Part shown: in pieces, positions 1 through 57,530 of the stretch
Layout: each line of letters starts with the position of its first letter
How positions within the stretch are numbered: the first letter of the stretch is position 1
Assembly (NCBI GenBank): GCA_016841245.1
Contig: JAENZN010000025.1
Span: 1 to 57,530, forward strand
Reading direction: 5' to 3'
Source: Syntrophomonas sp.
GTDB taxonomy: Bacteria; Bacillota; Syntrophomonadia; Syntrophomonadales; Syntrophomonadaceae
DNA: 57,530 nt
Translations under genes and position numbers: made by a program
The notes under the pieces: model-generated
The model's database searches: none
What the model was told of the DNA's origin: nothing
The model's input: the letters and a program-made list of their open reading frames with translations, nothing else

Positions 1-48
1 ATTGTCTCATGTTTGCTGCCACCTGCATATGTGTGAAGTATTTTACGC

Positions 49-2223
49 TTACATACCTAATGCTTTTCCAATCATGATAATTGCTTTTATTATTTGAACA
101 GCACTATAGTCTGTTGGTATATTGTCAATTAATGATTTATCTATTTTTATTCTATCAAATGAATAATGCTTGAGATAACTCAAAGAAGAATAGCCAGTGC
201 CAAAATCGTCTATGGAAATAGATGCTCCCAGCCCCGATATCATAGCAAAAATTTCCTCTGCTCTAGTTTCTCCTTTCATGGCAATGCTTTCCGTAATTTC
301 AATATCCAGCCATTTAGCGGGAATGTCGTATTGAGAAATCATTGTTTTCAGGTGTGAAATCAGGTTTACACAATCAAGCTGTTGTGGAGAAATATTAATT
401 GCCATTTTTAGCTGCAGATTATAGTATTTGTTCCATTGGGCAATTTGGCGGACAGCTCGCTGAATTACCCAGGCACCGAGTGGAATAATTACACCGGTTT
501 CTTCTGCAATCGGAATAAAATCATTGGGGAAGATAGTGTCATGTTCCGGATGGTTCCATCGCAGCAATGCTTCCATGCCAATAAGCTTCTTATCCAGAAT
601 GGAGAATTGAGGTTGAAAAAATAGTTCAAATTCATCATCATAGACTGCCTTTTTTAACTGTATTTCAATCTCATTTTTGTGACAAATTTTTTGCCCGATG
701 GTGCTGAAGAAGGTGTATTGGTTAAAACCTTGAGATTTAGCATAATACATAGCAATATCAGCATTCTTAATTAATTCTCTGCGCTCACGGGCATCTTGGG
801 GATATTGAGTTATACCAATACTTAACGAAATATGGAACTGATAGGGCGGGATTATAATTGGTTTACAGCAGGATTGAATTATTTCTCGGATAATAGTTTC
901 GATTTCATGATATTTGTATTGTCCGCGCAATACGAAAACGAACTCATCTCCACCAACTCTAGCTACCAGGGCATGGTATTGATTACAATGATTAAGGCGA
1001 TTGGCAATTTCAAACAAGACTTGATCGCCAATATCATGGCCATAGGAGTCATTAATAGTTTTGAATCTGTCCAGATCAATATAGAAGATGAAAAGTGATT
1101 CTGTATGCTCAATCTCTTCCAGCATGCTATCCAGCGCAGCAAAAACATAACGCCGGTTATATAATTTAGTGATGGAATCCTGCTTTGACAATATTTCTAA
1201 ATGATCGTTTATTTTCTGTAGTTCTTGAGTGCGTTCAGCGATGCGTACCTCCAGGATGGAATTCATTGCTTTTTCCTGCGCTAGTAGATGTTCATTATTT
1301 ATGGAGAACTGAATATGGTTGCTGAAAAATTGATGACCTATAAAAATTATCAAAAATACTAGGAAAACAGCAAATTCAAATCCTTGTAGGGTCATAACTA
1401 TTAATGGTACAAAAAGGAGAATGAAGCCGTTGCGTTTTGAACTTCTATAATCTGCGGTAATTGCTGGATGCTTTTTCATTGGACCTTGAGGTTTATAAAT
1501 CTCCCACAGTCCGCCCTGTGCAAAAATCAACAAAGATAAAATATAAAAAGCATCAATTATGGAGTTTGGGACATAGAGATTGTTATAAATAAAATAACTG
1601 CATACAAGTCCGGTAAGAGCAAAACATGTCATAGAAGCAAAAGCTAATCTGGCCATTAAAGGAGTTTGGCCTCTGCGTAGGTGAACATGCCATACCATGA
1701 CACAGCCTAATATGAAAAAATCGCTTAGCAAGTATAGAATCGCAACAAAGTTATACATAGTGGTAAGCATGGTTAATTGCTGGTTATAAAAAAGAGTCCA
1801 CATCATTGTAATTAATGCGGCAGAAATAGCTAAGATATCCAATGCTTTCTGAAAGTTGTGCCAATAATTCTTTTGAGTTGTAAAAAATACATACAGAGAT
1901 AAGGCAATAAAAATGTTAGGGAGTAAGTAGAGTGCCGTAAAAATAACCATGTTTTCAGGATTGACTCCCAGCAGCAGTTCATAGAAAGCCCATAATATAT
2001 CTGTTGCTGCCCATGATAAGCATGCCAGAGCCGGAAATAACCAGCAGAGCTTGGGCTGCTCTGTTAACGAATAAGTTTTTAACAGAATAACAGAAGCAAT
2101 AAGTGCTCCAATTGGTGATAAAACATCGCCCCAAAAAGTTACTTTGTAGATAGTGGCGATTAAGTAGGAAGAAAAATAGATGATTAAAACAAGCTGTATT
2201 AACAAGTATGACCTTTTTTTCAA
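49..2223 (-). CDS. Membrane GGDEF-EAL cyclic-di-GMP protein, EAL domain truncated
   Basis: Predicted membrane-bound cyclic-di-GMP enzyme of 724 residues. The first ~300 residues hold about eight to nine hydrophobic segments (integral membrane sensor). A short coiled coil (~310-345) leads to a GGDEF domain (~346-510) with an intact GGDEF motif at 424-428. The allosteric RxxD inhibitory site expected just upstream is absent. An EAL domain follows (~520-724) with EALLRW at 551, NISPQQL, DIEITES, DDFGTG and IKID. The protein stops right after IGKALGM, before the usual VIAEGVET and QGY segments, so the last two catalytic positions of an EAL phosphodiesterase are missing. Diguanylate cyclase activity is plausible; phosphodiesterase activity is doubtful. 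The start is TTG, preceded by AAGAGGTGG at a 7-nt spacing. A frameshift or nonsense mutation in the 48 bases before the window edge could explain the early stop. Confidence 0.85.
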   Translation of the reverse strand: MKKRSYLLIQLVLIIYFSSYLIATIYKVTFWGDVLSPIGALIASVILLKTYSLTEQPKLCWLFPALACLSWAATDILWAFYELLLGVNPENMVIFTALYLLPNIFIALSLYVFFTTQKNYWHNFQKALDILAISAALITMMWTLFYNQQLTMLTTMYNFVAILYLLSDFFILGCVMVWHVHLRRGQTPLMARLAFASMTCFALTGLVCSYFIYNNLYVPNSIIDAFYILSLLIFAQGGLWEIYKPQGPMKKHPAITADYRSSKRNGFILLFVPLIVMTLQGFEFAVFLVFLIIFIGHQFFSNHIQFSINNEHLLAQEKAMNSILEVRIAERTQELQKINDHLEILSKQDSITKLYNRRYVFAALDSMLEEIEHTESLFIFYIDLDRFKTINDSYGHDIGDQVLFEIANRLNHCNQYHALVARVGGDEFVFVLRGQYKYHEIETIIREIIQSCCKPIIIPPYQFHISLSIGITQYPQDARERRELIKNADIAMYYAKSQGFNQYTFFSTIGQKICHKNEIEIQLKKAVYDDEFELFFQPQFSILDKKLIGMEALLRWNHPEHDTIFPNDFIPIAEETGVIIPLGAWVIQRAVRQIAQWNKYYNLQLKMAINISPQQLDCVNLISHLKTMISQYDIPAKWLDIEITESIAMKGETRAEEIFAMISGLGASISIDDFGTGYSSLSYLKHYSFDRIKIDKSLIDNIPTDYSAVQIIKAIIMIGKALGM

Positions 2224-2638
2224 ATAATGACCACCTCTTAACGTAACTCTTAATCAAGCTTATATTATTAATCGAAGTATTTAGACAAGTTCTTTAACTT
2301 TATGTAAGCAGTATAAGAATTGTGCAGGGGAAACTGCTCATAGAGTGGAGAAAACAATAAAGCCGGATAATACCGGCTTTTATCAACTTTTAAATGATGT
2401 TAATCCAGTATATTTCTTTGCACCTGCGACCTATAACTTTATAACTGTAAATAACATCAGGAATGCGATCCCCGATACGATAGAAGACCACTTTGCATTA
2501 GCTTGTGAATATAATAATTTGCTTGGACCGTGTCGAATTATGTAAAATATACATAAGTTAACGAACGGTTTAGGGATCTCGGATGATAAAAGAAGCAGGT
2601 TCGCTTTGTTCAAGGCAGGATAAAGGAGGTTTGTTTCA
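2224..2638. other. Intergenic region without a supported gene
   Basis: Between the divergent GGDEF-EAL gene and the small gene at 2639 I see no convincing coding region. Reading frames on both strands here lack ribosome sites and overlap a hairpin at 2359-2380. The left part should hold the promoter of the minus-strand gene. Confidence 0.5.
2359..2380. terminator. Perfect 8-bp hairpin, possible bidirectional terminator
   Basis: AAAGCCGG and CCGGCTTT are separated by ATAATA, giving a perfect 8-bp stem with A-rich and T-rich flanks on both sides. No gene obviously ends here, so its role is uncertain. Confidence 0.4.
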
Positions 2639-2854
2639 TTGATTACGGTCAAAGAGGTCGGGTATCTGGAATTTAAAAAGCTGCTTATGGAGAAGTATGG
2701 AAAAAATTGGATGCAGTGGATAATGGGTGTATGCCCTGATGGGATGTTAACCGAAGAGTCAATATTAATGGCTGATTTAGATGAAACGGCACAAAGACTG
2801 GGATGGAGGCGCAAACCGGAAAAAGGTAAATCAAAGGCAGTTTCGGAAAAATAA
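2639..2854 (+). CDS. Small hypothetical protein, 71 aa
   Basis: Unrecognised soluble protein of 71 residues, tryptophan-rich in the middle (KNWMQWIMG) and strongly basic at the C-terminus (RRKPEKGKSKAV). The TTG start is supported by an excellent AAAGGAGGT ribosome site 8 nt upstream, and a hairpin terminator follows directly at 2866-2900. It therefore looks like a genuine single-gene transcription unit. No signal peptide or membrane segment is visible. I cannot assign a function. Confidence 0.6.
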   Translation: MITVKEVGYLEFKKLLMEKYGKNWMQWIMGVCPDGMLTEESILMADLDETAQRLGWRRKPEKGKSKAVSEK

Positions 2855-2865
2855 ATATGCTTTAG

Positions 2866-2900
2866 AAGAATATGTCTTTTAAATAGAGACGTATTCTTTT
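2866..2900 (+). terminator. Terminator of the 2639 gene
   Basis: AGAATATGTCT pairs with AGACGTATTCT (one G-U pair) around a 9-nt loop and is followed by TTT. It lies 12 bases after the stop codon of the 71-residue gene. Confidence 0.6.
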
Positions 2901-3051
2901 AATTTGATCCAGAAATATAAAAAACTGCTGGTACATCCAAGGAGATGGCGTGTTAAAAGGAAGCCTGCTGATAAAACCTTTACAAGCAGATCTGGTCATC
3001 CTGCATGTTGCCCCGAAATTTAAGGATATCGAGTGAATTATGGGTTCTTGG

Positions 3052-3073
3052 ACCGCCAACAGGGCGGTTTTTT
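3052..3073 (+). terminator. Rho-independent terminator
   Basis: ACCGCC, loop AACAG, GGCGGT, then six T residues. A compact, convincing intrinsic terminator on the plus strand. It is a second stop after the 2639 gene, or the end of an unseen short RNA between 2900 and 3050. Confidence 0.65.
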
Positions 3074-3243
3074 CCATGCAAAATACTTTTGCCCTCGAAA
3101 TTTAGAGGAAATTGTATTAAGGAAATGGAATTGTAAAATAGGCTTTTTAGACATAAATGGGGGTTATAAAAGTATGGTAAGAAAACATATTTCAGAAATA
3201 AGCCTTATGCAGGATTTTAAGGAGCTGTTTGAGGAGGTTAAGG

Positions 3244-4605
3244 ATGGAAAACTATAGTTGGGGTGAAAAGTCCGCTATAAAAGCATGTTTGAGAGATTAT
3301 AGGAAGAGCTTCAAAAATAAACTCCTCCTGCGTATGATAATATCATTTATTCTGGCGGTGGGGATGTTCGTTTTGTACGCTTTTTTGATCGCCTATGTTA
3401 ATGAAGGATTTTGGGAACATGATGATGGGCTTTTCACCATGGGCAGGCTGCTTCAATATATCGTTAGTTTGGAAGGATCGGAAAACGTGCAGTGGGTTTA
3501 CCCTCTTCGGACCACAGCGTCCTTTCTGGTACTGCCCATGATCTGCCTGCTTTTAGGTCGCTGCTTTGCTAAAATTACTAGTTCAGGGCTGACGGGCTTT
3601 TTCAAGTCGATCATATGGAATTTTGCTGAATATATAGATGATCTGCGATACAGCCAGGCCAGCACGCTGTTGATGCTGGGTGCTGTATCAGGAGCAGTTA
3701 TAGGAGCTTTTATTCAAAACCCGGTCTTTATTCTTTTAATAAGTATTATGATTTATCTGGCAGCTGCAGCTCACGAGAAGAGCATGTTGATAAATACTCT
3801 TTTTGTAATATGGCATGATTTGCTCTTATTATTCCATGCTAAAGGGATAAAAATATTTTATATTGATTTAGTATCCGCTTTTTTGCGGGGGACAGCTTTG
3901 GGCCTATTAATTGTAAGCTTAACAGGAATTGTTCTTCCGCATGGTTATCTTTATTTTCTTCCTGTCCTGGTTTTGATTGTGTTAACGGTTATGAAACTGA
4001 TTCCAGGACTGTTCAGGAAAAAACCTGGGGCGCAAATAACCCTGTTTTGTCTTTGTTTGGCCGGATTCCTTTTTCTCACCTCATTTGGCATAGCTTTGGC
4101 CCATGATGGTGGTTGGGTGGAAGGAGGAGCTAATCTTCTGGATTGGCTTCGCTCCGATGGGGCTCTGCAGGTATTGTTTGCTGCTCTGGTGGTTGCCGCT
4201 CTTTGTTATGTATCTTTATCGCTTGCTGCTGTGCCAATGGTGGGGTCTATAAAGGGCATAGCCGATCTGATCGCGGGTAAGGACTTAATCAGCGGACAGC
4301 CATTGACCGGTTTTGATAAAGCCCTGGCGGTAGCATCTTTTATTCCCATGTGTGCCGCAGGGAAGGTGATGATTCAGGTCGGTACCATGATGTCTGCTTT
4401 TGGCAATATAGGTGACAGTATTGGTAAGGGTATGTCAGGTGCTCTTAGTGGTGATTATGGATCGGATAGTGGCTCAAGTGGAGTGGGTGGGAGCAGTGAT
4501 TCGGGTGCAGACGGTTCTATTGGAGATAGTAATGGCCTAGGTGGGTTATTCGGAGAGGACATTCCACGTCCAGATGAAGAGGACGATGATGATGGGTGGC
4601 AATGA
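3244..4605 (+). CDS. Polytopic membrane protein with pre-toxin TG-like motif
   Basis: Unassigned membrane protein of 453 residues. The N-terminal ~330 residues contain about nine hydrophobic helices. After them comes a segment (~335-375) reading GKDLISGQPLTGFDKALA followed by FIP. It strongly resembles the TG-motif pre-toxin region (PT-TG family) that normally precedes the toxin domain of polymorphic toxins. Here no toxin domain follows. The chain continues as a Gly/Ser/Asp low-complexity stretch and ends in an acidic tail (EEDDDD) with GWQ. The ATG at 3244 is chosen because GAGGAGG lies 6 nt upstream; an in-frame TTG at 3229 overlaps that site. The gene sits 18 nt before a beta-propeller gene and probably forms an operon with it. 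Secretion-related or surface roles are possible; the motif match is by eye only. Confidence 0.7.
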   Translation: MENYSWGEKSAIKACLRDYRKSFKNKLLLRMIISFILAVGMFVLYAFLIAYVNEGFWEHDDGLFTMGRLLQYIVSLEGSENVQWVYPLRTTASFLVLPMICLLLGRCFAKITSSGLTGFFKSIIWNFAEYIDDLRYSQASTLLMLGAVSGAVIGAFIQNPVFILLISIMIYLAAAAHEKSMLINTLFVIWHDLLLLFHAKGIKIFYIDLVSAFLRGTALGLLIVSLTGIVLPHGYLYFLPVLVLIVLTVMKLIPGLFRKKPGAQITLFCLCLAGFLFLTSFGIALAHDGGWVEGGANLLDWLRSDGALQVLFAALVVAALCYVSLSLAAVPMVGSIKGIADLIAGKDLISGQPLTGFDKALAVASFIPMCAAGKVMIQVGTMMSAFGNIGDSIGKGMSGALSGDYGSDSGSSGVGGSSDSGADGSIGDSNGLGGLFGEDIPRPDEEDDDDGWQ

Positions 4606-4623
4606 TATCCTGGGGTATAGATT

Positions 4624-5661
4624 ATGAAAACTAGGTTAATAAAGATAAGCACTGCGATTCTGGTACTCTTGGCGGCATTATTTTGCATATATTGGGTACT
4701 GCAGAATGCATTGTTGAATCAGCAGACTAATATCGGGTTTACCACTTTCAGAACTAACGGGATTGCCTTTGATATGGCTTTAGAGGGGGATACGCTTTAT
4801 GTATCGACTAAAACAGGTGTTTACCGTTTTAACACCACAACCCAGCAAAATGAAGGTTTGCTGCAAGACCTGGATGCTATTTCCTATGCTAAAGCCATTT
4901 TATTGGATGAAGAGGGCAAAGTCTGGATTGGGCATGACCAGGGAGTTAGTGTTTACGATCCGGCTACCCGGAAAACCCAGTTAATTAATGAGCAGAGTGG
5001 ATTACCTGACAATCGAGTTAATGCGCTATGTAAGGATGATCAGGGATGTATTTGGGTGGGGACCTGGAGCGGTGCAGTCTGTATTGATGATCGGGTTGGG
5101 GAAGTTATAGATCAAAATACAGGTTTGATGGTAGATATGGTGAGTGAAATCCACTCTGATGGTATGGGTGGACTATGGCTTGGTTCTGCTGTGTCACCCC
5201 AGGGAGGCTTGTGTTCTTTTTACCATGGCCGATGGGACTATTACCATGTGGAAAACGGCCTGCCTCATAACAGTGTCAATGACATTTATTCTTTATCAGA
5301 TTCTCGGGTTCTGGTAGGGACCGGTTTCCATGATAAAGGAGGCCTGTCCTGTTTCAGCTTTATGAACGGACAATGGAGCCTGGAAAAAAACTACAGTAAT
5401 GCAGACGGAGTATTAGATGGTAAAATTCGATCCATATACCGGGATGATTCTGGAATTCTATGGGTAGGCTATGAGTTTCAGGGAATTTCTCTTATAAAGG
5501 AGGGGGAATCCATACTATTGACCACGGTTGAAGGACTCCCACATAACGAAGTTATGAAAGTGCTGCAGGATGATCAGGGTAATTACTGGCTGGCTACTGC
5601 CGGTGGAGTTGCCTGTATTGAGAAAGAAAAACTATTAACCTATATTGATAAAAATATGTAA
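4624..5661 (+). CDS. Membrane-anchored beta-propeller (Reg_prop repeats)
   Basis: Protein of 345 residues with one N-terminal hydrophobic segment (residues 7-27) acting as signal anchor. About six repeats follow with the two-component-regulator propeller signature, for example VWIGHDQGVSVYD, IWVGTWSGAVCID, LWVGYEFQGISLI and YWLATAGGVACIE. These repeats form an extracytoplasmic beta-propeller sensor in hybrid histidine kinases. Here there is no kinase, GGDEF or other output domain, so the propeller stands alone outside the membrane. It follows the pre-toxin-like membrane protein by 18 nt with a weak ribosome site, suggesting translational linkage and a shared role. Ligand and partner are unknown. 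Confidence 0.75.
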   Translation: MKTRLIKISTAILVLLAALFCIYWVLQNALLNQQTNIGFTTFRTNGIAFDMALEGDTLYVSTKTGVYRFNTTTQQNEGLLQDLDAISYAKAILLDEEGKVWIGHDQGVSVYDPATRKTQLINEQSGLPDNRVNALCKDDQGCIWVGTWSGAVCIDDRVGEVIDQNTGLMVDMVSEIHSDGMGGLWLGSAVSPQGGLCSFYHGRWDYYHVENGLPHNSVNDIYSLSDSRVLVGTGFHDKGGLSCFSFMNGQWSLEKNYSNADGVLDGKIRSIYRDDSGILWVGYEFQGISLIKEGESILLTTVEGLPHNEVMKVLQDDQGNYWLATAGGVACIEKEKLLTYIDKNM

Positions 5662-5806
5662 GATTGGAGTCAGAGAAGATAGCTCATTTTCCTGTCCTGC
5701 CAGATGATGGGACCGCATTAAACCTTCTTTTAATTCTTCACTTGATAAGCAATTATTCTGCCTGTCAACTTAAAATCTAAAACTTGATTCCAATGCAAAA
5801 AGTAAT

Positions 5807-5823
5807 ATTCGTGATTTTGAATG
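5807..5823. repeat. Intergenic repeat, copy 1
   Basis: ATTCGTGATTTTGAATG is identical to 15984-16000. Flanking similarity extends leftward (TTGATTCCA) and rightward (AAATAT then GTCAG). Both copies are non-coding and lie upstream of genes. Function unknown. Confidence 0.55.
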
Positions 5824-5895
5824 CCTAAATATGCCGTCGTCAGATAGAGCATTAAAGTGCAGAATTCTATGATTCAGAATTAACACGACCGTTTC

Positions 5896-5924
5896 TTGTT
5901 TAAAGACCGTTTGTAGCGTACAAT
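5896..5924 (+). promoter_or_regulatory. Vegetative promoter of lspA-rluD
   Basis: TTGTTT (5896-5901), 17-bp spacer, TACAAT (5919-5924), about 40 bp before the lspA start. A good match to a housekeeping sigma-A promoter. Confidence 0.6.
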
Positions 5925-5925
5925 A

Positions 5926-5939
5926 TTAACAATTGTTAA
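5926..5939. promoter_or_regulatory. Perfect 14-bp palindrome over the lspA start site
   Basis: TTAACAATTGTTAA is a perfect palindrome beginning 2 bp after the -10 box, where transcription should start. The position suits a repressor operator. The regulator is not identified. Confidence 0.4.
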
Positions 5940-5963
5940 AAAGCCTGCAGTGGAGGGTTTATT

Positions 5964-6410
5964 TTGTATTACTGGATTATCTTAATATTGGTTATAGCTG
6001 TTGACCAGAGCAGTAAATGGTGGATAAGCAGTATCTTCAGTTTGGGTGAGAGCCGGGCTTTAATAGATGGGGTGCTCTGGCTTACCTATGTTCAAAACCA
6101 GGGAGCCGCCTTTAGTATCATGCAGGGCAAGGTTTTATTTTTTATTGTCGCTTCTGTAATAGTGATTGCTGCGCTAGCTGTTTGGGCGGTTGTATACCGG
6201 CCTCCTGCGCAGTTGGCTTCAATATTTGGATTGCTCACCGGAGGGGCGGCAGGAAACCTGATCGATAGACTGCGGCTGTCATATGTGATAGATTTTTTTG
6301 ACTTGCACTGGTGGCCGATATTCAACATTGCAGATATGGCTATCGTTATCGGGGGGGTTCTTTTGTTAGGGTATGTTTTTATGCAAGAGCGGAGTGAACA
6401 ATTAAAATGA
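5964..6410 (+). CDS. lspA: Lipoprotein signal peptidase (signal peptidase II)
   Basis: Integral membrane aspartyl protease that removes signal peptides from diacylglyceryl-prolipoproteins. The 148 residues are normal for the family, with four membrane helices. Signature segments are present: DQSSKWW near the N-terminus, NQGAAFSI, and the catalytic aspartates Asp101 (GNLIDR) and Asp124 (NIADMA). The start is TTG at 5964 with TGGAGGG 6-7 nt upstream. Its stop overlaps the start of the next gene by 4 nt (ATGA), as in the conserved lspA-ylyB-pyr arrangement of Firmicutes. Confidence 0.95.
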
Positions 6411-7321
6411 GTAATAAGGACAAAATTAAGGTGGAAGAAGATATGGAAGGGGAAAGGCTGGATTCCTTCGTTGCTGAACAGATATCCGGGCTCTCCCGTA
6501 CTATGGTTAAAAACTTAATAAAAGAGGGCCTGATACTGGTGGATGGGGCTGCCTGTAAAAGCAGTTACCGACTGAGTGAAGGGCAGGAGATAACAGTGGA
6601 AATCCCGGCTCCGGAAAGGGTTGAGATAGCAGCTCAGGATTTGCCCCTGCAGATAATTTATCAGGATGAAGATTTAGCGGTAATCAATAAAGCCAAAGGT
6701 ATGGTGGTCCACCCTGCTCCTGGACATTACGATCAGACCATGGTAAACGCCTTGATGTTTCATATCAAGGATTTATCCGGTATTAATGGAGATCTGCGGC
6801 CAGGGATTGTACACCGATTGGACAAAGATACTTCCGGAGTGATGGTAGTGGCTAAAAATGATGCTGCCCACCGCAGCCTGGCCGAACAGATAAAAGACCA
6901 TACTATAAACCGGGAGTATATAGCCCTGGTTCATGGTCTTATTAAAGAAAATCTAGGCACCATCGATGCGCCTATCGGCAGGAGCAAGGTGGACCGTAAG
7001 AAAATGGCGGTGGTAGGTAACGGCAGACCAGCTGTAAGCAATTATCAGGTTTTACAGAGGTTTAATAACTATACCCTGGTTAAGGTGAAATTATTGACCG
7101 GACGGACGCACCAGATCAGGGTTCATTTTGCCTATATGAAACACTCGGTAGTAGGTGACCCTCTTTACAGTTCAGCGAAAAAACACTTTAACCTGGATTC
7201 CCAGGCCTTGCATGCACAGCTGCTGGGATTTGTCCATCCAAGAACCGGGGAATACCTGGAATTTACCAGTGAACTGCCTGAATATTTTCAGAAGATAATA
7301 GAGGAATTGCAGCAGCGATGA
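6407..7321 (+). CDS. RluD/YlyB-type RNA pseudouridine synthase
   Basis: Converts specific uridines to pseudouridine, most probably in 23S rRNA. The 304 residues comprise an N-terminal S4 RNA-binding domain (~10-75) and an RluA-family catalytic domain. The hallmark HRLDKDTSG contains the catalytic aspartate; GRTHQIRVH and a C-terminal LHA motif are also present. Translationally coupled to lspA through ATGA overlap. In B. subtilis the equivalent ylyB lies between lspA and pyrR. Here a minus-strand methyltransferase has been placed between it and pyrR. The exact rRNA site cannot be read from the sequence. Confidence 0.92.
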
Positions 7322-7337
7322 CTGCTTGTCACTGTCG

Positions 7338-8378
7338 TTATTTGCTTTTTATTGCCAGATGCAGCGTTGAACCATCAAAGCTGCTGGGAATATCAACGAT
7401 CCTCAGGATGGAAAAACCAGCCTCATTAAGATAACCCGCATACTCTTCAAATGGACATATGTGGTGGCCGGGGCTGTTAAGTGACTTATCAAGTTCCTGC
7501 AAACTCGATTGCTTACTAACATGTGAACTGCCTTTTTCAAACCAGTGATTGGAAGCTAATAAACCGCCAGGTTTAAGACATTTAGATATTTTGTTTAACA
7601 TAGATGGCAGATTATTGCTGAACTTGTATAGGATATGAGATGCTATGATAATATCGTGCTTTCCATCCGGGGTATCTACATTAATATCGCCGGACTGCAC
7701 TTTCATCCGGTCTTCCAGATGGTATTTGGCAATATACTGGCTGGTAAGACCAATAACATGAGGTTGGTCAAAAACAAGTCCCTGTAAGCGTGGATTGACC
7801 TGGCATAAAGAGATAGCATATAACCCATGGCCTCCACCGATATCTAAAACTGACTCAGCTCGCTGAAAGCTCTCCCAGTCGACGATGGCCTGGCTCACCT
7901 CCTGCAATTCACCTTGCATACAGCGCTGACTTAGAGATTTAAGGGTATCCCAGCCGATACCGGTGCTGTCATAAGCTTTTTTATGAGGACTGCTCCGAGT
8001 TAGTTTATCATGCAGGTTATCCCATTTGGTGCTTTTTGCTGCCATTTTGATTATATCCCCTTGATAGTTGGGGCTGCTGCTGGACAGGAATTTCCTGGCA
8101 AGTTCTGAGTTAGTGTATTTATTATTATGTTTAACTAGCATATCCATATCCAGCAGGGTTTGTAAAAGGCTGGGGGTATATATGCAATTAATCTTGAGAG
8201 CAGTACTGATTTCTTCCTGACTGCTTGGACCCGTCTGGTCCAGGTAATCAAATAAACCCAATTCCAGAACTGCTTTTATGGTCTGGTAGGCCTTATATCC
8301 TGCAATAATCCCATCAATTTCTTCAAAACCTGCTGGAGCAACATCTACATCGATCAATCTAATCGTTTTGTCAGTCAA
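7338..8378 (-). CDS. SAM-dependent O-methyltransferase family protein
   Basis: Predicted methyltransferase of 346 residues. It has an N-terminal winged-helix dimerisation domain (~10-110) of the kind found in O- and polyketide/hydroxyneurosporene-type methyltransferases. A Rossmann SAM-binding domain follows, with motif I VLDIGGGHGLY, acidic FDQP at the end of strand 2, and CLKPGGLLA. Substrate unknown. The TTG start is preceded by AAAGGATGG. The gene points against the pyr operon and interrupts the usual ylyB-pyrR neighbourhood, so it is likely an insertion. Upstream on its own strand, TTGACA is followed by a GACAC-(6)-GTGTC palindrome (8432-8447), a possible operator. Confidence 0.8.
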   Translation of the reverse strand: MTDKTIRLIDVDVAPAGFEEIDGIIAGYKAYQTIKAVLELGLFDYLDQTGPSSQEEISTALKINCIYTPSLLQTLLDMDMLVKHNNKYTNSELARKFLSSSSPNYQGDIIKMAAKSTKWDNLHDKLTRSSPHKKAYDSTGIGWDTLKSLSQRCMQGELQEVSQAIVDWESFQRAESVLDIGGGHGLYAISLCQVNPRLQGLVFDQPHVIGLTSQYIAKYHLEDRMKVQSGDINVDTPDGKHDIIIASHILYKFSNNLPSMLNKISKCLKPGGLLASNHWFEKGSSHVSKQSSLQELDKSLNSPGHHICPFEEYAGYLNEAGFSILRIVDIPSSFDGSTLHLAIKSK

Positions 8379-8431
8379 TTTTGAACCATCCTTTCTAACT
8401 TTAGTTCAGTGTAGTAAATATTTTGTATAGA

Positions 8432-8447
8432 CACAAGGGCGTGTCAA
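8432..8447. promoter_or_regulatory. Palindrome in the methyltransferase promoter region
   Basis: GACAC and GTGTC are separated by 6 bases and overlap a minus-strand TTGACA hexamer about 60 bp upstream of the methyltransferase start. Possible operator; weak evidence. Confidence 0.3.
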
Positions 8448-8501
8448 TGTGGGACGGTTTATACCCACACCATTTTTTTCAGAAGAAGGTGCCAGTATGA
8501 A

Positions 8502-8532
8502 GGGGGAAACGGGACTTGTCCCCGTTTCCCCC
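8502..8532. repeat. Palindromic intergenic repeat (REP-like)
   Basis: GGGGGAAACGGGAC, loop TT, then the complementary arm with one bulged C. It lies immediately upstream of the pyr promoter. The GGGAC core recalls the GGGGAC repeats elsewhere in the window, but the arms differ, so membership in that family is uncertain. Confidence 0.6.
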
Positions 8533-8542
8533 TTGTGTCCTC

Positions 8543-8571
8543 TTGACATCTGGATTAGCTTGGATTAGAAT
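8543..8571 (+). promoter_or_regulatory. pyr operon promoter
   Basis: TTGACA (8543-8548), exact 17-bp spacer, TAGAAT (8566-8571). Transcription should start near 8578, giving a ~115-nt leader that carries the first PyrR attenuator. Confidence 0.75.
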
Positions 8572-8591
8572 TCACTAAGAACCTTTAAGTT

Positions 8592-8669
8592 GGCCCCGTG
8601 AGGCTAGCAAGGATTGACAGGATATGTATGCCTGCCTTCAGTCTTACGGCTGAAAGCAGGCTTTTTGTT
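8592..8669 (+). promoter_or_regulatory. PyrR-type attenuator 1 in the pyrR leader
   Basis: The segment GGCCCCGTGAGGCTAGCAAG (8592-8611) contains the CCGTGAGGCT core recognised by PyrR in Firmicute pyr leaders. It is followed by an intrinsic terminator: GCCTGCCTTCAG pairs with CTGAAAGCAGGC (8630-8661), then TTTTTGTTT. Expected action: UMP-bound PyrR stabilises the binding hairpin, which favours terminator formation upstream of pyrR. Confidence 0.85.
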
Positions 8670-8677
8670 TGGCCTGA

Positions 8678-9247
<570 letters not shown>

Positions 9248-9262
9248 CAAAGACCCTTTAAC

Positions 9263-9340
9263 TCAGTCCCGTGAGGCTGGCAAGGGGGAGCAGCGTAAGT
9301 AATACCTTCCTTGCCGCCTGTGGGCAGGGAAGGTTTTTTT
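9263..9340 (+). promoter_or_regulatory. PyrR-type attenuator 2 between pyrR and pyrB
   Basis: CAGTCCCGTGAGGCTGGCAA repeats the PyrR recognition core of the first leader. It is followed by ACCTTCCTTGCC / GGCAGGGAAGGT (9304-9334, with wobble pairs) and seven T residues. Controls read-through into pyrB. Confidence 0.85.
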
Positions 9341-9424
9341 ATGCCCTGCCCTTTAGGTTCAGACAGTTGGAGTGGGCAGCGTGGTGGAGATTCTGCCGCG
9401 AAAAAAGACAAAGGAGGCTTGGCG

Positions 9425-10363
9425 GTGAAATTCGACCGGAAAGATCTACTGGGGATAAAGGATCTCAGCAGAGAGGAAATCGAACTCATTTTGGACACAG
9501 CTATACCGATGAAGGATGTCATTAAAAGGGATATTAAGAAGGTCCCTACCTTGAGAGGTAAGGCCATGGTTACCGTTTTTTATGAGAACAGTACCCGCAC
9601 CCGGACTTCTTTCGAAATTGCCGGGAAATATCTGAGCGCTGATACGGTAAACCTGGCAGTATCTACCAGCAGTGTACAGAAGGGAGAAAGTCTGCGTGAC
9701 ACCATTAAGACTATCGAAGTGATGGGTTTTGATCTTATGGTGATGAGGCATGCTATGAGTGGCACTGCCCATTACGCTGCACGTAATACCAGTATGAGCG
9801 TGATCAATGCCGGTGATGGGGAGCATGAACATCCTACCCAGGCATTGTTGGATATGTATAGTATAAGAGAGAGCAAAGGAACTCTGGAGGGATTGAAAGT
9901 AGCTATCGTGGGTGATATTCTCCACAGCCGGGTAGCTCGTTCCAATATATACGGCTTGACTAAATTTGGCTGTGAAGTACGGGTGGTTGGACCTTCCACC
10001 CTGATGCCTCCGGAAATTGAAAAGATGGGAGTTAAAGCCTATTATAATCTGGATAAGGCTTTAGAAGATGTTGATGTAATCAATGTACTCAGAATTCAGA
10101 GAGAAAGACAGGAGGCTGGTTTGTTCCCGTCTCTGGACGAATACTCGAATTTATATATGGTCGGCAACCGGCATTTAAAGTGTGCCAAAGAGGACGTACT
10201 GGTGCTGCATCCCGGTCCGATGAACCGGGGGGTGGAAATATCCAGCGAGGTTGCTGATGGGTCTCATTCGGTGATTAATGAACAGGTTACTAATGGAGTT
10301 GCCGTGAGGATGGCACTGCTGTTCTTGATGATGGGGGGATCAAAAGATGAAATTGTTGCTTAA
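9425..10363 (+). CDS. pyrB: Aspartate carbamoyltransferase catalytic subunit
   Basis: Condenses carbamoyl phosphate with aspartate to carbamoyl aspartate, the committed step of pyrimidine synthesis. 312 residues from the GTG at 9425, chosen because AAGGAGG lies 7 nt upstream. The longer open frame back to 9311 runs through the attenuator terminator and is not translated. Carbamoyl-phosphate loop STRTRTSFE at 56-64; HPTQALLD and HPGPMNRG are present. No regulatory chain (pyrI) is visible, as in Bacillus-type enzymes. Overlaps pyrC by 17 nt. Confidence 0.95.
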   Translation: MKFDRKDLLGIKDLSREEIELILDTAIPMKDVIKRDIKKVPTLRGKAMVTVFYENSTRTRTSFEIAGKYLSADTVNLAVSTSSVQKGESLRDTIKTIEVMGFDLMVMRHAMSGTAHYAARNTSMSVINAGDGEHEHPTQALLDMYSIRESKGTLEGLKVAIVGDILHSRVARSNIYGLTKFGCEVRVVGPSTLMPPEIEKMGVKAYYNLDKALEDVDVINVLRIQRERQEAGLFPSLDEYSNLYMVGNRHLKCAKEDVLVLHPGPMNRGVEISSEVADGSHSVINEQVTNGVAVRMALLFLMMGGSKDEIVA

Positions 10364-11633
10364 AGGCGGAAGGGTTATTGACCCTGCGAATGAAGTGGAT
10401 GAGATCATGGATGTGCTGGTTGAGGATGGTACCATCATAAAGATTGATATCAATATTGACCCGCAGGACTGTGAAGTAATTGATGCCTCAGGTAAGATAG
10501 TCTGTCCAGGATTCATAGATATGCATGTTCATTTAAGAGAACCGGGTTTTGAATACAAAGAAGACATAGCTACCGGAACCCGCGCTGCAGCAGCAGGAGG
10601 ATTTACTTCCGTTTGCTGTATGCCCAATACCGAGCCGGTGGTAGACAGTGCTCCGGTAGTGCGTTTTATCCGGGAGCAGGCAGAAAAAGCCGGAGTAGTG
10701 AATGTATTTCCCATAGGAGCTATAAGTAAGAAGCAGGAAGGAAAAGAGCTGAGTGAAGTGGCCGATTTGTTGGCCGCCGGCTGTGTAGCTATATCTGATG
10801 ACGGCAAGCCGGTTAAAAAAGCCAGTGTTATGCGCAATGCTCTGGAATATACTAAAATGTTCGGTATCCCGGTACTTTCTCATTGTGAAGACCTGGATCT
10901 TTCACATGACGGACAAATGCACGAGGGATATTATTCTACCATCTATGGTTTAAAAGGCATACCTGATGCTGCTGAAGAACTAATGGCGGCACGGGATATA
11001 CGACTGGCTGAATTAACCGGGGGCCATGTTCATCTTTGCCATGTTTCTACCCGGGGCTCTATAGAACTGGTTAGAATCGCGAGGCAGAAGGGCGTTAATG
11101 TTAGCTGTGAAGTTACTCCCCACCACCTGACTCTGAGTGATGAGATTCTGGGCGATTATGATGCTGATGCCAAGGTTAATCCGCCGCTTCGATCTATTGA
11201 ACACATACAGGCTTTGATTGAAGCGCTGCAGGATGGGACCATTGACTGCATTGCCACCGATCATGCCCCCCATCACCGGGAAGCCAAGGATTGTGAATTT
11301 CAACTGGCAGCCATGGGTATTTCAGGGTTGGAAACAGCTGTGGCAGTTATTATGGATAGGCTGGTAGGCCCAGGACTGCTGGATATATATGACATGGTAA
11401 GATTGTTCACCTGCGGGCCGGCTGAGATACTGGGTCTCGACCGCGGCACGCTGGAAATAGGATCGACAGCGGACATTACTGTAATCGATCCTGAAACAGT
11501 GCGGAGGGTGGACCCGGAGAAATTCTATTCCAAAGGCAAAAATACGCCATTTAAAGGCATGGATTTAAAAGGCTGGCCGGTTATTACTATAGTAAATGGA
11601 AATATTGTGGCCCGGGAGGGCAGCATAGTTTAA
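10347..11633 (+). CDS. pyrC: Dihydroorotase, type I
   Basis: Zinc amidohydrolase that cyclises carbamoyl aspartate to dihydroorotate. 428 residues, standard for the type I class found beside pyrB. Metal ligands His60 and His62 lie in DMHVHLREPG; further motifs are HCED, CHVSTR and the catalytic-aspartate segment ATDHAPHH. The ATG is inside the last codons of pyrB (17-nt overlap) with GGGGG upstream, so the two are probably translated together and may form a complex. Confidence 0.95.
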   Translation: MKLLLKGGRVIDPANEVDEIMDVLVEDGTIIKIDINIDPQDCEVIDASGKIVCPGFIDMHVHLREPGFEYKEDIATGTRAAAAGGFTSVCCMPNTEPVVDSAPVVRFIREQAEKAGVVNVFPIGAISKKQEGKELSEVADLLAAGCVAISDDGKPVKKASVMRNALEYTKMFGIPVLSHCEDLDLSHDGQMHEGYYSTIYGLKGIPDAAEELMAARDIRLAELTGGHVHLCHVSTRGSIELVRIARQKGVNVSCEVTPHHLTLSDEILGDYDADAKVNPPLRSIEHIQALIEALQDGTIDCIATDHAPHHREAKDCEFQLAAMGISGLETAVAVIMDRLVGPGLLDIYDMVRLFTCGPAEILGLDRGTLEIGSTADITVIDPETVRRVDPEKFYSKGKNTPFKGMDLKGWPVITIVNGNIVAREGSIV

Positions 11634-11648
11634 GGAGTGATAAAAATA

Positions 11649-12713
11649 ATGAAAGGCTACCTGGTGCTGGAAAACGGCCGGGTTTTTCCTGGTAGACTGC
11701 TGAACGACTGCCGTATGGCAGGGGGAGAAGTGGTATTCAGTACTGCTATGATCAGTTACCAGGATATCATCACTGACCCATCCTATTATGGGCAGATTGT
11801 GGTTATGACCTACCCCCTGGTAGGAAATGTCGGATTCAATGAAAAAAGCTTTGCTTCACGTTCAGCCATGGTGAAAGGTCTGATTTTAAGAGAGGCTACT
11901 GATTTCCCCAGTCATTACGAGATGGAGACCGATTTGATCACCTTCTTGAACAAGAGTGAAATTCCGGTGCTGACCGAGGTGGATACCCGGGCGCTCACCC
12001 GGGAATTGAGAAATAATGGCACAATGGGGGGCATTATTACTGATAATTTGAGCAGTATGGATAGGCTTATACAAAAATCTAAAAAAGAAGCACGGGATCT
12101 TTCCGGTGATGTGGTAAGATTTGTCACCCGCAAGAATATCATGAGTTTTGGCCAGGGAGAAAAACGCATTGTTATGATTGATCTAGGGACTAAAAGGGGA
12201 GTAGTTGATTCTCTTACCGGACGGGGCTGTCAGCTTATTGTTGTGCCAGCCAGTACTACTGCTTCGGAGATAATGGAACTCAAACCGGATGGGGTATTCC
12301 TGTCGGATGGTCCGGGAGACCCGCAGGCTTTAAAGTATGTTGTAGATGCTTGCCGGACTCTGCTAGGTAAAGTGCCGATATTTGCTATTGGCCTGGGGCA
12401 CCAGATCCTGGCCCTGTCTATGGGAGCTAAAACCAGCCGGCTTCGGTATGGACATCGGGGGACCAATCATCCAGTCAAGGATTTGAAGAATGGCCGGGTA
12501 TATATAACTACTCAAAATCACGGTTTTGCCATAGATGAAGAATCACTGGCAGATAATGGCTGGGAGGTTACTCTGCGCAGCCTCAACGATGACAGCGTTG
12601 AAGGAATCAGGCATCTGGAGTATCCAGCTTTCTCAGTGCAGTTTGACCCGGAAGGTTTTTCTGGATATAGTGAAACCGGATTTTTCTTGGATGATTTTGT
12701 AAAAATGCTCTAA
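11649..12713 (+). CDS. carA: Carbamoyl-phosphate synthase small subunit, glutaminase-dead
   Basis: Small chain of carbamoyl-phosphate synthase, 354 residues, in its normal operon place before carB. The N-terminal domain (1-~150) and class I amidotransferase fold (~172-354) are complete, with DGPGDP, GHRGTNHPV and QNHGFAID. The glutaminase triad is not: the usual GICLGHQ reads AIGLGHQ, replacing the nucleophile Cys with Gly248 (codon GGC at 12390). The usual QYHPE reads QFDPE, replacing the catalytic His with Asp333 (codon GAC at 12645). The Glu of the triad is retained (Glu335). Normally this subunit hydrolyses glutamine and channels ammonia to CarB. Here it should be structural, with CarB using free ammonia. 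ATG 11649 is preferred over GTG 11637, which overlaps the TAAGGAG ribosome site. No frameshift or stop. Confidence 0.93.
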   Translation: MKGYLVLENGRVFPGRLLNDCRMAGGEVVFSTAMISYQDIITDPSYYGQIVVMTYPLVGNVGFNEKSFASRSAMVKGLILREATDFPSHYEMETDLITFLNKSEIPVLTEVDTRALTRELRNNGTMGGIITDNLSSMDRLIQKSKKEARDLSGDVVRFVTRKNIMSFGQGEKRIVMIDLGTKRGVVDSLTGRGCQLIVVPASTTASEIMELKPDGVFLSDGPGDPQALKYVVDACRTLLGKVPIFAIGLGHQILALSMGAKTSRLRYGHRGTNHPVKDLKNGRVYITTQNHGFAIDEESLADNGWEVTLRSLNDDSVEGIRHLEYPAFSVQFDPEGFSGYSETGFFLDDFVKML

Positions 12714-12748
12714 TTATCTGATAAATACGTAGATGGAGGGAAAATATA

Positions 12749-15700
12749 ATGCCCCTGAACAAGGATTTAAAAAAAGTACTGGTAATCGGCTCAGGTCCTA
12801 TAATTATCGGACAGGCAGCGGAGTTTGATTATGCAGGAACTCAGGCCTGCAGAGCGATAAAAGAAGAAGGAATAAGGGTAATTCTTCTGAATAGTAATCC
12901 CGCCACTATCATGACTGATGTTGATATTGCCGACGCGGTATATATGGAGCCGATAACCATCGACAGCGTGGTTAAGATTATTGATAAAGAAAAACCAGAT
13001 GGGATTATTGCTAATCTGGGTGGACAGATAGGACTCAATATGGCACTGGCACTGGACAAAGCCGGGATATTGGAAGAAAAGGGGGTACCAGTATTAGGTA
13101 TGCCTCTGGATGCTATCTATCGTGCTGAAGATCGTGAGATGTTCAAGGATACTATGCAGGAAATGAATGAACCTATACCTGAAAGTGCCATTGTGCATTC
13201 AGTACAAGAAGCGATAGATTTTGCCAATCAAATCGGATATCCGCTCATTGTACGCCCTGCATACACTCTGGGCGGAACAGGCGGTGGAAACTGTACCGAT
13301 GAAGAAGAACTGCATAATATCGTTAACCGGGGACTTAAGAGCAGCCCCATCCACCAGGCTCTAATCGAAAGGAGCGTGGCGGGCTATAAGGAGATTGAGT
13401 TTGAAGTAATGCGGGATAGTAACGATAACTGCATTACCATATGCTCCATGGAAAACCTGGACCCGGTTGGCATTCACACCGGGGACAGCATAGTAGCTGC
13501 ACCGGCTCAGACCTTAACTGATGAAGAATACCAGATGTTAAGATCTGCTTCTATTAAAATAATCCGGGTCCTTAAAATTGCGGGAGGATGCAATATACAA
13601 TTCGCCCTGGATCCCTTTAGCAAAAAGTATTATGTTATTGAGGTCAATCCCCGGGTCAGCCGCTCCAGTGCTCTGGCATCAAAAGCCACCGGCTATCCCA
13701 TCGCCCGGGTAACCACGAAAATAGCTATTGGATATACTCTGGATGAAATACCTAATACGGTGACCGGTACTACCACTGCTTGTTTTGAACCGGCTATTGA
13801 TTATGTAGTGTTAAAGGTACCGCGCTGGCCTTTTGATAAATTCGTTTTAGGGGATCGTAAACTGGGAACTCAAATGAAGGCTACTGGAGAAGTAATGGCT
13901 ATTGACCGCAGTTTTGAGGCCGCCTTCTTAAAATCCATCCGATCTCTGGAAATTGGTCTGAATGGATTGCTTTTGCCTGAACTGCAGGAAGCGAGCGATG
14001 AGGGATTAAGAACCCGTTTGCAGTATGCAGATGATGAGAGGATATTTATTATAGCGGAGGCCTTTACCCGCGGCTTTACCATAGACGAAATATGGGATAT
14101 CACTCAGATTGATAAATACTTTTTGAAGAAACTAAAAAATATTATTGATTTTGCATTAACTTTAAAGGATAAAACCCTGGATGGAGAAACCCTTACAGCT
14201 GCCAAGAAAATGGGCTTTTCAGATAGCGAGATAGCTGATCTCAAAGACATCCGGGAAGAAGATGTACGCAGATTGCGGCGGGAGAAAGGCATAATTCCAA
14301 CCTATAAACAGGTGGATACCTGTGCGGCCGAGTTTGATGCCCAGACCCCTTACTTTTATTCCTGTTATGAGCAGGAGAATGAAGCTACCCATGATCCTAA
14401 CGTACGCAAGGTGCTGGTTATCGGCTCAGGTCCGATCCGCATAGGACAGGGGGTTGAGTTTGATTACTGCTCGGTGCATGCCGTATGGGCTTTGCGAGAC
14501 GCAGGGATAAAAGCCATAATAGTAAACAACAATCCGGAAACGGTTAGTACGGATTTTGATACTTCCGATCGTTTGTATTTCGAACCGCTGGTGTTCGAAG
14601 ATGTTATGAATATACTGGAGGAGGAAAACCCGGAAGGAGTCATTGTGCAGTTTGGAGGACAGACTGCTATTAACCTGGCCGGCCCCCTGTGCCGGGCGGG
14701 GATTAAGATCCTGGGTACTTCCAACGAAAGTATTGACCGGGCAGAAGACCGGGAGCGGTTTGATGCCATGGTGGCCGATTTAGGGATACCCCGTCCCCCG
14801 GGCAAAAGCGTATATTCCGTGGAAGATGCGGTTAAGGCGGCAGAAATTATTGGCTATCCGGTACTGGTAAGGCCTTCGTACGTTTTAGGCGGCAGAGCTA
14901 TGGAGATTGTAGATAACATTGATGAGTTGAAACAGTATATGCAAACTGCGGCCCGGGTTAACAAAGAGCATCCGGTACTGGTTGACAAATATTTGATGGG
15001 TAAAGAAATAGAAGTAGATGCGGTGTGTGATGGGCAGGAAGTTTTGATACCTGGCATCATGCAGCATATTGAACGGGCCGGGGTACATTCCGGGGACAGC
15101 ACCGCGGTATTTCCAGCCCATGATATATGCCAGGAGATCCGGGATAAAGTTGTGGATTACACCACCCGCCTGGCTCTGGAACTTGATGTGCGCGGTTTGA
15201 TTAACATCCAGTTTGTGGAACATGAAAACGAACTCTATGTGCTGGAAGTAAACCCTCGTTCCAGCCGGACCATACCTTTCATAAGCAAGACTACCGGTAT
15301 ACCGATGGTGAAACTGGCCACCGAGATAATGTTCGGCAAAACCCTGAGAGATATGGGGTATCAGGGCGGTTTATATCCGGAAATGGGATTCTATGCCGTT
15401 AAGGTTCCGGTATTTTCATTCAATAAACTGCATCAGGTGGATATCAATCTGGGACCGGAGATGAAATCAACCGGTGAAGTAATGGGAATTGACTACTCAC
15501 TGCAGAGTGCGATATATAAAGGTCTGCTCGCGGCTGGAGTGGAAATACCGGAGCAGGGCAATATAGTAGCAACTATTGCAGAACGAGATAAGCCGGAAGC
15601 GATACCACTCCTGGTCGAATTTGCCAGGATGGGCTTCAAGATAACTGCAACTGAGGGTACAGCTAAGGCTCTGCATGAACAGGGCATCGAAGTAGAAACG

Positions 15701-15973
15701 GTTAAAAAGATAAAAGAGGGGTCACCCAATATCGTTGACCTTATACGCGAAGGCCGGGTGGATTTCATTGTTAATACCCTTACCCATGGGAAAAAGCCAT
15801 ACAGCGATGGTTTCCAGATACGTCGGGCGGCAGTTGAACTTAATGTACCCTGTCTCACCTCCCTGGATACTCTTAAAGTAGTAATGCAGGGATTTCAGAC
15901 CGGGAGCAGGATTGGCAGTGAAAATGGGCAGATAAGGCCCTTGCAGGAATATCTAGCCGGAATGATAAATTGA
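12749..15973 (+). CDS. carB: Carbamoyl-phosphate synthase large subunit
   Basis: Makes carbamoyl phosphate from bicarbonate, ammonia and two ATP. 1074 residues, essentially the E. coli length. Duplicated ATP-grasp halves are clear: each begins with VLVIGSGP (residues ~10 and ~553), and the carboxy-phosphate half has [12 protein letters not shown]. The oligomerisation segment lies near 400-550, and a C-terminal MGS-like allosteric domain (~935-1074) contains the NTLTHG stretch. ATG follows TGGAGGG. Since the companion CarA lacks glutaminase residues, this subunit probably works with ammonium directly. Confidence 0.96.
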
Positions 15974-15983
15974 TTCCACCAAA

Positions 15984-16000
15984 ATTCGTGATTTTGAATG
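15984..16000. repeat. Intergenic repeat, copy 2
   Basis: Exact copy of the 17-base core at 5807-5823, in the 76-bp gap between carB and pyrK, with weaker similarity on both flanks. Confidence 0.55.
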
Positions 16001-16049
16001 AAAAATATACTGTAGTCAGTCTGGAAATTTAAATAATGGAGGTTGCAGG

Positions 16050-16832
16050 ATGCCTTTATCCGCAAAAGGATTAGTTATCAGTAATCAGCAGGTGGGCAGA
16101 GACCTGTGGGAAATGGAATTTTTAGCTCCGGGTATGGCCGCAGAATCTAAACCCGGGCAGTTTGTGCACATCAGGGTAGGAGATGACCATGATCCTCTGC
16201 TGCGGCGCCCCTTGAGCCTTTATGATGTAGATCAAAATCTGGGAAGCATAACCCTGTTATATAAAATAGCAGGTAGAGGAACGAACCTCTTGAGTAAATT
16301 TGAAGCAGATCAGCTGCTCGATGTTATGGGGCCTCTGGGCAGGGGATTTACCCTGGTTGAGGGCCGGAGAGTCATTCTGGTAGGGGGAGGGGTCGGTATT
16401 GCGCCGCTGCTTTTCCTGGCCCGGGAGCTGCAAGTCCGGCAGAATGAAGTTACTGTCTTGTATGGTGGCAGCAGCAGTGATGAAATGTGTTCTCTGGACA
16501 GGTTTGTCAACCTGGGAGCAGGTATTATGGCTGCGACCCTGGACGGAAGTGCTGGTTTTCGAGGGCTGGTTACCGATATGATGAAAAAAAGTATTGATCC
16601 ACTATCTATCGATTATTTTTATACCTGTGGGCCGGAGCCCATGATGGCCGCAGTGGCTGAATATGCAGTACAGTATGGCCTGGCAGGAGAAGTATCTCTG
16701 GAAGAATATATGGCCTGCGGGGTAGGAGCCTGTCTGGGATGTGCCAGAAAATTAAAAGCAAGCGATAATGCCTATGTAAAAATATGCAAAGATGGACCGG
16801 TATTTCCCATGGATGCAGTTGAACTACGATGA
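16050..16832 (+). CDS. pyrK: Dihydroorotate dehydrogenase B electron-transfer subunit
   Basis: FAD and [2Fe-2S] subunit that passes electrons from PyrD to NAD+. 260 residues: FAD-binding barrel (~5-100, RRPLSLYD), NAD-binding domain (~105-215, VGGGVGIAPLLFLA, TCGPEPMM) and the C-terminal cluster motif Cys223-x4-Cys228-x2-Cys231-x14-Cys246. ATG follows ATGGAGG. The NAD-linked class 1B enzyme suits an anaerobe. Confidence 0.94.
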   Translation: MPLSAKGLVISNQQVGRDLWEMEFLAPGMAAESKPGQFVHIRVGDDHDPLLRRPLSLYDVDQNLGSITLLYKIAGRGTNLLSKFEADQLLDVMGPLGRGFTLVEGRRVILVGGGVGIAPLLFLARELQVRQNEVTVLYGGSSSDEMCSLDRFVNLGAGIMAATLDGSAGFRGLVTDMMKKSIDPLSIDYFYTCGPEPMMAAVAEYAVQYGLAGEVSLEEYMACGVGACLGCARKLKASDNAYVKICKDGPVFPMDAVELR

Positions 16833-16869
16833 TAATGGGGATTTCGATGCTCTACTTCTGGGAGCCGGC

Positions 16870-16942
16870 ACAGGTTGGTTGTATTTGGAAAACTTTTCCA
16901 GCCTGTCATTTGAGGTGACAGCGAGAAAAGCGACTCGGCTGG
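16870..16942 (+). ncRNA. Foldable RNA segment between pyrK and pyrD
   Basis: Two mutually exclusive folds can be drawn. In fold A, ACAGGTTGG (16870-16878) pairs with CCAGCCTGT (16898-16906), with one wobble. In fold B, CCAGC (16898-16902) pairs with GCTGG (16938-16942) and encloses two adjacent stems, CTGTCA/TGACAG (16903-16921) and CGAG/CTCG (16922-16937), with no unpaired junction bases. No T tract follows, so it is not an obvious terminator. It could control pyrD translation or mRNA stability. Folding by eye only. Confidence 0.4.
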
Positions 16943-16984
16943 TAATCATTTAAACATTAAAGCCATGGATAGGAGGTTGTCTTC

Positions 16985-17920
16985 TTGACAAAGGAAGCAA
17001 AGCAGGTGCTGGTCGATATGTCCGTAAACCTGGGCGGAATGAAGATGCAAAACCCGATTGCGGTAGCCTCGGGCACTTTCGGATACGGGCGGGAATATCA
17101 GGACTTTGTTGATATAAGTAGAATCGGGGCAGTTATAGTAAAAGGGACTACCCTGGAAGAGCGTTATGGGAATCTAGCTCCCAGAATATATGAAACACCG
17201 GCTGGGATGCTTAACGCCATTGGCCTTGAGAATCCCGGTATCGATGTGTTTTTGAACGATTATCTGCCTTCTTTAAGCCAGGATGGGGTAAATGTGGTAG
17301 CAAATATTGCAGGGAATACGGTGGATGAGTATGCCCTGCTAAGCAGAAAAATCGATAAACATCCGGGTATTGCCGGAATAGAATTGAATATTTCCTGCCC
17401 TAATGTAAAACAAGGCGGCATGCAGTTCGGAACTGACCCGGAACTGGTGAAGCAGGTGGTGCAGGCCGTAAAATCAGAAACCAAGCTGCCCGTAATACCC
17501 AAGCTGTCTCCCAATGTAACTGATATCGTAAGTATTGCGAAGGCCGCCCGAGATGGCGGAGCCGATGCTCTATCCATGATCAATACCTTGATGGGAATGG
17601 CAGTTGACATTGAAAGAAAAAGGCCGGTTTTAGGAAACATATTTGGCGGTCTGTCCGGACCGGCTATAAAACCGGTTGCTCTGCGCATGATTTACCAGGT
17701 TTATAAAGAAGTCGATCTTCCCATACTGGGTGGAGGGGGAATTGTCAATACCCGAGATGCGCTGGAATTTATCCTGGTAGGAGCCAGTGCAGTATCTATT
17801 GGTACCGGTAATTTTGTTAATCCCGCTATCGCAGAGGAAATTGCTCAGGGATTGGAGAACTATGTAATTGAGCAAGGGCTAAAGGGAATAAATGAGCTGG
17901 TAGGTGCAGCGGTATTATAG
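16985..17920 (+). CDS. pyrD: Dihydroorotate dehydrogenase B catalytic subunit
   Basis: FMN enzyme oxidising dihydroorotate to orotate, partner of PyrK. 311 residues with catalytic Cys138 (NISCPNV), characteristic of class 1 enzymes, and FMN-phosphate segments [11 protein letters not shown] and [10 protein letters not shown]. The TTG start at 16985 has GGAGGTTG upstream. Separated from pyrK by 152 bp holding a potential RNA structure, unlike the tight spacing usual for this pair. Confidence 0.95.
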
Positions 17921-17942
17921 ATGCTGTCTCAGTTTATAACAA

Positions 17943-17965
17943 CTGCCAGGCGTCGTCGCCGGCAG
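17943..17965 (+). other. Strong hairpin directly before the pyrF ribosome site
   Basis: CTGCC-A-GGCG, loop TCGT, CGCC-GGCAG: nine GC-rich pairs with one bulged A, ending 2 nt before AAGGAGG. No T tract, so it is probably a stability or processing element, or a modulator of pyrF translation, rather than a terminator. Confidence 0.5.
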
Positions 17966-17981
17966 ATAAGGAGGTATTTGG

Positions 17982-18701
17982 ATGCAGGCCCGGGATAGAA
18001 TAGTTTTGGCATTAGATGTAGATACCAGAGAAAAGGCGATTTCACTGGTCAGGGAACTGGCTGAATATGTAGGGGTATTCAAAGTGGGTATGCAGCTATA
18101 CAATAGTGTTGGACCTGACATAGTAAAAGAAATTAACCAACTGGGTGGGAAGGTATTTGTGGATTTAAAATTCCATGATATACCCAATACCGTTGCCTCC
18201 GCAGGTCGGGTGATGGCCAGGCTGGGATGCCATATGTTCAATGTGCATGCAGCCGGAGGGCGAGAAATGATGCAGTCTCTGGTCAAAGAACTCAAGCAGG
18301 AATCTGAACTGCTGGGTCAAGCGGAGCCCATTACTCTGGCCGTTACTGTGTTAACCAGCATTAGTCAGGAACAGCTGGCACAGGATATGTTTATCCAGGA
18401 TATGCAGATTAAAGATCTGGTAGTAAGATGGGCCAATATGGCACAGGAATGTGGAATAAATGGGGTGGTCTGCTCACCGCAGGAGATAATCGCTATTCGA
18501 CAAGCCTGTGGACCGGATTTCAAAATAGTTACCCCGGGAATAAGGCCGGCCTGGTCGGAAGCCAATGACCAGAAACGCATCACTACTCCCAGACAGGCAC
18601 TGGATATGGGGGCTGATTATATGGTGATTGGCCGTCCCATAGTAAAGGCAGCTGATCCGGCTGCAGCAGCCCAGAGAATTATCGATGAATTGGAGGAATA
18701 A
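17982..18701 (+). CDS. pyrF: Orotidine 5'-phosphate decarboxylase
   Basis: Final step to UMP: decarboxylates OMP. 239 residues, TIM barrel. The catalytic array DLKFHDIPNT contains Asp61, Lys63 and Asp66; the phosphate-binding end reads TPGIRP and IGRPI. ATG with AAGGAGG upstream. Followed by pyrE after 3 nt. Confidence 0.96.
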   Translation: MQARDRIVLALDVDTREKAISLVRELAEYVGVFKVGMQLYNSVGPDIVKEINQLGGKVFVDLKFHDIPNTVASAGRVMARLGCHMFNVHAAGGREMMQSLVKELKQESELLGQAEPITLAVTVLTSISQEQLAQDMFIQDMQIKDLVVRWANMAQECGINGVVCSPQEIIAIRQACGPDFKIVTPGIRPAWSEANDQKRITTPRQALDMGADYMVIGRPIVKAADPAAAAQRIIDELEE

Positions 18702-18704
18702 AGC

Positions 18705-19280
18705 ATGTTGAGCAGGGAAGAAGCAGTAAAAATATTCAGTGATTCCGGGGCCTTGATGGAAGGACATTTTTTGTTGACTTCCGGTCGGCACAGTAATCAA
18801 TATATGCAGTGTGCTCAGGTGCTGCAGTACCCGGCCTATACCGAGCAGCTGGCTAAACATATTGCTGACAAATTTGAAAATGATGGGATCGAACTGGTAG
18901 TAGGACCGGCCATGGGCGGGATCATAGTATCTTATGAAGTAGCGCGTCAGCTGGGTGTGCCCGGGATATTTGCAGAAAGAAAAGATGGACAGATGGAAAT
19001 CAGGCGGGGTTTTACTATAAATCGAGGGCAGAAAGTGCTGGTTGTAGAAGACGTGGTTACTACTGGCGGTTCAGTAAAAGAAGTTATTGATGCGGTTAAA
19101 GAAGCCGGCGGAGAGGTGGCCGGGGTAGCGGTGCTGGTAGACCGGAGCAATGGCAGCGTGACCTTTGGAGTTAAACAGGAAGCAGTTCTTACCATGGATA
19201 TCCAGTCCTGGGAGCAAGCAGAATGTCCGCTGTGCCAGGAAGGCCAAACCGAAGCCTACAAACCAGGCAGCCGAGGCTAA
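18705..19280 (+). CDS. pyrE: Orotate phosphoribosyltransferase
   Basis: Attaches the PRPP ribosyl-phosphate to orotate to give OMP. 191 residues. PRPP loop VLVVEDVVTTGGS, flexible loop with FAERKDGQ and substrate segment GRHSNQY. Belongs to the thermophile/Clostridia-type PyrE with a Cys-rich tail (CPLCQEG). Three nt after pyrF with AATTGGAGGAATAAAGC before the ATG. Confidence 0.95.
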   Translation: MLSREEAVKIFSDSGALMEGHFLLTSGRHSNQYMQCAQVLQYPAYTEQLAKHIADKFENDGIELVVGPAMGGIIVSYEVARQLGVPGIFAERKDGQMEIRRGFTINRGQKVLVVEDVVTTGGSVKEVIDAVKEAGGEVAGVAVLVDRSNGSVTFGVKQEAVLTMDIQSWEQAECPLCQEGQTEAYKPGSRG

Positions 19281-19329
19281 GCAGAGCAGAAGCAAGGAGA
19301 CAGTTCTTCTGTTTTCTTTGAAAGGGGCC

Positions 19330-19632
19330 ATGATATTGAAAGTATTCCTTAACGGTAAGGAACTTGAATTCGCCGAAGGAGGATATGAATATATTTTCCT
19401 TAAGCCTTACCAGAGACATAATAAAGAGACCATAAAAAAGGCGAATGGAGAACTTACCATACAAATGTACGATAATGGGGTGCAGATACGTTCTCTGGTG
19501 ACCAAAGAGGAAGTAGCCACTCTGGTAAACCGGGATGTACTAATAGATCGACCCAACCAGAAGATATATATTCTGGAGTCAGACAGCAAGGTACGACAGA
19601 ATGAAGATGGCAGTGTAGAAATACTGGAATAA
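19330..19632 (+). CDS. Small hypothetical protein at the end of the pyr operon
   Basis: About 100 residues, no signal peptide or membrane helix, mixed charge (KVFLNGKELEF at the start, SVEILE at the end). Not recognised. Two starts are possible: ATG 19330, very close to the AAAGGGG site, or TTG 19336, better spaced at 8 nt. It lies 49 nt after pyrE and before the operon terminator, so it should be co-transcribed with the UMP genes. Function unknown. Confidence 0.6.
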   Translation: MILKVFLNGKELEFAEGGYEYIFLKPYQRHNKETIKKANGELTIQMYDNGVQIRSLVTKEEVATLVNRDVLIDRPNQKIYILESDSKVRQNEDGSVEILE

Positions 19633-19635
19633 AAG

Positions 19636-19672
19636 ATAGCCCGGGTGATATTTTTCACTCCGGGCTATTTTT
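19636..19672 (+). terminator. pyr operon terminator
   Basis: ATAGCCCGGGTGA pairs with TCACTCCGGGCTAT (one mismatch) around a T-rich loop and is followed by a T run, three bases after the last gene. Confidence 0.85.
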
Positions 19673-19674
19673 TA

Positions 19675-19702
19675 ATCCAGTATGCAAGCGATACTGGATT
19701 TT
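19675..19702 (+). terminator. Second, tandem terminator
   Basis: ATCCAGTAT, loop GCAAGCG, ATACTGGAT, then TTTTC. A perfect 9-bp stem immediately after the first terminator. Confidence 0.6.
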
Positions 19703-20028
19703 CAATTTAGCGAACGCATGTAGTCACAAGACCTTGCATGCGAAACTCTAATACTTTTTATAAGTCAAAATGGTGCGGCAGTTAACCAAAAGACTTAGTG
19801 CTTATGAGTAATAAAAATAGCTTATAGGTTAGCTTTCTCAACTAGAACGCATATGATAAAATCATCCATGACAAGAAGGTGAAGCGAGGCTTGGAGGGAA
19901 CAGATGAATCGCAACCTTATAATATTTTTGTGATATACCATAAGATAGAATAAACTATAGGTAAGTGGTATAATTAACCGATAGTAATATTTATTATATA
20001 TTAATCTTATAAGCTCTATATTAATACT

Positions 20029-20108
20029 GAAAAAGAAGTGGATAAAGTCACAAAATCAGATATACTCCCTGTAATAACTGATTTTGTCCCGAGTGGCTTT
20101 TCCACTTT
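20029..20108 (+). ncRNA. Candidate structured small RNA
   Basis: AAAAAGAAGTGGA near 20029 can pair with TTCCACTTTTTT near 20099. Inside lies CAAAATCAG/CTGATTTTG (about 20050-20085). A competing small hairpin AGTGG-CTTTT-CCACT ends in six T residues and looks like a terminator. A TATAAT-like sequence lies ~60 bp upstream. No downstream plus-strand gene exists, so if expressed it would be a stand-alone RNA. Speculative. Confidence 0.3.
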
Positions 20109-20118
20109 TTTAATGTGG

Positions 20119-20164
20119 GACACGGAGATACCCTGCCGGGCACACGGCAGGGTATCTCTGTGTC
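20119..20164. repeat. Long palindromic hairpin element
   Basis: GACACGGAGATACCCTGCC and its complement (one wobble) enclose GGGCACAC, a 19-bp stem. It could also terminate rqcH transcription from the minus strand. The GACACGG start recalls the 22634 element. Confidence 0.65.
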
Positions 20165-20266
20165 TCAATATATACGAAGAATACTTGCGGGAGTGAAATT
20201 TCACCCGGGTGAGGAGACGACTAATAAATAAGACTCTATGAACTGCTCAATAATATCATTAAAGGA

Positions 20267-22042
20267 TTATTGCTCTTTGAGTTCAGATTCCAGGAGGGTC
20301 TTAATCCGGGCTTCCTGGGGATTCACCAGTATGGTCCAATAGTTTTCATAGATGACCATTCCCGGTCTGGCTCCCCCGGGTTTTTTCACATTGGATCTGA
20401 ATGTATAATCTACTTCTACCTTTTCCGATTGTTCTGCTTTACTATAATGAGCGGCCAGCAAGGCTGCCTCTTCCAGTGTTGCATCTGGTACATCATGTAT
20501 CGATCTCATATGCTTCGAGAGTTTAACTATTACGTGAGTCCCGGGTATATTCTTGGTGTGCAGCCACAGGTCACTGCGTTCCGCAACTTTTAGACTTAGA
20601 AGATCATTCTGACGATTATTGCGGCCCACCAGGATCTCCAGGCCATCAGAAGACATAAACTTGCGAGGTATACTTCTGGCCTGCCTGGAGCGTTTGTTAG
20701 TCTGGCTTTTAACGTATTTTTCGTTTTCCAGCTCTTCAATGATCTCATCAATTGCGGCTGGTGATTCTGCCTGCTGTAAAGCTACCAATATGGATTCCAG
20801 GTAATCAATTTCTTCCTGGTTCCTGGCCATTAAAGCTTCCAGATGTTTAATGGCCTTGCGGCTCTTATTATAGACTTTAAAATACTTCTGGGCATTCTGC
20901 ACTGGCGTGTACCGGGGATCCAGATCAATATTCACCTGTTCGCCAGTGTAAAAATCATCTAAAACTGCAATGGTGTCCCCTTTTTTAAATTGGTGGGAAT
21001 ATGCGGTAATAAGTTCTCCCCAAAGGCGATATTGCTCGCTTTCTTTGGCCTTGCTAAGGTCTCCGCTTTGAAAAAATTGTTTTTTATAAGCTTTATCAAG
21101 AATTATTTTTATGTTGCGAGAAAGGTTGGTTTTCATAGATTCCAGGCGCAGGTAATCGAGCTTTGCAGTATAGAAGGTATCACAGGCAGTATTAAAGGAA
21201 TCCGAAATTTTATAGGTACCTGAGGCAGGCAGATAAGGGCAGAACTCCACAGGACGGTTTTCCTGGTAGAGTATGGAGGGCTTGGTTTTGCCTGTACTTA
21301 CATCGATTAATAATGCCTTTAGTCTGCGATACATGGTAGTGAATTCATATTCACCGCACTCTTCAACCGCTATATTTGGATTCAGACCAGCAGACAAGCA
21401 AATTTCTCTGGCCGCGAAGGGGCTTATGCCGGTACAGGTCTGGAAAAGGGCGGAAGATAAAGTTTTATTATTATCCTGCTGCCAGATTTTTTGAACCAAG
21501 GCTTCATAGTCGACCTCTAACGGGTTAAGTTTATTCTGAGAAGGTGGGTCAATGTATTCTTTGCCAGGCAGGACTTCACGGTAGGAACTGAGGTCACTGC
21601 CGTATCTTTTAATAGCATCCAGTATAATTCTGGTCTCAGGGTTTATAAGTATTATGTTGGAATGGCGGCCCATAAACTCGCATACCAATACTTTGCTTTT
21701 CCATTCCCGGAATTCGTTCAGAGCTTCAATATCTATATGGACTATTCGTTCAAAACCAACTTGCCGGATACTCTTTATTTTACCACCTTCCAGGTATTTT
21801 CTTAACAGCATACAAAAACTGGGGGGAACTTTGGGATTGGGTTTTCTGGCTTCAGTTATATGCATGCGTGACCAGCGTGCATTAGCAGACAATAAAAGAC
21901 GATGAGTTCCTATTTTGGGATGCCGGGTGGTTAATAGGAGCTCGTCCTTTTCTGGCTGATGTATTTTATCAATGCGGGCGTCCAGCAGCCTCGAATTTAA
22001 TTCCTCTACCAGAGCTTTAATAGCTATACCATCAAAAGGCAT
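20267..22042 (-). CDS. rqcH: Ribosome quality-control factor RqcH (NFACT family)
   Basis: Binds stalled 50S subunits carrying peptidyl-tRNA and adds C-terminal alanine tails that mark the nascent chain for degradation. 591 residues from the ATG at 22042, chosen for AAAGGAGG 7 nt upstream; the open frame runs further but has no ribosome site. NFACT-N begins MPFDGIAIKALVEEL and contains IHQPEKDELLL. A coiled coil spans ~385-450, and the C-terminal NFACT-R domain has GLEILVGRNNRQND, DLWLHTKNIPGTHV and NVKKPGGARPGMV. Corresponds to B. subtilis yloA, which also follows the pyr cluster region. Confidence 0.92.
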   Translation of the reverse strand: MPFDGIAIKALVEELNSRLLDARIDKIHQPEKDELLLTTRHPKIGTHRLLLSANARWSRMHITEARKPNPKVPPSFCMLLRKYLEGGKIKSIRQVGFERIVHIDIEALNEFREWKSKVLVCEFMGRHSNIILINPETRIILDAIKRYGSDLSSYREVLPGKEYIDPPSQNKLNPLEVDYEALVQKIWQQDNNKTLSSALFQTCTGISPFAAREICLSAGLNPNIAVEECGEYEFTTMYRRLKALLIDVSTGKTKPSILYQENRPVEFCPYLPASGTYKISDSFNTACDTFYTAKLDYLRLESMKTNLSRNIKIILDKAYKKQFFQSGDLSKAKESEQYRLWGELITAYSHQFKKGDTIAVLDDFYTGEQVNIDLDPRYTPVQNAQKYFKVYNKSRKAIKHLEALMARNQEEIDYLESILVALQQAESPAAIDEIIEELENEKYVKSQTNKRSRQARSIPRKFMSSDGLEILVGRNNRQNDLLSLKVAERSDLWLHTKNIPGTHVIVKLSKHMRSIHDVPDATLEEAALLAAHYSKAEQSEKVEVDYTFRSNVKKPGGARPGMVIYENYWTILVNPQEARIKTLLESELKEQ

Positions 22043-22193
22043 AATGAAACCTCCTTTAACAAGCACAAGTATATCATTTAAGTACAATAGCGTAAAATAA
22101 GTACAGGAGTTAGTGCAAAATATTCTGGAAATTAGAGGAGTTAGCATATTAGGGAGCGAAGAAAAATACAGGCATAGTAATGAGGTGAGTGAT

Positions 22194-22625
22194 ATGTCTC
22201 AGGAAGTAGCTGCGATATATTCGGGTATTCTTCAACAGGTAGTAGGGCTGGAAAAGTCTAAAAAAGAATTGAGTAAGCAGATATTAATCAGCAAGGATAA
22301 TAAGAAAAAAATCGGGCTAATTTATAAATTTTTAGACTTTGAGCTTAATAAACATGAGTTGTTTGAACAGGCTGCGGTAATAGCACTTAATAACCGGGAA
22401 AAGTTTGTGATATCTCACCTTGGATGCTTATATGAACCTTTTGGTAATGGGGATTTGATAGATAAAATTCGTAAAGAGATAGCTTATACCAGAAGATTTA
22501 TGCAGGTTACGAAAAAAGCTCAATCAGAACGGGAATCGATTAGTTTTGCTGAGCGCAGGATGGTCCAGGAGATAAGTAAATATGTGCTGGCTCAATGCAG
22601 GATTTATATGCAGCTGCATATATAG
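22194..22625 (+). CDS. Hypothetical protein, 143 aa
   Basis: Unrecognised, mostly helical and charged cytoplasmic protein. A leading helix (IYSGILQQVVGLEKSKKELS) is followed by a middle segment with KFLDFELNKHELFEQ and a basic C-terminal half (KIRKEIAYTRRFMQVTKKAQ). ATG 22194 is chosen for GAGGTG 6 nt upstream; an in-frame GTG at 22113 is poorly spaced. Divergent from rqcH. A palindromic repeat begins 8 nt after its stop. Confidence 0.6.
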   Translation: MSQEVAAIYSGILQQVVGLEKSKKELSKQILISKDNKKKIGLIYKFLDFELNKHELFEQAAVIALNNREKFVISHLGCLYEPFGNGDLIDKIRKEIAYTRRFMQVTKKAQSERESISFAERRMVQEISKYVLAQCRIYMQLHI

Positions 22626-22633
22626 TGGTATAA

Positions 22634-22668
22634 GGGACACGGGGACAGGTTTCTTATCTCCGTGTCCC
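22634..22668. repeat. GGGACACGG palindromic repeat between convergent genes
   Basis: GGGACACGGGGA and TCTCCGTGTCCC (one mismatch) enclose a T-rich loop; flanking TCACAC abuts the uspA stop. The sequence ACACGGGGACAGGTTTCTT resembles the ends of the transposase element at 43771 (ACACGGGGACGGTTCTTTT), so it is probably a diverged member of that family. Confidence 0.65.
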
Positions 22669-22674
22669 GTGTGA

Positions 22675-23109
22675 CTATTTTACAATTAGTACCGGGATAT
22701 CCACCAGTCTGGTAACCCGGTCAGAAACGCTGCCCAGAGTTAGTTCCTGGAATTTATTTAACTTTCTGCTGCCCATGATAATGATATCATAGGTACCATC
22801 GTTTTCAACTACATCCAGAATTAGTGACGAAGGTTCACCGCCGGCTCTTTTCAAATGTGGATGAACTCCCTTTTCAACCATAATATCTTCATATTTTTGC
22901 AGTAATTCCAGAGAATCCCCCCGCAGTTCATCGAGTTTATCCTGATTGTGAAGTTTAGTAATGTCTACTTTGGAGCTATCGTATACGTTGAGCAAAACCA
23001 AATTCTTTATTACCCCTGCAGCTGCCAAATCGGCAGCTTTCGATACGGCGCGCAGAGACTGTTCTGAATCATCGATCGGTACCAATGCTTTATTGAAAAT
23101 TATTTCCAT
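22675..23109 (-). CDS. Universal stress protein (UspA family)
   Basis: Soluble nucleotide-binding-fold stress protein of 144 residues, a single Usp domain. ALVPIDDSEQSLRAV at the N-terminus and IIIMGSRKLNKFQ with TLGSVSDRV at the C-terminus align with the ATP-binding G-x2-G-x9-G-S motif. The second glycine is replaced by Lys (MGSRK), so ATP binding is uncertain. ATG with AAAGGAGATTGAGC upstream. Specific role unknown. Confidence 0.88.
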   Translation of the reverse strand: MEIIFNKALVPIDDSEQSLRAVSKAADLAAAGVIKNLVLLNVYDSSKVDITKLHNQDKLDELRGDSLELLQKYEDIMVEKGVHPHLKRAGGEPSSLILDVVENDGTYDIIIMGSRKLNKFQELTLGSVSDRVTRLVDIPVLIVK

Positions 23110-23228
23110 ATGCTCAATCTCCTTTATAATATATTTATTATAATAATCTTTTTTGATTATATCAAATCTTGACTCTACTCACAAAATATATAAAACTATT
23201 TTCTAACAGAATGATGGAGGTAACATAT

Positions 23229-24029
23229 ATGACCCAAAAAATAAAAGTAATCGTAACCGGTGCCCTGGGGAAAATGGGCAGAGAAACCCTTAAAGCGGTG
23301 GAAGAAGACAACGAATTGATACTGATAGGTGCGGTAGACGTGAAATCCAATGGCGAAAGTGTATCCGAACTTACCGGGTTGACCGGAGTTGACATTCAAT
23401 TAGAAAAGGATTTGGAAAAAATACTTGAAAGGGAAAAAGCCGATGTAATGGTCGATTTTACTAACCCCCAGGCAGTATTTAATAATGCTAGAATAACCCT
23501 GCAGAAGGGTGTTGCATGTGTGATAGGAACTACCGGGCTTAATGAAATAGAATTGAAGCAATTGGATAGAATTGCCGCGGAAAACCAAACCGGTGCTGCA
23601 GTAATACCCAACTTTGCTATTGGAGCAGTTCTAATGATGAAATTTGCCCGTGAAGCAGCAGTTTATTTTCCTGATGTTGAAATTATTGAACTGCATCATG
23701 ATCAAAAGATGGATGCTCCATCGGGTACAGCTATTAAGACAGCGGAGATGATAAACCAAACTCGAGCATCACGTCCACCTAAAAGCATCCGGGAATTTGA
23801 GAAAATTCCGGGATGCCGAGGCGGGGATATGGAACAGATTAGAATACACAGTGTTAGACTGCCAGGCTTCATTGCCCATCAGGAAGTAATATTTGGGGGG
23901 GTTGGACAAAGTCTTAAGATAAGACATGATTCTATTGACCGGGTAGGATTTATGCCCGGAGTAATAATGGTTATAAAGAAGATGCCGCAGATAAAAGGTC
24001 TGGTATACGGTATGGATAACCTGATGTAA
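23229..24029 (+). CDS. dapB: 4-hydroxy-tetrahydrodipicolinate reductase
   Basis: NAD(P)H-dependent second step of the diaminopimelate/lysine branch. 266 residues from the ATG at 23229 (GGAGG 8 nt upstream). N-terminal nucleotide-binding VTGALGKMGRET, IGTTGL, and the catalytic region ELHHDQKMDAPSGTA with the HH pair and Lys. Placed upstream of the dipicolinate and aspartate-pathway genes, but separated from them by 241 bp containing a long hairpin and a possible sporulation promoter. Confidence 0.95.
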   Translation: MTQKIKVIVTGALGKMGRETLKAVEEDNELILIGAVDVKSNGESVSELTGLTGVDIQLEKDLEKILEREKADVMVDFTNPQAVFNNARITLQKGVACVIGTTGLNEIELKQLDRIAAENQTGAAVIPNFAIGAVLMMKFAREAAVYFPDVEIIELHHDQKMDAPSGTAIKTAEMINQTRASRPPKSIREFEKIPGCRGGDMEQIRIHSVRLPGFIAHQEVIFGGVGQSLKIRHDSIDRVGFMPGVIMVIKKMPQIKGLVYGMDNLM

Positions 24030-24047
24030 TTTACTTCAGAAGTTCCC

Positions 24048-24123
24048 GGAGTCAGGCACTAACTTGCTAACTTATGTACGTGCAAACTTTAAAGTATAAG
24101 TTAGCAAGTTAGTGCCTGACTCC
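24048..24123. repeat. 28-bp perfect inverted repeat
   Basis: Arms 24048-24075 and 24096-24123 are exact complements, starting GGAGTCAGGCACTAACTTGC, with a 20-nt spacer. It stands 18 bp after dapB. GTCAGGC...CTAAC recurs in the hairpin at 48621-48683, so this is a second family of mobile-type palindromes. It may also terminate dapB transcription. Confidence 0.8.
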
Positions 24124-24189
24124 ATTCTTTCTTTGATCTCCCCTACTATCCACCAAAGGGTTCTGACTTCCGACATCCATTCAGACAGG

Positions 24190-24218
24190 CACCACATCTG
24201 GGAAGAATACATATAATG
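24190..24218 (+). promoter_or_regulatory. Candidate sigma-K-like promoter for dpaA
   Basis: CACC (24190-24193), 16-bp spacer, CATATAATG (24210-24218). It resembles the mother-cell sigma-K pattern (AC-rich -35, CATA..TA -10) and lies 53 bp before dpaA, whose B. subtilis counterpart is sigma-K dependent. Imperfect match. Confidence 0.35.
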
Positions 24219-24270
24219 CTATTAATTTTGTAGATAAATTGCAAATTGACAGCCTGAAGGAGGAAAAGAA

Positions 24271-25179
24271 TTGAGCTCGGTGCTTTCTGGCATAAAAATT
24301 GCCATTATCGGTGGGGATGATAGAGAGTTAATTCTGACTGCTGAGCTGGTGAAAATGGGTGCAACAGTGACAGTAGCAGGATTTCCCCAGGAAATGGTAG
24401 GCCATGGAGCTTTTGTAGTTAATACGGTGATGGAAGCATGTAAAGATGCAGAAGTAGTCATTATGCCCCTGCCGGGCACTAATGAACAGCGAATGGTCAG
24501 GGCCATATATGCTGATAATATCCTGGAGCTGACTCAAGAAGCTGTATCAAGCCTGGCAGATAATGCGCTGGTTATTATTGGCTCAGCCCGGCAATTTCTT
24601 AAGGACTGGGCTGCGATGTACAATTTTACACTGCTGGAAATTGGTGAAATGGATGAACTGGCTATATTGAATTCAATACCATCGGCCGAAGGGGCCCTTC
24701 AGATTGCTATGGAAGAAACCAGGATTACTATTCACAGAAGTCAAACCTGTATATTAGGATTCGGCAGGGTGGGGATCACTCTTGCTAGATTACTTAAAGC
24801 GATGGGATCAGAAGTTACTATCGTAGCCCGCAATCGAGGACAATTAGCCCGGGCCTATGAGATGGGGTGCAGGAAAGCAGAATACAGTGATCTAAACCAG
24901 ATTATGAATTATGTGGATATTGTATTTAATACTGTGCCCAGTATGGTACTAAGCAGAGAAGTATTAAAACACGCCAGGCAGGAGACGGTGGTAATAGACC
25001 TTGCCAGCCAACCCGGGGGTACCGATTTTGAAGCAGCCAATAATTTTGGTATTAAAGCCATATTAGCACCAGGCCTGCCAGGAAAAGTTGCTCCCATATC
25101 TTCCGGGAAGATACTGGCGGAAGTTATTCCAATTATTATCATCAATGAGCTTAGCAGAATTGATCAAGATCTATTGTAA
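24271..25179 (+). CDS. dpaA: Dipicolinate synthase subunit A
   Basis: With DpaB converts dihydrodipicolinate to dipicolinic acid, the spore-core chelator (SpoVFA of Bacillus). 302 residues. N-terminal domain with IAIIGGDDREL, then a Rossmann NAD(P) domain with CILGFGRVGITLARLL (~165-180) and FNTVPSMV, DLASQPGGTDF and PGLPGKVAP. TTG start with AAGGAGG upstream. Its presence indicates sporulation ability or recent ancestry. Confidence 0.95.
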   Translation: MSSVLSGIKIAIIGGDDRELILTAELVKMGATVTVAGFPQEMVGHGAFVVNTVMEACKDAEVVIMPLPGTNEQRMVRAIYADNILELTQEAVSSLADNALVIIGSARQFLKDWAAMYNFTLLEIGEMDELAILNSIPSAEGALQIAMEETRITIHRSQTCILGFGRVGITLARLLKAMGSEVTIVARNRGQLARAYEMGCRKAEYSDLNQIMNYVDIVFNTVPSMVLSREVLKHARQETVVIDLASQPGGTDFEAANNFGIKAILAPGLPGKVAPISSGKILAEVIPIIIINELSRIDQDLL

Positions 25180-25201
25180 AGTTCCGAGGGAGGTGTGAAA
25201 A

Positions 25202-25807
25202 GTGCTGGAAGTCCAAAGAGACCGGTTAACGGGGGTCCGGATAGGGGTGGTTCTGACCGGTTCGCACTGTACGATCCCCGACGTTTTACCCCAGATTAAA
25301 ATTCTGAAGGAGCAGGGAGCGGAAATATTTCCTATATTTTCATATACGGTAGACCAAATTGATAACCGATTTTATAATGTGGATGATCTAAAAGAGAAGA
25401 TAAAAGAGATAAGCGAAAAACCAATTATTAATACTATTGTGGGAGCCGAACCGATTGGCCCTGGTCAGCTGTTAGACATAGTAGTGGTAATACCAGCTAC
25501 AGGAAATACCATAGCTAAGCTTGCTAATGGAATTGTGGATACACCTGCATTGATGGCTGTCAAAGCCCATTTGCGAAACCAGCGACCGGTAGTCATTGGG
25601 ATATCAACCAATGATGCATTGAGTATTAATGGTAAAAATATTGGACTGCTGCTCAATATGAAAAATATCTATTTCGTTCCTTTTCGGCAGGACAGTCCGT
25701 TAACCAAGGCTAATTCGGTTATTGCGGTCATGGACTATGTTACTGATACCATAGTTTGTGCCTTGCAAGGGAAACAAATTCAGCCCGTGCTTCTTGGGCC
25801 AGCCTAG
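25202..25807 (+). CDS. dpaB: Dipicolinate synthase subunit B
   Basis: Flavoprotein-fold partner of DpaA (SpoVFB). 201 residues with GVVLTGSHCT at the nucleotide site, IPATGNTIAKLANGI and VIGISTNDALS. GTG start with GAGGGAGGTG upstream, 22 nt after dpaA. In Firmicutes the pair heads the aspartate-pathway genes exactly as here. Confidence 0.95.
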   Translation: MLEVQRDRLTGVRIGVVLTGSHCTIPDVLPQIKILKEQGAEIFPIFSYTVDQIDNRFYNVDDLKEKIKEISEKPIINTIVGAEPIGPGQLLDIVVVIPATGNTIAKLANGIVDTPALMAVKAHLRNQRPVVIGISTNDALSINGKNIGLLLNMKNIYFVPFRQDSPLTKANSVIAVMDYVTDTIVCALQGKQIQPVLLGPA

Positions 25808-25873
25808 TTTCTTGAGACCAGGTAAAATATTATGTTACAATAATCCATAGAGTTTTTGCAGGAGGTAATCGAT

Positions 25874-26893
25874 GTGGCAGCAGAAGTAAGATTAGCAGTA
25901 GTAGGATCAACTGGCGCGGTGGGCCAGGAAATGTTAAAGATACTTGAAGAAAGAGATTTTCCGGTAAAAGAGCTGATATGTCTGGCTGATCCGCGTGAGG
26001 CAGGAACGAAGGTTTCCTTTAAAGGTGAGCAATACACGGTAGAGGGAGCCAGCCCGGAAGCATTTGAAAGGGCAGACATAGCCTTATTTGCAGTAGGAAC
26101 AGATATCAGCAAATTACTGGCACCGGAAGCAGTTAAGAATAACTGTGTAGTGATTGACAACAGTTACGCATTCAGGCTGGATAAGGATGTGCCGCTGGTG
26201 GTTCCTGAGGTAAATGCGGCAGATATTAAACTGCATCAGGGAATAATAGCCAATCCCAATTGTTCTACCATTATAATGGCGGTTGCTATTAATCCGATCC
26301 ATCAAGCAGCACGACTGAAAAGAGTTGTGGTTTCCACGTACCAGGCGGTATCAGGTGCTGGCAAAGCAGGCCTGGATGAGCTGGACCAACATATATTAGC
26401 GGCTATGCAGGGGACTGAACCCAAAATGGAAGTTTTTCAGTATCCGATAGCTTTTAATCTTATTCCCCATATAGATGAATTTGTGGACCAAGGTTATACC
26501 AGGGAAGAAATGAAAATGGTCTGGGAGACCAGGAAGATCATGCATGAACCAGACCTAAAAATAGCCGCAACGGCAGTAAGAGTACCGGTTTACAGGAGCC
26601 ATTCGGAATCCATTAATTTGGAAACAGAAAAACCTCTCAGCGTGGATGAAGTAAAAAGCATATTGGGCAGGGCGCCGGGGATAATAGTTCAGGACGATCC
26701 GGATTCCAAAATCTATCCCATGCCATTATATTCATCCAATAAAGATCAGGTCTTTGTGGGTAGAATACGAAAAGATATTTCACTGGCAGACAATGGTATT
26801 GTAATCTGGGTGGCCGCCGACCAGATCAGAAAGGGTGCCGCAACTAACGCCATTCAGATTGCTGAAATAGCCGTTAAAGAAAACCTATATTAA
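25874..26893 (+). CDS. asd: Aspartate-semialdehyde dehydrogenase
   Basis: Reduces aspartyl phosphate to aspartate semialdehyde, the branch point to lysine, DAP, dipicolinate, threonine and methionine. 339 residues from the GTG at 25874, 8 nt after GGAGG. GSTGAVGQEML nucleotide loop, catalytic Cys130 (ANPNCSTI), and a substrate-binding region with QAVSGAGKAG. An upstream TTG at 25856 lies before the ribosome site and is rejected. Confidence 0.95.
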   Translation: MAAEVRLAVVGSTGAVGQEMLKILEERDFPVKELICLADPREAGTKVSFKGEQYTVEGASPEAFERADIALFAVGTDISKLLAPEAVKNNCVVIDNSYAFRLDKDVPLVVPEVNAADIKLHQGIIANPNCSTIIMAVAINPIHQAARLKRVVVSTYQAVSGAGKAGLDELDQHILAAMQGTEPKMEVFQYPIAFNLIPHIDEFVDQGYTREEMKMVWETRKIMHEPDLKIAATAVRVPVYRSHSESINLETEKPLSVDEVKSILGRAPGIIVQDDPDSKIYPMPLYSSNKDQVFVGRIRKDISLADNGIVIWVAADQIRKGAATNAIQIAEIAVKENLY

Positions 26894-26914
26894 AACAAGT
26901 TAGGTGGGAAGATA

Positions 26915-28144
26915 GTGAAGATTGCTGTGCAAAAGTACGGGGGAACTTCGCTGGCAACACCGGAGCTTCGCAGCAGGGTATGTGATATTATATCTGATGC
27001 AATTAATGACGACTATAGAGTAGTGGTGGTTGTGTCAGCTATAGGAAGACAAAACGATCCTTATGCTACCGACACTTTCATCAACCTGATTAAACAGGTC
27101 AATCCTAATCCTCACCCACGGGAAATGGATTTAATAATGTCCTGTGGGGAGATGATATCGGGAATTGTTTTATCCAATCAATTATGTGCCCGGGGTATCG
27201 CTTCAACTTTTTTAACCGGGGAACAGTCGGGTTTAGTTACTGATGGCAACTATGGTAATGCCCATATATTATATGTAAACCCCAAGAACATAATGCGATG
27301 CCTGGAAGCAGGTCTGGTACCTGTTGTAGCAGGATTTCAGGGTGTAGGTGAGAATGGCGAGCTTACCACCCTGGGGCGTGGAGGAAGCGACACTACTGCC
27401 AGTGCCCTGGGAGTGGCATTAAATGCCAACTATATTGATATTTTTACGGATGTGGATGGGATTATGACTGCCGATCCACGTATTGTGGATGATGCCAGGC
27501 TGATAAATGACATAACCTACAATGAAATATGTCAGATGGCGAGAGAAGGTGCCAAAGTAGTCCACCCGCGAGCCATAGAAATAGCTATGCAAAGAGGTAT
27601 ACCCCTGAGAATAAGATCCACCTTCTCAGATTCTCCCGGTACACTGGTAAGAAACCGAATAGACAGCGAAAGTGATGTAGTTAGTATTATCAGGGATATG
27701 CTTATTACAGGAATAACCCACAGTTCGAATATAGCTCAGATAAAAATCAATGTTGCCAAACTTCAACATCCCAGGGGGATTCAACTAAAAATATTTAAGG
27801 CTATGGCAGAGGCGGGAATAAGTGTTGATTTCATCAATGTTCAGCCTGAATTGATTATGTTCACAGTTGCTGATGAACAAGCTGAACAGGCCGAGCTGGT
27901 ATTAAAAAATATTGACATTTTCCCGGTTATTGAATTTAATTGTGCTAAGGTGGCTGTGGTCGGAGCAGCCATGACAGGAATACCAGGCGTTATGGCCCGG
28001 GTGGTTGAGGCACTCGACCAGTATGATATACCGATATTGCAATCGGGGGACTCATATACCAATATATGGTGTCTGGTTAATAAGGATCATATGAAATTGG
28101 CAGTAAAAGCCCTGCACGATCAATTTGAACTGGGGAAGAAATAA
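26915..28144 (+). CDS. dapG: Aspartate kinase, DapG type
   Basis: Phosphorylates aspartate, first step of the pathway. 409 residues. Kinase domain with KYGGTSLA at the N-terminus, TLGRGGSDTTA and FTDVDGIMTADPR; two C-terminal ACT regulatory domains (~270-400). GTG start. Position between asd and dapA matches B. subtilis dapG, the isoenzyme inhibited by diaminopimelate; the allosteric effector is inferred from synteny only. Confidence 0.93.
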   Translation: MKIAVQKYGGTSLATPELRSRVCDIISDAINDDYRVVVVVSAIGRQNDPYATDTFINLIKQVNPNPHPREMDLIMSCGEMISGIVLSNQLCARGIASTFLTGEQSGLVTDGNYGNAHILYVNPKNIMRCLEAGLVPVVAGFQGVGENGELTTLGRGGSDTTASALGVALNANYIDIFTDVDGIMTADPRIVDDARLINDITYNEICQMAREGAKVVHPRAIEIAMQRGIPLRIRSTFSDSPGTLVRNRIDSESDVVSIIRDMLITGITHSSNIAQIKINVAKLQHPRGIQLKIFKAMAEAGISVDFINVQPELIMFTVADEQAEQAELVLKNIDIFPVIEFNCAKVAVVGAAMTGIPGVMARVVEALDQYDIPILQSGDSYTNIWCLVNKDHMKLAVKALHDQFELGKK

Positions 28145-28161
28145 AAGGTGGTGGAGAATTC

Positions 28162-29040
28162 ATGTCAATACCTGGATTATTGACAGCTATGGTCACTCCT
28201 TATAAGGATGATCTAAGCGTAAATTATGCCAAAGCGGCAGAACTTGCCGAATATCTGTGTGATAATGGAACTGAAGGACTGGTGGTGTGTGGTACAACAG
28301 GGGAATCTCCAGTTCTCTCCGTTGACGAGAAATTGAAACTATATGAAACCGTGAAAGAGCGGGTGGGAAGCAGAGTTCCCGTATGGGCCGGTACTGGTTC
28401 TAATGATACCGCTGCTACGGTTGAATTAAGTAAAAAAGCAGATAAACTAGGTGTAGATGGGATAATGCTGGTTACACCATATTATAACAAACCAACTCAG
28501 GAAGGACTTTATCAGCATTTTAAGGCCGTGGCCGAGAATGTGAGCCTGCCGGTTATGCTTTATAATGTACCGGGACGTACCAGCAGCAATTTGCTCCCCG
28601 AAACAATTGCCCGTCTGACGGAAATAAAAAATGTTCGAGCGGTAAAAGAAGCCAGCGGTGATATGGATCAGGTTTCTTTGCTGAAGAGTATTATACCTGA
28701 CCAGGTAGTGATTTACTCTGGAGATGATTCTATAACCCTGCCTTTGATGGCAATAGGCGTGCAGGGAGTAGTCAGCATCGCATCACATATCATAGGTAAT
28801 GAAATAAGGGCTATGGTGGATGCTTTTAAAATGGGAGATCTGGTAAAAGCTCGTGAGCTTCATTTGGAACTGTTTCCTATGTTTAAAGGTTTGTTTATAA
28901 CTACTAACCCGATACCGGTAAAAGCAGCTCTAAATATGATAGGCAAAGAAGTTGGAGGATTCAGACTGCCGTTAACCGATCCTTCAGAAAAAGAACAAAA
29001 ATTTATTAAAAACTTACTTGCTAAATATAATCTAATTTAA
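28162..29040 (+). CDS. dapA: 4-hydroxy-tetrahydrodipicolinate synthase
   Basis: Condenses pyruvate with aspartate semialdehyde. 292 residues, TIM barrel. CGTTGESPVLS phosphate-like loop, Tyr134 (LYNVPGRT) and Schiff-base Lys162 (AVKEASGD) all present. ATG with AGGTGGTGGAG upstream, 17 nt after dapG. Confidence 0.96.
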   Translation: MSIPGLLTAMVTPYKDDLSVNYAKAAELAEYLCDNGTEGLVVCGTTGESPVLSVDEKLKLYETVKERVGSRVPVWAGTGSNDTAATVELSKKADKLGVDGIMLVTPYYNKPTQEGLYQHFKAVAENVSLPVMLYNVPGRTSSNLLPETIARLTEIKNVRAVKEASGDMDQVSLLKSIIPDQVVIYSGDDSITLPLMAIGVQGVVSIASHIIGNEIRAMVDAFKMGDLVKARELHLELFPMFKGLFITTNPIPVKAALNMIGKEVGGFRLPLTDPSEKEQKFIKNLLAKYNLI

Positions 29041-29073
29041 TAATGGACTAAAAAAATATAAATACTTATTACA

Positions 29074-29106
29074 TAGGTAGGCTGTAACAAGCCTATCTAA
29101 TATTTT
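29074..29106 (+). terminator. Terminator of the dap operon
   Basis: TAGGTAGGCT, loop GTAACA, AGCCTATCTA (one wobble), then ATATTTTG, 34 bp after dapA. Confidence 0.6.
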
Positions 29107-29134
29107 GTGGAGTTATTTTCAAAATATTGCCTAG

Positions 29135-29163
29135 TTGTATAAGGTCATATTATCGGATATAAT
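29135..29163 (+). promoter_or_regulatory. Promoter of the RNase J gene
   Basis: TTGTAT (29135-29140), 17-bp spacer, TATAAT (29158-29163), 53 bp before the start codon. Confidence 0.65.
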
Positions 29164-29216
29164 AAGCGCAACGGATATAGGACGGCTTAAAAATTTAATA
29201 TAAGGGAGGTGTTTGG

Positions 29217-30881
29217 GTGCTGGAAAACGATTCCCGATTACAGATAATTCCCCTGGGCGGTTTGGGGGAAATTGGCAAAAACATGACGGCATTCAGATAT
29301 CAAGATACTATTATTGTCATTGATGCGGGGTTAATGTTTCCGGAAGAAGAACTCCTGGGAATAGATATAGTTATACCTGATATCAGTTATCTGATAGACA
29401 ACCGGGACAAAGTTAAAGCAATTCTTTTGACCCACGGCCATGAAGACCATGTAGGCGGGCTTCCGTATGTGTTGAAAGAAATCAAGGTTCCCGTATATGG
29501 CAGCAGGCTAACCCTGGGTATCGTAGAACGCAAGCTGGATGAACATAATATAAATAGTTCTATACTCCATGTCGTAAAACCTCGGGATGTTATTAAAATA
29601 GGACCATATGATATTGAGTTTTTTCGGGTCTGTCACAGCATTCCGGATGCTATGGGGATAGCGATTCATACTCCCCTGGGAGTCGTGGTTCATACTGGTG
29701 ATATTAAACTGGATCAGACTCCAGTTGATGGCCAGTTAGTTGATTTCCGGAGATTTTCGGAACTGGGGGAAAAAGGCGTTCTGGTTCTGTTGAGTGACAG
29801 CACCAATGCAGATCGGCCTGGATTCACTTTATCTGAAAAAGTGGTGGGTAATACCTTTGATGAGCTATTTGGCAGATGCGAAGGAAGAATTATTGTTACT
29901 ACCTTCGCGTCCAACGTTCACAGGATTCAACAGGTGGTTTCCACCGCTGATAAATACCAGCGTAAAGTCTGCGTTATCGGCCGCAGCATGGTTAACAATG
30001 TACAGGTAGCTATGGACCTGGGTTATATTAATATACCTGAAGGTATGCTGATTGAGATGGAAGACATCAGCGATTATCCTTCCGAAGAAATTGTTATCGT
30101 TACTACCGGGTCTCAGGGTGAGCCCATGTCTGCTTTAACCAGGATGGCTACGGCTGATCATCGCTGGGTCGGTATTGAGCCCGGTGATACGGTTATTATA
30201 TCAGCTACTCCCATACCCGGCAACGAAAAGCTGGTATCAAAGACGGTGGACCTCCTATTCAAACAAGGGGCTGAGGTAATATATGAAAGAAGCATGGGAG
30301 TTCATGTATCAGGACATGCTTCACAAGAAGAACTGAAAATTATTCTTAATCTTATCAAGCCGAAATATTTTATCCCGGTGCATGGAGAGTATCATCATCT
30401 GATAAAACATGCCAAATTAGCTGAAAGCCTGGGAATTCCCAAAGAGAATATATTTGTGGCCGAAAATGGTCAGGTTATGGAAGTGGGTTTAAAGAAGGGC
30501 AGCATCAGCGGAAAAGTCAGCTCCGGGAGAGTACTGGTAGATGGACTGGGCGTAGGAGATGTAGGGAATATTGTGCTCAGAGATCGGAGGCAGTTATCTC
30601 AGGAAGGTATTATGATAGTGGTAGTTACTATTAATAAAGATAAGGGTGGAGTTCTGGCTGGACCTGACATAGTAAGCCGGGGTTTTGTGTATGTGCGTGA
30701 ATCCGAAGAGTTAATCGTAGATGCCAAAGAAAAAGTTAAAGAAGCCCTGGACGCATGTGCTCAGAAAAATGTTACCGAGTGGGCAGTTATCAAGTCACAG
30801 GTCCGTGACCGATTAAGCCGCCATCTATATGAAAAAACCGGCCGCCGACCTATGATTCTGCCGATAATAATGGAAGTATAA
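29217..30881 (+). CDS. rnj: Ribonuclease J
   Basis: Metallo-beta-lactamase-fold 5'-3' exonuclease and endonuclease for mRNA decay and rRNA maturation. 554 residues. Metal motif LTHGHEDHVGG (His73, His75, Asp77, His78), HTGDIKLDQ, beta-CASP segments SDSTNA, HVSGHA and VHGEYHH, and a C-terminal domain. GTG start with AAGGGAGGTG. Position after dapA corresponds to rnjB (ymfA) of B. subtilis; only one paralogue is in view, so J1/J2 assignment is open. Confidence 0.94.
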   Translation: MLENDSRLQIIPLGGLGEIGKNMTAFRYQDTIIVIDAGLMFPEEELLGIDIVIPDISYLIDNRDKVKAILLTHGHEDHVGGLPYVLKEIKVPVYGSRLTLGIVERKLDEHNINSSILHVVKPRDVIKIGPYDIEFFRVCHSIPDAMGIAIHTPLGVVVHTGDIKLDQTPVDGQLVDFRRFSELGEKGVLVLLSDSTNADRPGFTLSEKVVGNTFDELFGRCEGRIIVTTFASNVHRIQQVVSTADKYQRKVCVIGRSMVNNVQVAMDLGYINIPEGMLIEMEDISDYPSEEIVIVTTGSQGEPMSALTRMATADHRWVGIEPGDTVIISATPIPGNEKLVSKTVDLLFKQGAEVIYERSMGVHVSGHASQEELKIILNLIKPKYFIPVHGEYHHLIKHAKLAESLGIPKENIFVAENGQVMEVGLKKGSISGKVSSGRVLVDGLGVGDVGNIVLRDRRQLSQEGIMIVVVTINKDKGGVLAGPDIVSRGFVYVRESEELIVDAKEKVKEALDACAQKNVTEWAVIKSQVRDRLSRHLYEKTGRRPMILPIIMEV

Positions 30882-30896
30882 ATGACAAGCAATATA

Positions 30897-30929
30897 AAAC
30901 CTCCTTTTCTAAAGAAAGGAGGTTTTTTT
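30897..30929 (+). terminator. Terminator after RNase J
   Basis: AAACCTCCTTT and AAAGGAGGTTT with loop TCTAAAG, followed by seven T residues. Confidence 0.85.
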
Positions 30930-30970
30930 GACCATTAGCAGTCTCAATCTAAAATAAGGAGGTAGCCGAT

Positions 30971-31681
30971 ATGGATGATGAGATTAGGAATACTTTCAAT
31001 GGCATTAGTGCGGACTATGATATAATGCGCAGGAAACTCATACCCTGCTTTGATGATTTTTACAATATTTCTATTTCTCTTCTGGATACCGATAAATACA
31101 ATCCTAAAGTTTTAGACATTGGTGCCGGGACGGGACTGCTGTCATCATATGTGTTGGAGAAATTTCCGACTGCCCGGCTTACACTGATAGACATTTCTGA
31201 GGGCATGCTAGAGGTAGCAAGACTGCGTTTTCAAGAACAACCCGGGGTTAGATTTATATGTGAAGATTACCAGCAATTCGTTTTTGAGGATAAATATGAC
31301 ATCATAGTATCTGCATTATCGATTCATCATTTACCTGATAACAATAAGGAACAGCTTTATAGTAAATGCTATCTGTCTTTAGAGGATCAAGGGGTTTTTG
31401 TGAATGCAGATCAGGTTGCGGGTAATACAGAGGTTTTAGATGCTCTATTTAAACGAGAGTGGAAAAAGTTTGTTGGGAGTAACAGCTTAAGCAGTGATGA
31501 GATTGAGGCCTGTTATGAGAGAATGAAGTTAGACCAGGAAGCAAAATTGGATATACAGCTCAACTGGCTTAGACAGGCTGGATTCACCGATGTTGATTGT
31601 GCTTACAAATATTATAATTTTGCAGTAATGACCGGGAGAAAAGGCACCCAGGACGATGTGGGCAGAGGTCAATATAAGTGA
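30971..31681 (+). CDS. Class I SAM-dependent methyltransferase
   Basis: 236 residues. Motif I VLDIGAGTGLLSSYV (~48-60), acidic LIDISEGML, and SALSIHHLPDN. Soluble, substrate unknown; the fold resembles ubiquinone/small-molecule methyltransferases. ATG after AAGGAGGTAG. Stands between two terminator/promoter boundaries and is not part of the conserved rnj-tepA synteny, so it is probably an insertion together with the TetR/MFS genes that follow. Confidence 0.82.
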   Translation: MDDEIRNTFNGISADYDIMRRKLIPCFDDFYNISISLLDTDKYNPKVLDIGAGTGLLSSYVLEKFPTARLTLIDISEGMLEVARLRFQEQPGVRFICEDYQQFVFEDKYDIIVSALSIHHLPDNNKEQLYSKCYLSLEDQGVFVNADQVAGNTEVLDALFKREWKKFVGSNSLSSDEIEACYERMKLDQEAKLDIQLNWLRQAGFTDVDCAYKYYNFAVMTGRKGTQDDVGRGQYK

Positions 31682-31796
31682 ACTGTTCTAAAAACAAAAG
31701 CCTCAGCCAATAGGCACTATACCATCTGGATGAGTTCTTCTATAAAGAACATAGTACCATTTTTTACTTGTAGGATTATTTAGATAGGGTATATAA

Positions 31797-31822
31797 TATA
31801 AGTAAGTGATTAATTACTTATA
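31797..31822. promoter_or_regulatory. Palindromic operator upstream of the TetR gene
   Basis: TATAAGTAA and TTACTTATA flank 8 bases (GTGATTAA). A related AGTAAGTACTTA sequence stands at about 32492-32504 before the MFS gene. Shared AAGTAAGT-type half sites suggest binding by the TetR protein. Confidence 0.5.
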
Positions 31823-31855
31823 AAGGATTGGATAATTACGTTTAAGAAGGAACGC

Positions 31856-32443
31856 TTGTCTGCAGAAGAAAGAAAAAAGCAAATAATGCGTGCTGCCACT
31901 AAATTATTTGCCGAAAAAGGTTATAGTGGTACGCGTACCCGGGAAATAGCCAGTGCCGCTGGCATTAGTGAAACTTTAATCTTTCAGCATTTTAAATCCA
32001 AGGAGGAACTATATAAGGAAATTTTGCTGGAAAACCTGGCTCATCATCCTTTGCAGCCGGAAATCGCCCCATATACTGCCATTGAGGATGATTATGCAGT
32101 ATTTTATACAACCGCTGCTCATTTGCTCAAGAGTATGAATGAGCCTTTGTTGATTAGATTATTTTTATTTGCCGCTCTGGAAAATCCTGAATTGTTGCAT
32201 CTTTTCCCGCGTTCAGATCAACATGGCATCAAGAGACTGCTGGGTGATTATATTCAACAAAGGATAACAGAGGGGATTTTCAAGAATATTGATCCCTATA
32301 TTGCTGCTCAATCTTTTATTTACTCGGTATCCATGTTTTGTATTGAAAAAATTCTTTCAGGCAACCGGCAGATTGACTCAAATTCAGATAATGCATTTAT
32401 TAATAGCGTAGTTAATCTATTTCTTAACGGATTAAAGTATTAA
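31856..32443 (+). CDS. TetR-family transcriptional regulator
   Basis: 195 residues. N-terminal helix-turn-helix of the TetR/AcrR type (FAEKGYSGTRTREIASAAGI, then FQHFKSKEELYKEIL). The C-terminal ligand domain is diverse and its inducer cannot be read. TTG start with AAGAAGGA upstream. A 26-bp palindrome sits 34 bp before the start and a similar site precedes the downstream transporter, so the protein probably represses itself and the MFS gene. Confidence 0.88.
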   Translation: MSAEERKKQIMRAATKLFAEKGYSGTRTREIASAAGISETLIFQHFKSKEELYKEILLENLAHHPLQPEIAPYTAIEDDYAVFYTTAAHLLKSMNEPLLIRLFLFAALENPELLHLFPRSDQHGIKRLLGDYIQQRITEGIFKNIDPYIAAQSFIYSVSMFCIEKILSGNRQIDSNSDNAFINSVVNLFLNGLKY

Positions 32444-32491
32444 AGGATTTAAACCTGCCCACTATGGCAGGCTTAATTTAAGTCTTAAAAC

Positions 32492-32504
32492 TTAGTAAGT
32501 ACTT
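32492..32504. promoter_or_regulatory. Second TetR-type half-site cluster before the MFS gene
   Basis: AGTAAGTACTTA is a near-palindrome sharing AGTAAGT with the 31797-31822 operator, about 40 bp before the transporter start codon. Confidence 0.4.
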
Positions 32505-32541
32505 AATAAATTATATAACTATTTTCTTAGGAGGAATAATA

Positions 32542-33726
32542 ATGCCAAAACTTACCAAAGCTGCTATCCTATCTATTTCACTGCTGACAGTGATGTCTGG
32601 TGCGGCAGTAGCACCAGCCCTTGGCGAAATATACCAGGCTTTTCCTGAAGCAGGTGTAGAAGGTATTAGAATGGTTCTAACCCTTCCCTGTCTGTTAATT
32701 ATCCTGGGCAGCTTGATTTCAGGCCGTCTGGTTGCCTTTATGGACAAACGCAGGATTTTAATAAGCGGACTGTTTTTTTACCTGCTGGGGGGGTTAGGTG
32801 CAGGCCTGGTTGCTTCTTTTGTCCAGCTGTTAATAATGCGAGCTATTATGGGAATAGGAGTAGGATTGATAATGCCTCTGTCGATCAGTTTAATTGCCGA
32901 TTATTTTACCGGCAATGAACAAGTTCAAACTATGGGATTATCTACTGCCATATCAAGCTTAGGAGGCATTATTGGTAATGTATTGGCTGGTATATTGGCA
33001 GTTATCAGCTGGCGCTGGTCATTCAGTGTCTATGCTCTGGGTTTTCCTGCCTTATTCTTAGTACTTTTTTATTTGCCCAAACCAAAAGCAGCCCTCCATT
33101 CATCTGGGGATTCAATAGCGCATGCAATGCCAAAATCTGTTTATTATATTGGCCTGTTAACTTTTGGGCTGCTGATAGTATTTTTCTCAGTACCTACCAG
33201 CTTGGCTATGTATATACAAAATCAGCAGTTGGGCAGTGCCAACACTGCAGGTTTGGGTCTGGGATTGGCTAACCTCTTTGTTTTCCTGGCCGGTACCAAA
33301 TTCCAAAGTATTTATTCCCGCTTAAAAACGTATATTGTGCCCTGCGGTTTGCTGTTACTGGGGGCTGGTTTTGCATTGCTCAGCAGCAGCAGCAGCCTCT
33401 TAATATTGTTCACCGGTCTGGTATGCTTTGGGCTAGGATTCGGTATTTTAATACCATTAGTCTTCTTGCAGACAACCCGGATTACTTCAGAAGTAATCAG
33501 ACCACGTGCTACTGCATTGGTGGGCGCTTTCTTCTATCTGGGTCAATTTGCCTCTCCGCTTTTTTTAAGTTTGGTAGGCAAAATCACTGGCGATTATAGT
33601 ATAAGATTGACATTCATAGTCCTGGCCTGTTCATTATTACTGGCTCTATTGGTGTCAATCTTAATTACCAGGAAACAGCCTTCATCTAAGAGTTCGGATT
33701 TGATAAATGAGGAGAACTGCCAATGA
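32542..33726 (+). CDS. Major facilitator superfamily transporter
   Basis: 394 residues with about 12 hydrophobic helices. The loop 2-3 signature appears as GRLVAFMDKRRIL, with an RAIMGIGVGLIMP helix near 95-110 typical of drug/proton antiporters. ATG after TTAGGAGGAATAAT. Located behind a TetR regulator with shared operator-like sites, the usual design of an inducible efflux pump. Substrate unknown. Confidence 0.88.
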   Translation: MPKLTKAAILSISLLTVMSGAAVAPALGEIYQAFPEAGVEGIRMVLTLPCLLIILGSLISGRLVAFMDKRRILISGLFFYLLGGLGAGLVASFVQLLIMRAIMGIGVGLIMPLSISLIADYFTGNEQVQTMGLSTAISSLGGIIGNVLAGILAVISWRWSFSVYALGFPALFLVLFYLPKPKAALHSSGDSIAHAMPKSVYYIGLLTFGLLIVFFSVPTSLAMYIQNQQLGSANTAGLGLGLANLFVFLAGTKFQSIYSRLKTYIVPCGLLLLGAGFALLSSSSSLLILFTGLVCFGLGFGILIPLVFLQTTRITSEVIRPRATALVGAFFYLGQFASPLFLSLVGKITGDYSIRLTFIVLACSLLLALLVSILITRKQPSSKSSDLINEENCQ

Positions 33727-33785
33727 AGTTTATCGATAAAGTTATCTATTTAAGTATGGAAAGACTACAAAAAAACATAAGTTAA
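33723..33785 (+). CDS. Possible 20-aa coupled mini-ORF
   Basis: ATG overlaps the MFS stop codon (ATGA), with GAGGAG 8 nt upstream. It encodes MKFIDKVIYLSMERLQKNIS then stops. Either a small coupled peptide or the start of a lost gene. Low confidence because of its length. Confidence 0.3.
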   Translation: MKFIDKVIYLSMERLQKNIS

Positions 33786-33851
33786 TCATTTGAAATGCTT
33801 ACCTAAAAAAACTCCCGGTATAAAACCTAGCAACTCATCAATTCCAGAAAT

Positions 33852-33878
33852 AAATACAACTGTGCCTGTATTTTTTTT
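33852..33878 (+). terminator. Terminator of the TetR/MFS unit
   Basis: AAATACA, loop ACTGTGCC, TGTATTT within a run of eight T residues. Modest stem but an excellent T tract. Confidence 0.6.
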
Positions 33879-33928
33879 CTCTGCCGGGAAAATCTAATAT
33901 AGAGATTAACAGGAAGGGAGAAAAAATT

Positions 33929-34624
33929 TTGCAGGAAACGCCCAATCATGAAAAGGAAAATCAGGAACAGACTGTTAATAATATCAAGGAATTGGGACAA
34001 ATAGAGATACCTCCATTTAAAAGCGACATTCACTGTTTGACTATTACCGGGCAGGTAGAAGGGCATATGGTGCTTCCGCCTCAGAACAAAACCACCAAAT
34101 ATGAACATGTTATTCCGCTGCTAGTGGCGGTAGAGGAAAACCCTCAGATAAAAGGACTCTTGATAGTCTTGAACACGGTAGGAGGAGACGTAGAAGCAGG
34201 GCTGGCTCTTTCAGAAATGATTGCCAGCCTGTCTAAGCCTACCGTATCCATCGTTCTGGGCGGAGGGCATTCTATAGGGTCGTCCATTGCTGTAAGTGCA
34301 GATTACTCTTTTATTGCTCCTTCGGCCACCATGACTATTCACCCTATAAGACTAACGGGCTTAGTTATCGGGGTTCCACAGACTTACGAATATTTGGATA
34401 AAATGCAGGATCGGGTGGTGCGTTTCGTAGTGGAACATTCCAAAATCAGCCCGGAAAAATTCAGGGAACTCATGTTTAGGACGGGTGATTTAGCTCGCGA
34501 TATTGGCACCGTTCTGGTGGGAGAAGATGCGGTGAAATGTGGTCTCATTGATGAAGTGGGGGGGATGAAGCAGGCCATAAGTAAAATCAAAGAGCTTCAG
34601 GAGTCAGGAGGAATGCTGCAGTGA
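33929..34624 (+). CDS. tepA: ClpP-class serine protease TepA/YmfB
   Basis: Cytoplasmic crotonase-fold (ClpP-like) serine protease, described in Bacillus as translocation-enhancing protein. 231 residues. [15 protein letters not shown] oxyanion segment, [16 protein letters not shown] with the nucleophilic Ser, and TMTIHPIR with the His. TTG start after GAAGGGAG. Its place before ylzJ and spoIIIE matches B. subtilis ymfB. Biological substrate unclear. Confidence 0.9.
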
Positions 34625-34836
34625 TATTATATATTGCTGACCCCATGGAATTACTACAGCGGCCGGGAGAAAAGAAGCAGGTCAAGATAAAACTGCCTTC
34701 AGGAGGCCATTTAACGGCAGAATCGGTAGATTTCAACCGCTGGAAGGTGGTGGATATTTGCAGTACCGATCCTATGGATTATTTGAATGACCGGCATTAT
34801 CCAGGGAGTATTATTGGGCTGGAAGAAACAAAATAA
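34621..34836 (+). CDS. ylzJ: YlzJ-like small protein
   Basis: 71 residues, GTG start overlapping the tepA stop by 4 nt (GTGA). Begins [12 protein letters not shown], the hallmark of the YlzJ family that sits between tepA and spoIIIE in spore-formers. A second conserved part reads [13 protein letters not shown]. No known function. Confidence 0.8.
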
Positions 34837-34854
34837 GTAATAAAATGTCAGCTT

Positions 34855-34878
34855 AGCACGCCTGAGGCGTGCTTTTTT
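34855..34878 (+). terminator. Terminator after ylzJ
   Basis: GCACGCC-TGA-GGCGTGC followed by six T residues: a classic intrinsic terminator. Confidence 0.85.
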
Positions 34879-34952
34879 ATTAAGCATTTCGAGGAAAATC
34901 TTAATATGATTATGCTATAATTTAACAAGTATTTTGGGGGGAGGATGAAGCA

Positions 34953-35735
34953 TTGACTATTTTTCAGGCATTTATACTAGGAATCGTTCAGGGACTTACG
35001 GAGTTTTTACCGGTAAGCAGCTCAGGACATCTGGTAATATTTCAACATATTTTTGGGATACAGCAGGCCCCTTTAACCTTCGATGTGATGGTGCACCTGG
35101 GGACCTTGGTGGCTGTATTTATTGCGTTTTGGGAAGATATAGCAGCTATAGTGAAAAAACCCTTTACCAGAATCACCTATTTAATTTTGGTAGGAATAAT
35201 TCCCGCTGGTTTAGCCGGTTATTTATTGGCCCCAATGGTTGAACAAGCATTTGAATCCCTGCTGGTGGTAGGGATAGGACTGATATTTACCGGATTGGTG
35301 TTAAAGTATTCTGAAACTCTGGCTAATCAATACCTGGGCTTAAAGCTTTGTGAAGGAACTTCTTATAAAGATGCGTTATTTATTGGATTAATACAGGCTC
35401 TGGCTATAATACCAGGTATTTCCAGGTCCGGATCCACTATAGCTGCAGGGCTGGTAGCGGGTCTGGATAGAGAGTTTGCAGCCCGTTTTTCATTCTTGCT
35501 TTCCATACCAGTTATTCTGGGAGCGGGCATTTTTCAATTAAAGGATGCTTTTAAATATGGGTATACGACAACTAGTTTAGTTACGTATCCGGTCGGTTTC
35601 ATAACTTCAGCTGCTTTTGGTTACCTGGCTATAAAAGTGGTAGTTAATCTGGTAAAAGAGGGCAGATTATCTATTTTTTCTTATTACTGCTGGGCAGTCG
35701 CGGTATTGACCATTGGAGCATACTTAATATTTTAA
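34953..35735 (+). CDS. uppP: Undecaprenyl-diphosphate phosphatase (UppP/BacA)
   Basis: Membrane phosphatase that recycles the undecaprenyl carrier for peptidoglycan synthesis; overproduction gives bacitracin resistance. 260 residues, about eight helices. Signature motifs [15 protein letters not shown] (~15-29) and [14 protein letters not shown] (~153-166). TTG start with a GGGGGGAGG site upstream. Not usually between ylzJ and spoIIIE, so a local insertion into the conserved order. Confidence 0.94.
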
Positions 35736-35889
35736 AAAATCACTTTAATTTCAGACTAATACCATAAAATATGGCAGGAATTGCTGGGTTACAGGAGAAT
35801 ACTAGGAATAAGATACTATAATTGCTTTTGATGATATTATCTGGGCAACAAGTTTCAAAATCATAATATCAGGTATTATGGAGCGTAAT

Positions 35890-38160
35890 ATGCCAGTAAA
35901 AAAAACCGCCTCGTCCAGAAAGAAGACGGGAAGTAAAAAAAATAAAATAATCAAAAATAAAAAAACAGAAGGGACCAAAGGATTGCATACTGAAGTAGTA
36001 TCAATATCACTACTGATGTTAGCGGTATTTTCCTGGGTAAGTATTTACAAATTCCGTGGTCTGCCTCATGACGATCAATTTATAGGCGTTCTGGGAACCT
36101 ATTATTTAAAGGGTATTGATGCAGTTTTCAGTCAGGGTGCATTCCTGATCCCGGTCTTTCTGTTATTCTGGTCTATTCATACTGGTGTTTTAAAAAAACT
36201 GTGGTCAGTACGAATGTGGGGAATGAGCATGTTGACGCTGGTAATTTTGCTGAGTATTAGTGTTTACCAGATTCCCCAGGGAATAAGTGAATGGGAAGCT
36301 GGATTTAAAGGGATGGGAGGGGGTTACCTGGGTGGGGCCCTGGCCTATATTTTTATCAAACTGATAGGAAGAATTGGTTCCCTTATCATGATTATATTTG
36401 GCACTTTGATTGCGGCGGTTATGATAATTGACCAGCCTATTCCGGAAATAATTAAGGCTGCTTCTCAGTTTATGAAAAATATATGGGAAAAATTAAATAA
36501 GATTATGTTTTATGAATATGAAGAGGAAGATGTTCCAGTGAAGACTGGACGGTCAGCTCCACTTATTATAGATGCAGTCCAGGAAGGTGCCAATGAGCCT
36601 GATTTACTGGTAAACCAGGCTGAAACGGTACTGCCTTTTAGCAATGTCGCCAGTAAGGCTCCGGTACTGGAATTGGTTCCTGATTTGCCTTTGTCCGGTG
36701 AACACAGCAAAACCGACGGTGCGAAGGGAAAGGATGGGGGAGAATACCATATACCCCCCCTGGATATTTTGAGCGACGTAAGCAGTGAAAGAACTATTGA
36801 CAAGAAGAATATTGAGGAAAGTATAGCCGTACTGGAAGATACCTTCTCCAGCTTTGGGGTAAAAGTCAAGGTCAATCAGGTGAGCTGTGGGCCTGCGGTA
36901 ACCAGGTATGAACTGTCGCCTGGAGCTGGGGTTAAAATAAGCAAGATCATAAGCTTAACCGATGATTTGCAGCTCAACCTGGCAGCGCCGGGTATAAGAA
37001 TAGAGGCTCCTATTCCTGGTAAGTCAGCAGTAGGTATCGAAGTTCCTAATCGCAAGATACTAAGTGTAGGATTGAGAAGGCTGCTTTCTTCTGCGGTTTT
37101 CAGCCGCCTTAACACCCCGCTGGCCTTTGCTTTGGGGGAGGACATAAGTGGTAATACGATAGCTGCTCGGCTCAATGATATGCCGCACTTATTGATAGCA
37201 GGTTCAACCGGCTCGGGGAAGAGTGTATGCCTGAATTGTATAATAATGAGTCTGATCTACAATTCATTTCCCGACGAGCTTAAACTGGTGTTTATAGATC
37301 CCAAAATGGTGGAATTGACAGTGTACAATGGCATACCTCATCTCATGACCCCGGTGGTTACTGATCCCAAGAAAGCTTCGGTGGTATTGAAATGGATGGC
37401 TACTGAGATGGAAAAACGCTATCAGAAGTTTGCAGACATAGGTGTCCGGGACATTCAGAGATATAACCAGGAGAGTCAGGAAAAGATGCCTTATATAGTC
37501 ATCATAATCGATGAATTGGCAGATTTGATGATGGTGGCACCGGTAGAGGTTGAGGACTCCATATGCCGTCTGGCTCAGATGGCCCGCGCGGCTGGAATGC
37601 ATTTAATAGTTGCGACTCAGCGTCCTTCAGTAGACGTAGTAACAGGTACCATTAAGGCTAATATACCATCCCGGATAGCGTTTGCAGTTTCTTCTAACGC
37701 AGATTCCAGGACTATTCTCGATACCTCAGGGGCTGAGAAGCTTTTGGGGAAGGGGGACATGCTGTTCTTACCCGTAGGAGCAGCTAAACCTTTCCGAGTT
37801 CAGGGAGCTTACGTTTCTGATCAGGATATCGAAAAGACGGTTGATTACATTCGAGAACAGGCGATGAATTCGAATGAAACGGAGATAATCGAAGATTTGG
37901 AGCTATCACTGGAGCAGGTTGATGATGATTATGGGGATGATCTGTTCTGGGATGCTGTCAATGTGTTTGTAGACAGCAGAAAAGCATCAGTGTCACTGCT
38001 GCAAAGAAGGCTTAGGATTGGTTATGCCCGAGCAGCCCGGCTGGTGGACTTGATGGAGGATCGGGGGATAGTCTCAGAGCTGGACAACAATAAGCGCCGG
38101 GAAATACTAATAAACAGAGAACAGCTGGAGATGCTGCAGAACAGGCATGGACTCGCTTGA
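35890..38160 (+). CDS. ftsK: DNA translocase FtsK/SpoIIIE
   Basis: Septal ATPase that pumps chromosome DNA at division or into the forespore. About 756 residues from ATG 35890 (GGAG 6 nt upstream; ATG 35878 in frame is an alternative). Very basic N-terminus, four membrane helices (~35-175), acidic linker (~200-285), alpha/beta motor with Walker A GSTGSGKS near 438, Walker B VIIIDELADLM and ATQRPSVDVVTG. C-terminal winged-helix gamma domain (~670-756) with SLLQRRLRIGYARAARL, which reads polar guiding sequences. Synteny with tepA-ylzJ favours the SpoIIIE identity. Confidence 0.93.
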   Translation: MPVKKTASSRKKTGSKKNKIIKNKKTEGTKGLHTEVVSISLLMLAVFSWVSIYKFRGLPHDDQFIGVLGTYYLKGIDAVFSQGAFLIPVFLLFWSIHTGVLKKLWSVRMWGMSMLTLVILLSISVYQIPQGISEWEAGFKGMGGGYLGGALAYIFIKLIGRIGSLIMIIFGTLIAAVMIIDQPIPEIIKAASQFMKNIWEKLNKIMFYEYEEEDVPVKTGRSAPLIIDAVQEGANEPDLLVNQAETVLPFSNVASKAPVLELVPDLPLSGEHSKTDGAKGKDGGEYHIPPLDILSDVSSERTIDKKNIEESIAVLEDTFSSFGVKVKVNQVSCGPAVTRYELSPGAGVKISKIISLTDDLQLNLAAPGIRIEAPIPGKSAVGIEVPNRKILSVGLRRLLSSAVFSRLNTPLAFALGEDISGNTIAARLNDMPHLLIAGSTGSGKSVCLNCIIMSLIYNSFPDELKLVFIDPKMVELTVYNGIPHLMTPVVTDPKKASVVLKWMATEMEKRYQKFADIGVRDIQRYNQESQEKMPYIVIIIDELADLMMVAPVEVEDSICRLAQMARAAGMHLIVATQRPSVDVVTGTIKANIPSRIAFAVSSNADSRTILDTSGAEKLLGKGDMLFLPVGAAKPFRVQGAYVSDQDIEKTVDYIREQAMNSNETEIIEDLELSLEQVDDDYGDDLFWDAVNVFVDSRKASVSLLQRRLRIGYARAARLVDLMEDRGIVSELDNNKRREILINREQLEMLQNRHGLA

Positions 38161-38211
38161 CATTCCCTTTATCAGTTGAGTGGATGAATTGATAATTTAG
38201 GAGACAAAAAG

Positions 38212-39174
38212 ATGAGGCTTACCTTACGTGAGAGGGAGATTGTTGACTTATTGAAAAAGGACCCATTAATATCCCAGGACGAACTAGCCCGGCATCTGGG
38301 GATAAGCAGGTCTTCGATCGCTGTTCACATCTCAAATCTAATGAAAAAGGGAGTCATCCTGGGCAAAGGTTATGTGTTTAATGAACAAGCATCGATTGTT
38401 GTTGTTGGTCTTAGCTGTTTACAAATCAAAATTAATCAACAGGGTGATAAGAATGTTATTGACGTAGACTATGGAGGGCTGCCGATTATAGCCAGTGGAA
38501 TACTGGCTGGCTTTGGGGTCAACCTTAAAATCATTAGTCTGATAGGGAATGATGAACCCGGTACCATGATACTAAACAGACTGATGGAAAATAGGGTTGA
38601 TACCACTCATATTCACCGTCATTCCCGTAAAAGAACATGTCGTCGTATATGTATAGACAATGACAGCAGATTAGAGGAGGGCTTTGAACTTAACGATTAT
38701 AAGCAGGTTTTGAATAGTCGGGAATGGATCATTTTTAACAGTGAATGGCTGATTGTAGATCCCTATTTTCAGGGCGAGGTTTTAGAAAGGGCCAGTAAAA
38801 AAGATGAGGAAGATATGCCGCATTTTTGTACATACTGGTTCATGCATGAATACAAGGATATCCCTGAATTCTTAACCCGTTTTCATACGCTTGTTCTAGG
38901 AGTTGGTAAATCATCAGGAATGGAGTATTATACAGAACAACTGGATAAGTTGGGTGACACGTCTGTGAAAAACTGTATTATTACTGATGGCAGAAGCGGA
39001 TTAATATATAGAAGCGGAGAATTGATCGGAGATTATCCTCTTCCACCCAACCAGAGCTTCGATAGTCAAGATGGACTGCCTGGTTTGTTGACCGGTGTTG
39101 TTTATGGTTTATCCAGTGGGTATCCACTGCGTCAGGCCATGCGCATAGGTGCAGGTTTCGCATCATCCAACTAG
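38212..39174 (+). CDS. Winged-helix regulator fused to a degenerate PfkB sugar-kinase domain
   Basis: 320 residues. Residues 1-60 form a winged helix-turn-helix (LTLREREIVDLLKKDPLISQ, then ELARHLGISRSSIAVHISNL). The rest has the PfkB/ribokinase fold: VVVGL opening strand, GGLPIIASGILAGFGV, SLIGNDEPGTMI, and an end ...GLLTGVVYGL. The normal DTTGAGDAF catalytic motif is replaced by DSQDGLPGL, putting Pro290 where the base Asp should be, so kinase activity is unlikely. Probably a transcription regulator that senses a sugar or nucleoside through a dead kinase domain. Between spoIIIE and rodZ; ATG after TAGGAGAC. Confidence 0.8.
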   Translation: MRLTLREREIVDLLKKDPLISQDELARHLGISRSSIAVHISNLMKKGVILGKGYVFNEQASIVVVGLSCLQIKINQQGDKNVIDVDYGGLPIIASGILAGFGVNLKIISLIGNDEPGTMILNRLMENRVDTTHIHRHSRKRTCRRICIDNDSRLEEGFELNDYKQVLNSREWIIFNSEWLIVDPYFQGEVLERASKKDEEDMPHFCTYWFMHEYKDIPEFLTRFHTLVLGVGKSSGMEYYTEQLDKLGDTSVKNCIITDGRSGLIYRSGELIGDYPLPPNQSFDSQDGLPGLLTGVVYGLSSGYPLRQAMRIGAGFASSN

Positions 39175-39257
39175 TCAAAATAGGATTTGTATCCTAAAAT
39201 GGAATACAAAGGAATAAAGTTGTGTTATGTTATATATAAAGGAGGGTAGCAGACAGC

Positions 39258-39992
39258 ATGGGACTAGGAGAAACATTGAAAAACGCCAGAATCCAACGTG
39301 GGATAACCCTGGAGCACATTGAAGAAGAAACCAAAATTCGCAGGCTTTATTTAGAATCGATTGAAAACGAAGATTTCGGTATTCTACCGCCAAAAGTATA
39401 CGCGGTAGGATTTGTAAAAAGATACGCTAGATTTCTGGGTTTAGACGAAAACGAACTGGCAGAAGAATTCAAACAGGCGGCCTATGGGGGGCAGAACCAG
39501 GAAGAAGATATTATACAGGTTACCCCCAACCGTATCAATATACCTGTAAAAAATATACTGGCGGGTATTCTGTTTTTACTAATAGCACTGTGGATAGGAA
39601 CTTATTTGGTGGGATATTTTAGCAGGGCAGTAGAAGATAACAATACAGGCGATCGGGGACCGGGGATTATAGTCCAGGAACCAAAAGGTAATAATGATGG
39701 AGCGGTTGAAGAAAATGAAGGGATGACAGATAAGAAGCAGGAAACAGCTGTTGTATCTGTTAAAGCTAGAAGTGATTGCTGGCTGCAGGCGGTAGTAGAT
39801 GGAGCGAAGGTTTTCGAAGCGGTTCTGCCAGTTGGTCAGGAGGAAATTTTAGAAGGAAAACAGTCAGTATATATCAAGGTTGGTAATGCAGGTGGAGTAG
39901 ATATAACCTATAACGGAAAGCAAATAGAACCACTGGGCAGAATCGGAGAAGTGAAAGATAGAGAATTTATAGTAAACGATAAGATAGAATAG
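39258..39992 (+). CDS. rodZ: RodZ/YmfM-type cell-shape protein
   Basis: Bitopic protein linking cytoskeleton and cell-wall synthesis. 244 residues: N-terminal Cro-type helix-turn-helix (GETLKNARIQRGITLEHIEEE, ~4-70, with VGFVKRYARFLGLD), one membrane helix (~97-118), acidic linker, and C-terminal beta domain (~165-240, SVKARSDCWLQAVVDG) outside the membrane. ATG after AAAGGAGGG. Matches B. subtilis ymfM, which precedes pgsA-cinA; here rimO follows. Confidence 0.88.
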   Translation: MGLGETLKNARIQRGITLEHIEEETKIRRLYLESIENEDFGILPPKVYAVGFVKRYARFLGLDENELAEEFKQAAYGGQNQEEDIIQVTPNRINIPVKNILAGILFLLIALWIGTYLVGYFSRAVEDNNTGDRGPGIIVQEPKGNNDGAVEENEGMTDKKQETAVVSVKARSDCWLQAVVDGAKVFEAVLPVGQEEILEGKQSVYIKVGNAGGVDITYNGKQIEPLGRIGEVKDREFIVNDKIE

Positions 39993-40001
39993 GAGCTCAA
40001 A

Positions 40002-41324
40002 GTGAATATTGGTTTTATTAGTCTTGGATGCCCTAAAAATCTGGTGGACACAGAGATAATGATGGATATTTTGAGAAAGAATGGTCACAGAATAGTTAAT
40101 TCTCCAGAACGGGCAGATGCAGTAATTATCAATACTTGTGGTTTCATAACCGATGCCAAAGAGGAATCTATTGATGCCATAATTGAAACGGGTAAACTGA
40201 AAGATAGCGGAGTTGTTAAATATATTATTGCAGCAGGCTGCCTGACCCAGAGATATGGGCAGGAGCTTGTTGAGGAGATGCCGGAACTTGATGGAGTTCT
40301 GGGCATTTCTTGTTTTAAGGAAATAGCTGCGGTGCTTGCTTCTATTGAAGAGGGAGAAAGACCCATAAAAATCAGTGACCCGCCCCTTGCTTTTATCGAA
40401 AAGGGTCGGCGTATGCTCACTACTCCTGCTGGAATGGCTTATATGAAAATTGCCGAAGGATGCGATAATATATGTGCCTACTGTGCCATTCCATCTATAA
40501 GGGGCAGACTGAGATCCAATCCTATGGAAGATATCGAGGAAGAAGCAAGACTTCTGGCAAAACAGGGGGTAAAAGAACTGGTGCTCATTGCTCAGGATAC
40601 GGCTGTCTATGGTATGGATATTTATAATCGGCCCTGCCTGCCTGAAGTCCTGAATATACTGGACCAGATAGAGGGGCTGGAATGGATAAGGGTTATGTAT
40701 CTTCATCCGGCTCATTTGAACCAGGAAATAATAGCCAGTCTGGCCATGAATAAAAAGGTTATACCGTATCTGGATATCCCCATCCAGCATGCATCTGACA
40801 GAATACTGGCTAAAATGAACCGCCGGCATGATCTGGATTATTTGCATACTGTACTGACCCATCTTAAACAGGAAATCGATGATCTGGTTTTAAGAACCAC
40901 AGTAATGCTCGGCTTTCCAGGAGAGGAAGAACAAGATTTTAAATTGTTGTATGATTTTCTAGGCGAAAAAAGCTTCGATTGGCTGGGAGCATTTGTATTT
41001 ACTCCCGAAGAAGGTACCCGGGCAGCACTTATGGAGAAACAGATTCCCTTGGAAATAGCCCAGGAGAGACGAGACCAAATAATGCGCCTGCAGAAAGAGA
41101 TTAGCAGGGAAAAAAATATTAATAGAATTGGAAGAAAGGAAAACATCCTCATTTCATCTCAGCTGGACAGCAACTTGTATTTAGGCCGAGGTTATTACCA
41201 GGCCCCCGATGTGGATGGGCTTACCATAGTAAAAACACCAATCAAGTTAAAAAAGGGTGACTTTGCAGAAGTTACTTTGAAGGCTGTCAGAAATTACGAT
41301 ATGATTGGCGAAATAGAAGAATGA
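40002..41324 (+). CDS. rimO: Ribosomal protein uS12 methylthiotransferase
   Basis: Radical-SAM enzyme that methylthiolates the conserved Asp of ribosomal protein S12. 440 residues: UPF0004 domain with cluster cysteines in SLGCPKN (Cys10), NTCGF and AGCLTQ; radical-SAM CDNICAYCAIP; C-terminal TRAM domain. GTG start after AGGAG, 9 nt behind rodZ. The stop codon TGA (41322-41324) is the first triplet of the TGACACATGGGGAC palindromic element that follows. Confidence 0.94.
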   Translation: MNIGFISLGCPKNLVDTEIMMDILRKNGHRIVNSPERADAVIINTCGFITDAKEESIDAIIETGKLKDSGVVKYIIAAGCLTQRYGQELVEEMPELDGVLGISCFKEIAAVLASIEEGERPIKISDPPLAFIEKGRRMLTTPAGMAYMKIAEGCDNICAYCAIPSIRGRLRSNPMEDIEEEARLLAKQGVKELVLIAQDTAVYGMDIYNRPCLPEVLNILDQIEGLEWIRVMYLHPAHLNQEIIASLAMNKKVIPYLDIPIQHASDRILAKMNRRHDLDYLHTVLTHLKQEIDDLVLRTTVMLGFPGEEEQDFKLLYDFLGEKSFDWLGAFVFTPEEGTRAALMEKQIPLEIAQERRDQIMRLQKEISREKNINRIGRKENILISSQLDSNLYLGRGYYQAPDVDGLTIVKTPIKLKKGDFAEVTLKAVRNYDMIGEIEE

Positions 41325-41326
41325 CA

Positions 41327-41400
41327 CATGGGGACGGTTCTTTTGCCTGCTTTTTTTATCAATTATTAAGCAAAAAGCAGGCAAAAGAACCGTCCCCATG
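41327..41400. repeat. REPIN-like palindrome, 29-bp perfect arms
   Basis: Arms 41327-41355 and 41372-41400 are exact complements. They begin CATGGGGACGGTTCTTTTGC; preceding TGA CA makes TGACACATGGGGAC. The GGGGACGGTTCTTTTG core equals that in the ends of the transposase elements at 43771 and 52070. No transposase inside: a non-autonomous copy. It overlaps the end of rimO and cuts a nitronate monooxygenase-like relic. Confidence 0.85.
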
Positions 41401-41402
41401 CC

Positions 41403-41564
41403 TCTCTCCCCTAATCCACCGGCATTTGATATGGTGGCAGTTAACTCTGGAACCGTCAGCCACAACATGCCGCCGCAGATTATCAGGTATTTGATATCCA
41501 GCAGTTCCGTTATCTTGGCTTCAATCCGATAACCCCCCGAAAACAATATTTCATGACACACCAA
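41403..41564 (-). pseudogene. N-terminal relic of nitronate monooxygenase / FabK-like gene
   Basis: Read on the minus strand this gives KITELLDIKYLIICGGMLWL followed by VPELTATISNAGGLG. This closely matches the N-terminus of 2-nitropropane dioxygenase/enoyl-ACP reductase II (consensus ITELLGIKYPIIQGGM, AVSNAGGLG). Similarity stops at about 41405, where the palindromic repeat begins, and the remaining ~270 residues are missing. A repeat insertion or deletion evidently removed the rest. Confidence 0.75.
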
Positions 41565-41758
41565 AAACGTCAGACTGTGTCATTCCTCTTAGCAGCCATT
41601 CAATTTCACACCATATATCATAATCGCTATCATTGTCAATAAGTGGGAGATGTTATATGGCCCGTTGAATTCCCATAAAGCCGCTAAACTTCCAGATATT
41701 GAACGTCTGATAATTCCTGGCTCTGTGATATAATGGCGGAGTAAGGGGGGTTATAATA
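41565..41758. other. Intergenic region, promoter of the following pair
   Basis: ATGACACA (~41553) and TGTGTCAT (~41575) form an inverted repeat. TGATATAAT at 41726-41734 is an extended -10 box about 25 bp before the next start codon. No gene seen. Confidence 0.45.
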
Positions 41759-42292
41759 TTGCCTAAAAAGAATGAATTCAAAATACTGCTGTTTATAGCT
41801 GCCTTTGTAATTACCTTCAGCCTGGGGCTGGGAGCATATTATTTAAATTCCCGCTACAACATAGAAAAACCTTTGCTGGCTCAGATTGATAACCTTCCCA
41901 GTGTAGAGGACAGCACCATAGAAAAGCAGGATGAGATTTACATGGTTACAGTTACCCTGGGAAGGGTGGAAAATGTTCAGGAGGAATATAAGCAGCTGGA
42001 TGAACTGATCAGGGAAAAACTTGGAGAAAGACCGTATCAAATAACTATTAATATGGAGAACGATATTAAACTGGACCAGGTTTATTATGAAATACAGCCG
42101 ATTGTATATGAAGCACTGGCCAATAACCAGTATGTATGGATGAAGGACGAAATAGGAAGAATTGCCAGCCAGGAGCAGCTGGATTATAAGATGTTCATAG
42201 ATGATAACCGCGTCTATCTGCAGTTCAGTGATGGAGATGATTTTCAGTATCATGTTATTGAACGGAATAGCAGTGAGCAGGATGCAGTATAA
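41759..42292 (+). CDS. Single-pass membrane protein of unknown function, 177 aa
   Basis: Short basic N-terminus, one hydrophobic helix (~9-28), then an outside-facing domain of ~145 acidic, Tyr/Gln-rich residues. It includes TVTLGRVENVQEEYKQLDEL (~63-82) and DIKLDQVYYEIQPIVYEAL. No lipobox. Family not recognised. TTG start after a GGGGGG site, preceded by an extended -10 promoter. Ends 18 nt before an FtsH-like protease gene that itself lacks an extracytoplasmic domain, so the two probably act together. Confidence 0.65.
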   Translation: MPKKNEFKILLFIAAFVITFSLGLGAYYLNSRYNIEKPLLAQIDNLPSVEDSTIEKQDEIYMVTVTLGRVENVQEEYKQLDELIREKLGERPYQITINMENDIKLDQVYYEIQPIVYEALANNQYVWMKDEIGRIASQEQLDYKMFIDDNRVYLQFSDGDDFQYHVIERNSSEQDAV

Positions 42293-42310
42293 ATTGAGGT
42301 GAGGTTGCCG

Positions 42311-43774
42311 ATGAAAGAAATGATTTCTGGTACATTGCTTGGATTAATAATTTTTCTGGCAGTTATAGGTGTCAATATAACACCCTTGATACTAATAGCG
42401 TTCCTGGTAGGAGGTTTCTATTTTTTCTATATAGCCCAAGGGACGGTGAAATTCGAAAATATTGGGACAGATATCCGGGTAGGTACCGATATCACTTTTG
42501 AACATATTGGCGGCCAGGATAATGCTATCAAGGAACTGGAAGAAGCATTGGAATTTATAATCAAACCCGAGGAAATAAAAAAAATGGGAATAAGACCTTT
42601 AAAAGGGGTACTGCTGGTTGGCCCTCCTGGCACCGGTAAAACCTTGATGGCCAAGGCTGCGGCCAGTTATACCAAATCTGCATTTATAGCCACCTCTGGC
42701 AGTGAGTTTATTGAAGTGTATGCGGGGATGGGTGCTAAAAGAGTAAGGCAGTTGTTCAATGATGCCCGTAAAAAGGCCAGCAAGCAGAACAGTCAAAGTG
42801 CCATCATATTTATCGATGAACTTGAAATACTAGGAGGAAAACGAGGCAGTCATAACAGTCACATGGAATACGATCAAACTTTAAACCAACTGCTGGTGGA
42901 GATGGATGGGATAAGCTTCCGATCTGACCCCAGGATATTAATTATTGGAGCCACTAATAGAGCTGATATGCTGGACTCAGCTTTATTAAGGCCGGGCAGG
43001 TTTGACCGCCATGTTCAGGTTAGTCTTCCAGACAAAGTGGGCAGGCGAAAGATATTGGATATACATGCCCAAAACAAACCAATCGAAGACCAAGGGGTAC
43101 TGGACGACATAGCCAGTGCTACATTCGGTTTTTCCGGCGCCCACCTGGAGAGTTTGACTAATGAAGCTGCCATTTTAGCCCTGCGGGAAAATGCCGATAG
43201 TATTACTAATAGACATTTTCATGAGGCAATAGATAAAGTAATTCTGGGAGAAAAACTGGATAAGAAGCCAGCTCGGGAAGAAGTTGAACGAGTAAGTGTT
43301 CATGAGAGCGGACATGCTCTGATCAGTGAGCTGATCAAGCCTGGATCCGTATCATCGCTTACCATTATTCCCCGAGGGCGGGCTCTGGGATTTATGCGGA
43401 AGACTGCTCAGGATGATCAGTATCTTTATACCCGAGAGGAATTAGAAGGAGATATTATGGTTGCTCTAGCAGGTGCGGCATCGGAAGAGATTAAATATGG
43501 AAATCGCAGCACCGGAGCAGCCAGTGATTTTGAACAGTCCTGGGAGATGGCTATGAAGATCGTTGAAACCGGCTTGTCTTCAATAGGTGTGGTTAACCGG
43601 AAAGACACTCCGGAAGAGATTGTGTATAAAGAATGCAAAGAAATTATTTCCGTCCTGGAAGAGAGGACCCGGGAGATGCTCAAAAATAACCAGAACAGCC
43701 TATTCTCCATTGCTGAAACCATTGTTACCGAAGAAAGTCTGGATCGAGAACGCTTCCTGCAACTGCTGCAGTAA
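42311..43774 (+). CDS. Compact FtsH-like membrane AAA+ metalloprotease
   Basis: 487 residues, clearly shorter than housekeeping FtsH (~600-650). Two closely spaced membrane helices (~7-42) with almost no external loop replace the usual extracytoplasmic domain. AAA module: Walker A GPPGTGKT 104-111, Walker B IIFIDE ending at 170, second region of homology GATNRADMLDSALLRPGRFD. Zinc protease HESGH 331-335 with third ligand Asp406 (ASDFEQ). All catalytic residues are present. ATG 42311 is 6 nt after GAGGTGAGG. Its TAA stop is the second to fourth base of the transposon end at 43771. Probably a specialised quality-control or sporulation protease; substrate unknown. Confidence 0.85.
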   Translation: MKEMISGTLLGLIIFLAVIGVNITPLILIAFLVGGFYFFYIAQGTVKFENIGTDIRVGTDITFEHIGGQDNAIKELEEALEFIIKPEEIKKMGIRPLKGVLLVGPPGTGKTLMAKAAASYTKSAFIATSGSEFIEVYAGMGAKRVRQLFNDARKKASKQNSQSAIIFIDELEILGGKRGSHNSHMEYDQTLNQLLVEMDGISFRSDPRILIIGATNRADMLDSALLRPGRFDRHVQVSLPDKVGRRKILDIHAQNKPIEDQGVLDDIASATFGFSGAHLESLTNEAAILALRENADSITNRHFHEAIDKVILGEKLDKKPAREEVERVSVHESGHALISELIKPGSVSSLTIIPRGRALGFMRKTAQDDQYLYTREELEGDIMVALAGAASEEIKYGNRSTGAASDFEQSWEMAMKIVETGLSSIGVVNRKDTPEEIVYKECKEIISVLEERTREMLKNNQNSLFSIAETIVTEESLDRERFLQLLQ

Positions 43775-43790
43775 CAAGGGGACGGTTCTA

Positions 43791-43819
43791 TTGTTACATC
43801 AATCAATCAGTGGTATAAT
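43791..43819 (+). promoter_or_regulatory. Transposase promoter straddling the element end
   Basis: TTGTTA (43791-43796), 17 bp, TATAAT (43814-43819). The -35 box is part of the terminal TTGTTAC repeat; the -10 is internal. Confidence 0.6.
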
Positions 43820-43843
43820 CAAAAAAACGGAGGATTTGAGATT

Positions 43844-44617
43844 ATGCCGCGAGCCGCACGACAGCCTAGCAGTACTGGTATTTACCATGTAATCGTAAGG
43901 GGAATCAATCGCCAGATCATCTTTTTTGAACAGAATGACTATCAAAGATATATGGATACTCTTTATCGTGTTGTTGCTAAAGGTGATGCTGCTGTTTTAG
44001 GCTATTGTTTGATGAATAATCATGTTCATTTACTGATTCAGGAAAACACCATGTCCATTTCTACCATCATGAAGAAAATAGGTACCAGCTATGCCTATTG
44101 GTATAATCGAAAGTATGCAAGAAGTGGCCACGTTTTCCAGGACAGGTTTAAAAGCGAAAATGTTGAAGAGGATTCTTACCTGCTTACAGTAATCCGGTAC
44201 ATCCATCAAAATCCTGTTAAGGCAGGAATTGTTTCGAATGCAGAACATTATACTTGGAGCAGCTGCCAGGCTTATTATGGAGAAAAGGAATATCTGCCCG
44301 ATTTGACGGAAACATCTCTGATACTGGACCTGTTCTCAGAAGATAATAGCCAGGCAATTGAAATATTTCGGCGTTTCATGGCTGAAAATGATGAGGTTCA
44401 GTGTTTAGATGACAATGATGGGAAATATTTAACTGATAATGAGGCAATGAAGATTATAACTAAACTGATGAACAATCAACCTGTATCATCATTGTCTATT
44501 ATGCCTAAAGCGGAGCGTGACCTTTTGTTACAAAAGTGTAAAGAAGTTAAGGGATTAAGTCTTCGTCAGATTGCACGTCTAACCGGGGTGGGTTATCAAA
44601 CTGTGAACAGAGCTTAA
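43844..44617 (+). CDS. REP-associated tyrosine transposase (Y1_Tnp, RAYT)
   Basis: HUH-type single-strand DNA transposase of 257 residues. Metal-binding His60-Val-His62 (NNHVHLL), catalytic Tyr119 (RYIHQNPVKAG), N-terminal GIYHVIVRGINRQIIF. A C-terminal helix-turn-helix (GLSLRQIARLTGVGYQTVNR) probably recognises DNA. ATG after CGGAGGATTT. Such enzymes act on short palindromic REP sequences; the matching GGGGACGGTTC repeats lie at both ends of this element and elsewhere in the window. The frame is intact, so it may be active. Confidence 0.92.
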   Translation: MPRAARQPSSTGIYHVIVRGINRQIIFFEQNDYQRYMDTLYRVVAKGDAAVLGYCLMNNHVHLLIQENTMSISTIMKKIGTSYAYWYNRKYARSGHVFQDRFKSENVEEDSYLLTVIRYIHQNPVKAGIVSNAEHYTWSSCQAYYGEKEYLPDLTETSLILDLFSEDNSQAIEIFRRFMAENDEVQCLDDNDGKYLTDNEAMKIITKLMNNQPVSSLSIMPKAERDLLLQKCKEVKGLSLRQIARLTGVGYQTVNRA

Positions 44618-44662
44618 TCCCATTTGTTTTAAAAATTTCAGATAGTAAAACATAAACAAAGT

Positions 44663-44694
44663 AAAAAGAGGGAGCACTATGTTTCCCTCTTTTT
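44663..44694 (+). terminator. Transposase terminator
   Basis: AAAAAGAGGGA, loop, TCCCTCTTTTT, 46 bp after the transposase stop, inside the mobile element. A matching hairpin is present in the deleted copy. Confidence 0.75.
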
Positions 44695-44865
44695 CAATTT
44701 ATTCTCGATAAAAACAGGTCCCGCTATCTTTGCCATATCAACGACAGTAAGAGTAATAATGACAATATCCTTATGAAAATCTATTCGAAGTATCTGTAAC
44801 AAAAGCTATGTCTAATTATAGTACTAAATGCACATAAAACATGTAACAAAAGAACCGTCCCCGTG

Positions 44866-47800
44866 TTACACATTCAGGATAACTGTTACTGCTTCGGCCC
44901 GGGTGGCCTGGCCCCGGGGGTTAAAACTGTTGTTGGGGTAGCCGCCCATTAAGCCGTTATTTACTGCTGCTGTTACGCTGCCTCTGGCCCAGGGGGATAT
45001 TTTATCATTGTCGACAAATGAAGTTGCTTCAGAGGAAATTTCCAGTTTCGCTGCCTTGACAATGATGGCCGCCATCTGTTCTCTGGTGATCGGGTCGTCT
45101 GGTTTGAAGGTGTTGTCATTATAGCCGTTGATGAAGCCGTTGGCTACAGCTATATTTATGTCGTCTCTAGCCCAGTGATTTTCAATATCGCTAAAAGCTG
45201 TGCTGCTATCGGTTGATGGCAGATCCAAGGCCTTGACCAGGACACTGACAAATTCTGCTCTGGTAATGGGCCGATCCGGCCTGAAGGTTTCGTCGGGGTA
45301 GCCGCCGATACTTCCCTGAGCTGTCAGTTCTTCAATTGCTGTCTCAGCCCAGTGGCCATCTATGTCGCTGAAACTGATTTCCTCTGTCCCGTTGCCTGCA
45401 CCTGACTGTTCAACCAGTACCGCAAAGGTAGTAAAATGGTCTATTTCGATGGTGATGGTATTGCCGGAAATAGTCCCGCCCAGCTTTACCCACTGCAGGG
45501 TAACCGGGTCATAATAATATATCGCCGGGATTTCTCCGGGCGGCACCTTATCCGGGTCAAAGGTGAAAGTAAGGGTTACCGGTTCATCAAAGTTATAGCT
45601 GCTTTCCCCGCCCACCTGGAATTCATAAGCCTGGCCCAGCAGCATAAAACTGGAGGGCAGGGCCTGGGATATATCGGTTTTCTTTATAGTCACCGGCACT
45701 CGGGCGTTACCCTGCAGTGCGCCTTTGGGGATATCCAGAGTTACTTCATCCCCCAGACTGATTTTTCCGCCTTTACTCGGATATACTTGGGCTGATCCGG
45801 TACTGGAATGAACCGTCCGGGAAGAACTGCCGCCTCCTCCGCCGCTGCTGGAAGGGGTGCTATCGCTGACAGTAATAGTCAGGATCTGATCAGCCCCGGC
45901 GCTGAAGTCGAAGGTCAGGGTGGTGGTTCCGGTCGCTTGCTGCGCCAGGTAGGATTTATTAATGGTTGCGGTATTGCCGCTTACCGTATAATCAGCGCCT
46001 GCGGTAAGATCAGTGCCTCCGTTTTTAATGCTGCTCAGGGTGTTGCCGTTTAATGTCATGCTTATCGCAATATCCTGATAATTGGCTGAGCCGCTGTATT
46101 TGTCAAAGGATACGGTGGTAGGACTGATGCTGGAGTCATTGAATGCCGGAGTGCTGTCGCTGATAGTTATAACCAGAGTTTGGTCAGCCCCGGCGCTGAA
46201 ATCAAAGGTCAGGGTGGTGGTACCAGTCGCCTGCTGCGCCAGGTAGGATTTGTTGATGGTTGCGGTATTGCCGCTGACCGTATAGTCCGTGCCTTCTGTA
46301 AGATCAGTGACTCCGTTTTTGATGCTGCTCAGGGTGTTGCCGTTTAATGTCATGCTTATCGCAATATCCTGATAATTGGCTGAGCCGCTGTATTTGTCAA
46401 AGGATACGGTGGTAGGACTGATGCTGGAGTCATTGAATGCCGGAGTGCTGTCGCTGATAGTTATAACCAGAGTTTGGTCAGCCCCGGCGCTGAAATCAAA
46501 GGTCAGGGTGGTGGTTCCGGCGGTCTGCTGCTCCAGGTAGGATTTATTTATGGTTGCGGTATTGCCGCTTACCGTATAATCAGTGCCTGCGGTAAGAGCT
46601 GTGCCTCCGTTTTTAATGCTGCTCAGGGTGTTGCCGTTTAAAGTCATGCTTACCGCAATATCCTGATAATTGGTTGAACCGCTGTATTTGTCAAAAGATG
46701 TGGTGGTAGGACTGATACTGGAATTGTTTATTGCTGGTGTACTGTCGCTGATAGTTATATCCAGACTTTGATCAGCCCCGGCGCTGAAGTCGAAGGTCAG
46801 GGTGGTGGTCCCGGCGGATTGCTGTTCCAGGTAGGATTTGTTGATGGTTGCGGTGCTGCCGCTTACCGTATAGTCCGCTCCTGCGGTAAGAGCTGTGTCT
46901 CCGTTTTTAATGCCGTTCAGGGTATTGCCGTTTAATGTCATGCTTACCGTAATATCCTGATAATCGGCTGAGCCGCTATATTTGTCAAAGGATGACGTTG
47001 TTGGAGTAATACTTGAGTCCACTGCCTGTATGATAAATGAAACACTATCTGAATTATTGGCTGCATTGCTGTCATGATCATGGGTGCTTACGGTTGCAGT
47101 AAAATTCAAAGTGCTTCCGGGACTGCCGGTTATTTCCACACCCTGTTCAGTGAGAAGAGCACTCGCGCCTGCTGCCAGAGAATTCCTATAGATCGCAGTT
47201 ATCTGGTCCGTTTCCTGGTAAACAGTAACACCTGATTCTATAGAAGTCATACGCATTTCAAGGCCGGACCAGGTATAAATGGCTGTGAATATGGAATTGC
47301 TCGCCTCCGGCCCGTTATTGGTAACTGTGATGCTGAAAGTTCCGGTCTCGCCCTGGGTATTACCACCATCGTAAGTAACATCAATAGCCAGATCGACCTG
47401 GGCCGATTCTTCAAGAGTAACTGACTTCTCCAGATTCATCGAGTCCGCTAAAATATTATCATAGACGGCAGCATAATCTGTTTTACTGACAGTGTAAGAG
47501 GGAGTGCTGTAAAATTCAACGGTACAACCGGTTAAACCGCTGCCATTGGTGGTATAATTATGATCGTCCACACTGACCGTTGCTCCGGATATGTCGTTAT
47601 TTCCCACATCAACCACATGAAAACGCAGGTAACTTAGATAATGATGGCCGTCTATCAAACTGCCCGAATCTGAAGTATTATATCCATGGCCTATGTGCTG
47701 AGCGTTATCAGAAGTAGAACCTGTTGCTATAATGGTAGGATTACCCTGGACTTGCACAGCAGCACCTTTACCGTTATAGCCGCCGCCAATGCCAGCCCCG

Positions 47801-48588
47801 CAGTCACCTCCGGTTGCGGTTATTATGCCTCCATTTAAATAGATATGTCCTCCATCGGCATTATCGTCTCCGCCGTTGCCGCCGCCGATGCCGGCTCCGC
47901 CGCTGCCGCCCTGGGCATTCACTACGCCGCCATTAATGGTAATGGTCCCGCCGCCACCGCCGACTTCGGGAGGCGTACCGTTGCCGCCGCCGATACCTGC
48001 TCCATTTGAACCTCCGCTGGCATTCACGGTACCTCCGGATATGGTAATATTACCGCCGTCCTCCCCGAGATACCCCCCTATACCGGCACAATGCGTTCCT
48101 GAACTTACGGTGAGAGTATCTTCATCATCATTGCCGGATAAGCTGTCAATAAAAAGGCTGTTGCCGCCGGGGGCGTGTATCCCGGCTCTTGATGCCTGGA
48201 TAGTGCAATCGCCGCCTATATTCAAGGTTACATCCGCTGTCGTCGAACCCAGATCAATCCCATGACCTGAGGCATTGTTAATTTCAATATCCTGTAAAGT
48301 CAGGGTTAACGCTGTTGTCCTGCTGCTGCCGATATCAATCATGGTAATGATGTCATTGGGGCTGTAAACTGACCCGATAACAGTTGCCTCATAAACCGAA
48401 TCAGCAATACTTATGGTACCGCTGTAGGTATCCGGGAGCTGAAATAAGCCATTGCTGCTGATAGTGTAATTGCCGGTAGAAATAGTTGTAGTATTCGCTG
48501 CCGCGATGGGAACTGCCGTTTGCATCAGCAGCAATATCAGCAGCCAGCCTGCTAACAAATGTTTCCCTCTCATTTTTAATTTGACCAT
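44866..48588 (-). CDS. Giant S-layer-homology surface protein (4 X2 repeats)
   Basis: 1240 residues. Signal peptide (1-~31, LLAGWLLILLLMQTAVPIAAA). Gly-rich beta-helix-like carbohydrate-binding region (~40-300) with repeated GAGIGGG. Then a single-copy domain (~320-395), a DUF11-like adhesion repeat (~400-520, TVTNNGPEAS), four 98-residue X2-type Ig repeats (~525-915, SFDKYSGSANYQDI), and a Gly/Ser linker. A ZU5-like domain (VTLDIPKGAL, ~930-1040) and three SLH domains (~1060-1240) end the protein; the SLH domains anchor it to pyruvylated wall polymer. ATG with GAGGAGG 8 nt upstream. The last codons run into the RAYT element, so the protein ends ILNV rather than IMKLIG as in its paralogue. 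Confidence 0.88.
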   Translation of the reverse strand: MVKLKMRGKHLLAGWLLILLLMQTAVPIAAANTTTISTGNYTISSNGLFQLPDTYSGTISIADSVYEATVIGSVYSPNDIITMIDIGSSRTTALTLTLQDIEINNASGHGIDLGSTTADVTLNIGGDCTIQASRAGIHAPGGNSLFIDSLSGNDDEDTLTVSSGTHCAGIGGYLGEDGGNITISGGTVNASGGSNGAGIGGGNGTPPEVGGGGGTITINGGVVNAQGGSGGAGIGGGNGGDDNADGGHIYLNGGIITATGGDCGAGIGGGYNGKGAAVQVQGNPTIIATGSTSDNAQHIGHGYNTSDSGSLIDGHHYLSYLRFHVVDVGNNDISGATVSVDDHNYTTNGSGLTGCTVEFYSTPSYTVSKTDYAAVYDNILADSMNLEKSVTLEESAQVDLAIDVTYDGGNTQGETGTFSITVTNNGPEASNSIFTAIYTWSGLEMRMTSIESGVTVYQETDQITAIYRNSLAAGASALLTEQGVEITGSPGSTLNFTATVSTHDHDSNAANNSDSVSFIIQAVDSSITPTTSSFDKYSGSADYQDITVSMTLNGNTLNGIKNGDTALTAGADYTVSGSTATINKSYLEQQSAGTTTLTFDFSAGADQSLDITISDSTPAINNSSISPTTTSFDKYSGSTNYQDIAVSMTLNGNTLSSIKNGGTALTAGTDYTVSGNTATINKSYLEQQTAGTTTLTFDFSAGADQTLVITISDSTPAFNDSSISPTTVSFDKYSGSANYQDIAISMTLNGNTLSSIKNGVTDLTEGTDYTVSGNTATINKSYLAQQATGTTTLTFDFSAGADQTLVITISDSTPAFNDSSISPTTVSFDKYSGSANYQDIAISMTLNGNTLSSIKNGGTDLTAGADYTVSGNTATINKSYLAQQATGTTTLTFDFSAGADQILTITVSDSTPSSSGGGGGSSSRTVHSSTGSAQVYPSKGGKISLGDEVTLDIPKGALQGNARVPVTIKKTDISQALPSSFMLLGQAYEFQVGGESSYNFDEPVTLTFTFDPDKVPPGEIPAIYYYDPVTLQWVKLGGTISGNTITIEIDHFTTFAVLVEQSGAGNGTEEISFSDIDGHWAETAIEELTAQGSIGGYPDETFRPDRPITRAEFVSVLVKALDLPSTDSSTAFSDIENHWARDDINIAVANGFINGYNDNTFKPDDPITREQMAAIIVKAAKLEISSEATSFVDNDKISPWARGSVTAAVNNGLMGGYPNNSFNPRGQATRAEAVTVILNV
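45071..45797. repeat. Long duplicated block, copy A (SLH/ZU5 region)
   Basis: About 725 bp that appear identical to 48906-49632 (offset 3835) by direct comparison, including silent positions. Sequence diverges abruptly on both sides. Confidence 0.85.
45855..47030. repeat. Four tandem 294-bp repeats
   Basis: The landmark TGAGCCGCT(G/A)TATTTGTC (one copy reads TGAACC) recurs at 46087, 46381, 46675 and 46969, an exact 294-bp period (98 codons). Units one and two are nearly identical; the outer unit (46969) is the most diverged. Confidence 0.85.
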
Positions 48589-48620
48589 TACTGAAACCTC
48601 CTCACTTCTTATTAGAAGGA

Positions 48621-48683
48621 TTAGGCTTGATAAGTGACATTAGCTGGTATACATAAAAAGCTAATGTTAGTATTCAAGCCTGA
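48621..48683. repeat. Long inverted repeat between the two S-layer genes
   Basis: TTAGGCTTGATAAGTGACAT and TTAGCT (48621-48645) pair imperfectly with 48659-48683, which ends TTCAAGCCTGA. On the minus strand it begins TCAGGCTTGAATACTAACAT. Shares GTCAGGC and CTAAC elements with 24048-24123. May also terminate the upstream S-layer gene. Confidence 0.6.
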
Positions 48684-48694
48684 CCCTCAATTTG

Positions 48695-51600
48695 TCACCC
48701 TATTAGTTTCATGATTACCGTAACGGCTTCGGCCCGGGTGGCCTGACCCCGGGGGTTAAAGGTGTTGTCGGGGTAACCGCCCATTAAGCCGTTGTCTACT
48801 GCCGCTGTTACGCTGCCCCTGACCCAGGGAGATATATCGTCATTGTCGGCAAATGATGATTCTTCAGAAGAAACTTCCAGTTTAGCTGCCTTGACAATGA
48901 TATTCGCCATCTGTTCTCTGGTGATCGGGTCGTCTGGTTTGAAGGTGTTGTCATTATAGCCGTTGATGAAGCCGTTGGCTACAGCTATATTTATGTCGTC
49001 TCTAGCCCAGTGATTTTCAATATCGCTAAAAGCTGTGCTGCTATCGGTTGATGGCAGATCCAAGGCCTTGACCAGGACACTGACAAATTCTGCTCTGGTA
49101 ATGGGCCGATCCGGCCTGAAGGTTTCGTCGGGGTAGCCGCCGATACTTCCCTGAGCTGTCAGTTCTTCAATTGCTGTCTCAGCCCAGTGGCCATCTATGT
49201 CGCTGAAACTGATTTCCTCTGTCCCGTTGCCTGCACCTGACTGTTCAACCAGTACCGCAAAGGTAGTAAAATGGTCTATTTCGATGGTGATGGTATTGCC
49301 GGAAATAGTCCCGCCCAGCTTTACCCACTGCAGGGTAACCGGGTCATAATAATATATCGCCGGGATTTCTCCGGGCGGCACCTTATCCGGGTCAAAGGTG
49401 AAAGTAAGGGTTACCGGTTCATCAAAGTTATAGCTGCTTTCCCCGCCCACCTGGAATTCATAAGCCTGGCCCAGCAGCATAAAACTGGAGGGCAGGGCCT
49501 GGGATATATCGGTTTTCTTTATAGTCACCGGCACTCGGGCGTTACCCTGCAGTGCGCCTTTGGGGATATCCAGAGTTACTTCATCCCCCAGACTGATTTT
49601 TCCGCCTTTACTCGGATATACTTGGGCTGATCCGCTGGAGGAATTTACTGCCCGGGAAGAACTGCCGCCTCCTCCGCCGCTGCTGGAAGGGGTGCTATCG
49701 CTGATAGTTATAACCAGAGTTTGGCCGGTTCCGGCGCTGAAGCCGAAGGTCAGGGTAGTGGTTCCGGTCGCCTGCTGCGTCAGGTATGATTTATTTATGG
49801 TTACCGTGCTGCTGCTTATCGTATAGTCCGTGCCTTGTGTAAGATCAGTGACTCCGTTTTTGATGCTGCTCAGGGTGTTGCCGTTTAATGTCATGCTTAT
49901 CGCAATATCCTGATAATTGGCTGAGCCGCTGTATTTGTCAAAGGATACGGTGGTAGGACTGATGCTGGAGTCATTGAATGCCGGAGTGCTGTCGCTGATA
50001 GTTATAACCAGAGTTTGGTCAGCCCCGGCGCTGAAATCAAAGGTCAGGGTGGTGGTTCCGGCGGTCTGCTGCTCCAGGTAGGATTTATTTATGGTTGCGG
50101 TATTGCCGCTTACCGTATAATCAGTGCCTGCGGTAAGAGCTGTGCCTCCGTTTTTAATGCTGCTCAGGGTGTTGCCGTTTAAAGTCATGCTTACCGCAAT
50201 ATCCTGATAATTGGCTGAGCCGCTGTATTTGTCAAAGGTGGCGGTGATGGGAGCAATAACCGCATCGGGTACCTGTATGGTGAATGTCTCGGTGTCAGAA
50301 TTATTACTGGAATCGGGATCAGTATCGCCTGTGCTTACAGTTGCAGTGTTGCTTAGAATGCTTCCCGCACTTCCGGTTATTGTGCCGGTAACAGTGAAGC
50401 TGGCGCTGGCCCCTGCTGCCAGGGAACTGCTGTAATTTGCAGTTAAAACTCCTGCCATATTGCATGTCCATCCGCTGCCGGCACAGGTATCAGCAGTAAA
50501 GGCAGCCGGGATAGGATCACTTACCGCAATAACAGAACTGCTGGCAGCCGGACCGTTATTGGTAACTGTGACGGTATAGGCACCGCTTTCCCCGACAGTA
50601 TGACTGCCTGAGTAAGCCACATCGACAGCCAGGTCGGTCTCTATTCCCGCTTCCAGGGCAACCGGCACCTCAACGTTCATAGCTGAAGGAAGCGCTCTAT
50701 CAGTTTTGGTAATATAATAGCCGGGTTTGTAGGCACTGTAATCCTGAGCAGTGCTGCCATCCAGCAGTACCGTACAGCCGGTCAAGCCGTCGTCATTGGT
50801 AACGTAATCATTACCGTCCACCTTAACCGTTGCTCTGAATATATCGTTGCTTCCCACATCGGTGACATGAAAACGCAGGTAACTTAGATCGTTTCCATAA
50901 CTGTCCTGCAGCGTTCCGGAGCTAACATCGCATGCAGTACCATGACCGATATTTTGGGCTTGATAGGTGGTATCTCCGGTAGCGATAATGGTGGGATGGT
51001 TGCTAATAGTTACCGTACCACCACTGCCATGGTCAAGATCCATTCCATATCCGCCGCCGATGCCGGCTCCACCACCTCCGCCGTTGGCTGTTACCGTCCC
51101 CCCGCTTATCTCTATCGTACCGCCGTTGTCGTTACTTCCGCCGCCGATCCCGGCTCCGAGATATCCGCCGTTGGCTGTTACCGTCCCCCCGCTTATCTCT
51201 ATCGTACCGCCACTGCCGCCGCTGCCACCACCGATCCCGGCTCCACTAACTCCGCCGCTGGCTGTTACTTTGCCTCCGCCTATAGTTATAATGCCCCCGT
51301 CGCCTTCATCTCCGCCGCCTATCCCGGCTCCGAGATATCCGCCGTTGGCTGTTACCGTGCCTCCGGCTATGGTAATACTGCCTACAGTGTCGCCGTCGGC
51401 TCCGCCGATCCCGGCATTCCTTCCGGTGGAAATCGCCGTTAGGGTGTCCCTATCGTCATCACCGGAATAGCTGTCAATAATCACATTGGTGCCCCCAGGA
51501 GTACTTATTGCCGCTCCTGTGGCTTGTACGCTGCATTCTCCGCTGATGTACAGGTACACATCTACGTTATTGGCAGCCGTATTCAAATATATTCCCTGAC

Positions 51601-51910
51601 CGGCTGCATTTATTTTCAGATCCTGAATCACCAGGTCCAGATCGCTGTTCCGGCTCTCGATCTCAATCCTGGCGTCAAAGGTTGTTCCGGCGTCGCCGAT
51701 AATGGTGGCCTGATAAACTGAATCGGCTACACTTATAGCTCCGCTGTAGCCGCTGTCAAGCTGATATATGCCATCACTGCTGATAGTATAATTGCCAGCA
51801 GTGATTGTCGTTGTATCGGCCGCCGCCATGGGAACTGCGATCTGCATCAGTACGACCAGCAGCAGCAAGCCTGCTAATGAGTATTTTCCCTTCCTCTTTA
51901 ATTGGACCAT
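48695..51910 (-). CDS. S-layer-homology surface protein (2 X2 repeats)
   Basis: 1071 residues, paralogue of the neighbouring gene. Signal peptide (1-~31, LAGLLLLVVLMQIAVPMAAA), Gly-rich region with more copies of SGGTVTANGG(Y/G)LGAGIGGG (~170-310), a DUF11-like domain (~430-550, TVTNNGPAAS) with two cysteines, two X2 repeats (~555-750), ZU5-like domain and three SLH domains ending IMKLIG. ATG with GAGGAGGG upstream. Same orientation as and 106 bp upstream of the other S-layer gene, probably a tandem duplication with later exchange. Confidence 0.88.
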   Translation of the reverse strand: MVQLKRKGKYSLAGLLLLVVLMQIAVPMAAADTTTITAGNYTISSDGIYQLDSGYSGAISVADSVYQATIIGDAGTTFDARIEIESRNSDLDLVIQDLKINAAGQGIYLNTAANNVDVYLYISGECSVQATGAAISTPGGTNVIIDSYSGDDDRDTLTAISTGRNAGIGGADGDTVGSITIAGGTVTANGGYLGAGIGGGDEGDGGIITIGGGKVTASGGVSGAGIGGGSGGSGGTIEISGGTVTANGGYLGAGIGGGSNDNGGTIEISGGTVTANGGGGGAGIGGGYGMDLDHGSGGTVTISNHPTIIATGDTTYQAQNIGHGTACDVSSGTLQDSYGNDLSYLRFHVTDVGSNDIFRATVKVDGNDYVTNDDGLTGCTVLLDGSTAQDYSAYKPGYYITKTDRALPSAMNVEVPVALEAGIETDLAVDVAYSGSHTVGESGAYTVTVTNNGPAASSSVIAVSDPIPAAFTADTCAGSGWTCNMAGVLTANYSSSLAAGASASFTVTGTITGSAGSILSNTATVSTGDTDPDSSNNSDTETFTIQVPDAVIAPITATFDKYSGSANYQDIAVSMTLNGNTLSSIKNGGTALTAGTDYTVSGNTATINKSYLEQQTAGTTTLTFDFSAGADQTLVITISDSTPAFNDSSISPTTVSFDKYSGSANYQDIAISMTLNGNTLSSIKNGVTDLTQGTDYTISSSTVTINKSYLTQQATGTTTLTFGFSAGTGQTLVITISDSTPSSSGGGGGSSSRAVNSSSGSAQVYPSKGGKISLGDEVTLDIPKGALQGNARVPVTIKKTDISQALPSSFMLLGQAYEFQVGGESSYNFDEPVTLTFTFDPDKVPPGEIPAIYYYDPVTLQWVKLGGTISGNTITIEIDHFTTFAVLVEQSGAGNGTEEISFSDIDGHWAETAIEELTAQGSIGGYPDETFRPDRPITRAEFVSVLVKALDLPSTDSSTAFSDIENHWARDDINIAVANGFINGYNDNTFKPDDPITREQMANIIVKAAKLEVSSEESSFADNDDISPWVRGSVTAAVDNGLMGGYPDNTFNPRGQATRAEAVTVIMKLIG
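48906..49632. repeat. Long duplicated block, copy B
   Basis: Counterpart of 45071-45797. Near-perfect identity across ZU5 and SLH coding parts contrasts with clear divergence in the signal, Gly-rich and C-terminal ends, which suggests gene conversion. Confidence 0.85.
49690..50265. repeat. Two tandem 294-bp repeats
   Basis: Landmarks at 49922 and 50216, again 294 bp apart. The unit boundary sequences match those of the four-copy array in the neighbouring gene. Confidence 0.8.
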
Positions 51911-52030
51911 TCCTTTAAACCCTCCTCATTTAATAAAAGATATAAAGATTTGCATATAAATCACAGCTCCCTGATGGTCCAGCTGATATTAATGCATTTG
52001 TCTTGATTTTACAGCAATTTGAAAATCCTG

Positions 52031-52052
52031 AACCTGTACCTCGGTACAGGTT
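52031..52052. other. 10-bp hairpin next to the deleted RAYT copy
   Basis: AACCTGTACC-TC-GGTACAGGTT. Perfect stem with a 2-nt loop as drawn (in practice a larger loop), followed by TTC. Possible terminator, role unclear. Confidence 0.4.
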
Positions 52053-52138
52053 TTCGAAATTTATATGCAGTAACAAGGGGACGGTTCTGTTGTTACATCA
52101 TTCAGTTGCATAATCGAAACAACCAGGGATATGAGATT

Positions 52139-52303
52139 ATGCTGCGAACCGCAAGACAGCCTGGTGGTATCGGTATTTACCATGTAATCGTAAGGAAAAT
52201 CAATCGCCAGATCATCTTTTTGGAGCAGAATGAAAATCAAAGATACATGGATACTCTTTATCGTGTTGTTACTACCTCATTTAAAAAATACTGGATAGTG
52301 TAA
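52139..52303 (+). pseudogene. Remnant of RAYT transposase
   Basis: MLRTARQPGGIGIYHVIVRK then INRQIIFLEQNENQRYMDTL and YRVV align with the first 44 residues of the intact transposase (MPRAARQPSSTGIYHVIVRG...). The frame then jumps to sequence equivalent to the 3' untranslated region and ends. HUH and Tyr motifs are absent. Confidence 0.8.
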
Positions 52304-52317
52304 ACTATAGACGGAGT

Positions 52318-52350
52318 AAAAAAAGAGGGAGCACAATATCTCCCTCTTTC
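52318..52350 (+). terminator. Terminator kept in the deleted RAYT copy
   Basis: AAAGAGGGAG and CTCCCTCTTT around ACAATAT-like loop, homologous to 44663-44694. Confidence 0.65.
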
Positions 52351-52535
52351 TCACTTCTTTATCCAACAGGCACCATATCTTTGCCATATCAACTGTAGTA
52401 AAAGGAATGATGATAATAATCTCACAGAAAAACTATTCAAAGTCTGTAACAAAGCTATATTTGCAAATATAATTAAATTTATCGGCACCAATTGTTATGA
52501 AATGCATGTAACAACAGAACCGTCCCCGTGTTACA

Positions 52536-55103
52536 TTAATTCAATAGCCCTGATTCCCTGGCCCGGTTGATAGCCTCCAGGCGGTTTTTGGCTCCTAATT
52601 TGCTGTAGAGGTTGGCGTTGTGATATTTAACGGTTCTGACGCTTATGCCTAATTCCCTGGCTATTTCTTCATTGGAGCGGGCGGCGGAAATAAGCTGCAG
52701 GACCATATATTCTTTGCGGGTCAGGGTATTTGTTAGATGATGCCCGGAACCATCCTCCCGGGGGATGGTGGTTTCACCGGACAGATCAAGAAGTTTTTTA
52801 GCATAGCCATATTTATCATCGGCATCTTGGCCTAGTTCCCGCTGCAAATAGACGGACAGCAGCTGCATCATAGATTGTCCTTCATCAATGAAAGTACGGA
52901 CATAACCTTCCTCCATTCCCAGCTCCAATGCTCGGTCAAGTGCTGGCAAAGCAGCTTGTAGGTCATGGTTGCAGTGGTTTGCTACAGCCAGGAGGCAGAG
53001 GATTTCAATTTCGCTTCCCAGACGGCGTTCCTTTTCCGCAAATGCTCTCAGGCGGTTCAGTAGTAAGATCGCCTCACTGTTCTGGTCAGTCAGCAGCAGA
53101 TACCGGGCAAAAATAATATGCTCAAACTCACGAACCCTGTATAAGCTGTCGTATATGCTGATATGGTTTAAATTAACCCATTCTTCAGCGTTCCCCACTT
53201 CATGGTGTTCCAGATATAATCTGGCTGTAAATAAATCAAGAATATATTCCCAGAACTTTTTATTCTTGCTCTGCAGTTTCTTTTTTCCTTCGATAATCAA
53301 ATTAATAGCACCATCAATATCTCCATTGGCTCGCTTAATTTTAGCCAGGGTAATAAAGCTGGGGACAATGGCGCCCGGTGCATTAAAAGCTAACACCGCT
53401 TCCAGTCCCTGGGATAGAGTATCATAGGACTCTTTTAATTGGTTGCGCTCATAAAGGGATTCTGCCCGGGAGACGGTTACATAAGCCGCAGATGGGCCAA
53501 CTTGCGCATGCAGATCCTGGTTAGCCATAAAAAGATATACTTTGTCTAGGTCTTTTAACCGGCCGTAAAATCCATAAACTGTTCTTAACATGCTAGGTTG
53601 TCCTTCATTGAGTTCGCCGACCTCAACCGGTTGGTCCAGTTTTACCCGGTAAGCTTCGGTATAACACCGGATTAATTCCTCGGCATCCAGGTGGCGAAAC
53701 GCCATATCCCCCCAGGTAAAGGCAACCTGAACGGCAAGATGGTTTCTTTCCTTCTCATTTAGTTCATATTTTATCTGGTTAAAATATGAATCAGTTCTGT
53801 TGGCCCATTCTTCGGCTGCTTCCAGCTGATTGTCCATGGCCAGTACCCAGGAATATGCGCAGCAGAGCCTGATGTCTTGCACATAGTGTTCTGCTGGGAT
53901 GCTGCTATACCATCTCTGCATCCGGGAAAATTCGCCGTTAAAAGTCATTGCAGTAAAAAGTTCCCCGGCCAGCAGTTTCACTTGGTCAAATTCCCCGGCC
54001 TTGATGAAAGCCTCCACCGCTTGGGGTAAAAAGCCGTTGTTCTGCAGCCAGATGCCGGCCCGGCTGTACAGAGATTGAACCAGGGATGGGCTTTCTTTAT
54101 CCAACCGGGCCTGTAGAAATTCTGCGAAGAGATGATGATATTTAAACCATTCCTTGTCCTGGTCTAACGGAATAACAAAATTGTTGCAGGCCAGCAGTTT
54201 TCTTAAAATATCGGCACTGTTTTCTAATCCGGTAACTGCGGTGCATAATGAAGCACAGAAACTATCCAGAAAGGAGGTGCGGATTAGAAAGGTCTTGACT
54301 TCCTCCGGCCACTGCTTAAAAACCTCGTTATCGATGAAGCTGCTGATATGCCGATCTCTGCCGGAAATATGCCGGGCTACGGCCAGTGAGTCTCCGTCTT
54401 CAAGCATCTCCAGAGATGCTACCACCAGTCCTGCCACCCACCCTTCAGTATTGGCGGCCATTATGGATGCTTCATCAGATGTTAGGAAAAAACCTCTTTG
54501 CCAGAAAAATTCTAATACCTCATCAGTGTTAAAAGCCAAATCCCTGCTATCGATCTTTAAAATCTGACCCCGGGTATACATGCTGTCCAAATTATCATCA
54601 GGTTCCTGGCGGCTTAATATAATAATATGGAAATGAGCAGGGATGTTTTTAATAAAGTAGGCCAGGCTTTTTTTTATCAAGGGATTATCGACAAGGTGAA
54701 AATCATCCAAAATCAAGGCCGAATTTCCTGGAATGCTGTACAGCCCGTTAATCACTAGTCCGGCCAGAATGTCGGAATTAATCATTTCTTTATTAACAGG
54801 CATATCTTCAAATCTGTTATTATTAAATGCTTCAGCTAACGCTGCGGTAATGTATCGCCAAAATCTTACCGGATCATTATCGCTCTCATCGATGGAAAAC
54901 CAGGCAGCGGTTATATCCGCAGCTGCCAGCCAGGCGGAGGCTGCGGTGGTTTTACCATAACCGGCTGGTGCCGTTATCAATATAAGTTTGTGCTCTGGCA
55001 GGGATTGCAGTTTTGCGGCAATGCCATTTCGTTTTACTGTTTTACTGCTAATTTGGGGGGCATTCAGCTTTGTTCTGACTATAATAAGGTTTTTTGTTTT
55101 CAT
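52536..55103 (-). CDS. MalT/LuxR-type (LAL) transcriptional activator
   Basis: Large ATP-binding regulator of 855 residues. N-terminal STAND/AAA ATPase with Walker A APAGYGKTT (45-53) and the LILDDFHLVDNP Walker B-like site. Central TPR-like helical sensor (~350-760) and a C-terminal LuxR helix-turn-helix (~790-855, LTRKEYMVLQLISAARSNEE and IARELGISVRTVKYHNANLY). Typical of activators that oligomerise on binding a small inducer. ATG with GAGGTTT upstream. Same direction as the two S-layer genes downstream, so it may control them; inducer unknown. Stop lies 2 bp from the end of the deleted RAYT copy. Confidence 0.88.
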   Translation of the reverse strand: MKTKNLIIVRTKLNAPQISSKTVKRNGIAAKLQSLPEHKLILITAPAGYGKTTAASAWLAAADITAAWFSIDESDNDPVRFWRYITAALAEAFNNNRFEDMPVNKEMINSDILAGLVINGLYSIPGNSALILDDFHLVDNPLIKKSLAYFIKNIPAHFHIIILSRQEPDDNLDSMYTRGQILKIDSRDLAFNTDEVLEFFWQRGFFLTSDEASIMAANTEGWVAGLVVASLEMLEDGDSLAVARHISGRDRHISSFIDNEVFKQWPEEVKTFLIRTSFLDSFCASLCTAVTGLENSADILRKLLACNNFVIPLDQDKEWFKYHHLFAEFLQARLDKESPSLVQSLYSRAGIWLQNNGFLPQAVEAFIKAGEFDQVKLLAGELFTAMTFNGEFSRMQRWYSSIPAEHYVQDIRLCCAYSWVLAMDNQLEAAEEWANRTDSYFNQIKYELNEKERNHLAVQVAFTWGDMAFRHLDAEELIRCYTEAYRVKLDQPVEVGELNEGQPSMLRTVYGFYGRLKDLDKVYLFMANQDLHAQVGPSAAYVTVSRAESLYERNQLKESYDTLSQGLEAVLAFNAPGAIVPSFITLAKIKRANGDIDGAINLIIEGKKKLQSKNKKFWEYILDLFTARLYLEHHEVGNAEEWVNLNHISIYDSLYRVREFEHIIFARYLLLTDQNSEAILLLNRLRAFAEKERRLGSEIEILCLLAVANHCNHDLQAALPALDRALELGMEEGYVRTFIDEGQSMMQLLSVYLQRELGQDADDKYGYAKKLLDLSGETTIPREDGSGHHLTNTLTRKEYMVLQLISAARSNEEIARELGISVRTVKYHNANLYSKLGAKNRLEAINRARESGLLN

Positions 55104-55486
55104 TTATTAAACCTCAACAATTAAATGATATTGGCTGCCTTTTTTTATATCAACCAGAAGTTATCTCTCAAGTTTTTACTGGAAGTCTTTTGTACTATAA
55201 TAATAGCATATGTCTGGTGCTTTCAGGTTTACTAACCCGAGACGGCACACTGGGTGATATTGGGGAGTTATCAGCATGCGAGGAGAGCATGATGAGACTT
55301 ATGTATCCCGCCAAGATTTAATGGCAGCATAGATACCAGTGAGTTCAATACGACATAGTTGATACCAGAATAAACAAGATATTTTGCCTTTGCACAAGGA
55401 GCCAGTCATATTCCCGGGAGCAAAAGGAGATATCGGTTCTGCAAAAATAGTTCATATAATAATTGATGGATAGGAGCGATTTATAA
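55104..55486. other. Intergenic region before cinA
   Basis: 383 bp between divergent genes. No supported gene, hairpin or strong promoter was found; a faint coding remnant is possible (see rejected items). Confidence 0.4.
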
Positions 55487-56743
55487 TTGAAAACGGCTTT
55501 TATTGTATCGACGGGCACTGAATTACTGCTGGGTACCACGGCTGATACTAATTCGATATTTTTATCCAGAAGGCTGACCGAGCTGGGAATTAAAGTACAG
55601 GGGAAGGCGGTAGCAGGAGATGATGCAGGTGATATTAAAAGTGCTTTTGCATATGGGCTGACTGCCGCTGACATGGTTATCAGCAGCGGGGGCTTAGGAC
55701 CTACTAATGATGATTTGACCAAAGACATGGCCTGTGAAGTAATGAACTGTCAGGTAGTGCTGGTGGATGAAGAACTAGAACGGATAAAGGATTATTTTTC
55801 GAAAAGGGGACGTTCTATGCCGGATAGCAATGTGAAGCAGGCTATGTTCCCCCCCGAAGCAATTATATTAAGAAATGAACGCGGTACGGCTCCTGGAATG
55901 TATCTAAAAAAAGACGCCGGGTTAATTATATTATTGCCGGGACCGCCTCATGAAATGAAGTCCATGTATCTCAAAGAGGTGGAACCCCGACTGGTGGCTG
56001 AGTATGGTTTAGAGGAAACCGGAGATGTAAGCAGAATCATAAAAGTATTTGGCCCCGGTGAATCCCAATTAGAAGTTATACTGGGGGAGCTGATGGAAAA
56101 TCAGCAGGGATACAGTATGGCCTTAACAGCAAAGAATGGTGAAATTCACATTGGGATACAGGTGTATGGAGAAGACATAAAAGAACGACAGTACAGGCTG
56201 GACGAAATTACCCTTAAAGTAAGGGAAAAGTTGGGAAATAATATTTTTGGAGTAGATAAAGATACTATGCTGGAAATAACTGCATCCAGTCTTAAAAGAC
56301 AGGGCAAGAAGATTGCCCTGGCAGAATCATGTACCGGGGGTTTGCTGGCCAAGATGTTCACTGATCTTCCTGGCAGTTCTGATTATTTTTGGGGAGGAGT
56401 AACTTCCTATAGTAATGAAGCCAAGCAGCTTTTCTTGGGGGTCAAAGAGGAAACCCTTAATAACTATGGCGCAGTAAGTCAAGAAACAGCTGAAGAAATG
56501 GTACGGGGTCTGGTGAATATAGCCGGGACTGATGTTGGTGCAGCGATTACCGGTATTGCAGGACCATCAGGTGGCAGTGATGATAAACCAGTGGGGTTGG
56601 TATATATTGCGGTTATGTATAATGGACAATGTACCGTCAAGGAGCTGAGGTTTGGCGGTCAGCGGGACATGATACGGGCGTTGGCGGCCAGAACTGCTCT
56701 GGATATGGTGCGCAGAAGACTTGAGGCAGAGGAGGAAAAATGA
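55487..56743 (+). CDS. cinA: CinA-like competence/damage protein, NMN deamidase
   Basis: 418 residues with two domains. The N-terminal MoCF-like domain (1-~170: STGTELLLGTTADTNSIFLS, SSGGLGPTNDDLTKD, LPGPPHEM) has ADP-ribose pyrophosphatase activity in some homologues. The C-terminal domain (~255-415: ALAESCTGGLLA, TGIAGPSGG) is the nicotinamide mononucleotide deamidase of NAD recycling. TTG start with TAGGAGCGA upstream. Usually lies before recA. Ends 1 nt before thpR. Confidence 0.94.
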   Translation: MKTAFIVSTGTELLLGTTADTNSIFLSRRLTELGIKVQGKAVAGDDAGDIKSAFAYGLTAADMVISSGGLGPTNDDLTKDMACEVMNCQVVLVDEELERIKDYFSKRGRSMPDSNVKQAMFPPEAIILRNERGTAPGMYLKKDAGLIILLPGPPHEMKSMYLKEVEPRLVAEYGLEETGDVSRIIKVFGPGESQLEVILGELMENQQGYSMALTAKNGEIHIGIQVYGEDIKERQYRLDEITLKVREKLGNNIFGVDKDTMLEITASSLKRQGKKIALAESCTGGLLAKMFTDLPGSSDYFWGGVTSYSNEAKQLFLGVKEETLNNYGAVSQETAEEMVRGLVNIAGTDVGAAITGIAGPSGGSDDKPVGLVYIAVMYNGQCTVKELRFGGQRDMIRALAARTALDMVRRRLEAEEEK

Positions 56744-56744
56744 C

Positions 56745-57305
56745 ATGCGCTTGTTTATTGCTATTCAGGTCCCTGAATATGTGAAGGTATGTGCAGCAGC
56801 GATTAAAGATGAACTTAGTCAGGCAGGTGCGGATATTAAATGGGTAGAATATGAAAATTATCACCTAACCCTCAAATTTCTTGGCGAAGTAGAAAAAAAG
56901 GAATTAGTAAAATTAAAAGAGAAGCTGGATAAGGCAGCCCGGGCAACTGCTCCCTTTAATCTGGCTGTTTCCAGAGCAGGTTGTTTCCCAGGCAGGAAAA
57001 ATCCCCGAGTATTATTCCTGGGCATATCTGGTCAAACTGATATGGCCCTGGAACTTGGAAACAGGATAGATGCAGGTTTAAGTGAGCTAGGATTCAAACC
57101 GGATCATAGACGGCATTTTCACTTGACCCTGGGAAGATTTCGCTCCCAAATTAATAAAGAAAAGCTGTTAATACTATCTGAAAATCTGCAGCAGGAAATC
57201 GACAGCAGAGCATTTCAGGCAGCAAAATTCTATTTGATGGAAAGCCAGTTATCAAAACAGGGACCTGTTTACCAAGTTATAGAGGAGCTAAAACTGGCTG
57301 AATAA
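56745..57305 (+). CDS. thpR: RNA 2',3'-cyclic phosphodiesterase (2H family)
   Basis: 186 residues of the 2'-5' RNA ligase/ThpR family. Two HxTx catalytic motifs, HLTL at 40-43 and HLTL at 126-129, separated by the usual ~85 residues. Opens MRLFIAIQVPE, characteristic. ATG 56745 follows the cinA stop directly with GGAGG in the cinA 3' end, so translation is probably coupled; an in-frame TTG at 56721 lies inside cinA and precedes the ribosome site. Confidence 0.93.
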   Translation: MRLFIAIQVPEYVKVCAAAIKDELSQAGADIKWVEYENYHLTLKFLGEVEKKELVKLKEKLDKAARATAPFNLAVSRAGCFPGRKNPRVLFLGISGQTDMALELGNRIDAGLSELGFKPDHRRHFHLTLGRFRSQINKEKLLILSENLQQEIDSRAFQAAKFYLMESQLSKQGPVYQVIEELKLAE

Positions 57306-57530
57306 TGCCCAAAAAATTCGGTCTGACCAATAAAAGGGATGAACTCTGCAAATACAGAATATTATAAGGGGCCGTCAATGATAGTTGCATACAAGCTAAT
57401 TCCGGCTAGCCCCTAATTTTATATGCCGCTTAGTTTTTTGTTGACAGGAAATCTGCTTTAAGATAGTATTTTAAAACTTGTTTTCGGAAGCAGAATAGGG
57501 TAAATAAGCCCGCAAACCTAGCAATAGTAG
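57306..57530. other. Right-edge intergenic region with an inverted repeat and a promoter
   Basis: AGGGGCCG (~57368) and CGGCTAGCCCCT (~57403) can pair and are followed by AATTTTAT, a possible terminator for cinA-thpR. A consensus promoter follows. The next gene is outside the window; recA would be expected from synteny. Confidence 0.45.
57441..57469 (+). promoter_or_regulatory. Consensus promoter for the next gene (outside window)
   Basis: TTGACA (57441-57446), exact 17-bp spacer, TAGTAT (57464-57469). Confidence 0.65.

Follow-up and report, generated by a model that had tools for sequence, protein, structure and literature searches.

A pyrimidine-operon CarA without its glutaminase active site, and a proposed ammonia-dependent carbamoyl phosphate synthase in Syntrophomonadaceae

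How a carbamoyl phosphate synthase (CPS) obtains nitrogen when its small subunit lacks the residues that hydrolyze glutamine is the question raised by a pyrimidine operon of Syntrophomonas sp., a member of the Syntrophomonadaceae, anaerobic bacteria that degrade fatty acids. The operon is complete and lies on the forward strand of the window, by which we mean the whole stretch of 57,530 nucleotides that was analyzed, in the order pyrR-pyrB-pyrC-carA-carB-pyrK-pyrD-pyrF-pyrE. The first gene, pyrR (8693..9247; GTG start as listed), was identified from its sequence and from conserved synteny. Between pyrR and pyrB sits a PyrR-binding RNA element (9251..9341; Rfam RF00515, 59.5 bits), from which we conclude that the operon is under pyrimidine control. 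There follow pyrB for aspartate carbamoyltransferase (9428..10363; NF002032 and TIGR00670), pyrC for dihydroorotase (10347..11633; TIGR00857, above cut-off), carA (11649..12713), carB for an intact large, or synthetase, subunit of 1074 amino acids (12749..15973; TIGR01369, 1568 bits) and pyrK for the electron-transfer subunit of dihydroorotate dehydrogenase (16050..16832; by model search). The end of the operon, pyrD, pyrF and pyrE (16985..19280), was assigned from the open reading frame list and from synteny in the family. The same gene order is conserved in the family, and the test that carA be encoded beside carB was met.

The carA gene starts with ATG, runs for 354 codons without a frameshift and encodes a genuine member of the CarA family. 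The whole protein matches TIGR01368 with 410.8 bits against a cut-off of 307.35, and it holds the Pfam domains CPSase_sm_chain and GATase. A preliminary description of this DNA had noted that Gly replaces the nucleophile Cys in AIGLGHQ and that Asp replaces the catalytic His in QFDPE, followed by GFSGY where other CarAs read ASPGP, in an intact frame beside an intact large subunit. All of this is confirmed: Gly248 is encoded by GGC at 12390..12392 (C269 of E. coli), Asp333 by GAC at 12645..12647 in the motif VQFDPE (H353 of E. coli), and both CarB and the remainder of the operon are intact. The test for a Cys-His-Glu triad was thus not met, the residues being Gly248, Asp333 and Glu335. Two further changes had been missed, namely, Asp220 (codon at 12306..12308, motif LSDGPGDP) for the Asn of NGPGDP (N240 of E. 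coli) and Tyr340 (12666..12668, from the alignment) for the Pro of SPGP (P360 of E. coli, which adjoins G359 of the ammonia tunnel). Moreover, SYQD stands for GYQE at codons 36 to 39 (11754..11765), and Ser36 and Asp39 are two more family-specific changes, near the glutamine-contact residue Ser45. Cys-269 and His-353 of E. coli are essential for glutamine hydrolysis (PMC6245113). With the Cys, the His and the Asn of NGPGDP all gone, the protein, hereafter dead CarA, is predicted from its sequence to be no longer able to hydrolyze glutamine by the known mechanism.

The altered residues are a property of the family. In a motif alignment of 27 dead CarAs of the family with 105 other CarAs, ten columns separated the two sets. 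Gly248, Asp220 and Tyr340 were present in 27/27 dead CarAs, whereas Cys, Asn and Pro, respectively, were present in 105/105 others; Asp333 was present in 26/27 (Ala once, in L066) versus His in 105/105. Weaker separation was seen at Gly336, Ser36, Asp39, Asn19, Val61 and Thr288. So regular a pattern of Gly248, Asp220 and Asp333 against Cys, Asn and His excludes chance or sequencing error. The positions that contact glutamine in E. coli CPS are kept in dead CarAs: Ser45, Gly221, Gly223, Leu249 (26/27), Gln252, Asn290, Gly292 (25/27) and Phe/Tyr293, equivalent to S47, G241, G243, L270, Q273, N311, G313 and F314 of E. coli. Because these contacts are retained, binding of glutamine or some other ligand in the pocket, perhaps as a signal, remains possible. 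An AlphaFold model of dead CarA was good for the GATase half only (mean pLDDT of 66.5, and below 50 for residues 20 to 105 and 336 to 341), and no pocket geometry was drawn from it for that reason.

How old the loss is, and whether the gene is decaying, can be judged from relatives. CarA loci were retrieved from the genome itself and from 60 relatives by TIGR01368 search, and their motifs were read. The dead signature was found in 35 of 54 Syntrophomonadaceae genomes, in about 20 genera, which rules out a strain-specific change; close relatives keeping both Cys and His at this position, the finding that would have refuted the preliminary description, were not what we saw. Dead CarAs formed a single clade with support of 100, nested in an order-level CarA clade (support of 100) whose other members are intact and include the pyr-operon CarA of another family of this order (L020/L098). 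The simplest reading is one loss at the base of the Syntrophomonadaceae. Pairwise dN/dS of dead carA within a genus was 0.04 to 0.115, comparable to 0.05 to 0.10 for intact CarA where dS could be estimated, and neighboring operon genes were similar. Dead CarA is therefore under strong purifying selection and not in decay. Sequencing error and pseudogene formation are ruled out by the conservation together with the dN/dS. Mean column identity was 76% for dead CarAs across the family and 60% for the intact set, but the intact sequences were drawn from further families of the order as well, and the two sets thus differ in taxonomic breadth.

Loss of the triad is not confined to this clade. A search across 84,980 species genomes listed 80 CarAs, the best-matching relatives only, of which five were from Syntrophomonadaceae and had Gly/Asp and 75 had Cys/His. 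CarAs without an intact triad were nonetheless found outside the family (L073, L129/L247, L076, L077, L079, L019, L138/L248 and L142/L249), and these branch apart from the dead clade in the tree. Triad loss is therefore rare but repeated. Two of these proteins, from two other families but sisters in the tree, lack the Cys and keep the His (L073 7907-8980 and L247 5561-6706; GVGLGHQ and GIGLGHQ), and both L073 and L129/L247 sit in arginine biosynthesis clusters, judged from neighboring sequences. Two genomes have both of their CarAs damaged at the glutaminase site, G051 (L076 and L077) and G057 (L079 and L019). L019 keeps the Cys and has Tyr for His, and L079 reads GIGTGNL, close to the GISTGNL of animal CPS I. 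When DNA of the phylum was scanned for the pattern G-[IV]-G-L-G-H-Q, 50 of 398 genomes gave matches. Thirty matches were fetched and 22 were not, some of the latter being CarA loci already known. Most of those fetched were an unrelated protein of about 440 amino acids or non-CarA frames, few further CarAs were confirmed, and a wide distribution of dead CarA in the phylum was rejected on that ground. The unrelated protein, of about 430 to 475 amino acids with GVGLGHQ or GIGLGHQ, occurred at L122-L128, L130, L143, L144 and L149.

Whether the cell still has a glutamine-using CPS differs between genomes. A second carA, for which the preliminary description had advised a search, is present in the genome of this Syntrophomonas sp. 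and is intact (G000:C15:50174-51223; GICLGHQ and VQFHPEASPGP), so that any claim of ammonia dependence is confined to the enzyme of the pyr operon and does not extend to the whole cell. A general loss of glutamine use is ruled out too, as the Cys is still present in PabA/TrpG and GuaA of this genome. The intact carA lies in a carA-PII-amt-PII-amt cluster without carB (L042 4296-9260), which is an ammonium-scavenging cluster. The test for an intact triad with PII/Amt linkage was thus met by the second CarA, and the same linkage recurs in relatives: carA-PII-amt is found in most of those that keep intact CarA, and carB lies between intact carA and PII-amt in a few (L069, L089, L090, L232 and L235). 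Eight loci with intact CarA were searched with Rfam, and no regulatory RNA was seen at the intact carA; group II intron RNA matches occur near the clusters (L042 14960-15253 and L094 966-2937). Seven genomes (G004, G005, G006, G012, G015, G028 and G034) have dead and intact CarA but a single full CarB, and therefore either the small subunits share CarB or one of them is idle.

The genome also encodes a second, divergent CarB without an adjoining CarA (L043 6240-9461; G000:C18:103329-106457), which might pair with the intact CarA. Its relatives elsewhere in the order are 81 to 94% identical. Four genomes (G020, G037, G039 and G045) have the divergent CarB and wholly lack CarA, and a CarA-less CPS may therefore exist.

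Dead CarA is the only CarA in other members of the family. No intact CarA was present in 18 of the 35 genomes with dead CarA, 11 of which are at least 90% complete (G007, G010, G016, G022, G025, G026, G027, G031, G176, G441 and G442) and two of which, G007 and G025, are single contigs. In the eight of these 11 genomes that were checked, the pyr operon has an intact CarB, there is no second full CarB, and ornithine carbamoyltransferase is encoded. Both users of carbamoyl phosphate in those eight therefore depend on the enzyme with dead CarA. In dead-only cells, carbamoyl phosphate must arise without glutamine hydrolysis by CarA unless pyrimidines and arginine are both imported, and ammonia use is close to unavoidable in the 11 near-complete genomes because dead CarA is their only CarA. 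Moreover, the ammonium transporter (PF00909) goes with intact CarA: of the 32 family genomes that are at least 90% complete, 19 have both, 13 have neither and none is discordant (Fisher p about 3e-9, which ignores kinship); over all 54 family genomes the counts were 25/1/2/26. Five genera hold both states, and intact CarA and Amt agree every time. The genes are usually linked in one cluster, so gain or loss as a block explains part of the co-occurrence, and its value as support is reduced by that linkage and by the shared ancestry of the genomes.

We consider ammonia-dependent synthesis of carbamoyl phosphate the best reading, with the reservation that no activity was measured. Specifically, we give a probability of roughly 0.8, without activity data, to the claim that CarAB of the pyr operon uses ammonia and not glutamine, that dead CarA has a structural or regulatory role and that intact CarA serves when ammonium is scarce. 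The preliminary description had proposed an ammonia-dependent CPS with CarA as a structural subunit, for which the 11 near-complete dead-only genomes are support, and had thought of ammonium-rich habitats, an idea strengthened by the absence of Amt transporters from dead-only genomes. Dead CarA would be retained on intact CarB in this structural or regulatory capacity, and CarB, by inference from CPS chemistry, would make carbamoyl phosphate from bicarbonate, two ATP and ammonia that the complex takes from solution. The change of Pro to Tyr at the tunnel wall probably shuts the old path of ammonia from glutamine to CarB, and ammonia may enter along a different path, which has also been suggested for animal CPS I. 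E. coli mutants altered at C269 or at G359, P360 and H361 of the tunnel reportedly behave in a manner consistent with this. With plentiful ammonium the CPS would run on ammonia; with scarce ammonium, intact CarA might replace dead CarA on the same CarB, an exchange that has not been shown. A glutamine-using small subunit would then be kept only by species equipped for ammonium scarcity.

What E. coli CPS can do with ammonia both helps and limits the proposal. When its tunnel is blocked or perforated, the enzyme retains normal activity with ammonia supplied from outside, which perhaps takes an alternative path (PMC4655335), but E. coli CPS uses ammonia only at very high, nonphysiological concentrations (PMC6245113). 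A better affinity for ammonia must therefore be assumed for the Syntrophomonadaceae enzyme. Changes in CarB to match dead CarA were sought, and none were obvious beyond six family-specific substitutions, all mild and none striking. CarA, or else the ammonium-rich habitats, is thus the likelier source of the assumed improvement.

Also counting against ammonia use is that the pocket keeps every residue that contacts glutamine, whereas an enzyme indifferent to glutamine would not be expected to do so. Perhaps dead CarA is a sensor that binds glutamine, ammonium or another amide and either switches the ammonia-dependent activity of CarB or blocks docking of intact CarA. Conserved contacts beside a dead triad and the higher identity of dead CarAs, given the unequal breadth of the two sets, would fit such a role, for which there is no direct evidence. 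We think a sensor possible but unlikely, and it would be compatible with ammonia use rather than opposed to it. The same contacts could instead indicate a rebuilt glutaminase, in which the carboxylate pair Asp220 and Asp333, with Glu335, hydrolyzes glutamine without Cys and leaves the enzyme glutamine dependent. Two new acids are indeed fixed in the pocket, but position 333 is Ala in one member of the family (L066), the Tyr at the tunnel wall argues against channelling, and the separate intact CarA of the species with ammonium transporters would be superfluous. Moreover, no class I amidotransferase is known to act without its Cys, and we consider a rebuilt glutaminase improbable.

Two further explanations would supply active glutaminase from elsewhere. 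Dead CarA might be a nonfunctional relic, with CarB served by an intact CarA encoded at another locus, and four pyr loci of the order do keep CarB without CarA (L101, L110, L114 and L115, in G009, G038, G040 and G033, respectively), with an intact CarA elsewhere in each genome. Strong purifying selection and an invariant altered motif are not what a relic should have, and the 11 near-complete genomes without intact CarA largely refute the idea, which we find scarcely credible. Alternatively, another, unidentified glutaminase might dock on CarB in place of intact CarA and deliver ammonia. The genome does keep intact class I amidotransferases, PabA/TrpG with GVCLGHQ and GuaA with GICYGMQ, but these belong to their own pathways, and neither the operon nor synteny suggests a substitute. 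We regard such a partner as very doubtful.

Ammonia-dependent synthesis thus remains our preferred reading, and it may be extended. We speculate that exchange of small subunits on one CarB switches the nitrogen source of CPS, between a PyrR-controlled dead CarA whose pocket (Asp220, Asp333, Glu335 and Tyr340) was rebuilt as an ammonium-sensing or -admitting element and an intact CarA linked to PII/Amt. This extension is tentative, and we would not rely on it at present. CPS, CarA and the use of ammonia by animal CPS I are already known, and animals use free ammonia in CPS for urea. A literature search limited to open-licence papers found no ammonia-dependent bacterial CPS with an inactive CarA, and a dead CarA that is fixed and under selection throughout a family, alongside an intact CarA with links to nitrogen supply, is new as far as we found in such papers. 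Surveys call bacterial CPS always glutamine dependent since CarA is present; a survey of amidotransferases in 600 genomes found carAB always with the glutaminase component, counting its presence and not the integrity of the active site (PMC3376133). Glutamine synthetase was for a long time regarded as the sole ATP-dependent amidotransferase to use ammonia in vivo (PMC3376133). The annotation "glutamine-hydrolyzing," when taken from a family model, can mislead throughout a whole clade. If our reading is true, dead CarA parallels animal CPS I in bacteria, offers naturally occurring sequences with which to study the entry of ammonia into CPS and ties an enzyme of nucleotide biosynthesis to ammonium availability in methanogenic consortia.

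Four known systems bear comparison. The glutamine-dependent CarAB of E. coli (CPS II) shares the subunits, the fold and the operon logic, with TIGR01368 and TIGR01369 both passed and E. coli CarA structures as the best fold matches of dead CarA, but the equivalents of Cys269, His353, Asn240 and Pro360 are all replaced. The laboratory mutants C269S, G359F and C248D of E. coli CarA (PDB 1c30, 1m6v and 1t36) are altered at the same or neighboring sites, and variants with a blocked tunnel lose glutamine use and keep ammonia use (PMC4655335 and titles cited in PMC6245113). Unlike those mutations, the changes in dead CarA arose in nature, occur together and have become fixed in a whole family of bacteria. 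The single-domain NAD synthetase is an amidotransferase for which use of ammonia in vivo has been shown, and its lineages divide into those with a glutamine form and those with an ammonia form (PMC3376133), but in that enzyme the glutaminase is wholly absent. Finally, animal CPS I (CPS1) also retains a glutaminase-like domain structurally after loss of the catalytic Cys, which is Ser in CPS1 (PMC4655335). The criterion of a CPS I type, a missing catalytic Cys with an intact synthetase moiety, is met by CarA and CarB, and ammonia is the nitrogen source of both, by inference for the Syntrophomonadaceae enzyme. The fusion test was not met, as animal CPS I is a single fused chain whereas carA and carB are separate genes. 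Unlike animal CPS I, the Syntrophomonadaceae enzyme has no known dependence on N-acetylglutamate, in the absence of any assay, and serves pyrimidine synthesis under PyrR control. Its CarA, moreover, has lost both the Cys and the His while keeping the glutamine contacts, and it arose independently, within one bacterial order.
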